Shown here: positions 1-62,993 of the stretch, in pieces
Layout: every line of letters starts with the position of its first letter
How positions within the stretch are numbered: position 1 is the stretch's first letter
Assembly (NCBI GenBank): GCA_000961575.1
Contig: LADP01000011.1
Span: 1-62,993 of the forward strand
Length of the DNA stretch: 62,993 nucleotides
Direction of reading: 5' to 3'
Source: Peptococcaceae bacterium BRH_c8a
Lineage (GTDB): Bacteria; Bacillota; Desulfotomaculia; Desulfotomaculales; Desulfallaceae
The notes under the pieces: model-generated
The model's database searches: none
What the model was told of the DNA's origin: nothing
What the model saw: only the letters and a program-made list of their open reading frames with translations
Translations under genes and position numbers: made by a program

Positions 1-361
1 CCCTGTTTATGCTGCCGGTATTGTAGCAGAAATCGGTGATATTCATCGTTTCAAGGATCACGCTGCTTTAGCTAAGTTTGCGGGTATTGCCTGGACTAAG
101 CACCAGTCAGGCAATTTTACGGCTGCACACACTCATTTGATTAAGTTTGGTAACAGGTATTTGCGTTACTACATCATGGAAGCCACTAACAAAGTGAGAA
201 TGCACGATCACGAGTTTAAACGCTTCTATGATCTAAAGTACAGCCAAACCCCAAAAACGCCACATAAACGAGCACTTGCACTAACTGCCAGAAAATTTGT
301 CCGTCTTGTCTATGCCCTGCTGCATAGCAACCGGCTTTATACGCCGCCAAAAGGAGAGTAA
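1..361 (+). CDS. IS110-family transposase, C-terminal part (5' end outside window)
   Basis: The frame is open from base 2 and ends at 359-361 (TAA), giving about 119 residues. The segment reading AEIGDIHRF...LAKFAGIAW...FGNRYLRYYIMEA matches the C-terminal transposase_20 (IS116/IS110/IS902) domain, the part that carries the serine active-site region of these DEDD-type enzymes. IS110 elements move by a recombinase-like mechanism guided by a bridge RNA from the element's end. The N-terminal RuvC-like DEDD domain lies left of the window, so intactness cannot be judged. It borders the truncated transfer region, so it may have contributed to loss of the ICE's left part (inference). Confidence 0.85.
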   Translation, partial: PVYAAGIVAEIGDIHRFKDHAALAKFAGIAWTKHQSGNFTAAHTHLIKFGNRYLRYYIMEATNKVRMHDHEFKRFYDLKYSQTPKTPHKRALALTARKFVRLVYALLHSNRLYTPPKGE

Positions 362-484
362 TTTCCAATCGGCATACCATTTACTACCATTTTTTCCAAT
401 TAATTTTGGTAGGTTTATTAGGGTGTTCCTTTTTTGTCTCTTTTTAGCCAAAAAAACCGCAATTATTCAATATTTTTTTCCAAT

Positions 485-613
485 TCATTGTTGACATTTA
501 ACCGCTGGACTTTGTCTGATTTTAAGCTGGATGACAATGGAGTGTCCTTCATCATCCCCATAATCCAGCTTGATGTGCCTGTGTACCATAAAACAACAGA
601 TTTCTTGCCTCAT
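485..613 (-). CDS. Small divergent ORF, 42 aa, unknown
   Basis: ATG at 613 is preceded by a GAAAGGAG ribosome-binding site and gives a 42-residue product beginning MRQEICCFMVHRHIKLDYGD. It is divergent from the XRE repressor gene at 737, and the two share the operator region at 635-688. I recognise no family. It could be a controlled partner of the repressor or the 5' remnant of a gene cut by the neighbouring IS110 insertion. Only the start context and divergent layout support it. Confidence 0.35.
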   Translation of the reverse strand: MRQEICCFMVHRHIKLDYGDDEGHSIVIQLKIRQSPAVKCQQ

Positions 614-634
614 CTTTAGTCGGACTCCTTTCAA

Positions 635-688
635 TTTTACTGCGAATATCGACTTATTTTTTATTTTACTGCGATGTTCGCAGTAAAA
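635..688. promoter_or_regulatory. Palindromic operator in the divergent promoter region
   Basis: Bases 664-688 form a near-perfect palindrome with half-site TTTTACTGCGA. A second, single copy of the half-site lies at 635-645. The sites sit between the divergent 42-aa ORF and the XRE repressor gene, the usual position for an autoregulatory operator. Binding by the XRE protein is inferred. Confidence 0.6.
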
Positions 689-736
689 CCACCGTACCCT
701 CACATAAAATTGAGAAGAACAGTGAGGTGCGAAGGT

Positions 737-991
737 ATGAAACCACGACAGAACCCGCCCGGCAACAAAAACATGATCGGAGCCAAGGTTGTTGCCCTTC
801 GGAAGGCAAGGAAAATAAAGCAGAAGGATTTTCTCGCGAAACTGCAGACCGTGGGTTTGGACATCAGCGCGACGAGTCTTTCCCGCCTTGAAGGACAATA
901 CCGTCTTGCCCAGGATTATGAGATCGTTGCTATTGCCAAAGCATTGGATATTTCTGTTGAAGAATTATTAGGGAAAAAGCGGGGTAATTAA
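737..991 (+). CDS. XRE-family transcriptional regulator, 84 aa
   Basis: The ATG at 737 follows GTGAGGTGCGAAGG and was preferred to an in-frame start at 674, which lies inside the operator palindrome. The product is a single helix-turn-helix of the Cro/C1 type: IGAKVVALRKARKIKQKDF, then the recognition helix SATSLSRLE near residues 48-56, ending with LDISVEELLG as usual for HTH_3 proteins. There is no extra domain. Such small repressors hold mobile-element promoters silent; here the TTTTACTGCGA sites just upstream suggest control of its own and the divergent promoter. Confidence 0.8.
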   Translation: MKPRQNPPGNKNMIGAKVVALRKARKIKQKDFLAKLQTVGLDISATSLSRLEGQYRLAQDYEIVAIAKALDISVEELLGKKRGN

Positions 992-1081
992 AAGCGGCGT
1001 ACACACCAAAATAATCCGTGTGCATCCTTCCATTTCCTTCCTTGATACGTGATAATAGGGGTAGGAAGGGAGGGTTTATTT

Positions 1082-1357
1082 ATGCTGTACGCATCCATTT
1101 TCTTATTTTTGCTGATGTTCCTGCTAAACTCCATGTTCAAGATCGCATCCATTTTCCGGTTGGGGATACCACTGCTTTATGCTCTTTTTGTGTCCATTCT
1201 TTTCCCGGATTTTGTGCGTGAGCAGGAGGTATTGGCAAACGGTATTTTGTTCGTCCTGCTTGCCCTTGTAATACTGAGTTGGATTGTGACCATTCGCAAG
1301 AAAATCCGGCGCAGGCGGGAGCAAAAGGAGTACAAGTCGGGGATGATGAATGGCTGA
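1082..1357 (+). CDS. Small membrane protein, 91 aa
   Basis: The ATG at 1082 follows GGAAGGGAGGG; an upstream in-frame start at 1049 lacks a ribosome-binding site. The protein has three hydrophobic stretches (about residues 2-16, 25-45 and 54-74) and a strongly basic tail (RKKIRRRREQKE), so it is an integral membrane protein with a cytoplasmic C-terminus. It converges on the VirB6-like gene, with 5 bp between the stop codons. I do not recognise a family. Confidence 0.55.
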   Translation: MLYASIFLFLLMFLLNSMFKIASIFRLGIPLLYALFVSILFPDFVREQEVLANGILFVLLALVILSWIVTIRKKIRRRREQKEYKSGMMNG

Positions 1358-1362
1358 TAGTA

Positions 1363-2202
1363 TTACAGGCCCATCATTTCCCGCACTACCCGGTCAGCCA
1401 TCTTCACTGCGCCGACCAGCACCAGCATATTGAAAATCAATTCCCCGATATAGCTCCACACCATCGTTACGGCGCTGGCGCTGGTATCCACCACCGGCGG
1501 GGAGGCTGCAAAGACGGAAAAAATGATGCAGGCCAGGACGATGATCGCCCCCTCCAGGCATACGGCGGCATAACCTTTGAGGAAGGCTTTGCCGATGCTT
1601 TGGCTCGGCTCTCCCGCAAAGGAAGCCAAAGGAACGGGGGCGATGGCGGTATATAAAAACAATTTGAAGAAACGACCGTACACCGACATAATCATGATGA
1701 AGGACAGCACTGTGATGAAAAGGCCGCCGATAATCGTCACCGCCCACAAGGGGACGCTTGCCAAAAAACCGCAATCCTCAACGGCCTCTACGATGGCCTC
1801 CGGTAAAACGGCTTCGGTCGTGGTTCCGAAGCCCGCGCTGCTCATGATGGTGGAGACGATACCCTGTACAATATTAAACAGCGCCATCATCAACTCCAGC
1901 CCGTAGGTCACAACACCTTTCGCCAAGGCAAACCGGATAAACAGCTTTAGCGCGTGTTCCGGTTTTTTCACCTCCGCAAAGCTGCCGCAGGTTTTCACTA
2001 CGCCGATGACAAAAAACAGTACCAGCAGGGCCAGGCCGATGGCCTGCAATGCGCCGTGGATATTCGCAATGACAGTCCAGATACCGCCGCCTCTGAATTC
2101 CGTGGGGGACTGGGTGATAATTTGCCAGATTTCCGCCAGCTTTTCGTTCCATGTTCCCAGGGCGTTGTTCAGGTTGTCAATCACCCAGTTGTTGTTTCCC
2201 AA
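1363..2202 (-). CDS. VirB6/TrbL-like conjugal transfer membrane protein
   Basis: TTG start with GAGGTG 8 bases upstream; 279 aa. At least five hydrophobic segments span about residues 52-72, 98-118, 150-175, 205-230 and 250-270, and the sequence around KTCGSFAEVKKPEHALKLF is typical of the polytopic VirB6/TrbL-like protein of Tn1549/CTn-type ICEs. In a Gram-positive type IV secretion system it forms the inner-membrane channel with VirB2-, VirB3- and VirB4-like partners. It is the last transfer gene before the truncated left side. The VirB4-like ATPase expected next is absent. Confidence 0.75.
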   Translation of the reverse strand: MGNNNWVIDNLNNALGTWNEKLAEIWQIITQSPTEFRGGGIWTVIANIHGALQAIGLALLVLFFVIGVVKTCGSFAEVKKPEHALKLFIRFALAKGVVTYGLELMMALFNIVQGIVSTIMSSAGFGTTTEAVLPEAIVEAVEDCGFLASVPLWAVTIIGGLFITVLSFIMIMSVYGRFFKLFLYTAIAPVPLASFAGEPSQSIGKAFLKGYAAVCLEGAIIVLACIIFSVFAASPPVVDTSASAVTMVWSYIGELIFNMLVLVGAVKMADRVVREMMGL

Positions 2203-2264
2203 ATAAACTCACCTCATTTCAACGGCAAAGCTGCGCATAAAGTGCGGGCCTACCTTTTTGGTTG

Positions 2265-2492
2265 CTACCGGCATGGTTCATTCCTGCCGGGCGCTTTGTC
2301 TTTGATAATGCCATACTTATCATCCACATAGAAATGATTGACAAACGGGTTGTAGATCGCATGGCACTTGACGCCGTTATATTCGGCAAGATAATCGTTG
2401 TCGCCCAGCCTTTTGAGGATGGTGGCTTCCCGCAGTTCGCCGTCCAGCGAATGAATGTGCATTTTTTCATTGATCGGAAATGTATTAAACAT
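2265..2492 (-). CDS. Small conserved ICE protein, 75 aa
   Basis: The ATG at 2492 lies 12 bases after AGGAGG. The product is a soluble 75-residue protein starting MFNTFPINEK, with a DNDYLAEYNGVKCHAIYNPF core likely to be beta-rich and a short basic end. It lies between the VirB2-like and VirB6-like genes in the same direction, so it is part of the transfer operon. I recognise the context but not a named family. Confidence 0.6.
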   Translation of the reverse strand: MFNTFPINEKMHIHSLDGELREATILKRLGDNDYLAEYNGVKCHAIYNPFVNHFYVDDKYGIIKDKAPGRNEPCR

Positions 2493-2500
2493 GGTGGCAA

Positions 2501-2809
2501 TCAACCTCCTGTGATGAGGTTCAGGATTTCCTTTGCAAAGGTGATGATGACGCCGCCCGCAAGGGTCAGGAAGCCGTTGGCCCTTTGCGACGGGTCGTGG
2601 CTTTTCAGCGACAGGCCGATTTGCACAATGCCAAAACCCAGCATAATTAGCCCGATGGCGCGGATCAGTCCGAAGATAAATTCGGACAGGTTGTTGATCA
2701 CCTGAAGAGGGTCGTTGGCCGCATAAGCGGGGGTGGCAATCAGGACCAGCATCAGCACCAGCGCACAGCAAACCGTAAAAATTTTTTTGGTTTTCTCAGA
2801 CAATTTCAT
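2501..2809 (-). CDS. VirB2/Maff2-like small membrane protein
   Basis: The ATG at 2809 has GAGGAGGAATG upstream and was chosen over an in-frame start at 2851 inside the virD4 gene. The 102-aa protein has a signal peptide (basic MKLSEKTKK, hydrophobic core about residues 10-27, AYA|AND cleavage site), then two hydrophobic helices (about 40-60 and 77-95). This is the layout of VirB2-type pilins and of the Maff2 proteins that sit between virD4 and virB6 in clostridial ICEs. It probably supplies a surface or pore component of the mating channel. Confidence 0.7.
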   Translation of the reverse strand: MKLSEKTKKIFTVCCALVLMLVLIATPAYAANDPLQVINNLSEFIFGLIRAIGLIMLGFGIVQIGLSLKSHDPSQRANGFLTLAGGVIITFAKEILNLITGG

Positions 2810-2813
2810 GGGT

Positions 2814-4592
2814 TCATTCCTCCTCGTTATATGATTTGGACAGGCTTTCAAGTTCTTCCTCGGAAAGCAGCTCGTAATCGCCTCCTTCGTTTAAGGCCAC
2901 GGCCTGCCAGTCCAGGGCATGTTCCGTCGTACCGTGCCGGAAGGGGTGGCCGCCGCCGTCAACCGTCAGCTTTAAATTCGGATGTTTAAGAATATCGTAC
3001 TTGTCGTCCAGGACCGCATATTCGCCCCGGATGAACAGCAGGGTGTAGCGGTTATCCAGCATCCGCACCTCATCGGGGGTGAGAAGCTCCCGCCCCGACA
3101 GTTGAAAATTGGTGGAGTAGCTGCCGTTTCGCCCCTTGCTCTGCCCATAGGTATTCAGGTCGATGGTTTCCTTGCCCAAAAGCTCGGACACATACTTATG
3201 GGTGGATTGCTCGTTGCCGCCCAGATACAGAAATTCGTCGCAATTACCCACGATGGACTCCCAGGTGTCTTTGAACAATGCTTTGAGCTGCGCCAGGTTT
3301 TGCAGAATGATGGACACGGATATTTCCCTTGAGCGCATGGTTGAAAGGAGCTTGTCAAACTCATCCGGCAGGGCCACATTCGCAAACTCATCCATGACAA
3401 AATGAACATGGACGGGCAAGCGGCCCCCGTGCTTGTAGTCGGACAGGTACATTAGGCTTTGGAAAAGCTGGGTGTAGAGCATGCCGATAATAAAATTGAA
3501 AGATGAATCATTGTCGGGGATCACGGCAAAGAGAGCCGTCTTTTTCTCCCCGATGGATGGTAGCGCCATTTCATCCGTGGTGGTAATTCCGGCGATGGTG
3601 GACAGGTTGAATTTTTCCAGCCGAACGCCCAGGCTGATTAAAATGGACTTGGCCGTTTTGCCTGCGGCCAGCTTGAAGATGTTGTACTGCTTGACCGCCA
3701 AGTGTTCCGGTTCCCGCATTTCCAGCCGTTCAAACAGCTCATCCAAGGGACTTTGGTAGGTTTCGTCGTCTTCCCGGACTTCGGCGGCGGCGATCATCTC
3801 CATGACCATAGGAAAACTCCGTTCTTCCGACGGCGCTTCGTAGAGCAGGTAGAGGATGAGCGCCTCTAAGAGCGCGGTTTCCGCACGTTCCCAAAAGGGG
3901 TCGTTTGTATTGCTGCCCTTGGGGGTGGTATTGCGGATCAGGTTGGTGACGAGCTTCAGCACGTCCTTATCATCCTGCAAGTAGGTAAAGGGGTTGTAGC
4001 AATGGGAGCGGTGCATATTGATAAGATCAAGGACCTTGATTTCATAGCCCTTGGCCTTGAGTAGGTTACCCGTGTCCCGCAAAATTTCCCCCTTGGGATC
4101 GAGGATCACAAAAGAGGTGTTGGCTTGCATCACGTTGGGCTTGGCGTAAAATCTCGTTTTACCGGAGCCGGAGCCGCCCACTACCAGAATATTCAGGTTG
4201 CGCCGGTGCTTCCTGCCGTCCAGCCCGATGCGGACATTCTGCGTCAGGATTTTGTTCTTCTGCGGATTTTTGTCCCGGTATTTCTTATCGACAGTCGCCG
4301 CGCCGCCCCAACGGGCACTGCCATGTTCCTCCCTGTGGCGGTAATTGCGCTTGGTGGACAGGTAAATCCCGATGCCCATACCGTAGGCGGCGATAAAGAG
4401 CAAAACGCACTTGGGCGAATTATCCACCCATTGGATGTTGAACGGATCGTTCATCGACGCCGTGAGGTTTTTCAGGATCTCGGGCAGCCCGCCGGAAAGG
4501 GAGGGGGCGGTGAGCAACGCCGCCCACACCACCGGAATTAAAAAAACCGCAAAGAGGATGAAATTACTCCCAGCGGTTTCAGCGCGCCTCAT
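2814..4592 (-). CDS. virD4: Type IV coupling protein, VirD4/TraG family
   Basis: Membrane-anchored ATPase that brings the relaxase-DNA complex to the mating channel. ATG at 4592 has AGGAACC upstream; a TTG at 4631 would give a longer overlap with the gene before. The 592-aa protein has two N-terminal membrane helices (about residues 10-30 and 60-77), Walker A GGSGSGKT near 139-146, the HGSARWGG motif before it, DPKGE shortly after, and Walker B VMDEFAN near 399. Length and motif order are normal for TraG/VirD4. It overlaps the upstream small gene by 14 bp. Confidence 0.93.
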   Translation of the reverse strand: MRRAETAGSNFILFAVFLIPVVWAALLTAPSLSGGLPEILKNLTASMNDPFNIQWVDNSPKCVLLFIAAYGMGIGIYLSTKRNYRHREEHGSARWGGAATVDKKYRDKNPQKNKILTQNVRIGLDGRKHRRNLNILVVGGSGSGKTRFYAKPNVMQANTSFVILDPKGEILRDTGNLLKAKGYEIKVLDLINMHRSHCYNPFTYLQDDKDVLKLVTNLIRNTTPKGSNTNDPFWERAETALLEALILYLLYEAPSEERSFPMVMEMIAAAEVREDDETYQSPLDELFERLEMREPEHLAVKQYNIFKLAAGKTAKSILISLGVRLEKFNLSTIAGITTTDEMALPSIGEKKTALFAVIPDNDSSFNFIIGMLYTQLFQSLMYLSDYKHGGRLPVHVHFVMDEFANVALPDEFDKLLSTMRSREISVSIILQNLAQLKALFKDTWESIVGNCDEFLYLGGNEQSTHKYVSELLGKETIDLNTYGQSKGRNGSYSTNFQLSGRELLTPDEVRMLDNRYTLLFIRGEYAVLDDKYDILKHPNLKLTVDGGGHPFRHGTTEHALDWQAVALNEGGDYELLSEEELESLSKSYNEEE

Positions 4593-4776
4593 CTTGGTTC
4601 CTGCGCTTTGACTTTTTACTTGGGGCGTCAATGGTTTTCAAAAGCAGCTCATCCACGGCGTCGGTGGGCCGTTCCTCTTTAATCAAGTCGTTTCTCAGCT
4701 CATTCAAGGCGTTTACCACGACGCCGTATTCATAATTGTCCAGAGTCAGCACTCTTTCTTCTTCTTTTTCTTTCAT
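4579..4776 (-). CDS. Small acidic conserved ICE protein, 65 aa
   Basis: ATG at 4776 follows AGGAGGATTTGTCC. The 65-residue soluble protein has helical segment LTLDNYEYGVVVNALNELRN and a basic C-terminal tail SKKSKRRNQDEAR. Its end overlaps the virD4 start by 14 bp, which implies translational coupling. It probably acts with the coupling protein or relaxosome, by position only; no named domain is recognised. Confidence 0.6.
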   Translation of the reverse strand: MKEKEEERVLTLDNYEYGVVVNALNELRNDLIKEERPTDAVDELLLKTIDAPSKKSKRRNQDEAR

Positions 4777-4788
4777 GGACAAATCCTC

Positions 4789-5691
4789 CTAACGCTCTGG
4801 CTCTTGCCGTTTTTGCTGCCGTTGCTGTGCCAGCATCCGGTTCATGCGGCTGGAAATTTCGCCGGAGGTTTCCTTGATGACGCTCAATTCGGCCCGAATC
4901 TCCTGCGGCTCCAAACTCTCCAGCCTTTGGGGGGCGCCCTCGAAGTGATAAAAGCCGTTTGTTTCCACGCCATGCTGCTTGCAGAGCATGTATGAAACGC
5001 AATAGGCATGGAAGCCATGCTCGGAGCGGTTGTAGCTCCCGTCGCCTTTGTCCATTTCCGCCTGGGCCAGCTCTTGAGCGAGAGCGCGGAAAATATGATT
5101 CGCGTCCAGGCCGCGCCGGATTTGGATTTCTCGCGTGTCCGGCTGGTACAGGGCGTTCACGCCGCTTGGCAGCGTATCGTTAATGCGAACGGGTACGGGG
5201 GCGCGATCCATCAGTGCCTTGATTCGGGTGCGCTCGTCGGGGTAGGCGGGAGTTTCCCGTTTGCGGCTGTTCCCGGTTTGGGAAATGTCAAACATCTTTT
5301 TGGGATTGTAGCTGATGCCGGTGGAACCGTCTTCGCGCTGGTATTCCTCGCCCGGCTCAATAATGTAAAAGCCGGCTTCCTTTTTGCGGATATACGCGCC
5401 TTGGTCCTTCCAGGTATCAAAGTCCGCGATGCGGGTGGCCTCCGGCTTCTGCGCCAGGATTAAAAGAGCGTTAGAAACGCTGTAGCGGTCAAAACGGCTC
5501 TGTACATCCAAGTATTTCTGGAAGATGCTTCCGTCCCCGGCCACGGCTGTCGCTGTTTCGTCGATTAGGGTGTACACCGCTTCCCGCTGCTCCTGCTTTT
5601 TCTGTACCCAGGCTTCCTTGTCGAAAGGCTGGTCGTTTTTGGGTCCGGGTTGGCCTTGTTCCTGCCGGAAAAGATCATCAAAATCGCTCAT
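4789..5691 (-). CDS. ArdC-like protein with altered metallopeptidase motif
   Basis: ATG at 5691 with GAGAGGT upstream; 300 aa. Residues about 55-110 (FDRYSVSNALLILAQKPEATRI...DFDTWKDQGAYIRKKEAGFYI) match the N-terminal ssDNA-binding domain of ArdC-type antirestriction proteins, which protect incoming plasmid DNA. The C-terminal half resembles the zincin-like domain, but the expected HExxH helix reads QELAQAE, so both zinc histidines are gone. It is probably a non-catalytic DNA-binding or protective protein. It lies between the PcfB-like and coupling-protein genes. Confidence 0.7.
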   Translation of the reverse strand: MSDFDDLFRQEQGQPGPKNDQPFDKEAWVQKKQEQREAVYTLIDETATAVAGDGSIFQKYLDVQSRFDRYSVSNALLILAQKPEATRIADFDTWKDQGAYIRKKEAGFYIIEPGEEYQREDGSTGISYNPKKMFDISQTGNSRKRETPAYPDERTRIKALMDRAPVPVRINDTLPSGVNALYQPDTREIQIRRGLDANHIFRALAQELAQAEMDKGDGSYNRSEHGFHAYCVSYMLCKQHGVETNGFYHFEGAPQRLESLEPQEIRAELSVIKETSGEISSRMNRMLAQQRQQKRQEPER

Positions 5692-5697
5692 CTGGAT

Positions 5698-6510
5698 TTA
5701 CCTCTCTTTCGGTTTTGATTTTTTAGCTTGGGATTTTTGTTGGCCTGATTTGGCTGGCGGCTTGGTGGATTTGGCTTGTTCTTTGGCCGGTTCGCGCCCC
5801 GGCTCCGCCTGCTCCTTTTGGGCCTCCCGGATTTCCTTCAGCTCCTGCCGGACGGATTTCCGCTCCGGTTCAATAGCACCCTCGTCGGCTTTCCCGCTGC
5901 GCTCGTAAGTAGGCTCGGACGGACGGGATTTCTCCGCCTTCGCCGTCGTAGGGTCCGTGGTGGGGTTTGGGTTGTCGATCTGCTCCTGGATTGGCTCCGG
6001 CTGGTCGGGCTTTGCCATAAGTTCGTCTAGGAAATCGTCCGCGCTTTTTTCGGCAGGCGTTTCCTTTTCGACGGGCGCTTTTTCCTCTTGTCTGGCGGCT
6101 CTGGATTTTTGGATTTCGGTCTTGATACTTGCTGTGTCCACGGTGGCCAGCTTAAAGCGTTCTACAATGCGATTGATTTTGGAGGCGTCCTCGGCCCGCA
6201 CCATGATGTCGCACATGCCGTCCGTATCATTTTTGTCACGGAGGGCGCAATAGAGGACGCCGTAGCGTTTGGCCTCCTGGGTGAATTTCTGCAAATCCTC
6301 GTTTCTGACCGCAAAGACCTTCAGTTCCTTACCGCTGCGCAAAAGGCTCTCTAAACGGATTTTACCTTTGGTCTTTTTCTGGTCCTTCAGCACGGCGTAA
6401 AGATAGACGGCCAGGTTTTTGGCCCCCACGCCGGAGATTTTGGCCAGCAGCTCGATTCCTTTAAGGCTCATACCAACGACTTGGTCCGCCGCGTCGGCTC
6501 CGCTGTTCAT
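5698..6510 (-). CDS. PcfB-like (DUF3801-type) conjugation accessory protein
   Basis: ATG at 6510 follows AAAGGAGG; 270 aa. The N-terminal 120 residues (ADQVVGMSLKGIELLAKISGVGAKNLAVYLYAVLKDQ) fit the PcfB/DUF3801 family encoded beside relaxases of enterococcal and clostridial conjugative elements. The rest is a low-complexity Lys/Glu/Pro/Gln-rich tail, probably disordered. In pCF10 PcfB is needed to recruit substrate to the coupling protein. The gene overlaps the relaxase 3' end by 50 bp. Confidence 0.75.
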   Translation of the reverse strand: MNSGADAADQVVGMSLKGIELLAKISGVGAKNLAVYLYAVLKDQKKTKGKIRLESLLRSGKELKVFAVRNEDLQKFTQEAKRYGVLYCALRDKNDTDGMCDIMVRAEDASKINRIVERFKLATVDTASIKTEIQKSRAARQEEKAPVEKETPAEKSADDFLDELMAKPDQPEPIQEQIDNPNPTTDPTTAKAEKSRPSEPTYERSGKADEGAIEPERKSVRQELKEIREAQKEQAEPGREPAKEQAKSTKPPAKSGQQKSQAKKSKPKER

Positions 6511-7852
6511 AGGCTTTTTCCTCCTTTCGTTGCTGGATTTCTTCCTGTTTAACCCGATGCAGTTTTTCTTTGATCTCATCGGAACGGGACAAAATGCCCG
6601 TGCAGCGCGTCACCTCCTTGCGAAGCTGGCCGATTTGTCTGGTCAGCCCGGCGATTTGCTCCTTGCAGGCCGCCACCTGTTCAGCATCCTCGCACCGGCG
6701 TATGCGGTTGTAAAGGGACTTGCGCTCACCGGACAGGGAAGCCATTTTTTGCTCCACGGTTGACTGATATGCGAAAAGCTGCTCCTTGCTGGAAATATGA
6801 TTTTTGCAAAGCAGCCGGGTCTGCGCGGTGAGTTCATTCAAATAGCGAAGGTCCTCGCGCAATAAAAAATGCGTCCGTTTGCTGGACGCATGGTGCTTGG
6901 GCAGGATGCCCATTTTGTAGAGGTAGTGGAGGTAGAGGGCTTGCAGGCCGGTTATCTTTTTCGCCGTCTTGAGGGAGCCTTTGAAGGCACAGCGTTTTCG
7001 CTTCGGCTCCGGCAGGGACGGCAGGTGCTTGGGATTACGGTTTTGCAGGATGCGCTGTTTGATGGCTTCCTCGCTGTAATTATCGCCCAAGGTTTTCAGG
7101 CGTACAAAACGCTCCTTGCCGGGAGGACGCACCGCCATGTATTTTACGCCGGTTTTCACTTCATAGCCCTGCTTTCGGAGGGCGGCGATAAACTGGGTGA
7201 AGGTCATGGCGGCGGCAATGGCTTTGTCCACATCCTCCCGGATGAGGCCCCGCCAGGTGGGTTTGCCTTCCTGCTCGGACTTCCACTCGGCGTAATGCTT
7301 GGACTTACCGCGCTTTGGGTTTTCGATAACGGATAGGGCATGTTCCCGGCACAACCGATCGGAGGTGCTGCGCATGAGGGCGTAGGTGGCCTTGTTGTCG
7401 TAGTACCGTTTACCGTCTTTAAAGGATACGGAATTCAACACGAAATGATTATGCAAATGATTTTTGTCCAGGTGGGTGGATACCACCACCTCAAAGCGGT
7501 CACCCCAAAGCTCCCGCGCCAGTTTCACGCCGATGGCGTGGGCGGTTTCAGGGGTGGCCTCACCCGGCGCAAAGGCTTGGTAGGCGTGAAAAGCCAGAAT
7601 GCCGTCTGCCTTTTGGAATTGCAGCTTTGTCCGCGACATTTGTTCATGGGCGGTGGCCGGGTCGCAGTTGATACCGGTCACATAAAACTGCTGCTCGGTT
7701 TTGCCGTCCTCCTTGGTATATTCCAACAAGTTCCGCAAACCCTGAAAATCAGGACTGGAAAAATCAAGATTCTCTGTTTTATCGGGGTTGGTGGCGTAGT
7801 TCAGCACCCGGTCAAGGCGGTCGGTTACGTCCCATATCGCTGTTGTCGCCAT
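6461..7852 (-). CDS. Relaxase, MobA/VirD2 type (MOBP family)
   Basis: Nicks oriT and carries the transferred strand. ATG at 7852 after TTGGAG; 463 aa. The candidate catalytic tyrosine lies in VLNYATNPDKT (Tyr19). The metal-binding three-histidine motif HLDKNHLHNHF is at about residues 127-137, followed by the NKATYALMRSTSDRLC segment usual in MOBP relaxases of Tn1549-like ICEs. The C-terminal third (about 330-450) is charged and coiled-coil-like. It is encoded downstream of mobC and the predicted oriT, the normal order for this family. Confidence 0.92.
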   Translation of the reverse strand: MATTAIWDVTDRLDRVLNYATNPDKTENLDFSSPDFQGLRNLLEYTKEDGKTEQQFYVTGINCDPATAHEQMSRTKLQFQKADGILAFHAYQAFAPGEATPETAHAIGVKLARELWGDRFEVVVSTHLDKNHLHNHFVLNSVSFKDGKRYYDNKATYALMRSTSDRLCREHALSVIENPKRGKSKHYAEWKSEQEGKPTWRGLIREDVDKAIAAAMTFTQFIAALRKQGYEVKTGVKYMAVRPPGKERFVRLKTLGDNYSEEAIKQRILQNRNPKHLPSLPEPKRKRCAFKGSLKTAKKITGLQALYLHYLYKMGILPKHHASSKRTHFLLREDLRYLNELTAQTRLLCKNHISSKEQLFAYQSTVEQKMASLSGERKSLYNRIRRCEDAEQVAACKEQIAGLTRQIGQLRKEVTRCTGILSRSDEIKEKLHRVKQEEIQQRKEEKAYEQRSRRGGPSRWYEP

Positions 7853-7855
7853 CGG

Positions 7856-8185
7856 TTACTCCAACTTTTCCGGCGACGTGACCGCCGTCTGTATATCCTG
7901 CACAGCCTTTCTGAGCCGGTTGGCTTCATACTGAAAAACGGTCTTGTCGATATGGCCGATGGCATTGGCCTTTGCAGCGATCTGATTTAGATTGCTTCCG
8001 ATGGCGTGAAGCTCCCGCGTCATGGCGTAGTAGTCGGGCGGCGGCAGTACCTTGGGTGCATAGCCGTTGATAAGGGAACGCAAGTAGCCTTCCTGCGATA
8101 GCCCGGTTTTTTTGGCGCTGGTGTGAAGCCGTGTATTTTCTTCTTTATTCAGCCAAACTTGAATACGGATACTCCGTTTTCTCAT
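7856..8185 (-). CDS. mobC: MobC-like relaxosome accessory protein
   Basis: ATG at 8185 overlaps the stop of the upstream gene (ATGA). The 109-aa protein starts with a ribbon-helix-helix-like segment (KRSIRIQVWLNKEENTRL), then the MobC signature LHAIGSNLNQIAAKANAIGHID near residues 61-82. MobC proteins bind oriT and help the relaxase open the DNA. Position directly before the relaxase and close to the oriT hairpins supports this role. Confidence 0.85.
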   Translation of the reverse strand: MRKRSIRIQVWLNKEENTRLHTSAKKTGLSQEGYLRSLINGYAPKVLPPPDYYAMTRELHAIGSNLNQIAAKANAIGHIDKTVFQYEANRLRKAVQDIQTAVTSPEKLE

Positions 8186-8586
8186 CGCTCCGGCTCCTTC
8201 CGGGCGGTGTGGGAAAGCTCCCTTTCCTGCATCATTAAAAGCCGCGCCATGTCGTTGACGATGACCGGATGATCGTTCAGGCAAAACTCGTGGAAATGCC
8301 TCGTTTCGCCCTGATGCCCCGGATACTGCGGGTAAGGTTCAACCTGCGCCGCCCATTCCTTGACTGGGCGGTAATACCTCCCGTCCCAAGAAGCGTGGTT
8401 GATCGTTGCGGCCAGCACCTGACGGACACGCTCCTGTCCGTGGGCTTCAATGATTGTCTTTAAGAATTCGGGCAGCCTGCGGTCATGATAGCTTTGCGAG
8501 AGCGCCAGGTTTTCCATAAAGGCGTTCTTGCAGTCGAGGATGGCGCGGAATTCCTCTCGCCACTTTTGGACAAGTTCATCATTCAT
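8182..8586 (-). CDS. Conserved ICE protein (DUF3849-like, tentative), 134 aa
   Basis: ATG at 8586 with AAGAGGTG upstream; a longer reading frame to 8676 would run into the oriT hairpins. The 134-aa soluble protein contains LPEFLKTIIEAHGQERVRQV followed by LAATINHASWDGRYYRPVKEWA, resembling the xVLAxTIxxxxWDGRxxxxxxxWA pattern of DUF3848/3849 proteins found in clostridial mobile elements. It overlaps mobC by 4 bp, so it belongs to the relaxosome operon. Function unknown. Confidence 0.6.
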   Translation of the reverse strand: MNDELVQKWREEFRAILDCKNAFMENLALSQSYHDRRLPEFLKTIIEAHGQERVRQVLAATINHASWDGRYYRPVKEWAAQVEPYPQYPGHQGETRHFHEFCLNDHPVIVNDMARLLMMQERELSHTARKEPER

Positions 8587-8636
8587 AGATAACACCTCTT
8601 TTCTTAATTGATTAAGTACGGCATGAAGGGGGGGTA

Positions 8637-8760
8637 TTAGGGGCTTCGCCCCTAACAAGCGAATTTTGGGAGACAAAATTCAGTGCTTGCTGCAACACAA
8701 GACAGCGGTCTTGTGTTGGGTGTGGGTTACGATTGTTCTTAAGAGACCTGCCGAAAAGAA
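8637..8760. other. Predicted origin of transfer (oriT)
   Basis: Three inverted repeats in a row: 8637-8655 (8-bp arms TTAGGGGC), 8661-8681 (8-bp arms GAATTTTG, 5-nt loop) and 8693-8718 (perfect 11-bp arms CAACACAAGAC, 4-nt loop). A non-repetitive stretch follows from 8719 (GGTGTGGGTTACGATTG). Clustered hairpins directly upstream of the mobC-relaxase operon are the usual architecture of MOBP oriT sites. The nick position cannot be read from the sequence. The remaining bases to 8999 hold no gene I can support. Confidence 0.65.
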
Positions 8761-8999
8761 AAGACCGGAGGTCATCGCTCATTACTCACAGCGCTTCATA
8801 TATTTGTTTCGTGAGTACACTTCCTTTTCCTGTGTAGCAAACTCCACACTGGCAAAGGGTTTCTTTGATTCCACCTGATAGGTATTTATAAAAGCAAAGC
8901 CTCCTTTCTTGATTTTTGGGCAAAAGAAAAAGGCACTGATTTTTCAGCACCTATAATAACTTTGTGTGTCTAATTGGAATACGGTTTTTTGAATTTTTG

Positions 9000-9128
9000 T
9001 TAATCTGTCCAGTGTATATTTACTTTGGAAGAACCCCCAGCAAAGTTTAGTCCAATAATTCCAATATTTAATGTTACACCGGTAACTCTTATCAGCCTTA
9101 TTAAATCTTTTATGCCTTTAAAAATCAT
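9000..9128 (-). CDS. Small hydrophobic peptide, 42 aa
   Basis: ATG at 9128 lies 8 bases after AAGGAGGG, an excellent ribosome-binding site. The 42-residue product MIFKGIKDLIRLIRVTGVTL...NIHWTD is amphipathic to hydrophobic. It lies between the RloB gene and the oriT on the same strand. It may be a small membrane-active peptide, but there is no family match and it could be a chance ORF. Confidence 0.4.
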   Translation of the reverse strand: MIFKGIKDLIRLIRVTGVTLNIGIIGLNFAGGSSKVNIHWTD

Positions 9129-9230
9129 AAGACATCCCTCCTTCAAAACTTTAGCTGGGTTTGGCTGGTGGTTCTGCCAAGGACCGCAAGGGTAGTCTTT
9201 CCAAAATAAATATACACTTCTCATTTAGTT

Positions 9231-9845
9231 TTATAGTTCCCCGCAATCCTGTAGGACAATTTTTAGAAAATCATGAAGGGAAAAGTCCGGATTGTCATAA
9301 CAGGCAACAGACTCTACCATAAAGCAGTCAGATTCCAATTTCCCGGCCCGGATTTGATCTGCCCGCCTGATTGCATGTCTTACATCTTCAAGGGTAATCT
9401 GCCTTAGTATCCTTTCAAGATTACCCCTTTCTTTAATATCCGCCTCTCGGTTCAACCCATATATTCTGCGTACATCAACAACGTAAGCGTCATTTGAAGC
9501 AACCGGTCTGTTAAAATCCTCTTTATGAAGAATAAACCACAAGTCTATGTTCACATTGCTGTATGCGTGGTAAACATTTTTCCCCTTTTCTCTCCGGCTT
9601 TTTCTTCGAAGCTGCTCACATATTATTATGTTTTGACGAAACTCCGTGTCCTTGAAATCATAGTCAAACAGAGCGGCGTTATCATAATCTGTGTAGTTTT
9701 TCTTTAGTCTTTCAGCGGAACCGCGTGTCGTATTGAAGGTAACAACCCGTTCCGGAAATATTTTCAAAAGAAATGCAACATGCTTTAGGTACATTTCTTC
9801 CTGCTGGCCGTCACAGACGCAAAAGTAAGTTTTACGGTACATCAT
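9231..9845 (-). CDS. RloB-like (AbiLii-type) protein of an abortive-infection pair
   Basis: Start ATG at 9845 overlaps the stop of the upstream ATPase gene (ATGA); 204 aa. The N-terminus FCVCDGQQEEMYLKHV and the acidic ALFDYDFKD near residues 58-66 fit the RloB family, whose fold resembles the TOPRIM nuclease of OLD proteins (acidic residues after a glycine turn, then DxD). NVDLWFILHKEDF-type sequence (here NVNIDLWFILHKEDF) is also characteristic. Paired with RloA/AbiLi ATPases it forms a phage-defence module known from anticodon-nuclease loci and lactococcal AbiL. Confidence 0.8.
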   Translation of the reverse strand: MMYRKTYFCVCDGQQEEMYLKHVAFLLKIFPERVVTFNTTRGSAERLKKNYTDYDNAALFDYDFKDTEFRQNIIICEQLRRKSRREKGKNVYHAYSNVNIDLWFILHKEDFNRPVASNDAYVVDVRRIYGLNREADIKERGNLERILRQITLEDVRHAIRRADQIRAGKLESDCFMVESVACYDNPDFSLHDFLKIVLQDCGEL

Positions 9846-11143
9846 TCTTCCTCCTTTGCTTCTTTGTTAAAAAGCTTGGAGAAATCTATATACGGAAGTG
9901 TGCCGTATTTCCCTTTAAAATAATTCAAAAGATAGTTCTGATCATTCCGGACATCAGTGGACCCGAAATCAGCGAGCGAATAAATGGTGCTTTCAAAGGT
10001 GTCCTTATCTTTTTCGACGAATTTGATTTGATCACGCCGGAAAATCTTATTGCTTAGATAAATTGGGTTATGGGTAGTAAAGATAAGCTGAGCCCCTCTT
10101 TTATTTATCGATTGATCATTAAAAAGGGCAATAACGCCTTTAATCAATTCGGGATGGATTGCCGCATCAAATTCATCAAGTACGAATATGCCTCCCTTCG
10201 CAAACAAGTTTTCAAAGGGAATGGCGAAATCCAAAAGCTTTAAGGTTCCTCTCGATTCCATCAATTCGGCGGAAACCATTACATCCCGCTTACCGGACTT
10301 ATAGATAGAAAAAAGTTGCATATCGGCGGAATGCTCATCTTCCGATTTCTGAGATTTGAACAGGATTCGCTGAGGGCCGAAATCCGCGTTTTTTACAAAG
10401 CCGTCGAGTGTTTTGTTCCACGCCAGGAAATCTTTATCCGGCATATCAGTTGCAGAAAATGTAAGGTTCGCTTTCTTAAGGGTAAAATCGCTTACCACAA
10501 TTAGCTTGTTTTTAAAAAAATCAATTACTTTATCGGCAATTTCGCTGCTGATAACCGTTTTGAACGCATGTGTTAAAAAGAGTTCAACCGGGTCAAGGTT
10601 TTTGTTGATTTTGTTTTCAAATTCTGCTAGCAGCTTTTCATTGTACTGTATAAGGGAAAGCACCTTCTTATCCCGTTTGATAGCAACGCGTTTTAAGTCG
10701 CGCTCAAAAATTTGAATTAGTCCCTTGCTGCTGTATATCCATAGCTGTTCAGAAATAATCTGCCGTTTTTCCTTGTCAAACAGCTTGGTCATGACTTCAA
10801 AGGAATACAGAAAATGAGCGCCTTCGTTTATAAATTCCACTTCAAATAACATGGGGTTTTGTTCCGGACTATGGGCGAACGGGTATAATTCAAGATTGTT
10901 CAAATCAGGAGACGAAGCCTCAAGAGAACCTTCTAAGACGATCTCTCGCATCAGCGCCAAGGACATAATAATATTGGATTTTCCGCTGGCGTTTGCACCA
11001 TATATGACAGCAGAAGGAAGGATACGCAGTCCATTTTCGCGGATGAGATTTTCATCCAAAGTCCGTTGTGCACCTGCTCCCATATCCAGTTGAGTCTTGC
11101 CCTTGAAGGAGCGAAAATTTTGAAACGCATATTTTATCAGCAT
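9842..11143 (-). CDS. RloA-like (AbiLi-type) AAA ATPase
   Basis: ATG at 11143 with AAGGAG upstream; 433 aa. Walker A GANASGKSN lies near residues 49-57, following the start FQNFRSFKGKTQLDMG typical of SMC/ABC-like AAA_15/AAA_21 ATPases. The ABC signature-like region is replaced by LMESRGTLKLLDFA, then Walker B IFVLDEFDAAIHPEL and the switch histidine LIFTTHNPIYLS. It probably senses infection and controls the RloB effector. The two genes are translationally coupled and form a cargo island between the oriT and the primase-like gene. Confidence 0.85.
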   Translation of the reverse strand: MLIKYAFQNFRSFKGKTQLDMGAGAQRTLDENLIRENGLRILPSAVIYGANASGKSNIIMSLALMREIVLEGSLEASSPDLNNLELYPFAHSPEQNPMLFEVEFINEGAHFLYSFEVMTKLFDKEKRQIISEQLWIYSSKGLIQIFERDLKRVAIKRDKKVLSLIQYNEKLLAEFENKINKNLDPVELFLTHAFKTVISSEIADKVIDFFKNKLIVVSDFTLKKANLTFSATDMPDKDFLAWNKTLDGFVKNADFGPQRILFKSQKSEDEHSADMQLFSIYKSGKRDVMVSAELMESRGTLKLLDFAIPFENLFAKGGIFVLDEFDAAIHPELIKGVIALFNDQSINKRGAQLIFTTHNPIYLSNKIFRRDQIKFVEKDKDTFESTIYSLADFGSTDVRNDQNYLLNYFKGKYGTLPYIDFSKLFNKEAKEEE

Positions 11144-11365
11144 ATAACATTCTCCTTGCTATAATTCCGTAATTCATCTTCTATATTATACCCAATTTTC
11201 AGCCATAATACAATGAGATTGAGAAAAATGCTCAAACAATCAATTTTTATGAGCGGCTTATGTAATATTTAAAAGCTCGACGTATAGGATATATGGCTAT
11301 ATTTTATTTTTCTCCCGCTATCGCTTTTATTTCAGCGATAACATGTCGTAAATAAAACCCTCAAC

Positions 11366-12316
11366 TTATTCACGTTCCAGTGGCTGCCGTATCTTTAGGG
11401 TCATTTTCAAATAGTCGTTAACATCTTTTCCGCGCTTGGGTGGTTCATCAGATACGGCGTAGGCAAGTGGAAGAAGGGCATTGATGGTTTTTACAGCCAT
11501 TCTTCCCGGCACGTCGTTGTCAAGATGCAGAGCGATGTCGTTTATCTGTGGATAGTCCTCCAGGTATTGGGTTAAAGCGACGGGCAGGGTGCTTTCCCCG
11601 ATGTTCTTTTTCGGCTTGTAAATACCCGCCAAGGACAGACAGTTTTCTTTTCTCCAATCCCTGCCTGCCAGAAGCTCCAATGTACAGTAGGACAATAAAT
11701 CAATGGCGCTTTCAAACAGGTGAAGCTTTATGGATTCATTCCTTGCCGGAGTGGAGAAGGAGAAGTGCTTGTCGCTACAGCTCACGTCGCCCATAAAACG
11801 GCTGCCGGAAGTGCCCCGGAGCGCCCCGTACCGGGGGATGCCCCACCGGTCGAAGCCGACAAAGACCGCATTGTGGTGATAGCGGCTTTCATACAGCCGT
11901 CCGGTCTGGATGCAGTAATCAAGTAATGTGATGTGTATGCCGCGCCCGGTGAGATAGGTAATCACGCGGTTGTTGTTTTCGTTTTTCTCAGGTAAAAGCA
12001 GCTTTCTTGGCTTGGTGGGTTCCTGTGTTTTTGACCGGACAGGTGGCGCAATGGCCGCCTGTCCGTCTATCTGAATCACCGCTTCGGGGAGCGTCATGCC
12101 CCGCACTTTGATGAGATAGTCCAGGGCAGAGCGTCCGCCGATATTACGCGACCACCAGCACCATTTTCCATTAGAGATTTTCAGGCTGTCATGGGTGCGT
12201 GTGGTATAGACGTTGCCGGAAAAGCGCACCAGCTCCTGCGGCTCGTAATATTGCAGGTAAGTCAGCAGATCCAGTTGCTTTGCGCGTTCAATCTGCTCCG
12301 GTGTTACATAAGGCAT
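11366..12316 (-). CDS. DUF3991/TOPRIM primase-like ICE protein
   Basis: ATG at 12316 with GAGGTG upstream, 10 bp after the helicase stop; 316 aa. The N-terminal 90 residues (YLQYYEPQELVRFSGNVYTTRTHDSLKIS, then KWCWWSRNIGGRSALDYLI) are the DUF3991/CHC2-like region. The C-terminal part carries the TOPRIM pattern LFESAIDLLSY and IALHLDNDVPGRMA (about 265-278). It probably acts in replication or second-strand synthesis of the transferred DNA. A close second copy is at 45505-46452. The 222 bp before the RloA gene are non-coding. Confidence 0.8.
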   Translation of the reverse strand: MPYVTPEQIERAKQLDLLTYLQYYEPQELVRFSGNVYTTRTHDSLKISNGKWCWWSRNIGGRSALDYLIKVRGMTLPEAVIQIDGQAAIAPPVRSKTQEPTKPRKLLLPEKNENNNRVITYLTGRGIHITLLDYCIQTGRLYESRYHHNAVFVGFDRWGIPRYGALRGTSGSRFMGDVSCSDKHFSFSTPARNESIKLHLFESAIDLLSYCTLELLAGRDWRKENCLSLAGIYKPKKNIGESTLPVALTQYLEDYPQINDIALHLDNDVPGRMAVKTINALLPLAYAVSDEPPKRGKDVNDYLKMTLKIRQPLERE

Positions 12317-12326
12317 GTTTTTCACC

Positions 12327-15300
12327 TCATCTTTCGTAGCCCACGGCTTTCTTTTCCGATACATCTATGTCCTCATCCGGTTCGCCGTCCAGCACTTCGT
12401 TTTCATGTTTATCCATGTTTAGCAGGATGTTCAGTTCGGCCAATCGTGCGGATTTCGTTTGCAGTTCCTGTTCCTTCTCAAAGGGAATGTCGATCTGCTC
12501 CTTCGCTGTTTCCATCTGCTGGTGCAGTGTTTTCAATTGTTCTTGACAATACTCCAGCTTATTCGGTATTTCGGCAAGAACGTTATTGAGCCTTGTGATA
12601 TTACCGTAAATATCTGTGCCAAGCGTGACCGTATGGCTGAGCGCGCCCCGCAGGGTGATCTGGTATTGCTTGTTGAAGCCGTCAAAGGAAAACAGCATCG
12701 GAAAGCTCATGTAGCTGCCCAGCTCCTGCGGCTCCGGTGTGGTCATCAGCTTACAGGCTTCCAGGATGGCCGCGCCTGCCTGCGCCTTTTCGGTATAGGA
12801 AATGTTCTTGACCGTCATTCCCGCAAATTTGCTGTCCTCCGCACCATCCGCGACAGGTTCAGATGTACCGTGCCGCTCGTACAGGGCAAGGTCTTTTTCA
12901 TAGCCCGCAATGCGCTCCTCGGTGAATTTAATTTGCTGCGGGAATTGCTTGAGCAATCTGTCCTCCAAAGCATACCGTTGGCTTAGATGATTGGCTTTCA
13001 ATAGCTTTAGCTTGGAAACCTGAATGTCTAAATCCATCTTGTCCTTGATATAGGGATTGCCCGTTGCCAGCGCTTTTATCTCGGCGTAGGAAAGCGCCGT
13101 TTCGTCAATGTCCTCGGCGCTTCTTACCGGGGATTTGCTGGTCATAATCTGCGAAATAAACCGCTGCTTGTTCTCTATAATCTGATACAGGTACGCGTCA
13201 AAGGTGTTTTCCGTCACATAGCGGAAGATATGCACCTCGTCATTTTTGTTGCCCTGCCGGACAATTCTGCCGCTGCGCTGCTCCAGATCACGGGGCCGCC
13301 ACGGGCAATCAAGGTCATGAAGCGCAATCAGCTTATCCTGCACATTGGTTCCGGCTCCCATCTTAAAGGTGGAACCTAACAAAGCGCGTACCTGTCCCTT
13401 GCGAACCTTGGCAAACAGCTCTTTTTTGCGGGTTTCAGTATTAGCGTCGTGGATAAAGGCCACTTCATCGGCGGGAACGCCTCGGGCGATGAGCTTTTGG
13501 CGCACATCGTCATACACGTTGAAGTTCCCGTCACCTTTGGGTGTGGAGAGATCGCAGAACACAAGCTGTGTCAGTTTTTTCTCGTTGTTCTCCTGCCAGA
13601 AGCGGAAGATGTTTTCCACACAGGCGTTTACCTTGCTGTCTTCGTGGTCGGGCAGCATGGGATTGGCCAACCGCTGGTCAAGCGCCAGCTTTCGTCCGTC
13701 GTTGGTGATTTTGAGCATATTGTCCTCATAGGGTTCCACCTTCTTGGCGCGTACCTGTTCGGCGCGCTCCGCAAGCTCGGCCACCATGTCCTGCTGGAAT
13801 TCGCTCGGCTTGACGGCAACATTGTGGTAATTTGCCTTGGGCACAGGAAGGTTCAACATATCCGCCGTTTTGATATCCGCAACCTCTTTGAACATACTCA
13901 TCAGTTCCGGGAGGTTGTAGAAACGGGCGAAGCGCGTTTTAGCCCGGTAGCCCGTGCCTTCCGGCGCAAGCTCAATAGCAGTAACGGTTTCCCCGAAGGT
14001 GGAGGCCCAACAGTCAAAATGCTGTAATCCTTTTTCCCGCAGGAGTTTATATTGCAGGTATCTTTGCATGGTGTACATCTCCGTAATGCTGTTACTGATA
14101 GGCGTTCCTGTGGCAAAGATAATTCCGCGCCCCTCGGTCAGTTCATCCAGGTAACGGCATTTGGCAAAAAGGTCACTGGATTTCTGCGCTTCGGTCTGTG
14201 ACAGCCCTGCCACATTTCTCATTTTGGTGTAGAGAAAAAGGTTCTTGTAAAAATCCGCTTCATCCACAAACAGGCGGTCAACACCCAATTCCTCAAAGGT
14301 CACAACATCATCCTTGCGGCTGGTATCGTTGAGCTTATCCAATTTGAGCTTTAACGTCTTTTTGGTCTTTTCAAGCTGCTTGATGGCGTAACGCTCGCCT
14401 TTTTCCTCTTTCAGCTCCCGGATGCCGCTGGTGATTTCCGCAATCTGATCCTGTAACTGCTGCTTTTGCCGTTCTGCGGAGATGGGGATTTTCTCAAATT
14501 GGCTATGCCCGATAATCACCGCATCATAGTCGCCGGTGGCAATACGGGCGCAAAACTTCTTGCGGTTCTTGGTTTCAAAGTCCTTTTTGGTAGCTACAAG
14601 GATATTGGCCGATGGGTAAAGCTGCAAAAACTCCCCAGCCCATTGCTCGGTCAGATGATTCGGAACAACAAACATGCTTTTGTTGCACAGTCCCAAATGC
14701 TTGCTTTCCATCGCAGCCGCCGTCATTTCATAGGTCTTGCCCGCACCCACGCAATGGGCCAGCATTGTATTCCCACCGTACAGAATGTGTGCCACCGCGT
14801 CCACCTGATGCTTTCGCAGGGAGATTTCCGGGTTCATGCCTGTAAAACGGATATGGCTGCCGTCGTATTCGCGGGGACGGACAGAATTAAAGCGGTCGTT
14901 GTAGAGCCTTGTCAGCCGTTCGCGGCGTTCGGGCTTCTTCCATATCCAGCCTTGGAACGCCTCCTTAATGGCTTCTTGTTTTTGTTGGGCAATGGCCGTT
15001 TCCTTTTTGTTCAGAATGCGCTTTTCATTGCCGTCCTCATAAACGGTATCAAAGATGCGCACATCTCGCAGATTAAGGGTGTCCTCGATAATCTTGTAGG
15101 CGTTGATACGCTTAGTGCCATAGGTGACATTGGCCTTGATATTGTCGCTACGGTCATCGTTTTTGCCCTTAACGTTCCAGTTGGCGGTATAGGTTGAATA
15201 GAAAACGTCGATATAGCGCCTGTACATATAAGGAGTTTCCAGCAGTTCAAGCATAAAGTCCTTGACCACATCCGGGGGAAGCCAGGTCGCGCCCAGACGT

Positions 15301-18300
15301 ACATCAATTTCGGAAGCGTCTAAATCCTTCGGCTGTACTGCTTCCAGAGCCGAAACATTGATACCATAAAGGTCAGGGTGCATTTCGGCAAACTGCCGGG
15401 CGGTTTGCAGCTTTTCCCGCACATTGCCGGAGAGATAAGCGTCCGCTGTTTCATATTGAATGATGCCATCATTGTTAAAATGGGTGGGATTGCGGAACAC
15501 GACGCCTTCCAGGTCTTTTACAAGCTGTCCCTCGGAAAGCCCTGTCAGGCTTTGCATGAAGCCCATATCTACACAGGCTTTTTCCGCAATGGAGATGGCC
15601 AGTGCTTCGGTGGCGGTATCCACATGGGTCACAGTGGTGCGCTGCCGGATGGTGCGCTTGGTGAACATATCCGCTTTGCGCTCCAGCTCGCCGTTCTCGT
15701 CCAGAATTTCCAGGGAGCAGAGCAGGCAGTAAGAGCTGTCATCCGCAAACGCCATGTTGTTGCCGCGGCTGTTTAACAGTCCGTATTTGGCGGTAAAAGT
15801 GTCATATAGACGGTTCAGCTTGCACTGCTGTTCCTGGATTATTTCGTTGCTGTAATCCTCGGTCTGGTATTCAATGAGTTCGCGGACTGAGTCCCGGATA
15901 GCAATCATGCCCTTGATCCGGCCCTCCGCCGTGACAGAGGTTTCCACGCGGTTCATCCGGCTGTTTTCGCGGTAGTAGATTGCGCCGTCCATAACGGTAT
16001 AACTGAAATTACGGACATTCGGATCTGCCGGGATAGAGGTGCCCACATCCTCGGTTACATCCTCCAGTTCATACTCGGTAATTTCCGCATGGATGTTTTC
16101 CAGCGCCTCGCGCAAGAGCTCTGCGAGGTCAGCACCTTCATAGGGCATACAGGTGGTTTCACTTTTGTTGCCGTACATCCGGTCGTCGTAGGCCAATGTG
16201 CCTAGCACCATTTCGGGATTGTCGGCAAAATAGCGATTTACGGGGATGCCGTCCTTGGTGGTGGAGAGATGCACCCAATCCGGTTCAATGTCGATTACCC
16301 TGTCACGCTTTTGCAGGAACAGGATGTCGGTGGTGACTTCCGTGCCGGCATTGGCAAAAAACGCATTGTTGGGAAGCCGGACGGCCCCCAGAAGCTCGGC
16401 CCGCTGCGCGATGTACTTGCGGACTTCGGGGTTTTGCTTATCCATCGTGCCCTTGGATGTGATAAAGGCAACAATGCCTCCGGGCCGCACCTTATCCAGC
16501 GTTTTGGCGAAAAAGTAGTCGTGGATGTAAAACTTGTACTTGTCGTACTTTTTATCCGCCACACCGTAGCTGCCGAAGGGCACATTGCCGATAGCCAGGT
16601 CGAAAAAGCTGTCGGGCAGGTTGGTTTCCTCAAAGCCCTGCACTGCGATGCTGGCGTTTTGATATAGCTGTTTGGCAATCCGGCCTGTGATGCCGTCCAG
16701 TTCCACACCATACAGCTTGGAGTTTTTCATGCTCTCCGGCACAAGGCCGAAAAAGTTGCCGATGCCGCAGGCGGGTTCCAGAATATTGCCGGTCTGGAAG
16801 CCCATGTTGCCAAGGCAGGCATACATGGCCTTGACGACGGTGGGGGAAGTATAATGGGCATTTAAGGTGGAGGCCCTCGCGGATGTATATTCCTCATCAG
16901 TGAGCAACTCCTTAAGCATGGCGTATTCCTTCGCCCACTGGCTATTCTGTTCATCAAATACCTGCGGCAGGCCGCCCCATCCCAAATACCGGGAAAGGAT
17001 TTCCTGTTCCTCTGGAGTGGCAAAGCGGTTTTGTTCTTCCAGTTGGTTCAAGAGCCGTATGGCGGCGACATTCCAGCCGTATTTGGTCTTTGCGCCTCCA
17101 TGCCCTAATTCATCGTCGGTGATACGGAAATTGACGCGGGGCTGCTTTTGGGATGCTGGCTGAAGGTCAATGATGACTTTAGATACTTCGCCATCCTGTG
17201 TTTTTCGCCATACGGGTTCTTTGGCCTGTTCCAAAACGCCGTGCACAAACTCGATGCTTTCGCTGCGGAAAATGGGAAAGCCCGTGTTGCGCTGAAAGGT
17301 GATGTCCCGCAGACTGACCGTATCGGCTTCCTCGTCGATGCTATCGATGGCATAGCGCCGGTCCTCAATGGAAAGCTCCACGCCCACGGCAATTTCTTTT
17401 TCGGCTGGTTTCTTTTCCGCTTCCCTGGCTTGGCCGTCCGGAAACTCCAGGTCAAATTCCACATAGTTTTTTTCGCTCTCGCTGCCGCTGTCGCTGGTGA
17501 CGGTATTGCCCTCGTGGGTGATGGTCACATCGCTGGTTGCCCTCACCCATTCCGGTGCATTGGGGTCGTCGGCATGAAGAGTAACGACGTCCCTTTTTTC
17601 CGTCAGGTAATCCTGGTAGGTTCGTTGGAACACATCCTCGGCAAGCCATTCCTTAAACTGCGGCAGGGTGGTATAGGCTTCATAAAAAGCCGGATGCTCC
17701 TCCTGCATGGAAAGGACAATGCGGTCGATGGCGCTGCCCAGTTCCCGTTCGGCACTGTCGGGGTCGGTATCCCTGTCCCGAAGGTAAGGGTAGATCTCGT
17801 CGGTTCTTATCCTGTTGACGATTTGAGGCAGGTACGCCTGGTATAGCGTACGGGGGGATGGTGTTCCCTTTTCTTCGGCTGGTTGCTCTGGTACTTTCCC
17901 GGCTGCAATAAGATGGTCATTCAAGGGATTCTCCCGCAGCATCCGGTCAAAGTCATCCCGCGCAAGTTCCTTGCTGAACAGCGGAAAACTGATGTCGCGG
18001 AGCAGCACCTTGCCACTGTCAAAGGATAAAATCTCGTATTCGTCCGTGCCGAGATACACCGTGTCGCCAAGTGAGAAGGCATATTTCGCATTCTTTCGTG
18101 ACGGCGGCTTTGGTTCGGAGGGAGCCGGTTCCCGGTTCAGGATTTCGCGGGCATAGGTTTGCTCGGCAAGCTGTTGGCGGCGTTCCTCCATCTGCTGTTC
18201 ATAAACGGGCAGATATTCCTTTTCCTTGCTGTTTAAGTAGCGATCGGTGGTAATCAATTCGCCAATGCGTTTTTGCACCTTTGCCCAGGGCAATACAATT

Positions 18301-20162
18301 TTTGCGTCCGGCCCCATGATTTTTCCGCTGGTGAGGGTGATGCCCTTGCCGTCGTGCCATTCATGAATATCGGTGCCTGTCAGGGCAGGTGCTCGCCCGC
18401 CGATACCGTATTCCTTTTTCAAGAAGTCAATATTTTCTTTCGCAGAGGCATTTTGCTGAAAGTGCAGATAAATCCGGTACTTTCCGTCCTGCACACCGCT
18501 TCCCTGCCGCAAAACCGTATCAATGGCTTCCTGGGGAATAGAAAAAGCGGAGGATTTTTCTTCCTCCGTCTGTTCAATCAAGGTAATTTGCTGCTGCACT
18601 GACGGCAATGCCGGCGGTTCATCAAGGAATTCACCCAGCAGAATCATACTGTCGAAGTGACCGGCAATGACTCCCCAATCATAGTACCTCTGTGATGTTC
18701 TTGCGGCGTAGCTGCCCTCCCAAAGATGGAGAACATTTTGGTGGGTCTTGTACCCGACGCGATGATCTCCGTTGACTATCAGTTCTGTGTAGTTATTATT
18801 AAAAATGTTTTTGATGTATTCGGTACGCTCGTTGCTATCCTCGTGAACGGCATAAAAGTCTACGATTTCTTGCTTGGTTACCTTCAAGTGCGGGGTAGAG
18901 CGCAGGAGTTCATTGATAACCGGCGTAGAATGAAAAAACGGAAGACTTTTGTCCTCCGTTTCTCTGTCGTACCATGTTAATTGTAAATCAGCTCCGCCAG
19001 CACCGATTCCTCCGCTGAGTGCCGTAGGTTGTTCATGTGTCCTGTCCAGCCCATCGGGTCGGTCGCCTTGTCCGGCGCGGGACTGCTCTGTAAGAGCTTC
19101 GCTGTGATCTGTTCGATGCGCTCCTTCGCTGTCCGGTCGATTTCCGACAGGTGGCTGTTCAGTTTGCCCGACAGCATCAGGCTTGCGTACATTCCTTTCC
19201 GGTAGTTTTTCAGATATGTTTTGCGCAACATCCCATATTTGCCGATGTACGTTTCTTCCTTCGGCAGCATCAGGTCGGGTATCAGATAATCGCCCTTCTG
19301 CGTGTAGGTCAGTTCCATATTTACCATCCCTTTCAGAATTACTGTTTTGCTTTACGTTTTCATTGTGATGTACATCCTGATTTTTTGCAAAGGTACGGTT
19401 TTGTTTTTTCTCCGCTTTTTGCAGTTCCTTGACCGTTGCCCCGATTTCCTTTAAAACCATTTCGGAAATATCACTTGTGGCCGCACCCAAGCGCGAAATG
19501 GTATCCAGCGTATTGAAATTCACAATGCCTTGAAAATCCTCAAAGCTCAGGTATTCATCGGCAGGATAGCCGCAGCGGACTAATGCTATGTAAGCCACGG
19601 AAATCTTGAGAATCTCCTTGAAGATTACTTCCACATTCAGGTCGTCCAGCTCTTCCAAAAAGCTATTTTCCCTAAAGTACATCAGATCAGAGAGATAGTC
19701 GGGGAAATTATCATCCACGGCATTGCGGGCGGCAGAGATTAAGGCGGTCACAATATCTTTATTTTCTTCAAGCTCACCAAAGGTGCTTTCCAACGTTTCC
19801 TTCACGGACTCCGCATATCTATCCTGCATCGCCCAAAGCGCAACGGGGCGGTTATAGCGGCTGTTGGTGTCCGACACATCGAACACATGTCGCAAAGTTA
19901 AACGGCTTCCGCTGTCGTCGATGAGGGCGATGCCCTTCGCGCCTCGGTTTACCCATCTGCCAAACTTCTGATTCCATAGCTCAATGGGAGCACAGGCAGT
20001 CGCATCGGGACGCTGCGCATAAATCAAAAGCTGATCCTGAAACGGATATTTGTAATTCCATGCTGCCGTTTTCAGAAAGGAAGTCCAGTTGACAGGATTT
20101 CTTGTGGCGCTGTGAGCCGTCCTTTCCGAAAGCTCTGTAATCAGTTGCAGCTTCGTTGCCAA
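12327..20162 (-). CDS. Giant methylase-helicase of the ICE, 2611 aa
   Basis: TTG start (20162) 8 bases after AAGGAGGG. Order of domains: ArdC-like N-terminal segment (YPFQDQLLIYAQRPDA, about residues 40-95); several linker modules; an N6-adenine methyltransferase (ILEPACGIGNFFG near 1130, IGNVPFGSYG in place of NPPF/Y near 1195); then an SF2/SNF2 helicase (Walker A HCVGAGKTYEM near 1804, DEAD box VDEADFYKN near 1967, helicase motif VI LEQRSGRIVRQGN near 2297). A coiled-coil C-terminus follows. The family is a hallmark of Tn1549/CTn-like ICEs and is thought to protect or process transferred DNA. A 77-residue deleted copy exists at 45260. Confidence 0.88.
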   Translation of the reverse strand: MATKLQLITELSERTAHSATRNPVNWTSFLKTAAWNYKYPFQDQLLIYAQRPDATACAPIELWNQKFGRWVNRGAKGIALIDDSGSRLTLRHVFDVSDTNSRYNRPVALWAMQDRYAESVKETLESTFGELEENKDIVTALISAARNAVDDNFPDYLSDLMYFRENSFLEELDDLNVEVIFKEILKISVAYIALVRCGYPADEYLSFEDFQGIVNFNTLDTISRLGAATSDISEMVLKEIGATVKELQKAEKKQNRTFAKNQDVHHNENVKQNSNSERDGKYGTDLHAEGRLSDTRPDAAEGRNVHRQIWDVAQNISEKLPERNVRKPDAVGQTEQPPVGNRPDSEGAHRTDHSEALTEQSRAGQGDRPDGLDRTHEQPTALSGGIGAGGADLQLTWYDRETEDKSLPFFHSTPVINELLRSTPHLKVTKQEIVDFYAVHEDSNERTEYIKNIFNNNYTELIVNGDHRVGYKTHQNVLHLWEGSYAARTSQRYYDWGVIAGHFDSMILLGEFLDEPPALPSVQQQITLIEQTEEEKSSAFSIPQEAIDTVLRQGSGVQDGKYRIYLHFQQNASAKENIDFLKKEYGIGGRAPALTGTDIHEWHDGKGITLTSGKIMGPDAKIVLPWAKVQKRIGELITTDRYLNSKEKEYLPVYEQQMEERRQQLAEQTYAREILNREPAPSEPKPPSRKNAKYAFSLGDTVYLGTDEYEILSFDSGKVLLRDISFPLFSKELARDDFDRMLRENPLNDHLIAAGKVPEQPAEEKGTPSPRTLYQAYLPQIVNRIRTDEIYPYLRDRDTDPDSAERELGSAIDRIVLSMQEEHPAFYEAYTTLPQFKEWLAEDVFQRTYQDYLTEKRDVVTLHADDPNAPEWVRATSDVTITHEGNTVTSDSGSESEKNYVEFDLEFPDGQAREAEKKPAEKEIAVGVELSIEDRRYAIDSIDEEADTVSLRDITFQRNTGFPIFRSESIEFVHGVLEQAKEPVWRKTQDGEVSKVIIDLQPASQKQPRVNFRITDDELGHGGAKTKYGWNVAAIRLLNQLEEQNRFATPEEQEILSRYLGWGGLPQVFDEQNSQWAKEYAMLKELLTDEEYTSARASTLNAHYTSPTVVKAMYACLGNMGFQTGNILEPACGIGNFFGLVPESMKNSKLYGVELDGITGRIAKQLYQNASIAVQGFEETNLPDSFFDLAIGNVPFGSYGVADKKYDKYKFYIHDYFFAKTLDKVRPGGIVAFITSKGTMDKQNPEVRKYIAQRAELLGAVRLPNNAFFANAGTEVTTDILFLQKRDRVIDIEPDWVHLSTTKDGIPVNRYFADNPEMVLGTLAYDDRMYGNKSETTCMPYEGADLAELLREALENIHAEITEYELEDVTEDVGTSIPADPNVRNFSYTVMDGAIYYRENSRMNRVETSVTAEGRIKGMIAIRDSVRELIEYQTEDYSNEIIQEQQCKLNRLYDTFTAKYGLLNSRGNNMAFADDSSYCLLCSLEILDENGELERKADMFTKRTIRQRTTVTHVDTATEALAISIAEKACVDMGFMQSLTGLSEGQLVKDLEGVVFRNPTHFNNDGIIQYETADAYLSGNVREKLQTARQFAEMHPDLYGINVSALEAVQPKDLDASEIDVRLGATWLPPDVVKDFMLELLETPYMYRRYIDVFYSTYTANWNVKGKNDDRSDNIKANVTYGTKRINAYKIIEDTLNLRDVRIFDTVYEDGNEKRILNKKETAIAQQKQEAIKEAFQGWIWKKPERRERLTRLYNDRFNSVRPREYDGSHIRFTGMNPEISLRKHQVDAVAHILYGGNTMLAHCVGAGKTYEMTAAAMESKHLGLCNKSMFVVPNHLTEQWAGEFLQLYPSANILVATKKDFETKNRKKFCARIATGDYDAVIIGHSQFEKIPISAERQKQQLQDQIAEITSGIRELKEEKGERYAIKQLEKTKKTLKLKLDKLNDTSRKDDVVTFEELGVDRLFVDEADFYKNLFLYTKMRNVAGLSQTEAQKSSDLFAKCRYLDELTEGRGIIFATGTPISNSITEMYTMQRYLQYKLLREKGLQHFDCWASTFGETVTAIELAPEGTGYRAKTRFARFYNLPELMSMFKEVADIKTADMLNLPVPKANYHNVAVKPSEFQQDMVAELAERAEQVRAKKVEPYEDNMLKITNDGRKLALDQRLANPMLPDHEDSKVNACVENIFRFWQENNEKKLTQLVFCDLSTPKGDGNFNVYDDVRQKLIARGVPADEVAFIHDANTETRKKELFAKVRKGQVRALLGSTFKMGAGTNVQDKLIALHDLDCPWRPRDLEQRSGRIVRQGNKNDEVHIFRYVTENTFDAYLYQIIENKQRFISQIMTSKSPVRSAEDIDETALSYAEIKALATGNPYIKDKMDLDIQVSKLKLLKANHLSQRYALEDRLLKQFPQQIKFTEERIAGYEKDLALYERHGTSEPVADGAEDSKFAGMTVKNISYTEKAQAGAAILEACKLMTTPEPQELGSYMSFPMLFSFDGFNKQYQITLRGALSHTVTLGTDIYGNITRLNNVLAEIPNKLEYCQEQLKTLHQQMETAKEQIDIPFEKEQELQTKSARLAELNILLNMDKHENEVLDGEPDEDIDVSEKKAVGYER

Positions 20163-20175
20163 CGTTTATCCCTCC

Positions 20176-20661
20176 TTATCGTTCCGGCTCATGGCTCTTC
20201 TTTTTTGGGGCAGTCTGTATGTATTTGCCCTCAGTTTTTTCATTCAGCCGTTCCTTTTCATTTTTATAGCAGTAGATGTAAAAGTTATAGTCACCCCGCT
20301 GCGGGAAACAGCGGATAAAATAGCAGTATCGGTCGGTATTCACACAAAAGCCGTACGTGTCGGGATGCCATGCGCCCGGTATTTTGGCCTCCCGGTGTCC
20401 ATAGCAGTAGTTCACCATGGTTCCCAAGTCCTTCAAAGGCCCTCGTGTGCGTAGTTTGTTTATGACAGCGGCAATATCGGACTTGAACTCCGGAGTATTC
20501 AGCGAACTTTGATGGTCAAACCATGTATGCCAAAACTCCCGGCCCTTGTGTCCGAAATCCCCTCGCAGGTGCCCGATACAGCCAAGCTCTTTGTCTTTTT
20601 CGTCATTGGAATAAAACAGGGCAGCTTCCTCCGGGGAAAAGGGTCTGATTTCAAATGTCAT
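20176..20661 (-). CDS. Conserved ICE protein, 161 aa
   Basis: ATG at 20661 is 6 bases after GAGGTG; a GTG three codons earlier overlaps that site. The protein has FEIRPFSPEEAALFYSNDEKDKELGCIGHLRGDFG near its start and FWHTWFDHQ; it is soluble, with a basic C-terminus ending KKKSHEPER. It lies between the 99-aa gene and the giant helicase. The second copy of the module lacks it completely. Function unknown. Confidence 0.65.
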   Translation of the reverse strand: MTFEIRPFSPEEAALFYSNDEKDKELGCIGHLRGDFGHKGREFWHTWFDHQSSLNTPEFKSDIAAVINKLRTRGPLKDLGTMVNYCYGHREAKIPGAWHPDTYGFCVNTDRYCYFIRCFPQRGDYNFYIYCYKNEKERLNEKTEGKYIQTAPKKKSHEPER

Positions 20662-20671
20662 TTTGATCACC

Positions 20672-20971
20672 TCACCGTTCTATCCCATGCTTTTTCTTTT
20701 GGGGCTGCGGTACTGGTTTTTCGGGTGTATCCTTTTCCTGCTGGAGACTTTTTAAATAATGGACTTCATCCAACGCCCGGTTACATAAATCCACAAGTGC
20801 GGTCAGGCGGTCATTCATGTAATGACCCCAGAAATATTCCTTTTCACCCTTTCTGCATTTCCACGTCACAAAGTTTGCGGGTGCTTCATCACGCTGACCG
20901 ATTACAAATTCCGCATTTCCCACGGTCAGTCGGTCGGTGATGACATAACCTGCATTGATTTCCTTTTCCAT
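20672..20971 (-). CDS. Conserved ICE protein (99 aa), copy 1
   Basis: ATG at 20971 follows AGGAGGTTTGAAC. Product: EINAGYVITDRLTVGNAEFVIG, then FVTWKCRKGEKEYFWGHYMNDRLTALVDLCNRALDEV, then a basic tail. It looks like a small two-part protein with a beta-rich N-half and a helical C-half. The copy at 44948 is the same length and mostly identical, so the family is under selection. No function is known to me. Confidence 0.7.
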   Translation of the reverse strand: MEKEINAGYVITDRLTVGNAEFVIGQRDEAPANFVTWKCRKGEKEYFWGHYMNDRLTALVDLCNRALDEVHYLKSLQQEKDTPEKPVPQPQKKKHGIER

Positions 20972-20982
20972 GTTCAAACCTC

Positions 20983-21591
20983 CTAACGTTCCTGCTCATA
21001 TTTTTTCTGCTTTACCTGCCTTTCGGTCTGTATCTGTTTGAGCCGTTCCTTTGCCCAATCGGGCAGATGCTCCGGCTTGATGGTGCCCAAAATATCCTCC
21101 CGGTTCCAGCGTGATTCTTTGCCGGAATAGAGGTTGACAGTGTAGACAGCGCGGCCCCGGGAATTGGCATGAGAGCCAAAGCCGCCTGTGGCCAGTACAA
21201 GCTGCTTGTCGGCAGTACGGTATTCAGGGCGCAGGCGCTCCGGACGGATGACTGCCACCTTGTTTTCAATACTCTCTCCGTAATCATTCGGGATACAATG
21301 CTCCAGCTTGAAAGGCTGCAGGGGAACGGTGATTTTGTCCCGTTCCGCTTTGATCGCTTCAAGCTGCGCCTGTACGCGGTCGGTAAATTCTGTCATCATT
21401 TCAACGTAGTCCGCACTTGCTGAGGCATTAAAATAGTGATCGATGCCCAACGGGTTATCCCAGGTGTAATTGCATACCATGTACGGATAATCGGTTTTGG
21501 TATCATCCAGCGCAAAAAGGATTTCTTTATCTCCAACATGAATGGCGTGTTTTACCTCGTAGGTATCCACCATGCGTTTTTCTTCATCCAT
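20983..21591 (-). CDS. Conserved ICE protein (202 aa), copy 1
   Basis: ATG at 21591 (MDEEKRMVDTYEVKHAI) was chosen because it matches the start of the homologous gene at 44327; a GTG four codons upstream overlaps GGAG. It contains a DNPLGI...FNASASADYVEMMTEF region and a central VAVIRPERLRPEYRTADKQLVLATGGFG segment, then a basic end. It resembles the DUF-type proteins encoded before the giant helicase in clostridial ICEs. Cytosolic. Role unknown. Confidence 0.7.
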   Translation of the reverse strand: MDEEKRMVDTYEVKHAIHVGDKEILFALDDTKTDYPYMVCNYTWDNPLGIDHYFNASASADYVEMMTEFTDRVQAQLEAIKAERDKITVPLQPFKLEHCIPNDYGESIENKVAVIRPERLRPEYRTADKQLVLATGGFGSHANSRGRAVYTVNLYSGKESRWNREDILGTIKPEHLPDWAKERLKQIQTERQVKQKKYEQER

Positions 21592-21623
21592 CGATATTTC
21601 CACTCCAATCTATGAGGCAGACG

Positions 21624-21649
21624 AAAAGGGACGGTTTGCCGTCCCTTTT
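21624..21649. terminator. Hairpin terminator after the pilus operon
   Basis: Perfect 11-bp arms (AAAAGGGACGG/CCGTCCCTTTT) with a 4-nt loop; the A/T ends can serve either strand. It separates the pilus genes from the conserved 202-aa gene. Confidence 0.75.
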
Positions 21650-21661
21650 GCCATCCTGCCG

Positions 21662-21751
21662 TTATTTCTTTTTCCGCTTGATGTGCAAATACACCGCACC
21701 ACCGACAATTACAAGACAGAGCACGATGGCCAGTATCGCTTTCAGTTCCAC
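21662..21751 (-). CDS. 29-aa single-pass membrane peptide
   Basis: GTG at 21751, 6 bases after AGGAGGTG. The peptide starts MELKAILAIVLCLVIVGG and consists of one transmembrane helix followed by a basic anchor HIKRKKK. It is the last gene of the Tad operon before the terminator, 15 bp downstream of the prepilin peptidase. Very small membrane proteins are easily missed. The ribosome-binding site, topology and operon position make it credible. Confidence 0.6.
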   Translation of the reverse strand: MELKAILAIVLCLVIVGGAVYLHIKRKKK

Positions 21752-21766
21752 AAAATCACCTCCTAC

Positions 21767-22186
21767 TTAACAGCAAATCAGTTCGTATATCAAAAGAGCC
21801 ACGGCATACGTGAAGAAACCAATGCTCAGAAATACGGCCAATGGGACGCTTTTTTGCTTTGTCGCCTTTGCATAGATACAGGCGGGAAGCAAAGCAATAA
21901 AGAGAATGACCGCAAGAGAGTACAAGCCAAAGCAAAAGCCCATTGCCGCCGTGAGCTTAATGTCGCCGCCTCCAACACCTCCAAACTTGGCGGCAAGGAA
22001 AAACAGGCACAATCCCGGCAGCAGAAATCCGACAATCCGCTCAAGTAAGGCTGGATATGGCAGCAGAAAAGCGGATGCAGCTCCGATCAATAGAATGGCT
22101 ATCCATGTCCAATCCGGAATAATCCGCTTTCTATAATCCATTACTGCTGCCCAAAGTATGGGAATGGCGCATAACAGCGTGGCCAT
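21767..22186 (-). CDS. tadV: Prepilin peptidase, A24 family (TadV/CpaA)
   Basis: ATG at 22186; 139 aa. Polytopic membrane aspartic protease that cleaves the leader of Flp-type prepilins. The first catalytic aspartate is in MDYRKRIIPDW (about residues 17-28) and the second in the GxGD motif GGGDIKLTAAMGF (about 73-85). Five or six membrane helices. The length fits the short TadV/CpaA class that lacks the methylase domain. It overlaps or abuts the CARDB-protein gene. Confidence 0.9.
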   Translation of the reverse strand: MATLLCAIPILWAAVMDYRKRIIPDWTWIAILLIGAASAFLLPYPALLERIVGFLLPGLCLFFLAAKFGGVGGGDIKLTAAMGFCFGLYSLAVILFIALLPACIYAKATKQKSVPLAVFLSIGFFTYAVALLIYELICC

Positions 22187-22188
22187 TA

Positions 22189-25100
22189 TCAATTCCCCGT
22201 GGTGACATCATCATCGTACATGCTGTCCACCACATAAATTTTTAGCTCTCCTCCGGTAACCCACTTGGATAAGGTCCCTCCCGGGGTGTGCACGTCGGTA
22301 ACCAAAAGCTGCACGATATAATCCATGTTGTCGGGGAACCAGGTTGGAACATATTGCTTTTTGTACAGGAACGGTGAGCTGGGATTCTCCCGGAAAGTAA
22401 AATGATTCGTACTGTCGGACATCAACGGTACGGATGTTTCATAGCGGTACTGCGGCAGATAGACTTCCGCCGTCTGGGCGGCGGTAATCAGCTCCGGCTT
22501 GTCGTAATTGGTGTTTATGGTAGCAGTAACGCTGATGGTAAAGCCGTAGCCAGATTTGAGATAGCCCTTTGCCTTGGTGTCGTAGTCTAGTGCGGCAGTG
22601 ACTTTCAGTTCGGCATAAAACTGCCGCCATACAAATTGGCCGTTTTCATAGCGTTGCTCCCACCACGTCACTTTTGGCTGGTCGCTTCTTTGCGGCGGTG
22701 CGGGGACGGTCCTGCTTTCTTCCGGCTCATCATAGGCTACATTTTTGATGACGGCATTTTGGGTATAGGTGTTGTTGGCGGCAGTGGTTTCATTGTCTAA
22801 TACTTTATCGGGGTTGATGGTGGCGATCAGAGTGATGTTTTTATCAGCTTGGACATTGGGGGTATTCCATTTGAGCGATACGACGTTCCAGGTGTCTTGC
22901 TCCATGACCACGGCATCAACACGCTTTTTGATCGAAAGCTCCGGGATTTCAAACAGGACGGAAACCTTTTGCCCCGGCGTAAAGTCTAGGCTTCCTTTGT
23001 TGGATACCTTGATGGTACTGATGACCGTCTGGTTTTCCTTGTATTGGTCGGGCGTTATCCGCTGTACATCCAGGTCATAGGGACGTTCTACCACCATGAT
23101 TTCCGCTGCCGCTTGGTTGTTGCTGGTGTTGCTATCCCTGTAATCTGTAGGCGGTGATACCTGTGCCGCCAAATGAATGGTTGTGCCTTTTTCTCCCGCC
23201 GTGCTTTTGACGACGTAAGCTTTGGTTTCATAGGCTTTGAAATTTGCAGTGGATGGCACTGTCAAAACCGCCTTGCCGTCAATGGAAGCGTTCAAGTTCA
23301 CTCCCGACAACGTTTTGTCCGTGGAATTGGCAAAATACACGGTAAAGCTGTATTCCTCCTGCTCGTAAACCATGGGCGGGCAGGATAGGTTAGCCCATAT
23401 GTCGCACAGCTTTTCCGAAGGTACATCCGGATTGTCTGGGTTATCGGGATTGTCCGGGTTATCCGGTGGGTTGTCGGGATTATCAGGATTGTCCGGTGGG
23501 TTGTCAGGATTAACAGGCGGATTGTCGGGATTGCCGGAAGGCTTTTTCACTACCGTGATTTTTGAAACGGCGGTGTTGTTGGCCGGATTATCGTCCCGGA
23601 AGCCGTTCGGCGTTGTAATATTGGCCCACAGGTTATATATCTCGCCCGCGTTTCCCGCCGTGCCTGTAATGGTGAAGGATTTTGTCTCCCTAGGATTGAA
23701 ACTGTAAGTTTTCGGAATTTGTGCCAAAGCGGTATCGTTGTATGTCCCCCGCAATAGCACATTTTTCAGTTCCGTACCGGATTGGTTGGTAAAGCTCACG
23801 GTATAGCTGTAGTTCTCATGTTCATATACGGTGGACGGCGCAAGAATGCTTGCCGACAAGTCGCAAAGCTTCGGTGAGTCAGGCGGCTGATCCGGGGGAT
23901 TATCCGGGATATCCGGCTGGTCGGGATTATTGCCAGGGTCAGGCGTTTTTTCAGGTTCCGGTGCAGGTTCCTCAATGATTTTGATGATTGCCGTGGCTGT
24001 GTTGTTGGCGGGATTGCCGTCTATAAAGCCCTCCGGTACACCGATGTTCGCCCACAGGTTTATCACATCAGCAGAAGTGTCGGCCTTGCGTTTGATGGTG
24101 TAGGTTTTGCTCTCATTGGGTGAGAAGTCCTGCACGGCGGGAATCTCTTTGATCAGGTCATCGTCCACCGTGCCTTTGAGTGGTACATCATAAGCCGGAC
24201 TATTTCCGCTGTTCATAAAAACTACGGTGAAGGAATAGCTGTCCCCCCGGTAGACCGTGGCAGGGGCGCGGATGGCAACCGACAGGTCGTTTCCGTCACA
24301 AGCCTTGAACTTGAAATAGAAGTCTGCGGTGGGAATTTTGTAATTAATTTTTTGCGTAATAGAGGTCTGTGTACTACTTTCTCCATCGGTATATTCGGCG
24401 CTCTCCGGCGTGTAGTCCCATTCAAGACCGCAATAGATAAAATTGCGGGACAGGAGGATGTCGTCCTTGGAAAAGGTGACGGAGGTAGTCTGATATGGGA
24501 AAAGAAGCTCCGGCACTCCCTTGTCCTGGGCTGAGAGCTTTCCATAAACCTCTTGCTTGCTTTCATCACACCAGGTTGCATCAATGTTGATTTTTACTGG
24601 AGCCTGATAGGTGATTTCCGTGTTTCGCATGGTTTCAAAGGCAATGAGGGCTTTCTCCGTCCAGCCATAGCTGGTAGTCAATGGTTCAAAATTCATGTTC
24701 GTATCATAGGTTCCATAGAGCTTGCCGGAAGAAAAACCGTAAATTTCCACGACCAGACTACCCTTTAGCGTGTAAGTACCTCCGTCATATTTATCAATCC
24801 AACCGGCAATCCGTTCCTGCTCGTGGTCGGCAACGGTATTGGCGTTCACAAGATCGATACGCTGTGGCTCTTGAAAGGATTTCAGCAGTGTTTCGCCCTC
24901 ATAGATTTCCTTTACGTTCATGCCTATGGTGCGGTAGCGGGTGTCATAAATGGCTTTGACTTGAGATACCACATTGGCCGTGACGGTGAGGACGGCTCCC
25001 TGGTCCGTTTTGGCGGTGATGGTATAAGGACCGGAAGCCTTCTTGCTTTCGACGGTCAGAATATATTCCGGCGTTATCTCACGGCTATGGCCGCCATACT

Positions 25101-25323
25101 CCAATTGAACCCTTGTGAGCGTACCGGTTTTTGCTGTGACACTCACGGGAATTTGTGCCGGGAATTGCTCCACGGCAACCACGCCGCTTTCGCTTTGCAG
25201 GCTGTCTATGGGTGAAGTGACATTGATTTCAATGTCGCTGTTCGATGCGGCAAACGCCTTGACGGAAAAGAGCAGACAGCATATAAATACAAGCGGCATG
25301 GCTAAAATATACTTTCGTTTCAT
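22189..25323 (-). CDS. Secreted CARDB-repeat protein of the pilus operon, 1044 aa
   Basis: ATG at 25323 overlaps the stop of the upstream pseudopilin gene, with AAAGGAGG before it. A clear signal peptide (MKRKYILAMPLVFICCLLF...AFA|A) directs secretion. After about 340 residues of beta-rich sequence come three related CARDB-like repeats (about 341-449, 484-591, 638-746; each with a VYxxxxYSxTVxFxN pattern and a DxNPANNTA-type end), then a fourth, more distant one (about 748-859). Pro/Asp/Asn linkers join the repeats. No LPxTG or C-terminal membrane helix is seen. Likely a surface adhesin carried by the Tad pilus (inference). Confidence 0.75.
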   Translation of the reverse strand: MKRKYILAMPLVFICCLLFSVKAFAASNSDIEINVTSPIDSLQSESGVVAVEQFPAQIPVSVTAKTGTLTRVQLEYGGHSREITPEYILTVESKKASGPYTITAKTDQGAVLTVTANVVSQVKAIYDTRYRTIGMNVKEIYEGETLLKSFQEPQRIDLVNANTVADHEQERIAGWIDKYDGGTYTLKGSLVVEIYGFSSGKLYGTYDTNMNFEPLTTSYGWTEKALIAFETMRNTEITYQAPVKINIDATWCDESKQEVYGKLSAQDKGVPELLFPYQTTSVTFSKDDILLSRNFIYCGLEWDYTPESAEYTDGESSTQTSITQKINYKIPTADFYFKFKACDGNDLSVAIRAPATVYRGDSYSFTVVFMNSGNSPAYDVPLKGTVDDDLIKEIPAVQDFSPNESKTYTIKRKADTSADVINLWANIGVPEGFIDGNPANNTATAIIKIIEEPAPEPEKTPDPGNNPDQPDIPDNPPDQPPDSPKLCDLSASILAPSTVYEHENYSYTVSFTNQSGTELKNVLLRGTYNDTALAQIPKTYSFNPRETKSFTITGTAGNAGEIYNLWANITTPNGFRDDNPANNTAVSKITVVKKPSGNPDNPPVNPDNPPDNPDNPDNPPDNPDNPDNPDNPDVPSEKLCDIWANLSCPPMVYEQEEYSFTVYFANSTDKTLSGVNLNASIDGKAVLTVPSTANFKAYETKAYVVKSTAGEKGTTIHLAAQVSPPTDYRDSNTSNNQAAAEIMVVERPYDLDVQRITPDQYKENQTVISTIKVSNKGSLDFTPGQKVSVLFEIPELSIKKRVDAVVMEQDTWNVVSLKWNTPNVQADKNITLIATINPDKVLDNETTAANNTYTQNAVIKNVAYDEPEESRTVPAPPQRSDQPKVTWWEQRYENGQFVWRQFYAELKVTAALDYDTKAKGYLKSGYGFTISVTATINTNYDKPELITAAQTAEVYLPQYRYETSVPLMSDSTNHFTFRENPSSPFLYKKQYVPTWFPDNMDYIVQLLVTDVHTPGGTLSKWVTGGELKIYVVDSMYDDDVTTGN
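23425..23533 (-). repeat. Tandem repeat coding for an NPD/NPP linker
   Basis: About twelve degenerate 9-bp units coding for NPDNP(P)D blocks between CARDB repeats 2 and 3. Such proline/aspartate linkers act as stiff spacers in surface proteins. Tandem units can change number by slippage, which would alter linker length. Confidence 0.8.
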
Positions 25324-25805
25324 TCGGAACCTCCTTTCTCGATTCTGTTGTTGACGCTGGAGATGGTAAAGGGAAGCCGAACCTCGCCGGTCAGGAAGCC
25401 GAAAATGCTGCGGGTTTTCAGTGTCCCTTTCAGCGTCAGCCGGGGCGGGTCATCGGTGGCCTCCAGGCTTTCAATTTCAAGCTCATAAACCCATTGCCCA
25501 TTGGCATATTTGTCCATTTCCGGGTTCAGTCCCATGCTTTCGTGCAAATATTCGTACAGCGTTTCCTCGGCAAGGGCGCTGTCCATCCGTGAATAGCCGT
25601 CTCTTCGGTATTCGTCGAGCATGGCGTATTCTACAGAGTCGTTTACCCCGCGCTGGAGCACGTATTCCACTTGCTGGTAAAGACTTTCCATGCGGAAGTA
25701 TTCGATCAGGATAGCGGCAAGGGTGAGAATAAAAAAGACGAGGATGAGGATAAACACAAAAGCGTCGCCCTTCCGGTTGTTCATAATGCGTTTGAAATTG
25801 CCCAC
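25320..25805 (-). CDS. TadE/TadG-like pseudopilin
   Basis: GTG at 25805 is 8 bases after AAGGAGGG, so it was preferred to the ATG at 25784. The 161-aa protein has a short basic N-terminus (MNNRKGD) and one hydrophobic helix (about residues 15-38), then a soluble domain with LLYQ-type helix MESLYQQVEYVLQRGVNDSVEYAM. This is the layout of TadE/F/G minor pseudopilins. It follows a second TadE-like gene and precedes the CARDB protein. Confidence 0.7.
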   Translation of the reverse strand: MGNFKRIMNNRKGDAFVFILILVFFILTLAAILIEYFRMESLYQQVEYVLQRGVNDSVEYAMLDEYRRDGYSRMDSALAEETLYEYLHESMGLNPEMDKYANGQWVYELEIESLEATDDPPRLTLKGTLKTRSIFGFLTGEVRLPFTISSVNNRIEKGGSE

Positions 25806-25830
25806 AGGTTTTCCCTCCTTTCCGGCATTT

Positions 25831-26316
25831 TCATTCCGATAGCTTCCAGTATTTTTCCGACATACCGGTGATGCTTACCTTCATGGGGATATTGATCTGA
25901 ACAGGCGGCGTAAAGGACGGTTTGAATAGGGTAAAGGCATAGCTGTCTGTCATCGTCACAGTAAAGGTATCCCGCAGTTGGATTTTTTGGCTTCCGTCGC
26001 AATACTCCACATTCTCAATGGTCATTTCCGGCGAAAGGCCGGTCTGCTCCTTCCGCCGGTAAAAGACGTCGTAGGCGTTGTTCGATACCTGTCCCTCCAG
26101 CTCAACCACCCGGACAACACGGCGGCACATATGGTTCAAGTTCAAATAGGCGGTAAAGATACTCAGAAAGGACATCACTGTGGCCATGAGCGTAATCACC
26201 ACCAGCGTCTTGATAATCAGCTCGTAATAGGCGCTGCCCTTTCTACCCAAAAGCAGCTTTTTGAAAGGCTGAGGGGGAGAATTTCTCCCCCATATGCCCC
26301 GGTGCTTCCTGTTCAT
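25831..26316 (-). CDS. TadE-like pseudopilin (DUF4320-like)
   Basis: ATG at 26316 with GGGGAGGTG upstream; 161 aa. A long basic leader ends at RKG|SAYYE, then a hydrophobic helix (about residues 32-58). The glycine, followed five residues on by glutamate, is the prepilin peptidase recognition pattern. The soluble part contains LNLNHMCRRVVRVVELEGQV. Similar proteins in clostridial mobile elements are annotated DUF4320. It would be a minor subunit of the Tad pilus. Confidence 0.72.
   Translation of the reverse strand: MNRKHRGIWGRNSPPQPFKKLLLGRKGSAYYELIIKTLVVITLMATVMSFLSIFTAYLNLNHMCRRVVRVVELEGQVSNNAYDVFYRRKEQTGLSPEMTIENVEYCDGSQKIQLRDTFTVTMTDSYAFTLFKPSFTPPVQINIPMKVSITGMSEKYWKLSE
26273..26291. 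other. GGGGAGA hairpin following pilin gene 1
   Basis: Nine-bp perfect arms GGGGGAGAA/TTCTCCCCC around one base. It lies within the first codons of the pseudopilin gene that follows the pilin. Related hairpins follow the other two pilin genes. Confidence 0.55.
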
Positions 26317-26362
26317 CTGCTTGCACCTCCCCTGTGAGTAAATATACCCGGCAATGCTGCCA

Positions 26363-26572
26363 TCAGCTTAATAAGCCGGTGATCTTGGTGACGATGCTGT
26401 TCCAGATGGTGGTGATGGAGCCTTGATACAATGTCATGAACACTGCGCCTACTACCACGACAATCAAGACGACGATAAGCCAGCCGGTCATCTGGTCGCC
26501 GGATTTGTTTGCCAATACGTTCATGGTTTTTAGTCCTGCCATGCGAATTCTGTTTTTTAAAGTTGCCATCAT
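26363..26572 (-). CDS. Flp-type pilin 1, 69 aa
   Basis: ATG at 26572 lies 8 bases after GGAGG; a start at 26587 overlaps that site. After a basic leader (TLKNRIRMAGLKTMNVLANKSG) comes a single long hydrophobic helix DQMTGWLIVVLIVVVVGAVF and a short tail ending KITGLLS. Flp pilins have this size and layout, with cleavage expected after the leader glycine. The usual glutamate at +5 is not present. It is one of three tandem paralogues with almost identical mature regions. Confidence 0.75.
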   Translation of the reverse strand: MMATLKNRIRMAGLKTMNVLANKSGDQMTGWLIVVLIVVVVGAVFMTLYQGSITTIWNSIVTKITGLLS

Positions 26573-26617
26573 AATAAATACCTCCATATCGTTTTTTTAT
26601 CTTGGTTTCATGGGAAA

Positions 26618-26634
26618 GGGGAGCGATGCTCCCC
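26618..26634. other. GGGGAGC hairpin between pilin genes
   Basis: Seven-bp arms GGGGAGC/GCTCCCC with loop GAT, between pilin genes 2 and 1. It could stabilise the transcript end or attenuate read-through; there is no good U-tract, so it is not a classical terminator. Confidence 0.55.
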
Positions 26635-26666
26635 CCGGTGTTTTTGCCTTTCGGTTTTAAATACTG

Positions 26667-26876
26667 TTAACTCAAAAGGCCGGTAATTTTAGTGACGATA
26701 TTGTTCCAGATAGTGGTGATTGAATCCTGATACAGCGTCATAAATACTGCACCCACAACTACCACGATCAGGACAACAATGAGCCAGCCGGTCATTTGGT
26801 CGCCGGACTTGCTTGCAAGAATCTTTCTTGTTTTTAGTCCCATCCTCTGTATTTTGTTTTTTAAAGTAGTCATCAT
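26667..26876 (-). CDS. Flp-type pilin 2, 69 aa
   Basis: ATG at 26876 in the same GGAGGTATTTGTT context as pilin 1; 69 aa. Mature region identical in pattern (SGDQMTGWLIVVLIVVVVG), tail with YQDSITTIWNNIVTKITGLLS. The near identity of the three genes points to tandem duplication with selection on the mature subunit; the leaders differ more. Confidence 0.75.
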   Translation of the reverse strand: MMTTLKNKIQRMGLKTRKILASKSGDQMTGWLIVVLIVVVVGAVFMTLYQDSITTIWNNIVTKITGLLS

Positions 26877-26924
26877 AACAAATACCTCCATATCAGTTTT
26901 TTTGATTTTGGTTCAAAGGAAAAA

Positions 26925-26943
26925 GGGGAGAACGATTCTCCCC
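26925..26943. other. GGGGAGAA hairpin between pilin genes
   Basis: Eight-bp arms GGGGAGAA/TTCTCCCC around CGA, between pilin genes 3 and 2. Same core as the hairpins at 26618 and 26273. Confidence 0.55.
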
Positions 26944-26977
26944 CCTGTTGCCGTAGCCTTTTCGGCTGCAAGTATTG

Positions 26978-27229
26978 TTAGCTCAAAAGGCTGGTGATTT
27001 TGGTAACGATGCTGTTCCAGATGCTGGTGATGGAACCCTGGTACAGTGTCATGAATACAGCGCCCACTACGACGACAACCAGCACGACAATGAGCCAGCC
27101 GGTCATCTGGTCGCCGGACTCGCTTTTTAGAAGTCCTCTGGCACTTGAAAGAGTGTTGGCGATTCTTTTCTTTATGGTATTTTCTCTCCTTTCTCCGGTG
27201 ATTTGGATTGCGGTTGTTTTGTTTTTCAT
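26978..27229 (-). CDS. Flp-type pilin 3, 83 aa
   Basis: ATG at 27229 with AGGAGGTATGACCG; 83 aa. The leader is longer than in pilins 1 and 2 (KNKTTAIQITGERRENTIKK...LLKSESG), but the mature region is almost the same (DQMTGWLIVVLVVVVVG). First pilin gene transcribed after tadC, so probably strongly expressed. Three subunits may form a mixed filament or be dosage copies. Confidence 0.75.
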   Translation of the reverse strand: MKNKTTAIQITGERRENTIKKRIANTLSSARGLLKSESGDQMTGWLIVVLVVVVVGAVFMTLYQGSITSIWNSIVTKITSLLS

Positions 27230-27281
27230 CGGTCATACCTCCTGAAAATGTATTTTGAAAAAGGGTTGCCCCGTTTTCACA

Positions 27282-28187
27282 TTAAAAAAGGCCCCCCATT
27301 GACCTGATTAGGTGGGAGCCGATAACGTAGAGCAAGGTGGCCAGGGTTACAGCCACCAATGGGATGGACGCTATTTTGATTTTGCCGGGCAGCTTATTCA
27401 GCTTTTTCTTTAAGGCTTCCTTAGCTTTGACGTCCATATCTCGGGCAAGATAGGCCAGCGCTTCGCCCTGATGCTCGCCTCGGTACAGTCCGATAAGGGC
27501 ATTGACCAAAAAGGACACGTCCGTAAGACCGATGCGTTCATTGAAATTCCGAAGGGCTGTTTCAATATTCTTGGCCTTCATCTCCATGACCAAAACCGAA
27601 ACATCGTAGCGGAACACATCGCTTGCAACCATTAGGTAATCCTCGAATATCTGGATCAAATCCACCTGTACGACTGTTTTTTGGCTGCCTTCCCGGATAT
27701 CGTCCAGCTTATACAGGATGGAACGGACAAAGCTTGGAAGTTCCGCTTCGATAAATGCCTTTTTCGTTTTTAGTTTATCTTTAAAGTCCGTCGTAAAATG
27801 GAAATAGATCACAATGGAAAAAATGAGAATGACGGGCACAATGCTTTTTGCCCCGACTGCCAAAAGCGGAACCAGGAGCAGAAGGGTGAAGGAAGCGCAG
27901 ATAAGTGCCCTGGCTCGATATTCCCTGGGTGTGAGGTCAATCCCTCCGCGTCTTAGCGTGGACGCCAGCTTCGCTTCCCTTGCTGGATCAAGCCTGATCC
28001 ATCGGGATACCGGCTTGACAAGGGGCATGACAAAGCGGTTTAACAGCCTTTGGCCCGTTTTCTCCTTTTCGGTTTGCAGATTTTTGATATTTTTCTTCAT
28101 GCTCAGCTTCGGAATTTTAAGCAGTTGCCGGCAAATTAAAAATCCTGCTGCAGTCAGCAGGACAAAGACGATGAGCTGATAAAACAA
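27282..28187 (-). CDS. tadC: TadC-like inner-membrane pilus assembly protein
   Basis: TTG at 28187 with GGAGG 7 bases upstream; 301 aa. Type II secretion F-domain protein: one N-terminal helix, a paired hydrophobic region near residues 92-128 and two C-terminal helices (about 265-295). The cytoplasmic domain contains EAELPSFVRSILYKL and LVNALIGLYRGEHQGEALAYL. With TadB it forms the membrane platform on which CpaF/TadA drives pilin assembly. Confidence 0.85.
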   Translation of the reverse strand: MFYQLIVFVLLTAAGFLICRQLLKIPKLSMKKNIKNLQTEKEKTGQRLLNRFVMPLVKPVSRWIRLDPAREAKLASTLRRGGIDLTPREYRARALICASFTLLLLVPLLAVGAKSIVPVILIFSIVIYFHFTTDFKDKLKTKKAFIEAELPSFVRSILYKLDDIREGSQKTVVQVDLIQIFEDYLMVASDVFRYDVSVLVMEMKAKNIETALRNFNERIGLTDVSFLVNALIGLYRGEHQGEALAYLARDMDVKAKEALKKKLNKLPGKIKIASIPLVAVTLATLLYVIGSHLIRSMGGLF

Positions 28188-28198
28188 CTTGGAACCTC

Positions 28199-29110
28199 CT
28201 ATCTGTTAACAGGTTTGGTAATCTTCATCACATAAAATGCCGTCGCCAGGGCGGTCAGCAGCATAATAACAATCAGCAGCTTGCCGATGGTGGTTTGGGT
28301 CAGGATGGAAAACCAATCTGCGTTGGAAAAGCGCATCATGGGGATGACACTGAGCATTAATCCCACCGTCATCAGGTAATCGCGCCAGACTCGGACCATC
28401 ATGCCATCGCTTTCGATCTGCATGGACTTTGCGTCGTTCATGGCTTTGATGATGGGAAACAAAGCAAATTTCAACCGCCGGTCGTGATAGCAGAGGATGA
28501 GCATTTTTGCCCACTCGGCAAAATATCGGTTTTTGATCTTTGCCGCCAGACGGTACAATCCGTGTTCTACATTCGGGTTGATGAGCTTGATTTCCGATAC
28601 AAATTCGTCAAAGGCCGTCGGACTTCTCAGGTGAGCCGGGATGTACCGGTTTTTTTCTTCCACATAAGTTTCCACGGCTTTGATGATGTCGTCACACCCT
28701 GCATAGGCATTGGTGATAATAGACATGGTGTTTTCCAGCCCCTCGATTTCCTCCCGCGCGGCTGTGGCGCTTTTTACGGTCAGGTAGAAGAAGGGGGCAG
28801 GGGTCAGGCATACCGACATTACTGCCGCCAGCTCGACACTGTTAAACAGCATAAGCCCGGCCAAAAATCCGCCTGCTACTGACGCGCCTGTCATAACTAA
28901 ATATTTCTTTTGAGTACATCCGGTTTGCCTGAACAGGGTTTGAAACCGGATGGCAATCCGCTCGGTGATTTTCAGCTTTGCCCCCGCCAGGTATAGACGT
29001 CGTTTTTTTAGCAGGTTCTGCTCTGTTGTAAAGGGGTTCAGTCCCAACAGGAGGAAAAGTGACACGCTGATGAGAGCAAATACCAGGATAAGGGATATTT
29101 GAATGCTCAT
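28199..29110 (-). CDS. tadB: TadB-like inner-membrane pilus assembly protein
   Basis: ATG at 29110 with AAGGAGG upstream; 303 aa. F-domain protein with an N-terminal helix (about 5-25), a central membrane pair (about 75-112) and C-terminal helices (about 245-297). The cytoplasmic segment REEIEGLENTMSIITNAYAGCDDIIKAVETYVEEK fits T2SSF domains. It lies between cpaF and tadC, the canonical tad order. Confidence 0.85.
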   Translation of the reverse strand: MSIQISLILVFALISVSLFLLLGLNPFTTEQNLLKKRRLYLAGAKLKITERIAIRFQTLFRQTGCTQKKYLVMTGASVAGGFLAGLMLFNSVELAAVMSVCLTPAPFFYLTVKSATAAREEIEGLENTMSIITNAYAGCDDIIKAVETYVEEKNRYIPAHLRSPTAFDEFVSEIKLINPNVEHGLYRLAAKIKNRYFAEWAKMLILCYHDRRLKFALFPIIKAMNDAKSMQIESDGMMVRVWRDYLMTVGLMLSVIPMMRFSNADWFSILTQTTIGKLLIVIMLLTALATAFYVMKITKPVNR

Positions 29111-29112
29111 TT

Positions 29113-30516
29113 CTAACCTCCTTCCGGTCTGTACCCGCTACCCGCAAAACGGCGGATTTCTGTCAGCTCAACGCCATTGACCAGCAAGCGTTCGGCAAGA
29201 GCGTAAGAAATGTTTTCCATACGCCGGTGGTTTCCTATGACCTTTGTAATCCTTCCGGTTTCGTCCTTTTCATAGTGGTCTACCACGAATTTAAAAAGGG
29301 TGCTGCCGGTGACCTCACCGTCCTTTACTCCCGTGGCTTCAAAGATTTCCATGTATTTGCGGGATTTGTCGGGGAGCTGCATTTTGAAAAGCATAATGGG
29401 AAAGGCTTCCACGATGTTTTTCAAGAGCCTTTCCTCCGACAGGGAGGTCCCGGCTTCCAGGCACATGGTCAGGATTCTGTCATAAGCGGATCTAGCGCTG
29501 TTGGCGTGCAGTGTACTGACGATGGTGTGCCCCGTCCGTCCAGCTTCCTGCACCGTTAAGGCTTCTTTTCCTCTCATTTCGGCGGGAACAAGAACGGTGG
29601 GATGAAGCCGCAGGGAGAGCTTCAACAAATCCAGCATGGTGACGGGGTTGGGTTCTTCCTTTGTGAGAAGGTGAATTACGTCGTTTACCATCACATCGTT
29701 ATCATCAAACTGCGCCAGGGTCAATTCACGGGTATCTTCAATTGTAATTATCCTTTTGTCCTTTGAGATGCAGCTCAAAATATATCCCATGTCAGAGGTT
29801 TTTCCGCTGCCGGTGGCTCCGGCAATGGCCACCGATATGCCGTTATTGACGCAGAGCGTAAGCAGGTCTAATTCCTCCGGCGTGGCTGTTTCCCAGCCAA
29901 TGAGGTTTTCCCTTGTGATGTAGGACGGCTTTTGCTTTCTGACCGAAGCGATGGCTCCGGCATCGGGATCGACACAGGGCTCAATGGCTCCCGACATGCG
30001 GATGCCCCGTGCGATAAAGCTGTCTCCGATGGGCTTGCTGCCGTCCAATATAACATTCCCGAAGCGGCTCATTTTTTTGGCGATGTTGGCGCAAGCCTCC
30101 GGGCTGGCAAAGGTGTTTGACAGCCGCACCTTTTTGTCCTTGTACAGCACCCAGATGCCGTTATAGCCGTTAACGTTGACTTCCTCCACGTCACTGTCCT
30201 GGAGGTAGGGGGATAAAAGCCCCAAGCCGGCCATATCATCGTAGATCATATCCACCAACTCGGAAATGTTCTGAATGCCCTTTGCCACCATATGCTCACT
30301 GTTCAGGTAGCGCATGATCAGGTCCTTGAGCTTGCCCTCGGCTTCTTCCGAATACAGCACCTGTGCCAGTTCTGCGGAATGGTTCTTGGCTATGATCCGT
30401 TGCAGCTTATCCAGAATTTCGCCGTAATCCTGGGCTTCCAAATTGCTTTCTCCGCTGTCGGAGCGCCGCTTGTTGGCCCGGTAAATCAGGTCGTTGACGG
30501 AAAACCTGTTGTTCAC
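29113..30516 (-). CDS. cpaF: CpaF/TadA secretion ATPase
   Basis: GTG at 30516 overlaps the stop of tadZ (GTGA); 467 aa. Hexameric GSPII_E-type motor that powers pilus assembly. Seen: N-terminal helical domain (residues 1-90), DDMAGLGLLSPYLQDSDVEEVNVNG, Walker A AGATGSGKTSDMG near 232, Asp box, Walker B-like region MLDLLKLSLRLHP...VPAEMRGKEA, and His box GRTGHTIVSTLHANSA. All expected motifs are present, so it is probably active. Confidence 0.92.
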   Translation of the reverse strand: MNNRFSVNDLIYRANKRRSDSGESNLEAQDYGEILDKLQRIIAKNHSAELAQVLYSEEAEGKLKDLIMRYLNSEHMVAKGIQNISELVDMIYDDMAGLGLLSPYLQDSDVEEVNVNGYNGIWVLYKDKKVRLSNTFASPEACANIAKKMSRFGNVILDGSKPIGDSFIARGIRMSGAIEPCVDPDAGAIASVRKQKPSYITRENLIGWETATPEELDLLTLCVNNGISVAIAGATGSGKTSDMGYILSCISKDKRIITIEDTRELTLAQFDDNDVMVNDVIHLLTKEEPNPVTMLDLLKLSLRLHPTVLVPAEMRGKEALTVQEAGRTGHTIVSTLHANSARSAYDRILTMCLEAGTSLSEERLLKNIVEAFPIMLFKMQLPDKSRKYMEIFEATGVKDGEVTGSTLFKFVVDHYEKDETGRITKVIGNHRRMENISYALAERLLVNGVELTEIRRFAGSGYRPEGG

Positions 30517-31250
30517 GATGCTTCACCTCCGCAGATTCCCTTTGCTATTTGCTCCAGTACCTTGCCGTAGCGCTTGCATGTTCTGTCTTGAAAGAAATAG
30601 ATAGGCGTCCCGGCGTTTTCCAGTTCACCTGCCCGTTTTATATAGGGCAGCTCATAGGCAAAAGGAAGTTCCGTCATGCTTCGATAGGTCTTGTCATCAA
30701 ACTCGCCATTGGGGAGCTGTAGGATATGGGTCTGCTTGTCGGCAATATGCAGCTCCCGTACAAAATCCGAAATGCCATCATGCCACATTTGCGCCGCCAC
30801 GGACGGCTTATGCAGGGTATATATCCTTTCGGCCAGCCACAATCCCACGCCAGATACCGGATTGGTCACCTCTGCGGCTCCATCCACGATGAGAATATCA
30901 AAAACCAGGGATGCGGCATTCATCATCCGTTCCGCTTCCCGGAGGGTAACGGCATCGCAGAGAAGCCCGGTATAGTGGGTGGGTGCGGACAGGAAAAACA
31001 AATTTTTTATTTCCCCGTATTCCGTAAATTTCTCTCCGATGTTGGGATTATCCTCATTCAAAGCCTGAAACAGTCCCTTTTTGGGGGGAATGCTCTGACC
31101 GAAAAAGATTTGCAGATCTCCGCAGGTCAAATTGGAGGATACAAGGCCCACCAGACGATCACGGGTGGAAAGGGCGCAGGCCAGATTCACTGCAAAGGTG
31201 GTTTTCCCGCTATTGCTTCCTCCCCAAACGGCAATGATTTTACCGCTCAT
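30513..31250 (-). CDS. tadZ: TadZ/CpaE-like MinD/ParA ATPase
   Basis: ATG at 31250 after GGGGTGCAAGCC, overlapping cpaB by 11 bp; 245 aa. Deviant Walker A WGGSNSGKTTFAVNLA at about residues 9-23 resembles ParA/MinD-type KGGxGKT, but the first lysine is replaced. Later: LVFDILIVDGAAEVTNPVSG. TadZ/CpaE proteins place the pilus machine at a cell pole. The truncated receiver domain of Caulobacter CpaE is absent, as in TadZ. Confidence 0.8.
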   Translation of the reverse strand: MSGKIIAVWGGSNSGKTTFAVNLACALSTRDRLVGLVSSNLTCGDLQIFFGQSIPPKKGLFQALNEDNPNIGEKFTEYGEIKNLFFLSAPTHYTGLLCDAVTLREAERMMNAASLVFDILIVDGAAEVTNPVSGVGLWLAERIYTLHKPSVAAQMWHDGISDFVRELHIADKQTHILQLPNGEFDDKTYRSMTELPFAYELPYIKRAGELENAGTPIYFFQDRTCKRYGKVLEQIAKGICGGEAS

Positions 31251-31950
31251 GGCTTGCACCCCTTTTCTCAAAGATTAGATGCAATTTTCCCGTATATTCG
31301 GCTTCGATGAGCTTTGTGGCCTGGGCTTCGGTGGCAACTAGGGTTACGGCTTTAGGTACTGGGTCACCGGAGGATGACTGGCCTTCCGCTTGTTGCTCCC
31401 GGACTTGAGTAGTGCTTTGTGTACGGGCATTTTCCACACTGTAAACCTCCAGTCCTTTCAGTTCGGGATACAGGATTACCTGTGGAGAGGCGCTTTGACC
31501 GTCCGATGCCTTAGTTATAAACACGGCCACTGTCACGATATCACCGCTTTGCAAATGGGAGGAAAGCCCTGCAGCGATGCTTGGTACGCTGATGGTGATA
31601 AGGCGCTGATTGTTTTTGGCTATATGGTCTAGCTTTTCATCGGCAAGATATTCGCCGAGCTTTTTTTGGGAAAAATAGTCCTCCTTGAAAATGTCGGTCT
31701 GTGCGATTTTACCGACAATTTGGGACTTGTCGTTGATGACACCTTCCGGCAGGCCGAGTTTTCCAACCTCCATCTGTACAAGGTGTTTATCCTCTATCCT
31801 GGTTCCTGACGGGATGTCCTGCGTCGCCCGCAGAACCATGACGGTTGCGTCCTTATTCTCGTAAAACCTTGGCAGAAGCACAAAGGAAACGGCTGCTGCC
31901 ACAATGATGCAGAGGGCGCTTAGAAATATCCGGTTTTTCAATATCTTCAA
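31240..31950 (-). CDS. cpaB: CpaB/RcpC-like SAF-domain protein
   Basis: TTG at 31950 is about 10 bases after GAAGGAGG; 236 aa. N-terminal membrane anchor (ILKNRIFLSALCIIVAAAVSF), then a SAF domain MVLRATQDIPSGTRIEDKHLVQMEVG (about residues 38-63) and LQSGDIVTVAVFI. In tad systems this class of protein binds peptidoglycan or forms a periplasmic/wall collar for the pilus. First gene of the operon, directly after a terminator. The first 30 bases survive in the deleted copy near 44271. Confidence 0.82.
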   Translation of the reverse strand: MKILKNRIFLSALCIIVAAAVSFVLLPRFYENKDATVMVLRATQDIPSGTRIEDKHLVQMEVGKLGLPEGVINDKSQIVGKIAQTDIFKEDYFSQKKLGEYLADEKLDHIAKNNQRLITISVPSIAAGLSSHLQSGDIVTVAVFITKASDGQSASPQVILYPELKGLEVYSVENARTQSTTQVREQQAEGQSSSGDPVPKAVTLVATEAQATKLIEAEYTGKLHLIFEKRGASHER

Positions 31951-31982
31951 ACTCTTTTTGCCTCCTTCCGTTGTGATGAATT

Positions 31983-32011
31983 AAAAAGCTCCCTATGTTT
32001 TCACAGAGAGC
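31983..32011 (-). terminator. Rho-independent terminator before the pilus operon
   Basis: Reading the minus strand: 10-bp stem GCTCTCTGTG/CATAGGGAGC with an AAAA loop, then TTTTTAA. A homologous terminator is at 44207-44237. It separates the par module from cpaB, so the pilus genes depend on read-through or a very short promoter. Confidence 0.8.
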
Positions 32012-32015
32012 ACCA

Positions 32016-32174
32016 TTACTGGCCGAAAAAGAAAAGAGAGTGGTTTTCCTGCTTTTCGTTTTTCCTCCTTGCAGCAGGCTCATTACTTTCCTCCCTTACT
32101 GTTTTGTGGCTGATATGGATTCGCCGGATCAGGGTACGGAAGGTTTTGGGTTTCTTTTGTGTTGTTTGTTTCAT
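32016..32174 (-). CDS. Small basic conserved protein, 52 aa (copy 1)
   Basis: ATG at 32174, 6 bases after AAAGGAG. Product MKQTTQKKPKTFRTLIRRIH...NEKQENHSLFFFGQ, highly basic, possibly nucleic-acid binding. The copy at 44051 keeps the start, ribosome-binding site and most residues, so the frame is real. It stops just before the terminator. Confidence 0.6.
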   Translation of the reverse strand: MKQTTQKKPKTFRTLIRRIHISHKTVREESNEPAARRKNEKQENHSLFFFGQ

Positions 32175-32350
32175 AAAGGGCTCCTTTCTACATGAATTTC
32201 ACGGTATTACCAGCCGAAAGACAGATATATTTCTTTTTCGGCTGGTAAAATTTTAGGGGAGGGGTGTGGGGAGGGGGAAACCGCAAAGCCGCTGCGCGAC
32301 ACCTACAAGCAAAAGGACAGACTACCCCCCTGGTGTAAAATATTTGCCTG
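32175..32350 (-). ncRNA. Conserved intergenic element with G-quadruplex motif and stem-loop (copy 1)
   Basis: This stretch between the Cys-rich gene and the 52-aa gene is strongly conserved with 43885-44050. It contains, on the plus strand at 32256-32277, four runs of at least four G (G4-N-G4-N3-G4-N-G5). On the minus strand it has a stem-loop with 11-bp arms ACCAGCCGAAA/TTTCGGCTGGT just before the 52-aa gene. A one-base indel between the copies breaks any shared reading frame, which favours an RNA or DNA structural element over a protein. Function unknown. Confidence 0.45.
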
Positions 32351-32527
32351 CTAATCATCAGGGATGACACATTTTTCTTTGCTGCATTTTCCACTATGCT
32401 TGTCAAAGTATCGGCATTGCTTACAATCCTCATCCCTCACTGGTTTTGCAGAAAACTCATGGTCATGCTTCGGTTTTTCCTGCATTATGCGCTCGTATGC
32501 GCGCAGCCGCCCTTCTGTAAAGTACAT
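32351..32527 (-). CDS. Cys-rich small protein, 58 aa (copy 1)
   Basis: ATG at 32527 after AAAGGAGGTG. The C-terminal half has CKQCRYFDKHSGKCSKEKC, a four-cysteine cluster suggesting a zinc knuckle. It lies 85 bp after parB in the same direction. The copy at 43699 has lost the first cysteine pair's second position (CKNY for CKQC) but keeps the last two. It may be a small regulator of the maintenance module. Confidence 0.65.
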   Translation of the reverse strand: MYFTEGRLRAYERIMQEKPKHDHEFSAKPVRDEDCKQCRYFDKHSGKCSKEKCVIPDD

Positions 32528-32612
32528 GGAAGCACCTCCTTTCAAAAAGGGCATAAAAAAAACGTCCTCATTCATGAGAACGAATTGGCATGTGTCACGA
32601 TCATATTGTGTT

Positions 32613-33557
32613 TTATCGTTCCTGCTCCCGCTGCCGCTTCTTATACCAGCTTTCCAGCAGCTGGACAATTAAGTCCTCCTTTTGCTTCTCGGTAAAGTTC
32701 TTAGGGAAAAAGCGGTCGATGCGTTCACGCTGGATATTGAGTTTTTCTTTTTGATTGGGCTTTTCCTCGGTAAGAATGGAAAAGATGACATCTACACTTA
32801 GCCTGCCGTCCTGACTGAGCTTTTTTATCCTTTGCGCCTGTGCCAAAGAAGGGGTGCAGTCCTCCGACTGCATGGTGTTATATAGGGCCTGCTGTTCCTT
32901 TTCGGTTAAGTATGAAAGCTCCACAGCAGGATTAAAGGCAATTTGTTTTTCGTCCACCATTTCAAGAAGTGACGGTGTAAGTTCAGTTAGGCGGATATAT
33001 CGTTGTATTTGATTTCTGCTTTCACCAACTTGCTCGCCTAAAATCTCAACGGAATACTTTCCCTTTAAATCCTGCCCAACTTGGGTAGAATTTTCTTTAC
33101 TTGGCCTACCTGCCTGACGTTTCATGGCTTCCAGCTTCATTTTATAGGCAAAGGCTTTTTCGCTCGCCAGTATGCTTTCCCGTTGTAGATTGCTGTCAAC
33201 CATGATAATTGTGGCGGCATCGTCGTCTAATTCACGGACAATACAGGGCATTGTTTCCTTGCCTGCAAGCTCGCTTGCCTTTTTGCGACGGTGTCCGGCA
33301 ACCATTTCATAGCCACCATCCGGTTTCAGTCGCACAAGGCCGGGAACTAAAACACCGTACTGTTTTACGCTGTCGGCCATTTCCAGCATGGCTTCATCCG
33401 CTTTCACTTTAAAAGGATGGTTGGGAAAATCGCTGATTTCCGACAGGGGAATATCCAGCACCTTTTCTCGCTGACTATCTGCGCGGCTTTCCTCCGTGGA
33501 AAACAGTTCATCTACCGAGGTCAGCTTGATGCTGTCTCTTGCGCTGCTTTTCGCCAA
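32613..33557 (-). CDS. parB: ParB-like partition protein (copy 1)
   Basis: TTG at 33557 after AAAGGAGGTG, overlapping parA by 50 bp; 314 aa. The ParB/RepB/Spo0J nuclease-like domain spans about residues 35-130 with IPLSEISDFPNHPFKV and the box GYEMVAGHRRKKASELAG (CTP-binding GxRR-type motif). The central helix-turn-helix region is about 150-200 and a basic C-terminus follows. It differs from the second copy mainly at 150-200. With ParA it should stabilise the excised circular element. Confidence 0.9.
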   Translation of the reverse strand: MAKSSARDSIKLTSVDELFSTEESRADSQREKVLDIPLSEISDFPNHPFKVKADEAMLEMADSVKQYGVLVPGLVRLKPDGGYEMVAGHRRKKASELAGKETMPCIVRELDDDAATIIMVDSNLQRESILASEKAFAYKMKLEAMKRQAGRPSKENSTQVGQDLKGKYSVEILGEQVGESRNQIQRYIRLTELTPSLLEMVDEKQIAFNPAVELSYLTEKEQQALYNTMQSEDCTPSLAQAQRIKKLSQDGRLSVDVIFSILTEEKPNQKEKLNIQRERIDRFFPKNFTEKQKEDLIVQLLESWYKKRQREQER

Positions 33558-34332
33558 TGTCCTGCACCTCCTTTGTAAAGGCTTGATAGGCTTTGGCGGC
33601 TATTCCGTGCGGATCGAACGCATAGATGCTTTTTCCCTGCGCGCTTGTTTCAGCCGCCCGGATGGACAGGGGGATTTCCGTTTGAAATACTCGCAGTTTG
33701 TCGCCGTAGTCCCGCCGCAGGATAAAGGAAATATCCTTTGCAAAGTTGGTGCGGTTATCCACCATTGTTAGTAGCACACCATCAATGGTAAGCCTGGGAT
33801 TGATTTGCCTTCTCACACGGGCAATGGTTTGCAAAAGCTGTGTCATTCCTTTAGCGGGCAGATAATGGGCCTGAACGGGAATAATTACGCTGTCCGCAGC
33901 AGCAAGGGCATTGATGGTCATCATACCAAGAGAGGGCATACAGTCGATCAACACATAGTCATATTTGTCTTTAACCGTGTTGATATATGTGCGTAGTACC
34001 GTTTCCCGGCTCATAGTGTTGACCAGTGATACCTCAATAGCAGACAGTTCAATGTTGCCAGGCATCAGGTCAACACCTTCCGCATGTTGAAGGATACCTT
34101 CGTCCGGCTTACTGAACTTTTCATCAATTATTTTGTTCAGTACGATAGCCAGTGAAACAGGTAGATTATCCGGCTCTTGATAGCCCAATGAATCCGTCAG
34201 ATTCCCCTGGGCGTCTGCGTCCACCAGTAGGACTTTTTTACCTAGTGCCGCAAGACCGATCCCAAGATTGACCGTCGTCGTGGTTTTCCCAGTGCCGCCT
34301 TTCTGATTGGCAAGGGCGATTACTTTAGACAT
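33508..34332 (-). CDS. parA: ParA-family partition ATPase (copy 1)
   Basis: ATG at 34332 after GAAAGGAGG; 274 aa. Deviant Walker A KGGTGKTTTTVNLGIGL at residues 11-17, Walker A' region VDADAQGNLTDSLGY, and Walker B DYVLIDCMPSLGMMT near 120-134. Like Soj/ParA it lacks an N-terminal DNA-binding extension, so it is type Ib-like. Directly upstream lies a terminator-like hairpin that may attenuate expression. Confidence 0.92.
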   Translation of the reverse strand: MSKVIALANQKGGTGKTTTTVNLGIGLAALGKKVLLVDADAQGNLTDSLGYQEPDNLPVSLAIVLNKIIDEKFSKPDEGILQHAEGVDLMPGNIELSAIEVSLVNTMSRETVLRTYINTVKDKYDYVLIDCMPSLGMMTINALAAADSVIIPVQAHYLPAKGMTQLLQTIARVRRQINPRLTIDGVLLTMVDNRTNFAKDISFILRRDYGDKLRVFQTEIPLSIRAAETSAQGKSIYAFDPHGIAAKAYQAFTKEVQDIGEKQRKRQHQADLGR

Positions 34333-34350
34333 TTTTAATTTCCTCCTTTC

Positions 34351-34390
34351 ATATAAAAAAGCCACTTGCTCTACAACAGAACAAATGGCT
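34351..34390 (-). terminator. Terminator/attenuator before parA (copy 1)
   Basis: On the minus strand, a 13-bp stem (AGCCATTTGTTCT with AGAGCAAGTGGCT, three G-U pairs) is followed by TTTTTTAT, and the parA ribosome-binding site begins right after. The second parA has an equivalent hairpin, so attenuation of parAB is likely conserved. Confidence 0.7.
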
Positions 34391-34396
34391 TAATCT

Positions 34397-34945
34397 TCAT
34401 TGTTGCAACTCCCGATTGAATAAATAGGTAATAACACTCTTCTTTTGTAGAAGGTAAGCATTATGATGCCTGATATATCTTACCTTTTCGGATTTGCACC
34501 ATGATACTATTGTACTTTTTGAATGTCCGGTGACTTGTTGTATTTGCAAACTGGTCATCATATCTGGATAATCTGCAAATTGCTGTTCAAGATATTTCTG
34601 ATAATCCTTGACCTCTTTTATGCCTTTTAGCTTGTAAACATATTTATAGCTATCAGGGCGTGGTTTGGCTTTATACTGCCTAATTTCACTCGGCAAAAAC
34701 GGGTTGTTATAATAATTTGGCAGATAGTATTTTTCAGGATTTTTATCCCTGTCTTCTAAAAAGAGAACAATATCTTTTATTGCAATTTTGTACCTGCGTG
34801 TCTTTTTCCCAGAATCAATGCAAGGAATAACGCCATTCTCCAGATAATACCGCGCTGTATTTTTACTTATGTGGCATATCCTATAAAACTGATCTTTCGT
34901 TACAAATTCGGGATACCTATTTATGAGAAAGCTATAGTCAGACAT
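34397..34945 (-). CDS. Two-HTH DNA-binding protein A, 182 aa
   Basis: ATG at 34945 after GAGGTG. The N-terminal region RYPEFVTKDQFYRICHISKNTARYYLENGVIP is a MerR/excisionase-type helix-turn-helix, and a second one lies near residues 143-165 (SLQIQQVTGHSKSTIVSWCKS). It is similar in plan to the adjacent upstream protein. The pair sits at the attR end of the element, where excisionases or element regulators are usual. It overlaps its neighbour by 8 bp. Confidence 0.65.
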   Translation of the reverse strand: MSDYSFLINRYPEFVTKDQFYRICHISKNTARYYLENGVIPCIDSGKKTRRYKIAIKDIVLFLEDRDKNPEKYYLPNYYNNPFLPSEIRQYKAKPRPDSYKYVYKLKGIKEVKDYQKYLEQQFADYPDMMTSLQIQQVTGHSKSTIVSWCKSEKVRYIRHHNAYLLQKKSVITYLFNRELQQ

Positions 34946-35516
34946 TAACAGCACCTCGCTTTGACATGAAAGTGCCAAAGAGCTGCTCATATTGTTTGGC
35001 TTGCTCTTTATGTACGGCTGATTTTCTCGTTATGCTTCGATAATACGGGCCAGTTAAAAAATTAAGGAATGAATCTTTCGTTATAAGCGTTCCTTTACCT
35101 CGGTGGAATGATTGTAGCCGCTTGTTTTTATAGCTTAAAGGTTTCAATTCATTACGCAGTATCCAATTGTTTACTGCTGATTTTGAATATCCGGTAAAAC
35201 GCATTACATCAGGAACCAGTAGCAGTTGACGGAAGTCATGCAATTGTTTTTGATAATAACGGCGCAAACCTTCAATATATTCATTTTCTATTTCGTCAAA
35301 GCACATCTTTTCATATTGATATAGCAGAATGTCTGTAATCTTTATCCGTTGCCTTCTTCCTTCTGATGTGCTTACATATTCAAAGGGAATCATGCCTTTT
35401 TTCTGGATTGAATAGGCTGTTGATTTGCAAATACCTAAGATGGCACACATTTCTTTTTGTGTGACATATTCAGGATAACGATCAATTTCAGAAGAACAAT
35501 ATTCATTAAAATTCAT
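34938..35516 (-). CDS. Two-HTH DNA-binding protein B, 192 aa
   Basis: ATG at 35516; a GTG at 35525 is possible. The N-terminal HTH reads RYPEYVTQKEMCAILGICKSTAYSIQKKGMIPFE; the second lies at VPDVMRFTGYSKSAVNNWILRN. Paralogue of protein A with the same two-HTH plan, probably from duplication. As the outermost gene next to attR it may control excision or the parAB operon (inference). Confidence 0.62.
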   Translation of the reverse strand: MNFNEYCSSEIDRYPEYVTQKEMCAILGICKSTAYSIQKKGMIPFEYVSTSEGRRQRIKITDILLYQYEKMCFDEIENEYIEGLRRYYQKQLHDFRQLLLVPDVMRFTGYSKSAVNNWILRNELKPLSYKNKRLQSFHRGKGTLITKDSFLNFLTGPYYRSITRKSAVHKEQAKQYEQLFGTFMSKRGAVNV

Positions 35517-35780
35517 TTGCTTCACTCACTTTCTTAAATTTGTCAACGGCAAGTGGTGAAAGCATATCTTTGTGTTAATAATGATAGAATTTTTGAGTTC
35601 TATCCGAGTTCTATCCAAAACGGGTTCGGATGCAATTTTTTCGTTGATTTTTTGGAGTGCTCAACATTCCTTGCAGACACGAAAAAAATCCCCGGAAACC
35701 CTGATTCTACAGATTTTCGGGGGCCTTTATCTACATGGATTTACTGCTAACTTCCACTACATTCTCATTTCATCGTTGCA

Positions 35781-35836
35781 CTCGAAATCAGGTAGCCCTC
35801 ACGGGCTCGTGGGTTCGAATCCCACCTCCTCCGCCA
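35781..35836 (+). other. tRNA-Ser 3' fragment, probable ICE attachment site (attR)
   Basis: The sequence runs from an anticodon loop CTCGAAA (anticodon CGA, Ser) through a variable arm, T-arm (GTGGGTTCGAATCCCAC) and acceptor end CTCCTCCGCCA. The bases upstream do not pair with the anticodon stem (TCAGG), and no D-arm or 5' acceptor is present, so it is only the 3' part of the tRNA. A tRNA 3' fragment followed by a terminator is the normal signature left by integration of an ICE. Confidence 0.8.
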
Positions 35837-35849
35837 TTCAGAACGCGGA

Positions 35850-35886
35850 AACCCGCATAAACACTATGTTTGTGTGGGTTTTTTTA
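35850..35886 (+). terminator. Terminator of the original tRNA-Ser locus
   Basis: A 14-bp stem (AACCCGCATAAACA with TGTTTGTGTGGGTT, two G-U pairs) is followed by seven T. It lies 14 bp after the CCA end, so it probably belonged to the chromosomal tRNA gene. Confidence 0.75.
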
Positions 35887-36093
35887 TGTTCTTCTTATGG
35901 CGGAAAAATAACCCCATGTCCAAATTGTTATCAGTGTTATCCGAATTGTTATCAAAATCCATCCTTTTTTTCCATATACAAAACAACGGTTTTCTAGAAT
36001 TGTTGTAAAAATGTTATCAAACTGTACGGACGGCAATAAAAGCCTATGAGAAAAAACAAGGAAAAACGTGTGATTGAAAAGGAGGCAAAGATC

Positions 36094-36477
36094 ATGACCG
36101 AAAATAACATCAATTATGACGTGCTCATAAAGAAGGGAATCCTCACTTCCAAAAAAGAAATCAGCCAAGATAAAATTAACCTCATATCCGGGGCTATGAC
36201 CGCCCCATTGTTTGAAACCATCTGGACATTCTCTGGCTATGATACCGGGACAATGGGCAGGATTATGGGCATCTTCACCCATCTATGTAGCGAGGAACGG
36301 GAAAGAGAAATGCTGGATATCCTGCGAATCCTATATGGTATTGTTGGAATGGAATTCCTAGAAGACGTAGAACTGCTGGCAACCCATCCAGAGGCTCGGC
36401 AATACTTTCTGTTCTCTCTCATGCTGGACATGGACGATTGTATGCAGGACTTCATAACCGAAGCAGTTGGAGAATAA
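36094..36477 (+). CDS. Unknown protein, 127 aa
   Basis: ATG at 36094 follows AAGGAGGCAAAG. A soluble, helical, acidic protein (MTENNINYDVLIKKGILTSK; HLCSEEREREMLDILRILYG; LMLDMDDCMQDFITEAVGE). It is the first gene beyond the attachment site, so it is chromosomal or part of another accessory island. No family recognised. Confidence 0.55.
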   Translation: MTENNINYDVLIKKGILTSKKEISQDKINLISGAMTAPLFETIWTFSGYDTGTMGRIMGIFTHLCSEEREREMLDILRILYGIVGMEFLEDVELLATHPEARQYFLFSLMLDMDDCMQDFITEAVGE

Positions 36478-37321
36478 AGTGGAATATAGACAAGTATACC
36501 AAACTGTGGGTGTTCCGAAATGGACGCCCTTTTTCATGCCTGAAAATAAAGAAGCAGCTTACTTTAATTCAATGATGGAGTAAGCGACTTTTATACGTGA
36601 AAGGAGGAATTTAGAATGTCAAAAGAAACCGCCCTTACAAATCATGTGGAGTGAGTAATAGGAATGCAAAGGAAAGATACGTAGAAATGCTGAGATTTCA
36701 GTATTTTACGCGATATACTATTTCACCAAGGATGGTGATGATTTTAAAAATAAGGTGCTGAGAGATAAAATTGATGTTTCGGTTGTACTGGATATGGAGT
36801 GTGTAGACATGTTTACACAGTGCTTTGACTAGAGTGTTTAGATATGTCTATATTACGCAGTATGAAGCAAATTTAAGACTGGGCAATGATGAGAGAATGT
36901 CGTATTTTATACGGTGTTCTCTTTTTTATATAGGTAAAGTATGAAAAGTAAAAAAAGCAGAAACAATCCTATAATGTTAGGGATGTACTTCTGCTTTATT
37001 TTATGCAAAATATTTAATTACGACAGATTACGACATGATTCCCCTGGAAAATATCTGGATTATATAGGATAGTAGTAATGGTAGAGTTATGTCTATCGTT
37101 TATTAAAGCGAAGCTAGCTGAATGGGGTAAAATGCCTATAATACGTAGCTATCTGGTGGGTTTTGAGTATAGCTATAATACTCAGCGAGCGGATTGACCT
37201 GATAAAACAGGTGGTGCTGACGCGGCTTTCAGGGGGACTGACATAATCTGAAGGCATTAATCGTAGATAAGTCCGTCCATCTTCGATATAATTAATACAT
37301 CAAACGACAGGAGGTATTCTC
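36478..37321 (+). other. Gene-poor stretch with a gene remnant and two hairpins
   Basis: At 36616 a good ribosome-binding site (GAAAGGAGG) starts a 12-codon ORF that stops at once, a likely decayed gene. Hairpins at 36892-36927 (13-bp stem with wobble pairs, then TTTTTT) and 36954-36997 (AAAGCAGAA/TTCTGCTTT) look like terminators. No intact gene is visible before the helicase at 37322. Confidence 0.5.
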
Positions 37322-40102
37322 GTGGCTTTAACAACCAGTCAGCAGAATGCTGTGAACACAGTGGATTTAAACCTTCAAATGGTGGCTTGTGCCGGTTCTG
37401 GCAAAACAACTACCATGGTTGCTAGAATTTTAAATCTACTCCAACAGCCGGGCGTAAAGCCTGAGAATATTGTTGCGGTCACCTATTCTAAAAAGGCAGC
37501 TGCTTCACTTAAGCAAAAGATCTATAAGGAATACGAAAAAGAAAACAACAGCCTCGAAGGGCTTGCAGATATGTATATAGGCACTATTCACGGCTACTGC
37601 TATTATCTGCTTCAAAACTACAGCGACGATTATAAAAACTATGAGTTGCTTGAAGAAGTTCAAACACGTCTGTTTATGAAACGATTCCGAGCTGACATCG
37701 GAATCTATGATATTCAGTATCATCGAAAACATGGCGCGCCCTATGCCTTAGCATATCAAGGTATGGCTAACAGCAAACTCCAAGAAGCAATAAGTGCTTA
37801 CAAGACATTTTTAGATATCGCCCGTGAATATGGAGTTGAAAAACTGAACGTTACACTTCAGGAGTATATTAGAAAATACGAGCAAACGCTCGATTTAAAA
37901 AGCAAATTCGATTATACATCTATCATCGTAAAAACTCTTGCTTTGCTTGAGAAAGGCTATTTTGACCAATATATCACATCGACGGTCAAGCATCTGATTG
38001 TGGATGAGTATCAGGATGTAAACGATGCTCAGGAGAGAATTTTGAACTATTTTTACAGCAAAGGCGTTTTGATTTGTGTTGTCGGGGACGACGACCAGAC
38101 GATATATCATTGGCGCGGAAGCAATCTGACATATATTCGAGATTTTCAAACCCGTTATTCTAATGTTTGCAGAGAGGATTTAGACATTAATTTCCGTAGT
38201 AGTCGAGGAATTACTGATGTCGCAAGGCAAGTGATTATTAACAACCAAAATCGGCTTGCCAAGCAAATGAACAGCAATGATACGCAAGTCTATGCTACAG
38301 GGGATATTGTTGCATACGATTTTGATGACCGCACTTCTGAAATTAATTTTATTGTCGCGAAGATAAAGCAATTGTTCGGTGCGGAATATACAAAAGACTG
38401 CAAAAAGTATGGGCTTAATTACGATGATATGGTTATCCTTGTCAGTTCAGTTAAGAAGATTCCGGAATTGATTCAGGCATTGCAGGATAACGGAATTAAT
38501 TTTATTGTTGAAGGAACACAAAAACTCTTTGAAGCTGATGAAATTCAAGCGGTCTGCGCTACATTTAATGAGATTTTTGCGCTTATTGATACTTATGAAA
38601 AAACCACATTTTCTAAGGTCAACATACAAATAGATGCGACCCTAATTCAAAAATGGACAAGATACTCGCCATTGGATGCTAAGGAAATAGAGCATGTTAT
38701 TCTGGACTTTGTTGCGTTCTTCCACGAGACAGATGATTACGAATACACGATTCAGCAAAACCTCAAGAATCTTTTTGCTGATCTTCAGCTAATAGCCCAT
38801 CCACAGGATGAAAAAACACTATATAATTGGGGCAAGTTTACAGAGATAATCAACGATTTTGAGAAGATTTATCTCGATATGGGCCCGATATATAAATTGC
38901 GGGCTTTTCAGACGTTTCTCCGCGATGATGCACCAACTATTTATCCAGAAGGGTGGTTATCCCCAAACTTCAAAACTATCCGTAGTTTACGCATAATGAC
39001 ATATCATCAGTCAAAAGGACTGGAATTTCCCGTTGTCTTCCTGCCCTTTTTAACTCAAAACGGGATATTCCCGCCAAAGAAACCTGGTGGCACAAGCGCT
39101 TGGGGTATTTTTAATGACACAACAATTGAACATGCGTATGAGAATGATACCGAAAGTTACCGCAGGCTGTTTTACGTGGGCATAACTCGTAGCGAAAAGT
39201 TCCTTTTCATGACGAGATCGCCGCAACCATTCGGCAATGGTAAGACATATAAAAAACCTGCACAACCTTTTGTCGAGGCCAAGAACTCGCAATATGCCTA
39301 TCAGGGGTTGTGTTTGAATACTGTTTATCCAACTTCTCAGGATCAGAAATTCTCGTCAGATGAGGTGATTACCCTTAATTTCTCGTTGCTTAAAGATCTG
39401 TTTGACTGTCCGTTTAAGTTCGAGATGCTCAACGTCTTTGGATTCCATTCGCCACTTAACATACGAATGGGATATGGCCGCTCTGTACATAACATGTTGG
39501 ATTATGTACACAAGCATTACAAAGAAATTCCAACATTTACTGATCAAATTATTCAAGGAATTGTTGATAGGTATTTGTATCTCCCGTATGGTTCAAAATT
39601 GCTTGTTGATGCTATGAAAGTAAAAGCGTTCCAACATCTACGTAGCTATATTGTCAACAACCAATCAAATTTTACCAATATTTTGTTTTCCGAAAAAACT
39701 ATTGATTATAGTATCAATGAATACCTTTTCATTGATGGAAGAATAGACTTGGTAAGAGATAGCTTGAACAATACGATAACAATCGTTGATTTCAAGTCTA
39801 GTTCTGAAGTTTTATCAAGAGAACAGATTAAGAACCAACTCATGGTATACGTTCTTGGCTTCGAGAGCTTAACGGGGGACAGGGTTGACTTTATCGAGTC
39901 GTATGACTTTAATAATAATAATCCCACACGCATACCCATTGAACAAGCCGACAAGGATGTCTTTGAAAAGAAACTTAAGGATTGCCATGAGATTATTCGC
40001 ACATCTACTTATGCCAAGGTAACAACCACTGATCCATCTAAGGGGAAAGTATATTGCCAGGGCATAAACTGCGAATTCATTAGAAATTGCTTTCCTGAAT
40101 AA
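37322..40102 (+). CDS. UvrD-like helicase fused to Cas4/AddB-like nuclease
   Basis: GTG at 37322 after ACAGGAGG; 926 aa. Superfamily 1 helicase: Walker A ACAGSGKTTT near residues 22-30, VDEYQD near 228, GDDDQTIYHWRGS near 255, TYHQSKGLEFPVVF near 560, YVGITRSEK (motif VI). The C-terminal PD-(D/E)xK domain has LLKDLFDCPFKFEML, DGRIDLV...VDFKSS near 805-825 and a QLMVYVLG helix. One cysteine before and three after (CQGINCEFIRNC) suggest an iron-sulphur cluster as in AddB/Cas4. Likely a DNA end-processing or defence enzyme. A methyltransferase gene follows 36 bp later. Confidence 0.85.
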   Translation: MALTTSQQNAVNTVDLNLQMVACAGSGKTTTMVARILNLLQQPGVKPENIVAVTYSKKAAASLKQKIYKEYEKENNSLEGLADMYIGTIHGYCYYLLQNYSDDYKNYELLEEVQTRLFMKRFRADIGIYDIQYHRKHGAPYALAYQGMANSKLQEAISAYKTFLDIAREYGVEKLNVTLQEYIRKYEQTLDLKSKFDYTSIIVKTLALLEKGYFDQYITSTVKHLIVDEYQDVNDAQERILNYFYSKGVLICVVGDDDQTIYHWRGSNLTYIRDFQTRYSNVCREDLDINFRSSRGITDVARQVIINNQNRLAKQMNSNDTQVYATGDIVAYDFDDRTSEINFIVAKIKQLFGAEYTKDCKKYGLNYDDMVILVSSVKKIPELIQALQDNGINFIVEGTQKLFEADEIQAVCATFNEIFALIDTYEKTTFSKVNIQIDATLIQKWTRYSPLDAKEIEHVILDFVAFFHETDDYEYTIQQNLKNLFADLQLIAHPQDEKTLYNWGKFTEIINDFEKIYLDMGPIYKLRAFQTFLRDDAPTIYPEGWLSPNFKTIRSLRIMTYHQSKGLEFPVVFLPFLTQNGIFPPKKPGGTSAWGIFNDTTIEHAYENDTESYRRLFYVGITRSEKFLFMTRSPQPFGNGKTYKKPAQPFVEAKNSQYAYQGLCLNTVYPTSQDQKFSSDEVITLNFSLLKDLFDCPFKFEMLNVFGFHSPLNIRMGYGRSVHNMLDYVHKHYKEIPTFTDQIIQGIVDRYLYLPYGSKLLVDAMKVKAFQHLRSYIVNNQSNFTNILFSEKTIDYSINEYLFIDGRIDLVRDSLNNTITIVDFKSSSEVLSREQIKNQLMVYVLGFESLTGDRVDFIESYDFNNNNPTRIPIEQADKDVFEKKLKDCHEIIRTSTYAKVTTTDPSKGKVYCQGINCEFIRNCFPE

Positions 40103-40138
40103 ATAGGTTGCAATAATATTGTGAAAGGAGGAATCTGC

Positions 40139-41455
40139 ATGGCGATATCTGATTTAATTGCTGATCTAAAGTCCAGAGAAAGCATTGAAGCTTACTGGGA
40201 TTTTAGGAAAAATGACAAGCGTGAGCATGTTCATTCAATGATTAAGTACCCTGCGGTTATGGTGCCAAATATGCAGGGAGAGATGTTCGATTTGGTTCTG
40301 AAACATGATCCTGATATTCATAATGTTCTTGATCCATTTATGGGTTCGGGGACTATTTTGGTAGAAGGGTTAGCACGCAGACTTAATGTCATAGGTATTG
40401 ATATTAACCCATTATCATATTTAACCGTTTTATCGAAAATGCAGAAATACGCCAAGAGTACCCTGCTAGTGAAATCGGAACAGCTACTGCGGAGAATTGA
40501 TCTGCTTCGCGATAAAAGTATAGAGAACTTTTGTTTTGACGGAATTACAAAGTGGTATGTGCCTTCAGTCATTCAAGACCTAAGTAAAATCAGAATTTGC
40601 ATACTTCAGGAGCCTGACCTAAAATACAGGAAACTGTTTTGGGTAACTTTTGCTGAAATTGCAAAGCAAGCTGATAATGCACGTACAAGCACCTTTAAGT
40701 TACATATTAAGCTTGAAGAAACGATTCGAGATACTGATTATGATTGTCTTCAGAGTTTTAGGAAAAAGTTAACATCGAATGTAAATGCCGTATTGGAGTT
40801 TAAGCGTCTAAGACAATATGAAACAGAACGTCTCTATTGCGGGGATGCAAGAGCCATCCTCCGTGACAGGAGACGCTTTGCAGAAAACAGCGTTGACTTG
40901 GTCATTACATCTCCTCCTTACGGCGACAATGCAACAACTATAACGTATGGGCAGTATTCTGTCCTTCCTTTGAGATGGATACCATTAGGCGATATACATG
41001 AGGCAATTAGCTTAGAAACTGTAGCAAGCCTAAGTAAAATTGATCGTGACAGTCTTGGGGGGATTAATTACCCATTAGAAACGCTCACACAAAGCGGCAT
41101 TCTGAATACATCAAGTGAACTAAAACATTTTTTTGAGTTGTTATTATCTGAGAAAATGACAGAAAAAGCAAGGAAGGTAGCAAGTTTTATTCTTGATTTT
41201 TCTGAAGTTATTAAGAACCTTGCGCCAATTATCAAACCCGGAAAACTTCTTGTTTTTACGGTTGGAAATCGTCATGTCCATAAAATGGAGTTGCCTTTGC
41301 ATTTGATTCTGAAGGAACTTGCTGAGTATTATGGAATGGATATGCGATATGATTTTAGAAGAAATATAATTAAGAACAAGAATTATGTAGACACTTCTGT
41401 TCAGGGATTCAAGACGATCAACAAAGAAACTATAATGATTTTGCAAAAGCGCTAA
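40139..41455 (+). CDS. DNA methyltransferase (N4/N6 amino type)
   Basis: ATG at 40139 after GAAAGGAGG; 438 aa. The SAM motif DPFMGSGTILVEG is at about residue 65, followed by VIGIDINPL, and the catalytic motif TSPPYGD is at about residue 257. Motif I before motif IV is the alpha-like order; TSPPY is usual for cytosine-N4 or adenine-N6 enzymes. The segment between (about 100-250) is probably target recognition. It is co-transcribed with the helicase-nuclease, so it may protect host DNA from that partner. Confidence 0.85.
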   Translation: MAISDLIADLKSRESIEAYWDFRKNDKREHVHSMIKYPAVMVPNMQGEMFDLVLKHDPDIHNVLDPFMGSGTILVEGLARRLNVIGIDINPLSYLTVLSKMQKYAKSTLLVKSEQLLRRIDLLRDKSIENFCFDGITKWYVPSVIQDLSKIRICILQEPDLKYRKLFWVTFAEIAKQADNARTSTFKLHIKLEETIRDTDYDCLQSFRKKLTSNVNAVLEFKRLRQYETERLYCGDARAILRDRRRFAENSVDLVITSPPYGDNATTITYGQYSVLPLRWIPLGDIHEAISLETVASLSKIDRDSLGGINYPLETLTQSGILNTSSELKHFFELLLSEKMTEKARKVASFILDFSEVIKNLAPIIKPGKLLVFTVGNRHVHKMELPLHLILKELAEYYGMDMRYDFRRNIIKNKNYVDTSVQGFKTINKETIMILQKR

Positions 41456-41820
41456 TAGTGCTAAAGATTATTTTGGATAAGCTGAAACCTACCGTTTTGT
41501 AGGGATTATCATAAATTCTGAAATTGAAACTGCTTCCGATGAGAAACCCTGGGTAGTATTCATTGTATTTATGTTGATGATTAAAATGCTTGGATGTAGT
41601 TGCAGTTTCTATAGGATACATGTTTGCAATTCTTAGGTCTCGGTAAAAAGGGCTGTTCTATTATATTTTGGTTATAAAAGAATACCACAGATAATTAGTA
41701 AATTTAAAAATTCAGGTTGACTTTCGTAATTCGCATTATTAATAGTAAACAAATATTCGAATGAATTAGAGAAGATAGGCTCTTGGCTTATGTTCTTTTT
41801 TCATATATAACCAATTTAAA
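41456..41820. other. Intergenic stretch without a supported gene
   Basis: AT-rich sequence between the methyltransferase and the second parA. I see no conserved ORF, repeat or RNA gene. The promoter of the second maintenance module must lie near its right end. Confidence 0.5.
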
Positions 41821-41864
41821 AAAGCCGTTTGCTTTATTATCCCTATAAAGCAGGCGGCTTTTTT
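41821..41864 (+). terminator. Terminator/attenuator before parA (copy 2)
   Basis: A long hairpin (AAAGCCGTTTGCTTTAT with ATAAAGCAGGCGGCTTT, one mismatch-type wobble) is followed by TTTTTT and then the parA ribosome-binding site. It corresponds in position and design to the hairpin before parA copy 1. Confidence 0.75.
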
Positions 41865-41885
41865 GCATGAGAGGAGGAAATTCAA

Positions 41886-42710
41886 GTGTCTAAAGTAATC
41901 GCCTTGGCTAACCAAAAGGGCGGTACCGGCAAAACAACGACGGCGGTCAATCTAGGGATTGGCCTTGAGGCACAGGGAAACAAGGTGTTGCTGGTGGACG
42001 CGGATGCACAGGGCAACCTGACGGATTCATTGGGGTTTCAAGAGCCGGATAATTTACCAGTTTCATTGGCCACTATCCTGACAAAAAACATGATGGAGGA
42101 GCCGTATAAGCCTGATGAGGGTATACTTCACCACGCGGAGGGTGTTGACCTCATGCCAGGTAACATCGAACTGTCCGCGATTGAGGTGTCTTTAGTGAAC
42201 ACCATGAGCAGGGAGACAGTGCTGCGCAGTTACATTAATACCGTCAAAGACAGGTATGATTATGTGCTGATTGATTGTATGCCCTCTCTTGGAATGATGA
42301 CCATCAATGCCCTTGCTGCTGCGGACAGCGTGATTATTCCCGTTCAGGCCCATTATCTACCCGCTAAAGGTATGACGCAACTTTTACAGACCATTGCCAG
42401 AGTAAGACGGCAAATCAATCCCAAGCTGACCATTGAAGGCGTTCTGCTAACAATGGTGGATAACCGTACCAACTTTGCAAAGGATATTTCCTTTGTCCTG
42501 CGACGGGACTACGGCGACAAACTGAGAGTTTTTCAAACAGAAATACCCCTGTCCATCCGGGCGGCTGAAACAAGCGCTCAGGGAAAAAGTATCTATGCGT
42601 TCGACCCGCACGGAATAGCCGCGAAAGCCTATCAATCCTTTACAAAGGAGGTGTTGGAAATTGGCGAAAAGCAGCGCAAGAGACAGCATCAAGCTGACCT
42701 CAGTAGATGA
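41886..42710 (+). CDS. parA: ParA-family partition ATPase (copy 2)
   Basis: GTG at 41886 after GAGAGGAGG; 274 aa, same length as copy 1 and nearly the same sequence. KGGTGKTTTAVNLGIG, VDADAQGNLTDSLGF and DYVLIDCMPSLGMMT are all intact. Differences cluster in the KNMMEEPYKPDEGILHHAEG region. Plus strand, opposite to copy 1. Overlaps parB by 50 bp. Confidence 0.92.
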   Translation: MSKVIALANQKGGTGKTTTAVNLGIGLEAQGNKVLLVDADAQGNLTDSLGFQEPDNLPVSLATILTKNMMEEPYKPDEGILHHAEGVDLMPGNIELSAIEVSLVNTMSRETVLRSYINTVKDRYDYVLIDCMPSLGMMTINALAAADSVIIPVQAHYLPAKGMTQLLQTIARVRRQINPKLTIEGVLLTMVDNRTNFAKDISFVLRRDYGDKLRVFQTEIPLSIRAAETSAQGKSIYAFDPHGIAAKAYQSFTKEVLEIGEKQRKRQHQADLSR

Positions 42711-43608
42711 ACTATTTTCAACGGAGGAAAGCCGAGCAGATAGTCAGCGAGAAAAGGTGCTAGAAATTCCTCTTTCGGAAATCAGCGATTTTCCCAACCA
42801 TCCTTTTAAGGTGAAAGCGGACGAAGCCATGCTGGAAATGGCGGATAGCGTAAAGCAGTATGGCGTTTTAGTTCCCGGTCTTGTTCGACCCAAAGCGGAC
42901 GGCGGCTATGAAATGGTTGCCGGACATCGCCGCAAAAAAGCAAGCGAACTTGCAGGCAAGGAAACAATGCCCTGCATTGTCCGCGGATTGGACGACGATG
43001 CCGCCACAATTATCATGGTTGACAGCAATCTGCAACGGGAAAGCATTCTGTTGAGTGAAAAAGCCTTTGCCTTCAAAATGAAGCTGGAAGCCATGAAACG
43101 ACAAGCAGGAAGACCAAGCAAGGAAGATAATTATTCCCAAGTTGGGAATAATTTTTCGACTAAAACTTCAAGTGATGAATTAGCACTACAAACAGGTGAA
43201 AGCAAAAATCAGATATTTCGATATATCCGCTTAACAGAGCTTATCCTACCCATTCTGGATATGGTGGACGAAAAACAAATTGCCTTTAATCCGGCTGTGG
43301 AGCTTTCCTACTTAGCCGAAAACGAACAGCAAGATCTATATAATACCATGCAGTCGGAGGACTGCACCCCGTCTTTGGCACAGGCTCAACGGATGAAAAA
43401 GCTCAGTCAGGATGGCAGGCTGAATGTCGACGTCATATTCTCCATTCTCACCGAGGAAAAGCCGAACCAAAAGGAAAAATTCAATATCCAGCGTGAACGT
43501 ATTGAGCGTTTTTTTCCTAAGAACTTTACCGAAAAGCAAAAAGAAGATTTGATTGTCCAATTGCTTGAAGGCTGGTATAAGAAGCGGCAAAAGGAGCAGG
43601 AGCGATAA
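42661..43608 (+). CDS. parB: ParB-like partition protein (copy 2)
   Basis: TTG at 42661 after AAAGGAGGTG; 315 aa. Residues 1-150 and about 200-315 are almost identical to copy 1, including GYEMVAGHRRKKASELAG. The central segment (about 152-195) is very different: SQVGNNFSTKTSSDELALQTGESKNQ-type sequence replaces that of copy 1. This is the helix-turn-helix region that reads the parS site, so the two ParB proteins may bind different sites. Confidence 0.9.
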   Translation: MAKSSARDSIKLTSVDELFSTEESRADSQREKVLEIPLSEISDFPNHPFKVKADEAMLEMADSVKQYGVLVPGLVRPKADGGYEMVAGHRRKKASELAGKETMPCIVRGLDDDAATIIMVDSNLQRESILLSEKAFAFKMKLEAMKRQAGRPSKEDNYSQVGNNFSTKTSSDELALQTGESKNQIFRYIRLTELILPILDMVDEKQIAFNPAVELSYLAENEQQDLYNTMQSEDCTPSLAQAQRMKKLSQDGRLNVDVIFSILTEEKPNQKEKFNIQRERIERFFPKNFTEKQKEDLIVQLLEGWYKKRQKEQER

Positions 43609-43698
43609 ACAGAGTACGACTGCGGCGCAAGATAATCATTTCGCTCTTAAATAAGCGATGGCGTTTTTTTATGCCCTTTTTTGAAAGGAGGTGCTTCT

Positions 43699-43884
43699 AT
43701 GTACTTTACTGAAGGGCAATTACGCGAATACGAGCGTACGATGCAGGAAAAACCGATACATGACCGCAGACCCATTAAATCTTTGAAAGAACTGGATTGC
43801 AAGAACTATCTGAAATTTGACAAGCATTGCCGCAAATGCAGTAAGGAGAAGTGCAATCTATTGGATGATGAAGAAGGCCGGTAA
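43699..43884 (+). CDS. Cys-rich small protein, 61 aa (copy 2)
   Basis: ATG at 43699 after AAAGGAGGTG. Starts MYFTEGQLREYERTMQEKP, as in copy 1, and ends with CRKCSKEKC plus an acidic tail. Divergence in the middle (SLKELDCKNYLKFDKH) removes one of the copy 1 cysteines. Ninety bp after parB copy 2. Confidence 0.62.
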   Translation: MYFTEGQLREYERTMQEKPIHDRRPIKSLKELDCKNYLKFDKHCRKCSKEKCNLLDDEEGR

Positions 43885-44050
43885 CTTTTACACCAAGGGG
43901 GTAGACTGTCCATTTGCTTGCAGGTGTCGCATGGTGCCCTTGCGGTTTCCCCCTCCCCACACCCCTCCCCTGAAATTTACCAGCCGAAAAAGAAATATTT
44001 CTGCCTTTCGGCAGGTAATACCGCAAAATTCATGTAGAAAGGAGCCTTTT
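43885..44050 (+). ncRNA. Conserved intergenic element with G-quadruplex motif and stem-loop (copy 2)
   Basis: Homologous to 32175-32350. The C-rich tract at 43949-43970 places the same G4-N-G4-N3-G4-N-G5 pattern on the minus strand. The stem-loop before the 52-aa homologue is kept (ACCAGCCGAAA with TTTCGGCAGGT, one mismatch). In both copies the G-rich strand is the template strand of the operon. Confidence 0.45.
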
Positions 44051-44203
44051 ATGAAAGAGACAATACAGAAGAAACCCAAAATATTCCGTACCCTGATCCG
44101 GCGAATCCATATCAGTCGCAAAATAGTAAGGGATGAAAGTAATGAGCCTGCAGCAAGGGGAAAGAACGAAAAGCAGGAAACCCACCCGTCTTTCGTCCCG
44201 TAA
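44051..44203 (+). CDS. Small basic conserved protein, 50 aa (copy 2)
   Basis: ATG at 44051 after GAAAGGAG. MKETIQKKPKIFRTLIRRIH and NEPAARGKNEKQE align with copy 1; the C-terminus (THPSFVP) differs. It ends 3 bp before the terminator hairpin. Confidence 0.58.
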   Translation: MKETIQKKPKIFRTLIRRIHISRKIVRDESNEPAARGKNEKQETHPSFVP

Positions 44204-44206
44204 TGT

Positions 44207-44237
44207 GCTCTCTGTGAAAACACAGGGAGCATTTTTT
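44207..44237 (+). terminator. Terminator (copy 2) before the collapsed pilus locus
   Basis: Stem GCTCTCTGTG/CACAGGGAGC with an AAAA loop, then ATTTTTTATT. Homologous to the terminator before cpaB in copy 1. Confidence 0.8.
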
Positions 44238-44326
44238 ATTCATCACAACGGAAGTAGGTATAGAGCAGTTTGAAGATACTAAAAACCGACTATTTATCTG
44301 AAAAGTCGATTGGAGTGAGAATAAAA

Positions 44327-44935
44327 ATGGCTGAAGAAAAACGCATGGTGGACACCTATGAGGTAAAACACGCAATCCATGTTGGAGATAAGGAAATCCT
44401 CTTTGCGGTGGACGATAGGATAACCCACTGCCCCTATATGGTGTCCAACTGCACCTGGGATAACCCCTTGGGGATTGCTTGCTTCTCTGAAGCTGCAGGA
44501 AGTGCGGACTATCTGGAAATGATGACGGAATTCATTTCCCGAGTTACAGCGCAGCTTGAAACTGTGAAAGTGGAAAGGGATAAAATCACCGTCCTTTTGA
44601 AGCCTTTTGCTCAGGAGCATTGCATCCCGAATGATTACGGGGAGAGCATTGAAAATAAAGTCGTAGTCATCCGCGCGGAGTGCCTGCGCCCCGAATACCG
44701 CACCGCCGACAAGCAGCTTATGCTGGCCACAGGCGGTTTTGGCACTTATGCCAATGCCAGAGGACGGGCGGTTTACACCGTCAACCTATACTCTGGTAAG
44801 AAAGCCCGCTGGAACCGCGAGGACATATTGGGCATAGTCAAGCAGGAGTGTATGTCCGATTGGGCAAAGGACCGACTAAAGCAGATTGAGTCCGAGAGAA
44901 AAGTTAAGCAAAAAAAACATGAACAAGCAAGATAG
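44327..44935 (+). CDS. Conserved ICE protein (202 aa), copy 2
   Basis: ATG at 44327 (MAEEKRMVDTYEVKHAIHVG); 202 aa. Homologous to the protein at 20983-21591 throughout, including VVVIRAECLRPEYRTADKQLMLATGGFG. It now lies about 90 bp after the terminator because the pilus operon between them is absent. The upstream 55 bp carry the remains of the cpaB start. Confidence 0.7.
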   Translation: MAEEKRMVDTYEVKHAIHVGDKEILFAVDDRITHCPYMVSNCTWDNPLGIACFSEAAGSADYLEMMTEFISRVTAQLETVKVERDKITVLLKPFAQEHCIPNDYGESIENKVVVIRAECLRPEYRTADKQLMLATGGFGTYANARGRAVYTVNLYSGKKARWNREDILGIVKQECMSDWAKDRLKQIESERKVKQKKHEQAR

Positions 44936-44947
44936 GGGGTGCTGAGA

Positions 44948-45247
44948 TTGGAAAAAGGAATCAATGCGGGTTATACCATTACCGACCGGCTGGCGGTGGG
45001 AAACTCGGAATTTGTCATCGGCCACAACGAGAGTGCTCCTGCCAAATTTGTGACCTGGAAATGTAAGAAGGGTGAAAAGGATTACTACTGGGGGAATTAC
45101 TGCAATGACCGCCTAACCGCCCTTGAAGATTTGTGTAATCGTGCGCTGGATGAAGTCCATTATTTGAGAAGTCTCCAGCAAGAAAAAGATACAGTCGAAA
45201 AACCGGCGCAGCAGGACAGAAAGAAAAAACATGAACCGGAACGATAA
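44948..45247 (+). CDS. Conserved ICE protein (99 aa), copy 2
   Basis: TTG at 44948 after AGGGGGTG, chosen because it matches the start of copy 1 (GTG at 44939 is also in frame). GYTITDRLAVGNSEFVIGHN and YYWGNYCNDRLTALEDLCNRALDEVHYL are conserved. The last residues (KKKHEPER) match the end of the 161-aa gene product that is missing in this copy, which suggests the deletion joined the two similar gene ends. Confidence 0.68.
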   Translation: MEKGINAGYTITDRLAVGNSEFVIGHNESAPAKFVTWKCKKGEKDYYWGNYCNDRLTALEDLCNRALDEVHYLRSLQQEKDTVEKPAQQDRKKKHEPER

Positions 45248-45259
45248 GGAGGGATACCG

Positions 45260-45493
45260 TTGGCAACGAAGCTGCAACTGATTACGGAGCTTTCGGGACG
45301 GAAGATGGAAACGGCCAGAAAGCAAATCGACGTCCCCTTTGAAAAGGAGCAGGAGCTGCAGACTAAATCCGTGCGGCTGGCGGAATTGAACATCCTGCTT
45401 AACATGGACAAACGGGAGAACGAGGTGATGGACGGCGAACCTGACGAGGATATGGATGAGCTGGAAAAGAAAGCCGTGGGCTATGAAAGGTGA
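45260..45493 (+). pseudogene. Internally deleted remnant of the giant methylase-helicase, 77 aa
   Basis: TTG start with the same AAGGAGGGATA ribosome-binding site as the 2611-aa gene. The first 12 residues (MATKLQLITELS) equal the N-terminus of the giant protein; after a GRK junction the rest (METARKQIDVPFEKEQELQT...KKAVGYER) equals its C-terminal coiled coil. The difference is 2534 codons, about 7.6 kb, and the frame is kept. It has neither methylase nor helicase domain. It may be a neutral remnant or a retained small protein. Confidence 0.85.
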
Positions 45494-45504
45494 GGTGAGA
45501 AAAT

Positions 45505-46452
45505 ATGCCCTATGTTACACCGGAGCAGATTGAGCGGGCAAAACAAATGGATCTTCTGACTTACCTGCAATATTACGAGCCACAGGAGCTGGTGCGCTTT
45601 TCCGGCAACGTCTATACCACAAGTACCCATGACAGCCTGAAAATATCAAACGGGAAATGGTGCTGGTGGTCACGTGGCATCGGTGGGCGCTCCGCTCTGG
45701 ATTACCTAATCAAAGTCAGGGGCATGACGCTCCCGGAAGCAGTAATTCGAATAGACGGGCAGGCGGTAGTCATGCCGCCTGTTCCAGAAAGGACACAGGA
45801 ACACTCCGCACCGAAGAAGCTGCTTTTACCGGAGAAAAACGAAAACAACGATCGGGTGATTGCCTATCTGACAGGGCGCGGCATTCACCGCTCTTTGCTT
45901 GATTACTGCATCCGTACGGAAAGGCTGTATGAAAGCCGGGATTATCACAACGCTGTTTTTGTCGGCTTAGACCGGCAGGGCGTTCCCCGCTACGGTACGC
46001 TCCGGGGAACCTCCGGCAGGCGGTTTATGGGGGACGTCAATGGCAGCGACAAGCATTACTCCTTTTCCATCCCGGCATGGAATAAACGCCGGAGGTTGCA
46101 CCTGTTTGAATGTGCCATCGACCTTTTATCCTACGGTACGCTGGAACTGCTTTCCGGCCGGGACTGGCGGCAGGATTGCTGTCTGTCCCTGGCGGGCATT
46201 TACAGGCCGAAAAAGAACATCGAAGAAAGCACTCCACCCGCTGCTTTGATGCAATACCTGGAGGACTATCCGCAGATAAACGCCATTGTCCTGCACCTGG
46301 ATAACGACGAGCCAGGGCGGCTAGCGGCAAAATCCATTCAAAACATCCTCCCGCCTGCTTACACCGTATCCAACGAACCGCCGAAACACGTGAAGGATTA
46401 TAACGACTATCTGAGAATGGTGTTGAGTGGACGACGCGGACAGGAGCGATAG
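45505..46452 (+). CDS. DUF3991/TOPRIM primase-like protein (copy 2)
   Basis: ATG at 45505 after GAGGTGAG; 315 aa. Close homologue of the protein at 11366-12316, with YLQYYEPQELVRFSGNVYTT, KWCWWSRGIGGRSALDYLI, LFECAIDLLSY and IVLHLDNDEPGRLA. All visible motifs are intact although the upstream helicase is collapsed, so this gene may still be selected for. Confidence 0.8.
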   Translation: MPYVTPEQIERAKQMDLLTYLQYYEPQELVRFSGNVYTTSTHDSLKISNGKWCWWSRGIGGRSALDYLIKVRGMTLPEAVIRIDGQAVVMPPVPERTQEHSAPKKLLLPEKNENNDRVIAYLTGRGIHRSLLDYCIRTERLYESRDYHNAVFVGLDRQGVPRYGTLRGTSGRRFMGDVNGSDKHYSFSIPAWNKRRRLHLFECAIDLLSYGTLELLSGRDWRQDCCLSLAGIYRPKKNIEESTPPAALMQYLEDYPQINAIVLHLDNDEPGRLAAKSIQNILPPAYTVSNEPPKHVKDYNDYLRMVLSGRRGQER

Positions 46453-46476
46453 AAACCACTTTTTCTTTTTGATGTA

Positions 46477-46519
46477 TACAAATACACTCTAAATTGTTAT
46501 AATATAGAGTGTATTTGTA
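46477..46519. promoter_or_regulatory. Palindromic operator-promoter of the AbiE pair
   Basis: Perfect 15-bp inverted repeat (TACAAATACACTCTA/TAGAGTGTATTTGTA) with a 13-bp spacer. A -10 box TATAAT lies in the spacer at 46498-46503, with a weak -35 TATACA 17 bp before it. AbiEi antitoxins are known to bind inverted repeats at their own promoter, so this is probably the autoregulatory site. Confidence 0.8.
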
Positions 46520-46539
46520 CTGGAAGGATGTGGTGTAAG

Positions 46540-47133
46540 ATGAAGCATATTGAAAAAATTCAAGAGATGCTCGCGCAAAACAACGGAGTAATTACTGCTT
46601 CACAGATCACCGAGAATAATATACCCAGGCATTATCTGAAAAAAATGCTGGACAAGAAGCTCCTGGTTAAAGTTGACCGGGGTATTTATATCAAGCCGGA
46701 AATGTGGGAAGATGAAATGTATATCTTGCAGTATAAGTTTAGCAGGGGCATTTTTTCCCATGAAACGGCCTTGTTTATTCATGGCATGACGGACAGAACA
46801 CCCCTGAAATATGTTATGACGTTTCCCTACGGGTATCATGTCAAATCTCTCAAACAAGAAAACGTTATTATTAGAAAGTCAATAAAAGATTTATATGAAC
46901 TCGGATTGTCCAACGGTATTTCTCCCTATGGGAATCCAATCCGTCTGTACGATGTGGAACGGACGCTTTGTGATATTGTAAAGGGAAACAATACTTGTGA
47001 CATCCAGATCGTTAATCAGGCGATGAAGCATTACGCCAAAATGCCGGAGAAAAATATCACGAAGCTTTTTGACTACGCCGAGAAGGTGCGGGTAAAGCCC
47101 AAAATACTGAACTATATGGAGGTTTTGCTATGA
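46540..47133 (+). CDS. abiEi: AbiEi-type antitoxin and autorepressor
   Basis: ATG at 46540 was chosen because ATG at 46528 is only 3 bases from GGAAGG. 197 aa. The N-terminal winged helix (IEKIQEMLAQNNGVITASQITENNIPRHYLKKML, then GIYIKPE) is the AbiEi_4/DUF6088-like DNA-binding region. The C-terminal domain contains FSHETALFIHGMTDRTP and YDVERTLCDIVKG. Type IV antitoxin that represses transcription and neutralises AbiEii. Overlaps the toxin start by 4 bp. Confidence 0.88.
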   Translation: MKHIEKIQEMLAQNNGVITASQITENNIPRHYLKKMLDKKLLVKVDRGIYIKPEMWEDEMYILQYKFSRGIFSHETALFIHGMTDRTPLKYVMTFPYGYHVKSLKQENVIIRKSIKDLYELGLSNGISPYGNPIRLYDVERTLCDIVKGNNTCDIQIVNQAMKHYAKMPEKNITKLFDYAEKVRVKPKILNYMEVLL

Positions 47134-48002
47134 TAACCAAAAACCCCATGCAATTAAAGGCATATATTAAAAAGATGGCCGCCGAAAAAAATATTTCCGC
47201 CCAGCTTGTCATGCAGAACTACATGCTGGAACGGCTGCTAGAACGTATTTCGGTATCCAAATACCAATCCAATCTGATTTTAAAAGGCGGCTTTTTGATT
47301 TCAGCCATTGTCGGATTGGATACAAGGGCGACGATGGATCTGGATACCACTATCAAAGGCTTTGACGTTACCCATGATACTGTTAGGAGAATTTTTGAGG
47401 AAATAGGTTCCATTCCTTTTGAAGATAATGTCAAATTTGAAGTGCTGAATACTTATGATATACGGGAGGGCGGCGATTATCCGGGAATCAGAGTAGCGAT
47501 GAAGGCAAATTATCCTCCGCTGGCTGTTCCCCTTTCCGTGGACGTTACGACCGGGGACAAAATCACGCCCAGAGAAATAGAATACACCTTCAACCTTTTA
47601 TTTGAGGACAGAACTATCAAAATTATGGCGTACAATCTGGAAACGGTGCTCGCCGAAAAGCTGGAAACCGTAGTGACCCGTGGAATTGCAAATACAAGAC
47701 CAAGAGATTTTTACGATATTTACATATTGTATCAGCTTAGAGGCCATGAATGTGACAAATCGGTATTAAAAAGCGCATTGGTAGAAACCTCGTCTAGACG
47801 CAAAAGCATTGCTGTCATGTCAAATTATAAGACTGTTCTGAATAACATCTCAGAAAGTGAACAAATCAAAGGGTTTTGGAGGAAATACCAAACAGACTTT
47901 GACTATGCGAAGGACATTGATTTTACAGATATCTGTCATTTGATTGTTCAAATTTTTGATGAAATTGGTTTTAATAAATACGACAAAACTCTATCTTTAT
48001 GA
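47130..48002 (+). CDS. abiEii: AbiEii-type nucleotidyltransferase toxin
   Basis: ATG overlaps the abiEi stop (ATGA); 290 aa. The nucleotidyltransferase signature GGFLISAIVGLDTRATMDLDTT lies at about residues 50-71, with the metal-binding DLD. A later conserved segment, MAYNLETVLAEKLETVVTRG...RPRDFYDIYIL, is also characteristic. AbiEii toxins modify nucleic acid (tRNA in studied members) and stop growth upon phage infection. The pair is complete and probably active. Confidence 0.9.
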   Translation: MITKNPMQLKAYIKKMAAEKNISAQLVMQNYMLERLLERISVSKYQSNLILKGGFLISAIVGLDTRATMDLDTTIKGFDVTHDTVRRIFEEIGSIPFEDNVKFEVLNTYDIREGGDYPGIRVAMKANYPPLAVPLSVDVTTGDKITPREIEYTFNLLFEDRTIKIMAYNLETVLAEKLETVVTRGIANTRPRDFYDIYILYQLRGHECDKSVLKSALVETSSRRKSIAVMSNYKTVLNNISESEQIKGFWRKYQTDFDYAKDIDFTDICHLIVQIFDEIGFNKYDKTLSL

Positions 48003-48038
48003 TATCTTGAGTCTATTTGTATTTTTAGAATCAGTATA

Positions 48039-48062
48039 GGCACTGAGATCAGCGCCTTTTTC
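48039..48062 (+). terminator. Terminator after abiEii
   Basis: Eight-bp stem GGCACTGA/TCAGCGCC (one mismatch) followed by TTTTT. Confidence 0.65.
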
Positions 48063-48221
48063 TATGATGCTGAAACGGAAGATAGCAATAACAGCTGTAA
48101 TTCATTGATTCACGTAAAGAAGTATAATATGATTAGATTGTCATTATAAGGAAAATTTTGTAGCACCACAACCATATCTTTATATTGAAAATTTTAAATG
48201 TCCGGCTCTTTAAAAACTAAT

Positions 48222-48259
48222 AACAAATCCTCCAGAACGGGCATTCTGGAGGATTTGTT
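48222..48259. terminator. Long perfect hairpin bounding region D (left)
   Basis: Perfect 16-bp stem AACAAATCCTCCAGAA/TTCTGGAGGATTTGTT with a 6-nt loop. A near-copy is at 51811-51842. No gene is supported in the rest of 48003-48387. Confidence 0.75.
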
Positions 48260-48387
48260 CTAAATATCATATTTAACTGATAGTTAATACTCAACTTTAC
48301 TATTTAATAAAAAATGGACATAAATACTTGTAGTTTATCTTGCCATATGTTATATTGAAATTAACAATAGGAAAGGTGGTGCTGATT

Positions 48388-49473
48388 GTGTCTTTGGGAT
48401 TAAGGCTAGCGCAAAAACGTAATGAAGCCAACCTATCGCAGCAGGAATTAGCAGAAAAGATTGGTGTTTCCCCAACGATGATAAGCCTTTATGAGTCTAA
48501 CAGCCGTAAACCATCATACCAAAAATTAGAAGATATAAGCTTTTATCTTAATACTACGGTCAACTTTCTTATGCGTGGTGAGCTAGATATTGGGAATGAC
48601 CCTATAAACCAAAAAATAAATATGGCGCTGAAATATTTAGACCGTAAACAGCGACAAAACATTTGGGAATACATCTGTAGAATTACTGGTGTTGGAAGTT
48701 TTGACTTTGAGTTACCATCGTGTTTTTCACCTGAGGAATGTGCCCAAGGATTAATTCGTAAGTTAAAACAGGACATGTCTATAGATCCATACAACATTGC
48801 AAAAATATTAGATATAGAGATTTTAGGTCTTGAAAATGAATCTGAGTATGAGGGGATACTCCTTAAAAGCCTTCCCAAACCAACAATTCTCATTGATAAA
48901 ACATCAAGAAATGAAGTTGGAAGAAGATTCACTATAGCAATGTTTATAGGGAACCTGGTAATGCCATGGCATTTAAGAAATAGTTTTACTCGGCTTCGTG
49001 GGCAGAAGTCGGTAGAAGTCAATGATCCATTAGATATTGAGAGTAGGGAGTTTGCAACGGCATTATTAATGCCAAAGCAAAGTATTACTAAGGATCGAAA
49101 GAAATTTGAGAGACTGCCCAAGTATGCAGATTTTGAAAATCTTGCCAAAGAGTATAAGGTATCAATTACTACCTATATAAAGAGATTTATCTCGGTGAAC
49201 GAAGTTAGCAATATGGCTTTCCTAAGATGTAAGGATGGCGAAATTCTTGAAGAAAACCAAAAGGGTTTGGAGTTTAAAGTAAAAAAAGTTGTTGACCCAA
49301 ATACCTTTGCTGGTAGATTGATGTTAAATTTACCCGAAGAGCCAACTACAATCTCGGGATATGTTGATGCTAAGTTATGGTTTTCAAACCCTATGGGCTA
49401 CCAAAAAATATTCGAGGAGTCATTTATAGACCCAAAATTTAAAGTTGCCATGACTCTTCTTAAAATAGAATGA
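48388..49473 (+). CDS. XRE regulator fused to degenerate IrrE/ImmA-like domain
   Basis: GTG at 48388 after AAAGGTGG; 361 aa. The HTH is at residues 4-58 (LRLAQKRNEANLSQQELAEKIGVSPTMISLYE). A COG2856-like domain follows near 150-250, but where active ImmA/IrrE proteins have RFTIAHELGH this one reads RFTIAMFIGNLVMPWH, so HExxH is lost. The downstream helix ESREFATALLMPKQSI is retained. Probably a non-proteolytic sensor or repressor. It stands before the ubiquitin-like operon, whose regulation it may serve. Confidence 0.8.
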   Translation: MSLGLRLAQKRNEANLSQQELAEKIGVSPTMISLYESNSRKPSYQKLEDISFYLNTTVNFLMRGELDIGNDPINQKINMALKYLDRKQRQNIWEYICRITGVGSFDFELPSCFSPEECAQGLIRKLKQDMSIDPYNIAKILDIEILGLENESEYEGILLKSLPKPTILIDKTSRNEVGRRFTIAMFIGNLVMPWHLRNSFTRLRGQKSVEVNDPLDIESREFATALLMPKQSITKDRKKFERLPKYADFENLAKEYKVSITTYIKRFISVNEVSNMAFLRCKDGEILEENQKGLEFKVKKVVDPNTFAGRLMLNLPEEPTTISGYVDAKLWFSNPMGYQKIFEESFIDPKFKVAMTLLKIE

Positions 49474-49570
49474 TTACAACTCCACGTTCTAGATCGTTAC
49501 CTACCACTAACGGTTTGTAGAATAGAGGAGTAGGAAAGGGGGCACTCTTGGGGGATGGTATAAAAATAGA

Positions 49571-49595
49571 AAAAGGCTCTGAATCAGCCTTTTCC
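49571..49595. terminator. Terminator between regulator and Ubl operon
   Basis: Stem AAAAGGCT/AGCCTTTT; usable from both strands. It shows that the Ubl operon has its own promoter. The remaining part of 49474-49807 contains an imperfect inverted repeat (GTGGTCGG...ACCGAAACCAC near 49617-49650) but no gene. Confidence 0.65.
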
Positions 49596-49807
49596 CATTA
49601 ATGTGTGTAGTTAAGTGGTGGTCGGTTCTTGGGATACCGAAACCACCCACCTGATTATTGAGTTAAATTAGATTGGCTACCACACCAACCAAATAAAACC
49701 CTAATACCAGGTATTATTCCCATAATATTATATTCGATATGCAAAAGGATATATCCTGCTTCGGGAATATAAATCCCAAAATTCTTACGAATTTTGGAGG
49801 AAGTACT

Positions 49808-50050
49808 ATGAATGATCACGTTAAAGAAACAAGGTATTATGTGAATGGCGAGCCTTATGATGCAATGCGTCATAAGTTGACGGTGCGAGAAATTCTCGAA
49901 ATAGCAGGTCTTACACCAGTTGAAGATTATCGCTTAATTAGGGAGAACGGAAACAAGGAATTTACGGATTATAATGAAGAGGTTCCCATTAGCAAAAATG
50001 AAAGTTTCATGGCTCTATATAAAGGTGTTACACCGACATCTTGGAGGTAA
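49808..50050 (+). CDS. Ubiquitin-like beta-grasp protein (multiubiquitin-type), 80 aa
   Basis: ATG at 49808 after TTGGAGGAAG. Product: YYVNGEPYDAMRHKLTVREILEIAGL, then DYRLIRENGNKEFTDYNEEVPI and FMALYKG. This resembles the bacterial multiubiquitin-type Ubl family that occurs with E1/E2-like genes. There is one beta-grasp domain, and the end is TPTSWR, without a di-glycine. It could need trimming, use a different conjugation chemistry or not be conjugated. First gene of the operon, 6 bp before the E2. Confidence 0.78.
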   Translation: MNDHVKETRYYVNGEPYDAMRHKLTVREILEIAGLTPVEDYRLIRENGNKEFTDYNEEVPISKNESFMALYKGVTPTSWR

Positions 50051-50056
50051 CTACAC

Positions 50057-50398
50057 ATGAATGAAACGTTGGTTAAATACTTTAAGAGTCTTGGATATGT
50101 AGTTGATATCGTGGATGGAACTGACCATCAGAAGTATATTGTAATCCGAGATTACAATATAAAAATTGGGAGTTTTACTGGGAGAAAATGTGATGTTGGG
50201 ATTCTATGGGTGAATACCACTCCATATGTTGCTCCGCCAGCGATACATACAAATCCTGCGTTGGTGACAATGGGGCAAAAGAATACCCAGGCAAGCGGAA
50301 TTGGTACGGGATGGCAATATTGGAGTAGGATTTTAAGGGGAAAGCCTTGTCCTCAAGCTATGATGGCTCATATCTCTACGATTTTCAGTGAGGTGTAA
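50057..50398 (+). CDS. E2-like protein, prokaryotic E2 family E type
   Basis: ATG at 50057; its ribosome-binding site GGAGG overlaps the end of the Ubl gene. 113 aa. The pattern PYVAPPAIHTNP...QASGIGTGWQYWSRILRGKPCPQ...AHI fits the Prok-E2_E family, distant relatives of ubiquitin-conjugating enzymes. Two cysteines are visible (RKCDVG near residue 44 and KPCPQ near 98); I cannot decide which, if any, is catalytic. It would accept the Ubl from the E1 encoded next. Confidence 0.75.
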   Translation: MNETLVKYFKSLGYVVDIVDGTDHQKYIVIRDYNIKIGSFTGRKCDVGILWVNTTPYVAPPAIHTNPALVTMGQKNTQASGIGTGWQYWSRILRGKPCPQAMMAHISTIFSEV

Positions 50399-50399
50399 T

Positions 50400-51794
50400 A
50401 TGATAGATAGAGATTCTTTTGAAAAACTAAATCTATCAATTGCCTTCACCGAAGATTTAGACAGAGAATTAGAAGGGCATCTCAACAAAGGTTCCAGGCA
50501 GGAAGATTTAACTTTCGCCCTCTGGCAACCAAGCCAGGGGGCTACCCGTTACACCGCTATACTTCAGAGATTAATCCTGCCCCGTGAAAATGATAGGATT
50601 CTCCAAGGTAATGTTGCATTCACCTCGGATTATCTCTTACGTGTACTTGAAGAAGCAAAAGAAGGTTATGGCATTGCATTATTACGTAGTCATTTAGGGC
50701 CAGGGTGGCAGATGATGAGCTATGATGATGTAGTTGCTGAAAGAGACAGACTTGCTGCAGTGGTTGCAGGAAAAACAAAGTTACCTTTAGTGGGTTTAAC
50801 GAGAGGTACCGATGGCTATTGGAGTGGTCGTTTTTGGTTAAAGGGATCTTCAAAGGAATACGTTCGAAAATGGGTAAAGAATGTGAGAGTTATTGGGCAA
50901 CAGCTTAGGGTTTCCTTTAATCCACAGTTGATGCCCCCATTAAGTTCGACAGATTCACAAATAGCAACAGTAAGTGTTTGGGGTGAGGAAAATCAATCAA
51001 TTTTATCTCGTCTGCACATTGGTATTATTGGTTTGGGATCAGTCGGGAGTATTGTTGCAGAGGCATTGAGTAGAATAGGTGTTTCTCGAATAACTTTGAT
51101 TGACCATGATAAAATTGAATTAAGAAACCTCGATAGAACTCTTGGAGCTACAATGGAAGATGTAATTAACAAGACTCCTAAGGTTAAGGTAAGCGAGAGG
51201 GTAATTAAAGCATCTCATACATCGCAAAAAATTAATATTTTACCTTTTGAGGGTACATTGCGTAGCCTGGAAGGGTTATCTCATGCACTAGACTGTGATG
51301 TTCTGTTTTCCTGTGTTGATAGGCCATTTCCCCGACATATGTTGAATTCCTTGGCATACGGGCATTTAATACCTGTAATAGATGGGGGAATAAAAGTAAA
51401 AGTAAATAACCACGGGAAGCTATTGCATGCTGACTGGAGGATCCATACTGTTGGCCCTGGGAGGGCGTGTATGATTTGCTTGGGCGCCTTAAATATGGTT
51501 GAAGTTGCCTTGGATATGGATGGTAAGTTAGATGATCCTGTATATATCCAAGGGTTGGGTCCGGAATTAAATCCTTTATTACAAAGGCAAAATGTTTTTC
51601 CGTTTAGCTTAAGCGTTGCCGCTCATGAGGTGCTTCATTTGATGGGATTAATTGCAGGCAACCCAAGGATAGGAGGCATTGGTCCTCAATTTTATCACTG
51701 TTATCCTGGGATGATGGAGGCTAAACATAGTACGCAATGTAGTTGTGATTGCGAGTATAATAAGTTAATAGGTCAGGTTAATCAAGTGATTTAG
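50400..51794 (+). CDS. E1-like (ThiF) enzyme with N-terminal JAB-like domain
   Basis: ATG at 50400 after GAGGTG, 1 bp after the E2 stop; 464 aa. The C-terminal half is a ThiF/E1 adenylation domain: GIIGLGSVGSIVAEALSRIG near residue 208, LIDHDKIELRNLDRTLG, VLFSCVDRP and a terminal cysteine cluster CSCDC. The N-terminal 170 residues resemble a JAB/MPN isopeptidase: LLRSHLGPGWQMMSYDD near residue 95 matches HSHPGxGxxxxSxxD, except that the first histidine is Arg and the proline is Leu. The isopeptidase may be inactive. Together with Ubl and E2 it forms a minimal conjugation pathway. Confidence 0.82.
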   Translation: MIDRDSFEKLNLSIAFTEDLDRELEGHLNKGSRQEDLTFALWQPSQGATRYTAILQRLILPRENDRILQGNVAFTSDYLLRVLEEAKEGYGIALLRSHLGPGWQMMSYDDVVAERDRLAAVVAGKTKLPLVGLTRGTDGYWSGRFWLKGSSKEYVRKWVKNVRVIGQQLRVSFNPQLMPPLSSTDSQIATVSVWGEENQSILSRLHIGIIGLGSVGSIVAEALSRIGVSRITLIDHDKIELRNLDRTLGATMEDVINKTPKVKVSERVIKASHTSQKINILPFEGTLRSLEGLSHALDCDVLFSCVDRPFPRHMLNSLAYGHLIPVIDGGIKVKVNNHGKLLHADWRIHTVGPGRACMICLGALNMVEVALDMDGKLDDPVYIQGLGPELNPLLQRQNVFPFSLSVAAHEVLHLMGLIAGNPRIGGIGPQFYHCYPGMMEAKHSTQCSCDCEYNKLIGQVNQVI

Positions 51795-51810
51795 ACTTAT
51801 TGAAACAAAC

Positions 51811-51842
51811 GAATCCTCCGGAATTAACGTTCTGGAGGATTC
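51811..51842. terminator. Long hairpin bounding region D (right)
   Basis: Stem GAATCCTCCGGAA/TTCTGGAGGATTC (one G-U pair), loop TTAACG. Its core matches the hairpin at 48222-48259. Directly follows the E1 gene. Confidence 0.75.
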
Positions 51843-51968
51843 TTATTCATTAAATATTATCTATCCTGAAAACTCAAGTGTAAATTATATTAGTATTTAC
51901 CTATTTTAGACAATAAAAAATTAAACCTATAAGAAACCTTTCTTAAGGTTAAATACTTATTAAATATT

Positions 51969-52004
51969 AAGTTGTTATGAAAGTTGTTATGAAAGTTGTT
52001 ATGG
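51969..52004. repeat. Three tandem 12-bp repeats
   Basis: Unit AAGTTGTTATGA occurs three times in a row, the last copy ending GG. Located in AT-rich sequence between region D and the broken PKD gene; the remaining bases in 51843-52113 hold no gene. It may be a binding-site array or an element end. Confidence 0.6.
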
Positions 52005-52113
52005 TAAATATATTATATCCATATTATTCAAGTTTTCATTCCTTTGCTGATGATGCTTGCATCATGATTGTCTGTTGTAATTCGCAGGCTAATTTATTAC
52101 CAAATACAAGTAA

Positions 52114-53291
52114 GACAAAATAGGTCCGCGAATTTGTTCTAGAACACCTGGCGTTTACACCGTAAAGCTTAAAGTGTGGGACAATCAGAATAATACCTCA
52201 ACAGCGACGAAAAGCATCTCCATCTCGGATAAAGCCCCGCCGCCTGAACCACCAGTGCCGCCCGAACCGGAAAATATTCCTCCGGTGGCCCGGTTTGACA
52301 TGGTGCCGGAGGCTTCGCCCGGCGTATCCGTACCCGTTAAAAACAGGTCTTATGACCCGGACGGCGAGATTGTATCGGTAAACTGGGCTGTATCTCCGGT
52401 GGCCAATTCAAGCCTGGGTGACACAGGAGGAAATATTAATTTTGCAGAACCGGGCACATATAAGGTTACGTTAACGGTGGAAGACGACAGGGGAGACACT
52501 GATACGGTCCAAAAGACCATCAGTATTGTCAACGAATCTCCGGTGGCCCGGATTTCCATACCCACCACCGTATTCCAGGGAGAAGACGTGGAGATCGAGA
52601 GCAATTCCTACGACCCGGACGGAGAGATTTCTGAATACACCTGGAGCGTTACGCCTGCCGGAATGGTAGGCACCCTTTCCGGTGAAAGAGGCACGGTCTA
52701 TTTTGATGAGCCGGGTACCTATACGGTCCAATTGACAGTAAAAGACAGGTTCGGCTCAACCGGTACTGTGACCAAAAACCTGGAAGTTAAACCTGCCGTA
52801 CCTACGGCCTTTTTCCGCTGGACCGGCACACCCAAAGAAAACCGGAAAATAGTCTTTGATTCCTCGGAAAGCTACGGTTCCGGACGCTATCCGGTGGACT
52901 TTGGTTGCAACCAATGGGAGTTTATTCCCCCTGCTGGGGTGCCTGTTGATGCAGTTAAAATTGTTTATTCACCGGATTTGAAATCTCGGCAAGTGCTGTT
53001 CAAGGAGCCGGGGAACTACCGCATCCGCCTGGCTGTCAAGAACACCAAAGGGACGGATTCGGAGTGGTATGAACAGGTCATCACCGTTTACCCAGACCAG
53101 CCGCCGGTGGCCGATTTTTACACCGTTCAGACTATAACCCGCGATCCGGCTAATGCTAATACGGCCACTATTCTTCTGATGGACCGTTCCTATTCCCCTG
53201 ACGGAGACCTTATTTACCGGCGGGAATGGAACTACCGCTACGACAGCAACAACGACGGCAGTTTCTCTGATGAGTCTTGGGTTACCTTGGA
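52114..53291 (+). pseudogene. PKD-repeat surface protein, 5'-truncated left fragment
   Basis: The frame opens after a stop at 52111, and recognisable sequence begins near 52144 (TPGVYTVKLKVWDNQ). It holds at least two typical PKD domains (PPVARFDMVP...SYDPDGEI...EPGTYKVTLTVEDDRGD and ...ESPVARISIP...SYDPDGEI...GTYTVQLTVKDRFG) and weaker ones. The start codon and signal peptide are missing, so the 5' part was lost or separated by an earlier event at about 52114-52144. At 53291 the frame enters the transposon; the original frame continues at 60378. Confidence 0.85.
53284..53291. repeat. Direct repeat flanking the Tn7/Mu-like transposon (left)
   Basis: ACCTTGGA here and at 60370-60377. Up to 8 bp are duplicated; the true duplication may be shorter (5-8 bp). 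Confidence 0.75.
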
Positions 53292-53488
53292 TGTAAAACG
53301 TCACATTGTAGCAATAACGAACGTCAAATTATTACTAACGGCTCTATTTAAAATACAGCAAATTAATTCTAAGAACGCAAGGTAATAATAATTAAAATGC
53401 ACTTTATTACAATAATCAGAGTAACTTATTCATCAATTGACAAAACAAAGAGACCGCAATTGCGATCCCATTATGTTTAGCAGATGTG

Positions 53489-53872
53489 TTATTTTGCAAG
53501 CCCTCCAAGTAAATTTCTGTTAAATCGTATCATTATTGCATTCCCAGCAAGCAGCAGGTTATGATTATCAAGATTACCTAGTAAAGATCTTGGTGTCGTA
53601 TAACTGTCTGACCAACCATTATAAAGATTAAAACCCAGCCTTATTAACGACCCCATACTTGCTGAAAAATCAACATCAGCATCATCAAGACAAGTACATA
53701 TGCGGTGCTCACGGGAATTATAGATGAACCTGCGTTTTCTATAAAGATCATCATTACCCGTAATGATATAAAACAAGCTGGCACGTTCCGAATCATAGGG
53801 GGACATATTATCCTCAAGCATCATACCTAGAAAGCGTTCCTTATGTGCAGAGCTAATAAAATATTTTTCCAA
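53489..53872 (-). CDS. Transposon accessory protein (DUF6075/DUF2538-like), 127 aa
   Basis: TTG at 53872, 9 bases after AGGAGG. Small soluble protein: EKYFISSAHKERFLGMMLED near the start, ASLFYIITGNDDLYRK and SASMGSLIRLGFNLYNGW. Proteins of this type are encoded last in Firmicutes transposons of this kind. The role in transposition is unknown to me. It lies 13 bp after the ATPase gene. Confidence 0.65.
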   Translation of the reverse strand: MEKYFISSAHKERFLGMMLEDNMSPYDSERASLFYIITGNDDLYRKRRFIYNSREHRICTCLDDADVDFSASMGSLIRLGFNLYNGWSDSYTTPRSLLGNLDNHNLLLAGNAIMIRFNRNLLGGLAK

Positions 53873-53885
53873 TTCTATTAACCTC

Positions 53886-54689
53886 CTAAATCAGTTCAAT
53901 TTCGTTGACAGCTGCAAGAATGATGTCCGTATCAATTGTCTGTTTATTGTGCTGGGTCCCAATCATGAGTGCCTTTGTGAGAATAAGATTAAGCTTCCTT
54001 ATAGAACCTCCAGAGCTACTATAAGCAGAAAGCATGGCATTCTCATTCATTATGGACGGAGAAGCTCCAGCAAGTATGAACCGATTTTTTATGTATTCGA
54101 CTGCTTCTTTTTCCTGAATACCTTCAAAATTATAACTGATGATAATTCTCTGTCTAAGAGCTTCATGAGGTTGTCTCATGAGTATGTTATTAAACACAGG
54201 TTGTCCAAGCAAAATAAGAGAAAATCGGCTCTTTGAATCCATAGAAAAGTTAGTCAGCATCTTGAAATCCCTGAGGATATCACTGTTTAAGTATTGTGCT
54301 TCATCCAGGCAAACTATGTGATGGATTTTTTTACTCATGCTTATGTTCTCGAAATACTCCTGAATGCTCTTAAACATTACCGATTTCTTATATTGCACCT
54401 CAAGGCCTAGACAACTGCAAAGTTGCCGGTAAAACTCGGTGGTAGTGATGGTGGAAAGACATATATAAGTGAACTTAGTAATATTGGGATTAAGCTTACT
54501 GCTAAAACAACGCAGGGAAAATGTCTTTCCCTGACCAGCTCCAGCGGTAAATACGCCAATTCCAGGATTGTTTTTAAGATAATCAAGACGCCCATTCATT
54601 TCCTTCATGTCTTCTGTAAGAAATGCGTCCTTTGTGGCTATATCTTTGTCAAATGGATTAAAAGACATGCCATAGTAATTAATTGACAT
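53886..54689 (-). CDS. AAA ATPase, transposition partner (TnsC/TniB/ExeA-like)
   Basis: ATG at 54689 with GGAGGTG upstream; 267 aa. Starts YYGMSFNPFDKDI, then Walker A FTAGAGQGKTFS at about residues 47-56, Walker B HHIVCLDEAQYL near 125 and sensor LILLGQP near 160. ATPases of this class choose the target and activate a DDE transposase. Overlaps the transposase end by 11 bp. Confidence 0.83.
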   Translation of the reverse strand: MSINYYGMSFNPFDKDIATKDAFLTEDMKEMNGRLDYLKNNPGIGVFTAGAGQGKTFSLRCFSSKLNPNITKFTYICLSTITTTEFYRQLCSCLGLEVQYKKSVMFKSIQEYFENISMSKKIHHIVCLDEAQYLNSDILRDFKMLTNFSMDSKSRFSLILLGQPVFNNILMRQPHEALRQRIIISYNFEGIQEKEAVEYIKNRFILAGASPSIMNENAMLSAYSSSGGSIRKLNLILTKALMIGTQHNKQTIDTDIILAAVNEIELI

Positions 54690-55165
54690 CTACGCTATCA
54701 CCTCCATAGTTGATAGCATAAGTATTGTTACGCTTGGTTTTACCATTCTCAACTTTGTTAGTTTTACGTATTAGGTACTTTACTTCATCCTCAAGTATGT
54801 AAGCATTTTCCATATCCCCAGGCAAATAGCGTATCTCCACACTGCATCGTATAAACTGCATGGGAACATCATACAATATCTTGTCTATTACAACAGTTGC
54901 ATCATTTTTTACACGCCTTTTAATACGGTTCATGAAGCAAGTATTAAGCCAATCAGGACTTACTGGCATTTTTACCCGAGAAATATCCCCCAAATAACGA
55001 TCTGACGGTGTCTGCCCAGTAGCGCTGTGTACTGTTGTGTTATGCTTCCTAATATATTCAAAAAGTTTAGCATTTAGCATTTCAAGTGATGTGATTTCTG
55101 TAGTATCAAGTACATTTAAGAAACGATTACGGAGGGTTCTGAAGTTCCTTTCTATTTTACCTTTG
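54679..55165 (-). pseudogene. DDE transposase, C-terminal fragment
   Basis: Continues the transposase of 58650-59432. The codons at the break give KG then KIERNFRTLRNRF; the E of KIER is the expected catalytic glutamate of the rve (DDE) domain. A beta-barrel-like C-terminal domain follows (VVIDKILYDVPMQFI...YLPGDMENAYIL). It is separated from the first two catalytic aspartates by 3.5 kb of RIT element, so the enzyme is inactive as it stands. Confidence 0.85.
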
Positions 55166-55192
55166 TAATGTAAAGCTTTACATTACAAAGGT
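55159..55192. repeat. Perfect 34-bp palindrome at the left RIT junction
   Basis: Each 17-bp arm reads ACCTTTGTAATGTAAAG inward. The outer 7 bp of each arm equal the target/ITR edge sequence ACCTTTG, and the centre is TAATGTAAAG facing its complement. Present only at the left junction. Confidence 0.85.
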
Positions 55193-55278
55193 TATGTATA
55201 GTAAATGATAATGTAAAGTAAGTTTATGAATCCCTTCTCTTTCCTGGAATTTTTATGGATTTACTTTACATTATCATA
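55186..55278 (+). repeat. RIT left inverted terminal repeat (93 bp)
   Basis: Nearly identical to the reverse complement of 58564-58656. Each repeat itself contains an internal inverted pair (ATGATAATGTAAAGTAA near one end, TTACTTTACATTATCA near the other), the design expected for tyrosine recombinase binding. Confidence 0.9.
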
Positions 55279-55327
55279 CTCCTATAGTTAAGGTAGTCAA
55301 ATTTACTATGGGAGGGAGTATTGTATA

Positions 55328-56590
55328 ATGGATATCAATAAATCTATCGATACGTTTGATGTGATGGCGGCTGATTTGTTATCCTATCTCAGTCGGATAG
55401 GATTTAAGAAAACAGCAATCAACAGATACCGTAATTCCATCAACCGAATCAAAACTCACATGGAGCAGGAAGGGAAAATAGCTTTTAATTCAGAAACCTG
55501 TTCCCGTTTTGTAGAGCATTTAACTGGTAATAGTGCTTATCAGGATTTAAACAGACGGGAAAAAGATGAAATCCGATGTGCCAATGTGGTTTTAGAATAT
55601 CAGCTTACTGGGAGTATAGCCTTCCGTACAATCCGCAAAAATAAGACCTTATATGGAAAGATAGGTTCCACCATATCAGAGTATCTTTCATACCGAAAAT
55701 CTAGAAACATCTCAATTAGTACTTTGGAGGGCAATCAACTTTATCTGCAACGTCTTCAGGATTTTCTTGAAAACCACGGGATCACAGATATCAAAAATAT
55801 ATCACAGTCTGATATCCTGTCGTTTATCAAAAGTCTTAGCTTTTATTCCAAAGGAACCATCCACTGTACATTGTCTGCTCTGCGGGGTTTCTTTAGATAT
55901 CTCCACGACATTGGAATGCTAAAGGTGGATTGGTCTTATCTGGTTCCGAAAGATGGCTATAAAAAAGAGGTAAAGCTGCCTACCACATACGAAAAGGATG
56001 AAATAGAAAGCATTCTTAAAGCTGTTGACCGGGGTAACCCGAAAGGAAAGCGTGACTATGCCATAATCCTTCTAGCTGCCCGGTTAGGGCTGCGGTCTTC
56101 GGATATTTGCAAAATGAAATTTGAAAATATTCTCTGGGAACAAAATTTGATTGTTCTTACTCAACAAAAGACCGCTAAACGTATTGAACTGCCTCTTCTT
56201 CCGGAGATAGGCAACTCAATTATTGATTACCTGAAGTACGCACGCCCACATTCTGAGTCACCGTATATATTCCTCCATGTAAACCCCCGTTATGAAAGAC
56301 TTCAGGAACCAACAATTCATAGCATCGTATCCCAGTATATGAGGCAGGCCGGCATTCATAATATTAATCAAAAAAAACATGGCCCTCATGCGCTTCGCCA
56401 CAGCCTAGCTGGATTTCTCTTGGAAAAAAAGACACCTCTGCCCGTAATTTCAGAAGTCCTTGGACATACCAATACGGAAAGCACAAAAACATATCTTAGA
56501 ATAGATATGGAATCTTTACGGCAATGTGCCTTGAAGGTACCCTCTCTATATACACCGCTTTATGAGAGAGGGAGGTACCGAAATGATTGA
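55328..56590 (+). CDS. ritA: RIT tyrosine recombinase A
   Basis: ATG at 55328 with GGGAGGG upstream; 420 aa. Two SAM-like N-terminal domains (about residues 1-90 and 110-205), then the catalytic domain: Arg in ARLGLRSSDICKM, HxxR in HALRHSLAGF, His in LGHTNTEST and Tyr in KTYLRID. All of the R-H-R-H-Y set is present. The extra N-terminal region makes it longer than XerC/D, as is usual for RitA. Overlaps ritB by 8 bp. Confidence 0.9.
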   Translation: MDINKSIDTFDVMAADLLSYLSRIGFKKTAINRYRNSINRIKTHMEQEGKIAFNSETCSRFVEHLTGNSAYQDLNRREKDEIRCANVVLEYQLTGSIAFRTIRKNKTLYGKIGSTISEYLSYRKSRNISISTLEGNQLYLQRLQDFLENHGITDIKNISQSDILSFIKSLSFYSKGTIHCTLSALRGFFRYLHDIGMLKVDWSYLVPKDGYKKEVKLPTTYEKDEIESILKAVDRGNPKGKRDYAIILLAARLGLRSSDICKMKFENILWEQNLIVLTQQKTAKRIELPLLPEIGNSIIDYLKYARPHSESPYIFLHVNPRYERLQEPTIHSIVSQYMRQAGIHNINQKKHGPHALRHSLAGFLLEKKTPLPVISEVLGHTNTESTKTYLRIDMESLRQCALKVPSLYTPLYERGRYRND

Positions 56591-57539
56591 GTATTATAGT
56601 TCCTATGGCCCATTTTTTAGTGAATATATTGAATTCAAGCGAAGCCTGGGATACCGCTATAAGTATGAATATGTTTTTACAGCTTTTGACCGCTTCCTTT
56701 TAGAAAACAATGTCACCAATATTGGATTGACTAGAAAAATTTGTGACCAGTGGGGGCAAAAACGCCCTAATGAATCTGATGTAACCAGATATAAACGTAT
56801 AAACGATATTCGAAACTTTTCCATCTACCTTAACGGGGCTGGCTATCCATCTTATGTGCCACGACAAGTGCATCAGTACAAAACCACCTTTATACCATAT
56901 ATTTTTACAAAAGAAGAGATAGACCAATTTTTCCGCGCCTGTGACTCATTACAGTTTACACCTAACTCAATAACTACACATATTTATCCGGCAGTATTCC
57001 GACTAATTTATGGATGTGGACTTAGGGCAAATGAAGCACTGTCAATCAAGTGTGGTGATATAAATCTGGATAATAAATATATTATCATACGTGAGCCAAA
57101 AAATGGCGAGGACCGGATGCTTCCTATTTCCGATTCACTGGTAGAAACCCTTAAGCTATATAAAAACTGCTATCGTAATGGGGCGAAAGAGAAAGATTTT
57201 TTCTTCGTTAAGCTCAATGGGGACAGATGCTCCTCAGAGACTATGTATGAGTGGTTCAGAAAGATTCTCCGCATAGCGGGAATCTCTCATGGCGGTAAGG
57301 GACACGGCCCATGTGTCCATTCTTTTCGCCATTCGTTCAGTGTCCACTCCCTTGCTGCAATGTCGGATGCAGGGCTTGATCTTTATTATTGCCTTCCCCT
57401 GCTTTCAAAATATCTGGGTCATAAATCACTAGAGGCAACTGATAAATATGTAAGGCTTACTGCAGACATGTATCCAGGAATCATGGATGACATGAACCAG
57501 TTATGTTCATATGTGTTTCCGGAGGTGGGTAAGGCATGA
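56583..57539 (+). CDS. ritB: RIT tyrosine recombinase B
   Basis: ATG at 56583 after GGGAGGTACCG; an earlier ATG at 56562 lies before that site. 318 aa. Catalytic set: Arg in YGCGLRANEALSIK, HSFRHSFSVHSL, LGHKSLEAT and DKYVRLT. Slightly longer insertion between HxxR and the second His (MSDAGLDLYYCLPLL) than in XerC/D. Its stop overlaps the ritC start (ATGA). Confidence 0.9.
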   Translation: MIEYYSSYGPFFSEYIEFKRSLGYRYKYEYVFTAFDRFLLENNVTNIGLTRKICDQWGQKRPNESDVTRYKRINDIRNFSIYLNGAGYPSYVPRQVHQYKTTFIPYIFTKEEIDQFFRACDSLQFTPNSITTHIYPAVFRLIYGCGLRANEALSIKCGDINLDNKYIIIREPKNGEDRMLPISDSLVETLKLYKNCYRNGAKEKDFFFVKLNGDRCSSETMYEWFRKILRIAGISHGGKGHGPCVHSFRHSFSVHSLAAMSDAGLDLYYCLPLLSKYLGHKSLEATDKYVRLTADMYPGIMDDMNQLCSYVFPEVGKA

Positions 57540-58552
57540 AGCCGACTGATTTTTCATATTATCTGACGAGTTATCTGACAAAATACCTTCCAGATGAACT
57601 GGGGGCCAGCACAAATACTGTTGCATCCTATAGAGATACATACATGCTATTTCTGGTTTATTTGCGGGATGTTCATGAAATACCAGTAGAAAAACTATGC
57701 TTAATAGATATCACTAAAAATCGTGTTGAGGCTTTCCTTGATTGGATTGAATCAAAAAGGAACTGTTCTATCCAGACCAGAAACGTACGTCTGGCAGCTA
57801 TCCATTCCTATTTTAAATATCTGCAGTATGAAAATCCTGATAACTTGCTTGAGTGGCAGCGCATCCTCTCAATTCCTGTTAAGAAAGGTGAAAAAGGCAC
57901 ATTAAATTACATGACACTTGATGGCATAAAACTACTTTTGGAAATGCCTGACCAGAATACAGTAGCTGGCCGAAGGGACCTTGCTTTACTTTCCCTAATG
58001 TATGATACCGCCGCCAGAGTGCAGGAGATCATAGACCTAACACCTAAAATGGTGCGTCTGGAACAGCCGTACATAATTAAATTAATTGGTAAAGGACAGA
58101 AAGCACGAGTTGTACCGTTAATGGAATCACAATTACGGATATTACGTCAATACATGGAGGAAAGAAATCTTTTAGAACCCCATGCTAATCAGTACCCCCT
58201 GTTTTTTAACAAACGCCACGAAAAACTAACAAGGGCTGGTGTAGGATACATTCTTGATAAATATATCCAAATGGCTCGTGAAAGGAGCCCCTCCTTGATT
58301 CCCGAGAAATTTACGTGCCATTGCCTAAGACATAGCAAAAGTATGCACATGCTTCAAGCTGGAGTAAATTTAGTTTATATCCGAGATATCTTGGGCCACT
58401 GTTCAATCCAAACTACAGAGATTTATGCACGGGCTGACTCTAAACAAAAACGGGAAGCTATTGAAAAAGCTTATACCGAAGTAGTCCCAAAGGAACAGCC
58501 ACAATGGCAGACTAACCGGAACCTTTTAGACTGGTTGAAAAATTTTCGTTAG
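57536..58552 (+). CDS. ritC: RIT tyrosine recombinase C
   Basis: ATG at 57536 overlaps the ritB stop; 338 aa. Catalytic set: Arg in YDTAARVQEIIDL, HCLRHSKSMHML, LGHCSIQTTEIYARAD. Closest of the three to XerD/integrase of site-specific elements. The genes are tightly coupled, so all three proteins are made together and probably form a mixed complex on the inverted repeats. Confidence 0.9.
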   Translation: MKPTDFSYYLTSYLTKYLPDELGASTNTVASYRDTYMLFLVYLRDVHEIPVEKLCLIDITKNRVEAFLDWIESKRNCSIQTRNVRLAAIHSYFKYLQYENPDNLLEWQRILSIPVKKGEKGTLNYMTLDGIKLLLEMPDQNTVAGRRDLALLSLMYDTAARVQEIIDLTPKMVRLEQPYIIKLIGKGQKARVVPLMESQLRILRQYMEERNLLEPHANQYPLFFNKRHEKLTRAGVGYILDKYIQMARERSPSLIPEKFTCHCLRHSKSMHMLQAGVNLVYIRDILGHCSIQTTEIYARADSKQKREAIEKAYTEVVPKEQPQWQTNRNLLDWLKNFR

Positions 58553-58563
58553 TTGTAAATGGT

Positions 58564-58656
58564 TATGATAATGTAAAGTAAATCCATAAAAATTCCAGGA
58601 AAGAGAAGGGATTCACAAACTTACTTTACATTATCATTTACTATACATAACCTTTG
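58564..58656 (-). repeat. RIT right inverted terminal repeat (93 bp)
   Basis: Inverted copy of 55186-55278, starting 11 bp after the ritC stop. Beyond it the transposase coding sequence resumes directly (AGCAAAGG on the minus strand). Confidence 0.9.
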
Positions 58657-59432
58657 CTAGCTCCGTCCCTTACAGGGGTATGAGTTAATACAATGCCTAA
58701 GCTTCCACATATGAGGGAAAGCTGTTCATTTTTATAGGGTGATCCATTATCGACATATAGTTTTTGTGGAATTCCATAAGTAGCAGTAGCATCCTTAAGT
58801 ACCTTTTGGAAGTTATAGGCATTGTCGTTATAGAAAAATCGGCCACCCACAATCATACGTGTCTTATCATCTAGTAGCATAATTAGGTAAGTCCTACGGC
58901 GTATCCTGTTTTCTACAATATATGGACCATACAACGAATCACCTTGGTACATACTGCAAGCAAACTCCTCTTCAAATGCCTTTCGATCTTTGAGTCCAGG
59001 GCAGGAAGCACCTTTTAGGTTATGTTTTTTCACATAGCGCTGCACGGTAGAAAGAGAAACGTCTTTCTGGTTAATTATGCTGTCAGAAATCAGCTTAAGA
59101 TAGATTTCTTTTGCATTAATTTTAGGAAACTCTTCCCTGATACGATAGATTGCTGCTATTGCATCATCATCAAGCCGTCTGCTTTTACCCGCATCACACC
59201 TGCTTTTTGGTATCAACGCGTCAAAGCCTCCCCTGCGATAATCCGATTCCCAGCAGGCTAAAGTCCCAGGGGAATACCTCATCTCCCTGCCATCGGGCAT
59301 TTTAATAGGTTTTTCTGTGACACGGCAGAAATAGGCCCGTTTCGAGGCATCTGGATAAGTCTCGTTATAAGCTGGTTGTATCAATGCTAGCCGTATAGAT
59401 GCCTCTTCAATGAATTTTTTCTGTTGATCCAT
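58650..59432 (-). pseudogene. DDE transposase, N-terminal fragment
   Basis: ATG at 59432 after GGAGGTGATT. About 260 residues: helix-turn-helix region (YSPGTLACWESDYRRGGFDALI, RLDDDAIAAIYRIREEFP), then the start of the rve core with the first Asp in GDSLYGPYIVEN and the second in LYVDNGSPYKNEQL. Its true sequence ends at DGASKG; two further codons come from the RIT repeat. The catalytic Glu lies in the other fragment at 55150. Confidence 0.87.
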
Positions 59433-59490
59433 TGTAAAATCACCTCCATCATCAGTCTAGCATGCACCTAGCACACAGTCGATTTCCAAC

Positions 59491-60120
59491 CTATGGGGGA
59501 GAGGTATGAGTAGCCTGCAGTGTATTTACACTTAGGCGTATTCTGCATCTAGCTTGTAAAAATGAGGCCTTATTGCTCCTATAAAAATCATGAAGTAGAC
59601 CATCGATAAATCTAAAAGAATTGGCGTTAAAGAGTTTATCAAGAAGTTCACAAGCTTTTGTGGATGCAGCATCCATCATACCAAGCATTAATTTTTTATC
59701 CTCAATAAAACGCCGATAAATGCGATATAGTGTAGATATCGAAATATCATATTCAAGACACAATGCAGTAACAGTACTGAATTTATGTGTAATAAAATCA
59801 TAAAGAAGGGAAATGACAAAGTGAAAACTGAAAGGTGAATAAGGGATAATAACAGGTGCTAGGATAGCATGAGAATGCGCACAAGAGGCACATTCAATAC
59901 GAGGGACAGTTATTTCGTGTTTCTCTACTTGACCAGCTGTATAGCAGATAAGGTTTCTCGTGTAGCTACCACAACTGTGATAATTACCCTCTGTCCCACA
60001 AGAAGGACAAGGAATGATGTCTAAGCTGGCGTTATCTACATAGGAGAGGTGTATTTGGTAATCATTATTGTATTTAATTGACTTAAAACACTTGCATAAA
60101 TTAAAAAACAATCTTATCAT
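59491..60120 (-). CDS. Zinc-ribbon HTH protein (DUF6431-like) of the transposon
   Basis: ATG at 60120, weak ribosome-binding site; 209 aa. A zinc-ribbon (IPCPSCGTEGNYHSCG and IECASCAHSHAI) followed by a C-terminal HTH (FSTVTALCLEYDISISTLYRIYRRF). Such proteins precede the DDE transposase in many Firmicutes transposons of this type; it may bind transposon ends. 58 bp before the transposase start. Confidence 0.72.
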   Translation of the reverse strand: MIRLFFNLCKCFKSIKYNNDYQIHLSYVDNASLDIIPCPSCGTEGNYHSCGSYTRNLICYTAGQVEKHEITVPRIECASCAHSHAILAPVIIPYSPFSFHFVISLLYDFITHKFSTVTALCLEYDISISTLYRIYRRFIEDKKLMLGMMDAASTKACELLDKLFNANSFRFIDGLLHDFYRSNKASFLQARCRIRLSVNTLQATHTSPP

Positions 60121-60131
60121 AAGTTATGGGT

Positions 60132-60203
60132 GGATTATCCGATTATGGATAATCCTTTAGGGAAGAACCAGGCTGGCAAGCTTATGAGGTTCTTCCCTTT
60201 TCC
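60132..60203 (+). terminator. Tandem hairpins in the right transposon end
   Basis: First a 9-bp hairpin GGATTATCC/GGATAATCC (60132-60155), then GGGAAGAACC/GGTTCTTCCC (60160-60197) followed by a T-rich run. It would stop plus-strand transcription. The remaining bases to 60369 form the right end of the transposon and hold no gene. Confidence 0.65.
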
Positions 60204-60369
60204 TTTTTAATGTATTTAATAACAGAATAAAAAAATGACCTAAGAAGGTCAATAGTTTTATTCATAATATGATGTTAAGAAATGCAAATAATTACTATAA
60301 CTAATAACCTATTTAGAAATAATCTGACATTTATGTGCAGTTAATGTTTGAATTAATTTGAAGTCTTAC

Positions 60370-60377
60370 ACCTTGGA
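60370..60377. repeat. Direct repeat flanking the Tn7/Mu-like transposon (right)
   Basis: Second copy of ACCTTGGA (see 53284-53291). Confidence 0.75.
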
Positions 60378-62993
60378 GAGCGGAAACAACCCCACTCCTG
60401 TTTTATATACCAACCAGGTGGGGAGGTATGAATTCCGACTGTCCGTCGAGGAAAGCTTCGGGGAGGAAACCATACCTGAATTTATAAGTGGTTCTGAAAT
60501 GCAGACTGCAGATACCAGCGCCAAACCCTTGGCAGACCGGACGGTGGAAGTGATAAACCTTGGACCTGTCGTGAACTTCGATGTAATCAAGAAGAAAAAA
60601 GCGGATATTGTTTTTACTATCGGCGAGGTGGACACAGCCAAAATCCAAGACTTGCACGGGAAGATTACTCAGCAAATTGAGACAAAGCTGGCAGCAAAAA
60701 ACATTGACTACGGGACAATACAATCCATTACCGCCAGCACCTTTTCTTCAAATGATGCCGATGCTGCGCAGATTTTCAATAATTGGACGAGATACGGCAC
60801 TAACAAGAACACCTGGCAGTTTGACAGTGCCAATAAGATTATTAAGCGGGAAAACAATGACTATTGGGCAGGATTCTACGATCCGAATTTCAGTTCAAGC
60901 GAATACAGTCTGGATGTAGATTTGACCACCTTTAACAGTGATAATGATGATATCGGCATCACTTTTGGCATGGACGGCGGGCCTAACGGCTGTTTTGCAT
61001 ATATACTGTCGGGTGACAACGGGAGAAGATTTTCTTACAGCAACCAGACTACCAACCAGCACGGACATGCCACGGGATTATATCAGTACAACGGTTCTAC
61101 TATCAAAGGTTTGGTTGACAACCACAGCCGGGAATTCAGACCAAATACCTGGCATCACCTCAAGCTTCAGGTCAGCGGCAAAAATGCTAAGATCTGGCTG
61201 GATGGAGACCTGGTGATTAACTACACGGCCAGCCGCGAACTTAAGGGGAGCTATGGTTTTTTCACCAACAGCCAGCCCCTGGGGGCATTCAAAAACCTAA
61301 CCATATCTTCGAAAACCATCAAGACCCTGGATGATATCCTCAAAGAGCCGTCCTGGCGGGAATATACTCAAAAATTTCTAGTTAACATCAGCGATGTCCA
61401 GTATCCTGAGTTTAACAATCCCCAGAAGGCGGCGGTGATTTATTCACGGCTTTTAAGCGACAGTATTTATTTCAATGTCCTGGGAACCGGCACTAACCAG
61501 GCCCAGGCCCAGAGCATAATTGCTCAGAATAACGGGAAGGGCGTTTTCATTACCAACAGCAACATGGATGCAGCTCTTTCGCAGCTGGCAGATTATATTA
61601 TCGCTGAGGTCGAGGCCCAGCCCAGGCTTATTGAGAAGTATGCACTACAGGGTGAGGAAGTAGAGTACAAAACCTATTACGAGGACCAGGAGAACGACCC
61701 CAAGTTTGTTGAGAGATGGATTCATGCCCATGATCCGTACTGGTTTAAGAACAGCCTGGGTGAAGCAAGCTTTGACGGCCAGTACCTGCCTGGTCCGGTG
61801 ACCCGGTTTGACAAGGTGGGGAAATATAACGTGCAGTTTCAGGCCAGGGATAACCCCAAGCCCGATAACCGTTTCGACGGGTACCGGCTCTGGTCCCATA
61901 TGCCCCTGGATGATCTGGAACTCTATGTACACCGGCGTCCGCTGGCTCTCTACTCAGTACAAATCACACCTAACGGCAGCCTATATAATGTAGCAGTGCA
62001 GGATCAGTCTTATGACCCGGACCATCAGGGCGAAGCCGGGAACGGTATCATAGCACGGGAGTGGCGGTGGAAGGAGGCTGCTGCCGCAACCTGGAACAGC
62101 AATAACCCATCGACCCTGCCCGCAGGCAAAACTTATCTCTTTTCCCTAAAGGTGCAGGATCTTGACGGCCCCGATGGGGTAGGGGAATGGTCTTTGCCCA
62201 ATGTCCGGACAATCAGCACCAGTTCCCTGAATATGCCGCCGGTGGCCCAGTTTGCCGTAAATCCCAATCCCCTGCCCCTGGGGAAAACGCTAATATACAA
62301 TGATTTGAGCTACGGCCCCAACGGTGACCCGATTGTCCAGCGGAGCTGGCGGATGGCCAAGCTCCCCGGCGGCAGCTGGACGGATTACGGCGGAACACCG
62401 CCCAACAACTTCACATCCCTGGGAGTAGGAGACTACCGGATCGAGCTGAAAGTAAAGGATCAGCCGGGGGCCTGGTCGGAACCCTTCTACCAGACAGTGA
62501 CGGTGATCCCGGACAACAACAAGCCGATTGCTCTATTTACGGTGAGCCCTAATCCCCTGCCCCAGGACGTATCGGTGAGTTATTCGGAAGCTTCCTGGGA
62601 TCCTGACGGTGATCCCATTGTGGCCCGAGAATGGCAGTGGCAGAAGAACAGCGGTTCATGGCAAAACGGCCAGCCTCTGGATTTCAACGCACTGGGTATA
62701 GGCAGTTACAATATCCGTTTACGGGTTAAGGACCAACCGGCCTTGGCGCAAATGACACCTTTATGGTCTGACTGGTATCTGCAAAATTTGTCGGTTATTG
62801 TCGGAAATCGAAAGCCGGTGGACCAGTTTGCGATATCACCCAATCCGGCACTTACGGACGAAGCGGTTACTTACAGTGATACTTCTTACGACCCCGATGG
62901 GGTAGGGATTGCAGAACGGGTCTGGCAGGTGACCACAACTAATGGTACGGTGTTGGGTGAATATCATAACCAGCTCCCGCCGCGGGTATTTGC
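60370..62993 (+). pseudogene. PKD-repeat surface protein, right fragment (continues beyond window)
   Basis: The frame is open from 60352 to the window end, about 875 codons from 60370, with no start of its own. It continues the protein of 52114-53291: a linker, a domain with DNDDIGITFGMDGGPNGCFAY and FRPNTWHHLKLQVSGKNAKIWLDG (laminin-G/LamG-like, about 60940-61310), then several PKD-like repeats of the type PPVAQFAVNPNPLPLG...SYGPNGDPIVQRSW and ...PIALFTVSPNPLPQ...DPDGDPIVAREWQW. A secreted or cell-wall protein in its intact form. Split by the transposon, so not expressed as one protein here. Confidence 0.85.

Follow-up and report, generated by a model that had tools for sequence, protein, structure and literature searches.

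That ubiquitin-like tags terminate in glycine has almost the standing of a textbook rule. Bacterial Bub operons reportedly work via oxyester E1/E2 intermediates. Their Citrobacter proteins BubA, BubB and BubCD (PDB 9ea4, 9ea5, 9ea8, 9eae, 9eav, 9d59) are the nearest solved kin of the locus described here. Operons of this kind were classed as type 6e (Iyer, Burroughs and Aravind 2006, PMC1779556): they hold one to three ubiquitin-like (Ubl) domains and a JAB domain N-terminal to an E1, sometimes with an E2-like protein without cysteine encoded in between, and the E2-like domains were taken by those authors as catalytically inactive. In the excerpts of that paper available to us, the new Ubl families, save a phage-tail one and one other, have no conserved C-terminal glycine, which would place type 6e among the families without one. 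Bub operons come with their own specific protease according to the accessible part of a review (PMC12687455).

The window, by which we mean the whole stretch of 62,993 nucleotides analyzed, carries a three-gene operon at 49808-51794 (Table 1). The genes, for a Ubl of one domain, a protein with an E2 fold and a JAB-E1 fusion, are tightly packed, with gaps of 6 bases (Ubl/E2-like) and 1 base (E2-like/JAB-E1). An earlier note, made from the letters of this DNA alone, had proposed such a compact operon, and open reading frames, Pfam matches, structure models and a recurring gene order bear it out; since the order Ubl, E2, JAB-E1 recurs in distant relatives, it is not chance. An in-frame Ubl start upstream at 49739 was rejected, as the GGAGG site, located by eye, fits 49808. 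The GGAGG of the E2-like gene sits within the codons of the last two Ubl residues (Trp-Arg [WR], 50042-50047). The layout is that of operon type 6e (PMC1779556), although the further protein of that type (C-x3-C ... H-x2-C) was not seen at the window operon. Bub shares with the window the order of Ubl, E2 fold and JAB-E1, the JAMM residues save H96, the E1 site residues and immune-operon-type regulators upstream. Unlike Citrobacter Bub, the window has Ubl and E2 as separate genes, a single Ubl domain, no DUF6527 that could be found and a JAB without the first zinc His, and its E1 is ∼24% identical to the Citrobacter/Enterobacter plasmid copies. The window operon belongs to the Bub/6e kind as a divergent member. 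A resemblance to both Bil and Bub had been suggested, of which the Bub half stands (BubCD, BubB and BubA being nearest among solved proteins). Bil (BilABCD, as described in the excerpted text of PMC11354881) likewise has Ubl, E1, E2 and JAB in one operon, but its E2 has a catalytic Cys (CEHH motif) and its JAB is a separate BilC exposing the C-terminal Gly of a two-domain Ubl, whereas the window E2 is without a conserved Cys and the window JAB is fused to the E1.

Table 1. Features of the operon and its surroundings (positions in the window)
Feature	Coordinates	Strand	Remarks
Left hairpin, 16-nt perfect arms	48222..48259	.	proposed outer cassette limit
Fused HTH + ImmA/IrrE-like regulator, CapH-CapP-like	48388..49473	+	ORF from 48340, start 48388 by eye
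Perfect 9-bp inverted repeat CCAAAATTC-TTAC-GAATTTTGG	49776..49797	.	just 5' of Ubl ribosome site
Ubl, BubA-like, one beta-grasp domain	49808..50050	+	80 aa, C-terminal end TPTSWR
E2-fold protein, BubB-like	50057..50398	+	113 aa
JAB-E1 fusion, BubCD-like	50400..51794	+	464 aa, RSHLGPGWQMMSYDD
Right hairpin, terminator-like	51811..51842	+	similar to left hairpin

The E2-like protein matched Pfam Prok-E2_E at 22.9 bits (cut-off 25) and the Ubl matched Multi_ubiq at 17.6 bits (cut-off 24.5); because both matches lie under cut-off, the two assignments rest on relatives and models. Neither protein had an NCBIfam match, and querying the PDB by sequence with either of them, or with the E2 profile, was of little or no use. 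Five E2 models were built from a two-sequence alignment (best pLDDT 70.5, others 64.9 to 49.1). Foldseek returned no match below 0.001 for the E2 model, its first rows being E2s, while Z-score comparison matched Citrobacter BubB (9eae_C) with Z 10.4 at 3.2 Å over 109 residues, the next row having Z 7.2; the rows listed were titled E2 or UEV structures, or complexes containing them. E2 profiles of the branch to which the window belongs and of classic Bub loci (both defined below) matched one another at 88.7% probability (E 2.6e-06). As modeled, the window protein has an E2 fold. W86, S90 and R91 were invariant in 12 of 12 aligned branch E2s (Ser codon 50324-50326), and all five aligned classic E2s share the W and S at this motif. 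By pattern search the motif appeared in 22 of 31 domains under a stricter definition and in all 32 under a looser one, but several of the latter domains also match elsewhere, and the alignments were relied on instead. No Cys was invariant across the 12 aligned branch E2s, and Cys as the general E2 nucleophile was rejected, window C45 and C98 not being conserved in that alignment. Plasmid records searched with the window E2 gave no match.

Kinship of the Ubl with multi-ubiquitin proteins was modest but consistent. Half of the branch Ubls scanned (5/10) matched Multi_ubiq with E no higher than 0.1 (lowest 5.2e-05), and a Ubl profile found multi-ubiquitin chains (best 5.3e-05). The Ubl model (pLDDT 73.4) had no Foldseek match below 0.001, with BubA in the second row. 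In the Z-score comparison, rows 1-3 were multi-ubiquitin structures (Z 5.1, 5.0, 4.9), row 4 was an unrelated protein (Z 4.3) and row 5 was BubA (9ea8_B 155-229, Z 4.2; Ubl 9-74 aligned to BubA 160-226); all these values are below 8, where, by the comparison tool's own warning, a match may mean a common arrangement. Sequence relatives and model together are consistent with a beta-grasp fold for the window Ubl. Structure prediction had been proposed as a check on both small proteins, and neither assignment was refuted, the E2 model being like BubB and the Ubl model beta-grasp-like, more weakly.

The JAB-E1 protein matched Pfam ThiF at 96.8 bits (cut-off 28.1), and its best solved match by sequence was BubCD (E 2.7e-25). 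The BubCD alignment spans window residues 15-355, with the JAB fused N-terminally to the E1, the E1 part beginning at about residue 186. Pfam Prok-JAB gave no match to the window protein at E 1 and two matches among 11 aligned E1s, the better at E 0.0038. Eight E1 positions (211, 216, 235, 237, 243, 246, 261 and 307 in window numbering) were identical in all 30 aligned E1s, so the nucleotide site, whose loss had been named as a ground for refuting the operon, is kept. Beyond the E1 CxxC, only positions 403 (S/A/C), 447 and 451 retain Cys, Ser or Thr in at least 15 of 16 sequences; these being the only such positions, the E1 nucleophile is not evident, and 447 and 451 are probably zinc-site positions. 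That the system might be non-covalent, as the earlier note allowed, is made less likely by the intact nucleotide site. A non-covalent or sulfur-carrier (ThiS/MoaD-like) function in place of protein conjugation would fit the ThiF family match and the missing classic E2 Cys, but it sits poorly with an E2-fold partner bearing an invariant Ser, with a JAB fused to the E1 whose JAMM residues are kept in other members and with Bub proteins as nearest solved kin, and we regard it as very improbable.

The JAMM residues of the window JAB are E35, R96 (His elsewhere), H98, S107 and D110, of which E35, H98, S107 and D110 were identical in 30 of 30 E1s. Replacement of the first zinc histidine, which the earlier note had read from the sequence, was confirmed (codon 50685-50687) but proved private to the window copy: position 96 is His in 29 of the 30 aligned E1s and Arg in the window alone, and the zinc site is intact in the rest of the branch and not in the window. 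The other 15 bacterial E1s of the branch share 64 invariant columns, of which the window keeps 63, H96R being its sole deviation. At corresponding columns the other 15 members showed no deviation (six), one (seven), two (one) or eight (one); a single private change is ordinary in number, and it is the zinc-ligand position that stands out. In BubCD D104A the mutated residue aligns with window D110, also of the JAMM, and solved structures, by their titles, pair this mutant with BubA and with BubB; loss of the JAMM site is therefore compatible with partner binding.

Close E1 relatives were few, at 65% identity in a Bacillota metagenome-assembled genome (MAG) and 57% in a Chloroflexi MAG. Among 301 genomes of the Chloroflexi MAG's phylum, five matched at 1e-25 (one with two copies, one [L024/L032] distant), and among 299 genomes of the phylum of locus L001, two matched at 1e-20 (L001's own and one distant). 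The 398 genomes of the window's phylum yielded only the window's own E1 at 1e-30, and the 113 genomes of its order yielded that E1 and one distant case at 1e-20, none of the three congeners matching at 1e-20. Searching 110 genomes of the class of genome G478 brought up G478 once more together with a truncated match (L051), and searching 24 of the order of genome G548 brought up G548 once more. An E1 match was found in 159 plasmid records, of which the best ten listed (H1-H10; nine analyzed, all but H7) were actinobacterial at 37-42% identity. An intact branch operon, L012, sits on a plasmid of Rhodococcus sp. WAY2. Phage records gave two matches only, covering 24% of the query, and searches of viral contigs were of little or no use. 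In a tree of 30 E1s (rooted for drawing only), the window falls in a 16-row bacterial group (support 100/99), which three haloarchaeal plasmid rows join (100/99); we refer to these as the branch. A separate 11-row group (100/99), here called classic, includes L037, a near relative of solved BubCD (845 bits). Four loci outside the 30-E1 tree and alignment (L052, L053, L054, L056) were assigned to the classic set by similarity and gene content, and L055, also outside, was grouped with the archaeal loci. L051, L057 (operon disrupted by insertion elements), weak own-genome matches (L004-L006) and duplicates or shorter forms of other loci (L019-L027, L033) were left out of counts. The order Ubl, E2, JAB-E1 is kept in the branch; the L001 contig begins with the E1 and contributed that gene only, and for L008 and L029 the E2 was taken from frame translations.

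Classic loci often carry DUF6527, which we take to be a protease. A search profile was built from ten classic DUF6527 proteins, four of which also match Pfam PF20137. It places DUF6527 in ten of 15 classic loci (its own source loci) and in none of 20 branch loci, the entire window included, with the contigs of L002 and L031 ending soon after the E1. A PDB search with DUF6527 found none. In the classic loci L016, L032 and L035 the Ubl runs on beyond Gly although the examined stretch shows no DUF6527, and in L041, conversely, DUF6527 is present and the extension is missing; these exceptions make the tie between DUF6527 and maturation a loose one.

To compare tails, each Ubl was anchored by eye on its last conserved aromatic residue or Leu, and residues were numbered from there. 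Gly stood at +10 in 12 of 15 classic Ubls, and in 11 of these 12 the reading frame continues past it, in seven into an E2 domain; the exceptions were L035 (Gly at +9) and L044 and L056 (ending at +9 on Ser). For L037, solved BubA chains end at the +10 Gly (residue 229) and BubB chains start at or just before 230. In the branch, by contrast, nine of the 15 bacterial Ubl sequences stop at +10 with Ala as the last residue and five at +11 with Ala (two) or Ser (three), 14 in all; the tails of the four haloarchaeal loci end at +10 or +11 on Ser (three) or Val (L055). As a rule the branch tail ends in Ala or Ser where the classic Bub tail has a single Gly. The window tail (...KGVTPTS, then WR) has Thr, not Gly, at +10 and Ser at +11, and the window is the sole branch member with Trp-Arg added. 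A one-domain Ubl without di-glycine had been reported, correctly, for this locus; the missing di-glycine is the rule of the branch, however, and not a peculiarity of the window copy, whose overhang relative to the branch is limited to its last two residues.

Trimming of the Ubl by an outside protease, as the earlier note had offered, would suit the WR overhang, but because seven of the 15 branch tails are free of Gly (L029, L030, L007, L011, L012, L038, L039), cutting back to Gly is no general branch rule. These same tails weigh against maturation, by the JAB half or another protease, back to a Gly further in (that of KG in the window). The window, L002 and L028 do have Gly at +6, and classic tails mostly end, or are cut, at Gly; an end at +6 would nonetheless fall 4 residues short of the classic +10 end, and we judge inner cleavage unlikely. 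Alanine as a functional end has a counterpart in CBASS, where, in the excerpted text of PMC10097602, the C-terminal residue was Gly or Ala in 1,583 cGAS proteins with Cap2 and Cap3, a Gly-to-Ala change retained some conjugation, a Gly-to-Ser change abolished it and a Cap3 mutant raised it. By that account CBASS resembles the putative branch system in applying E1/E2 chemistry to a C-terminal Gly or Ala, with Cap3 reversing conjugation; it differs in that what is conjugated is a cyclase lacking a beta-grasp fold, the intermediate with Cap2 is a thioester and a Ser end is inactive. The effect of Gly-to-Ser in CBASS tells against Ser-ended branch members working in the same way.

We consider it reasonably probable that the window holds a Bub (type 6e) conjugation operon, accompanied by a stress-type regulator gene, of an Ala/Ser-ended branch whose loci showed no DUF6527. 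The branch Ubl gene stops about where classic BubA ends after separation from the E2, with Ala or Ser replacing Gly. The E1 half would adenylate the Ubl C-terminus, the E2-fold protein would receive the Ubl on its conserved Ser (as an oxyester, not a thioester), targets would be tagged, and the JAB half would take the tag off again. A route to doing without processing is also suggested: where separate genes encode Ubl and E2, the stop codon itself can make the mature end. Such an Ala/Ser-ended branch, well supported in the E1 tree, may be new; no Ala/Ser-ended, DUF6527-less Bub branch appeared among the matches listed in our literature searches, and the primary Bub papers, outside those searches, may describe it. 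If borne out, a lineage ending in Ala or Ser and equipped with E1, E2 and deubiquitinase would offer a direct test of what an E1 requires of the tip, of when maturation is needed and of how an E2 working through Ser copes with a side chain at that position. More tentatively, and as something we hold to be possible and short of probable, a lineage spread over Bacillota, Chloroflexota, actinobacterial plasmids and probably haloarchaeal plasmids would have swapped the tag's Gly for Ala or Ser and come to encode the finished end directly, the window copy being a natural deubiquitinase-dead variant for irreversible tagging.

For the window copy, H96R should make reversal fail, and the two extra Ubl residues would make maturation depend on an outside trimming enzyme. 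The two changes, both known from one assembly, together suggest a copy probably unable to remove its own tag and perhaps unable to mature it; it may be inert. That the operon is decaying or disarmed, its tag neither matured nor removed and its frames not yet broken, is a serious contender at somewhat under even chances: H96R and WR both affect C-terminal tag chemistry, the three congeners gave no match at 1e-20, and just downstream come the end of a Mu-type transposase, an AAA ATPase and a phage-type integrase. Intact frames and the 63 of 64 otherwise invariant branch E1 residues, however, look like recent selection, and a single private change is ordinary, nine of the 15 other members having at least one. 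Somewhat more doubtfully, the JAB-dead fusion could make permanent conjugates once a host carboxypeptidase strips Trp-Arg. The kept E1 site, the binding of BubA and BubB by JAMM-mutant BubCD D104A and, in the excerpts of PMC10097602, the raised conjugation of the Cap3 mutant are consistent with such one-way tagging; against it, no trimming enzyme was found, the adjacent ImmA-like protein being without HExxH.

Directly upstream of the operon lies a regulator gene, on which, as on the two flanking hairpins, the earlier note was silent. It matched Peptidase_M78 at 20.2 bits (under the cut-off of 22) and, in PADLOC, capP at 69.8 bits and capH at 25.7 bits, with RmrA models matching nearly as well as capP (up to 60.0 bits). 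In place of the HExxH zinc motif it reads MFIGN, and its two relatives at 1e-15 among the 113 genomes of the order (L046, L047) are likewise without the motif (MLLGH, ILLGH); by these motifs the subfamily is probably not an active protease. As a protease for the Ubl, this adjacent protein was rejected on the same motif, missing here and in L046 and L047. CapH/CapP regulation pairs an HTH repressor with an active ImmA-type protease beside the operon, a pattern that the fused window gene, with MFIGN for HExxH, does not match. HTH/ImmA genes lie upstream in ten of 18 other branch loci (by annotation or Pfam; the window and L001 excluded); none was noticed upstream in L029, L030 or L031 (frames read, no family scan), in L038 (one candidate scanned, no family) or in the four archaeal loci (annotation). 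This count fits the 219 of 544 Bub operons with CapW or CapH and CapP given in the excerpts of PMC13373217, in which protection by Bub against phage is stated not to have been demonstrated. The earlier note had placed the operon among defense genes, and an AbiE pair does adjoin it; a role of the operon in defense is conceivable, as is its control by the regulator.

Two similar hairpins bracket the regulator and operon. A 34-nt unit of the left one is 79% identical to 51808-51841, and a stem pattern written from both had no third exact match in the 4.17-Mb assembly; terminator-like hairpins in the region were not commoner than in shuffles (4 versus 3.1). The pair supports, and does not prove, the reading of regulator and operon as one cassette. 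The perfect inverted repeat between regulator and Ubl gene is the sole such site in the genome when up to one mismatch is allowed, and is a candidate operator or translational hairpin.

The operon and the regulator gene beside it have neighbours on both sides (table below). On the left, an AbiEi/AbiEii toxin-antitoxin pair, recognised by strong PADLOC matches, directly adjoins the cassette, and an AbiEii-type gene likewise lies close to the relative operon at locus L014. The gene set to the right of the operon is a mobile-element border.

Features of the window flanking the Ubl operon
Feature	Position (nt)	Strand	Content
AbiE pair	46528-48002		AbiEi/AbiEii
Regulator	48388-49473	+	fused HTH-ImmA-like
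Right-hand border	52174-56590		PKD-repeat ORF, AAA ATPase, Mu-type transposase C-terminal piece, phage-type integrase

Together with relatives from the same order (L046 and L047), the window's regulator forms a subfamily of fused HTH-ImmA-like proteins without the HExxH zinc motif. On Rhodococcus plasmids (L011, L012 and L039), the Ubl operon adjoins a divergent regulator that the annotation describes as a HigA-type antitoxin containing an ImmA-like part; its annotated partner is a RelE/ParE-type toxin.

The same operon layout (Ubl, E2-fold, JAB-E1) was also observed on haloarchaeal plasmids (L009, L015, L043 and L055), and DUF6527 was not found in these four loci, nor in those of two operons from mycobacterial plasmids, L044 and L056, which do not belong to the branch. 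The Ubls of the latter two are longer and multi-domain, ending with Ser at tail position +9; their terminal Gly was possibly lost independently of the branch. A single Chloroflexi MAG (G399) carries two diverged copies of the operon (L002 and L031).
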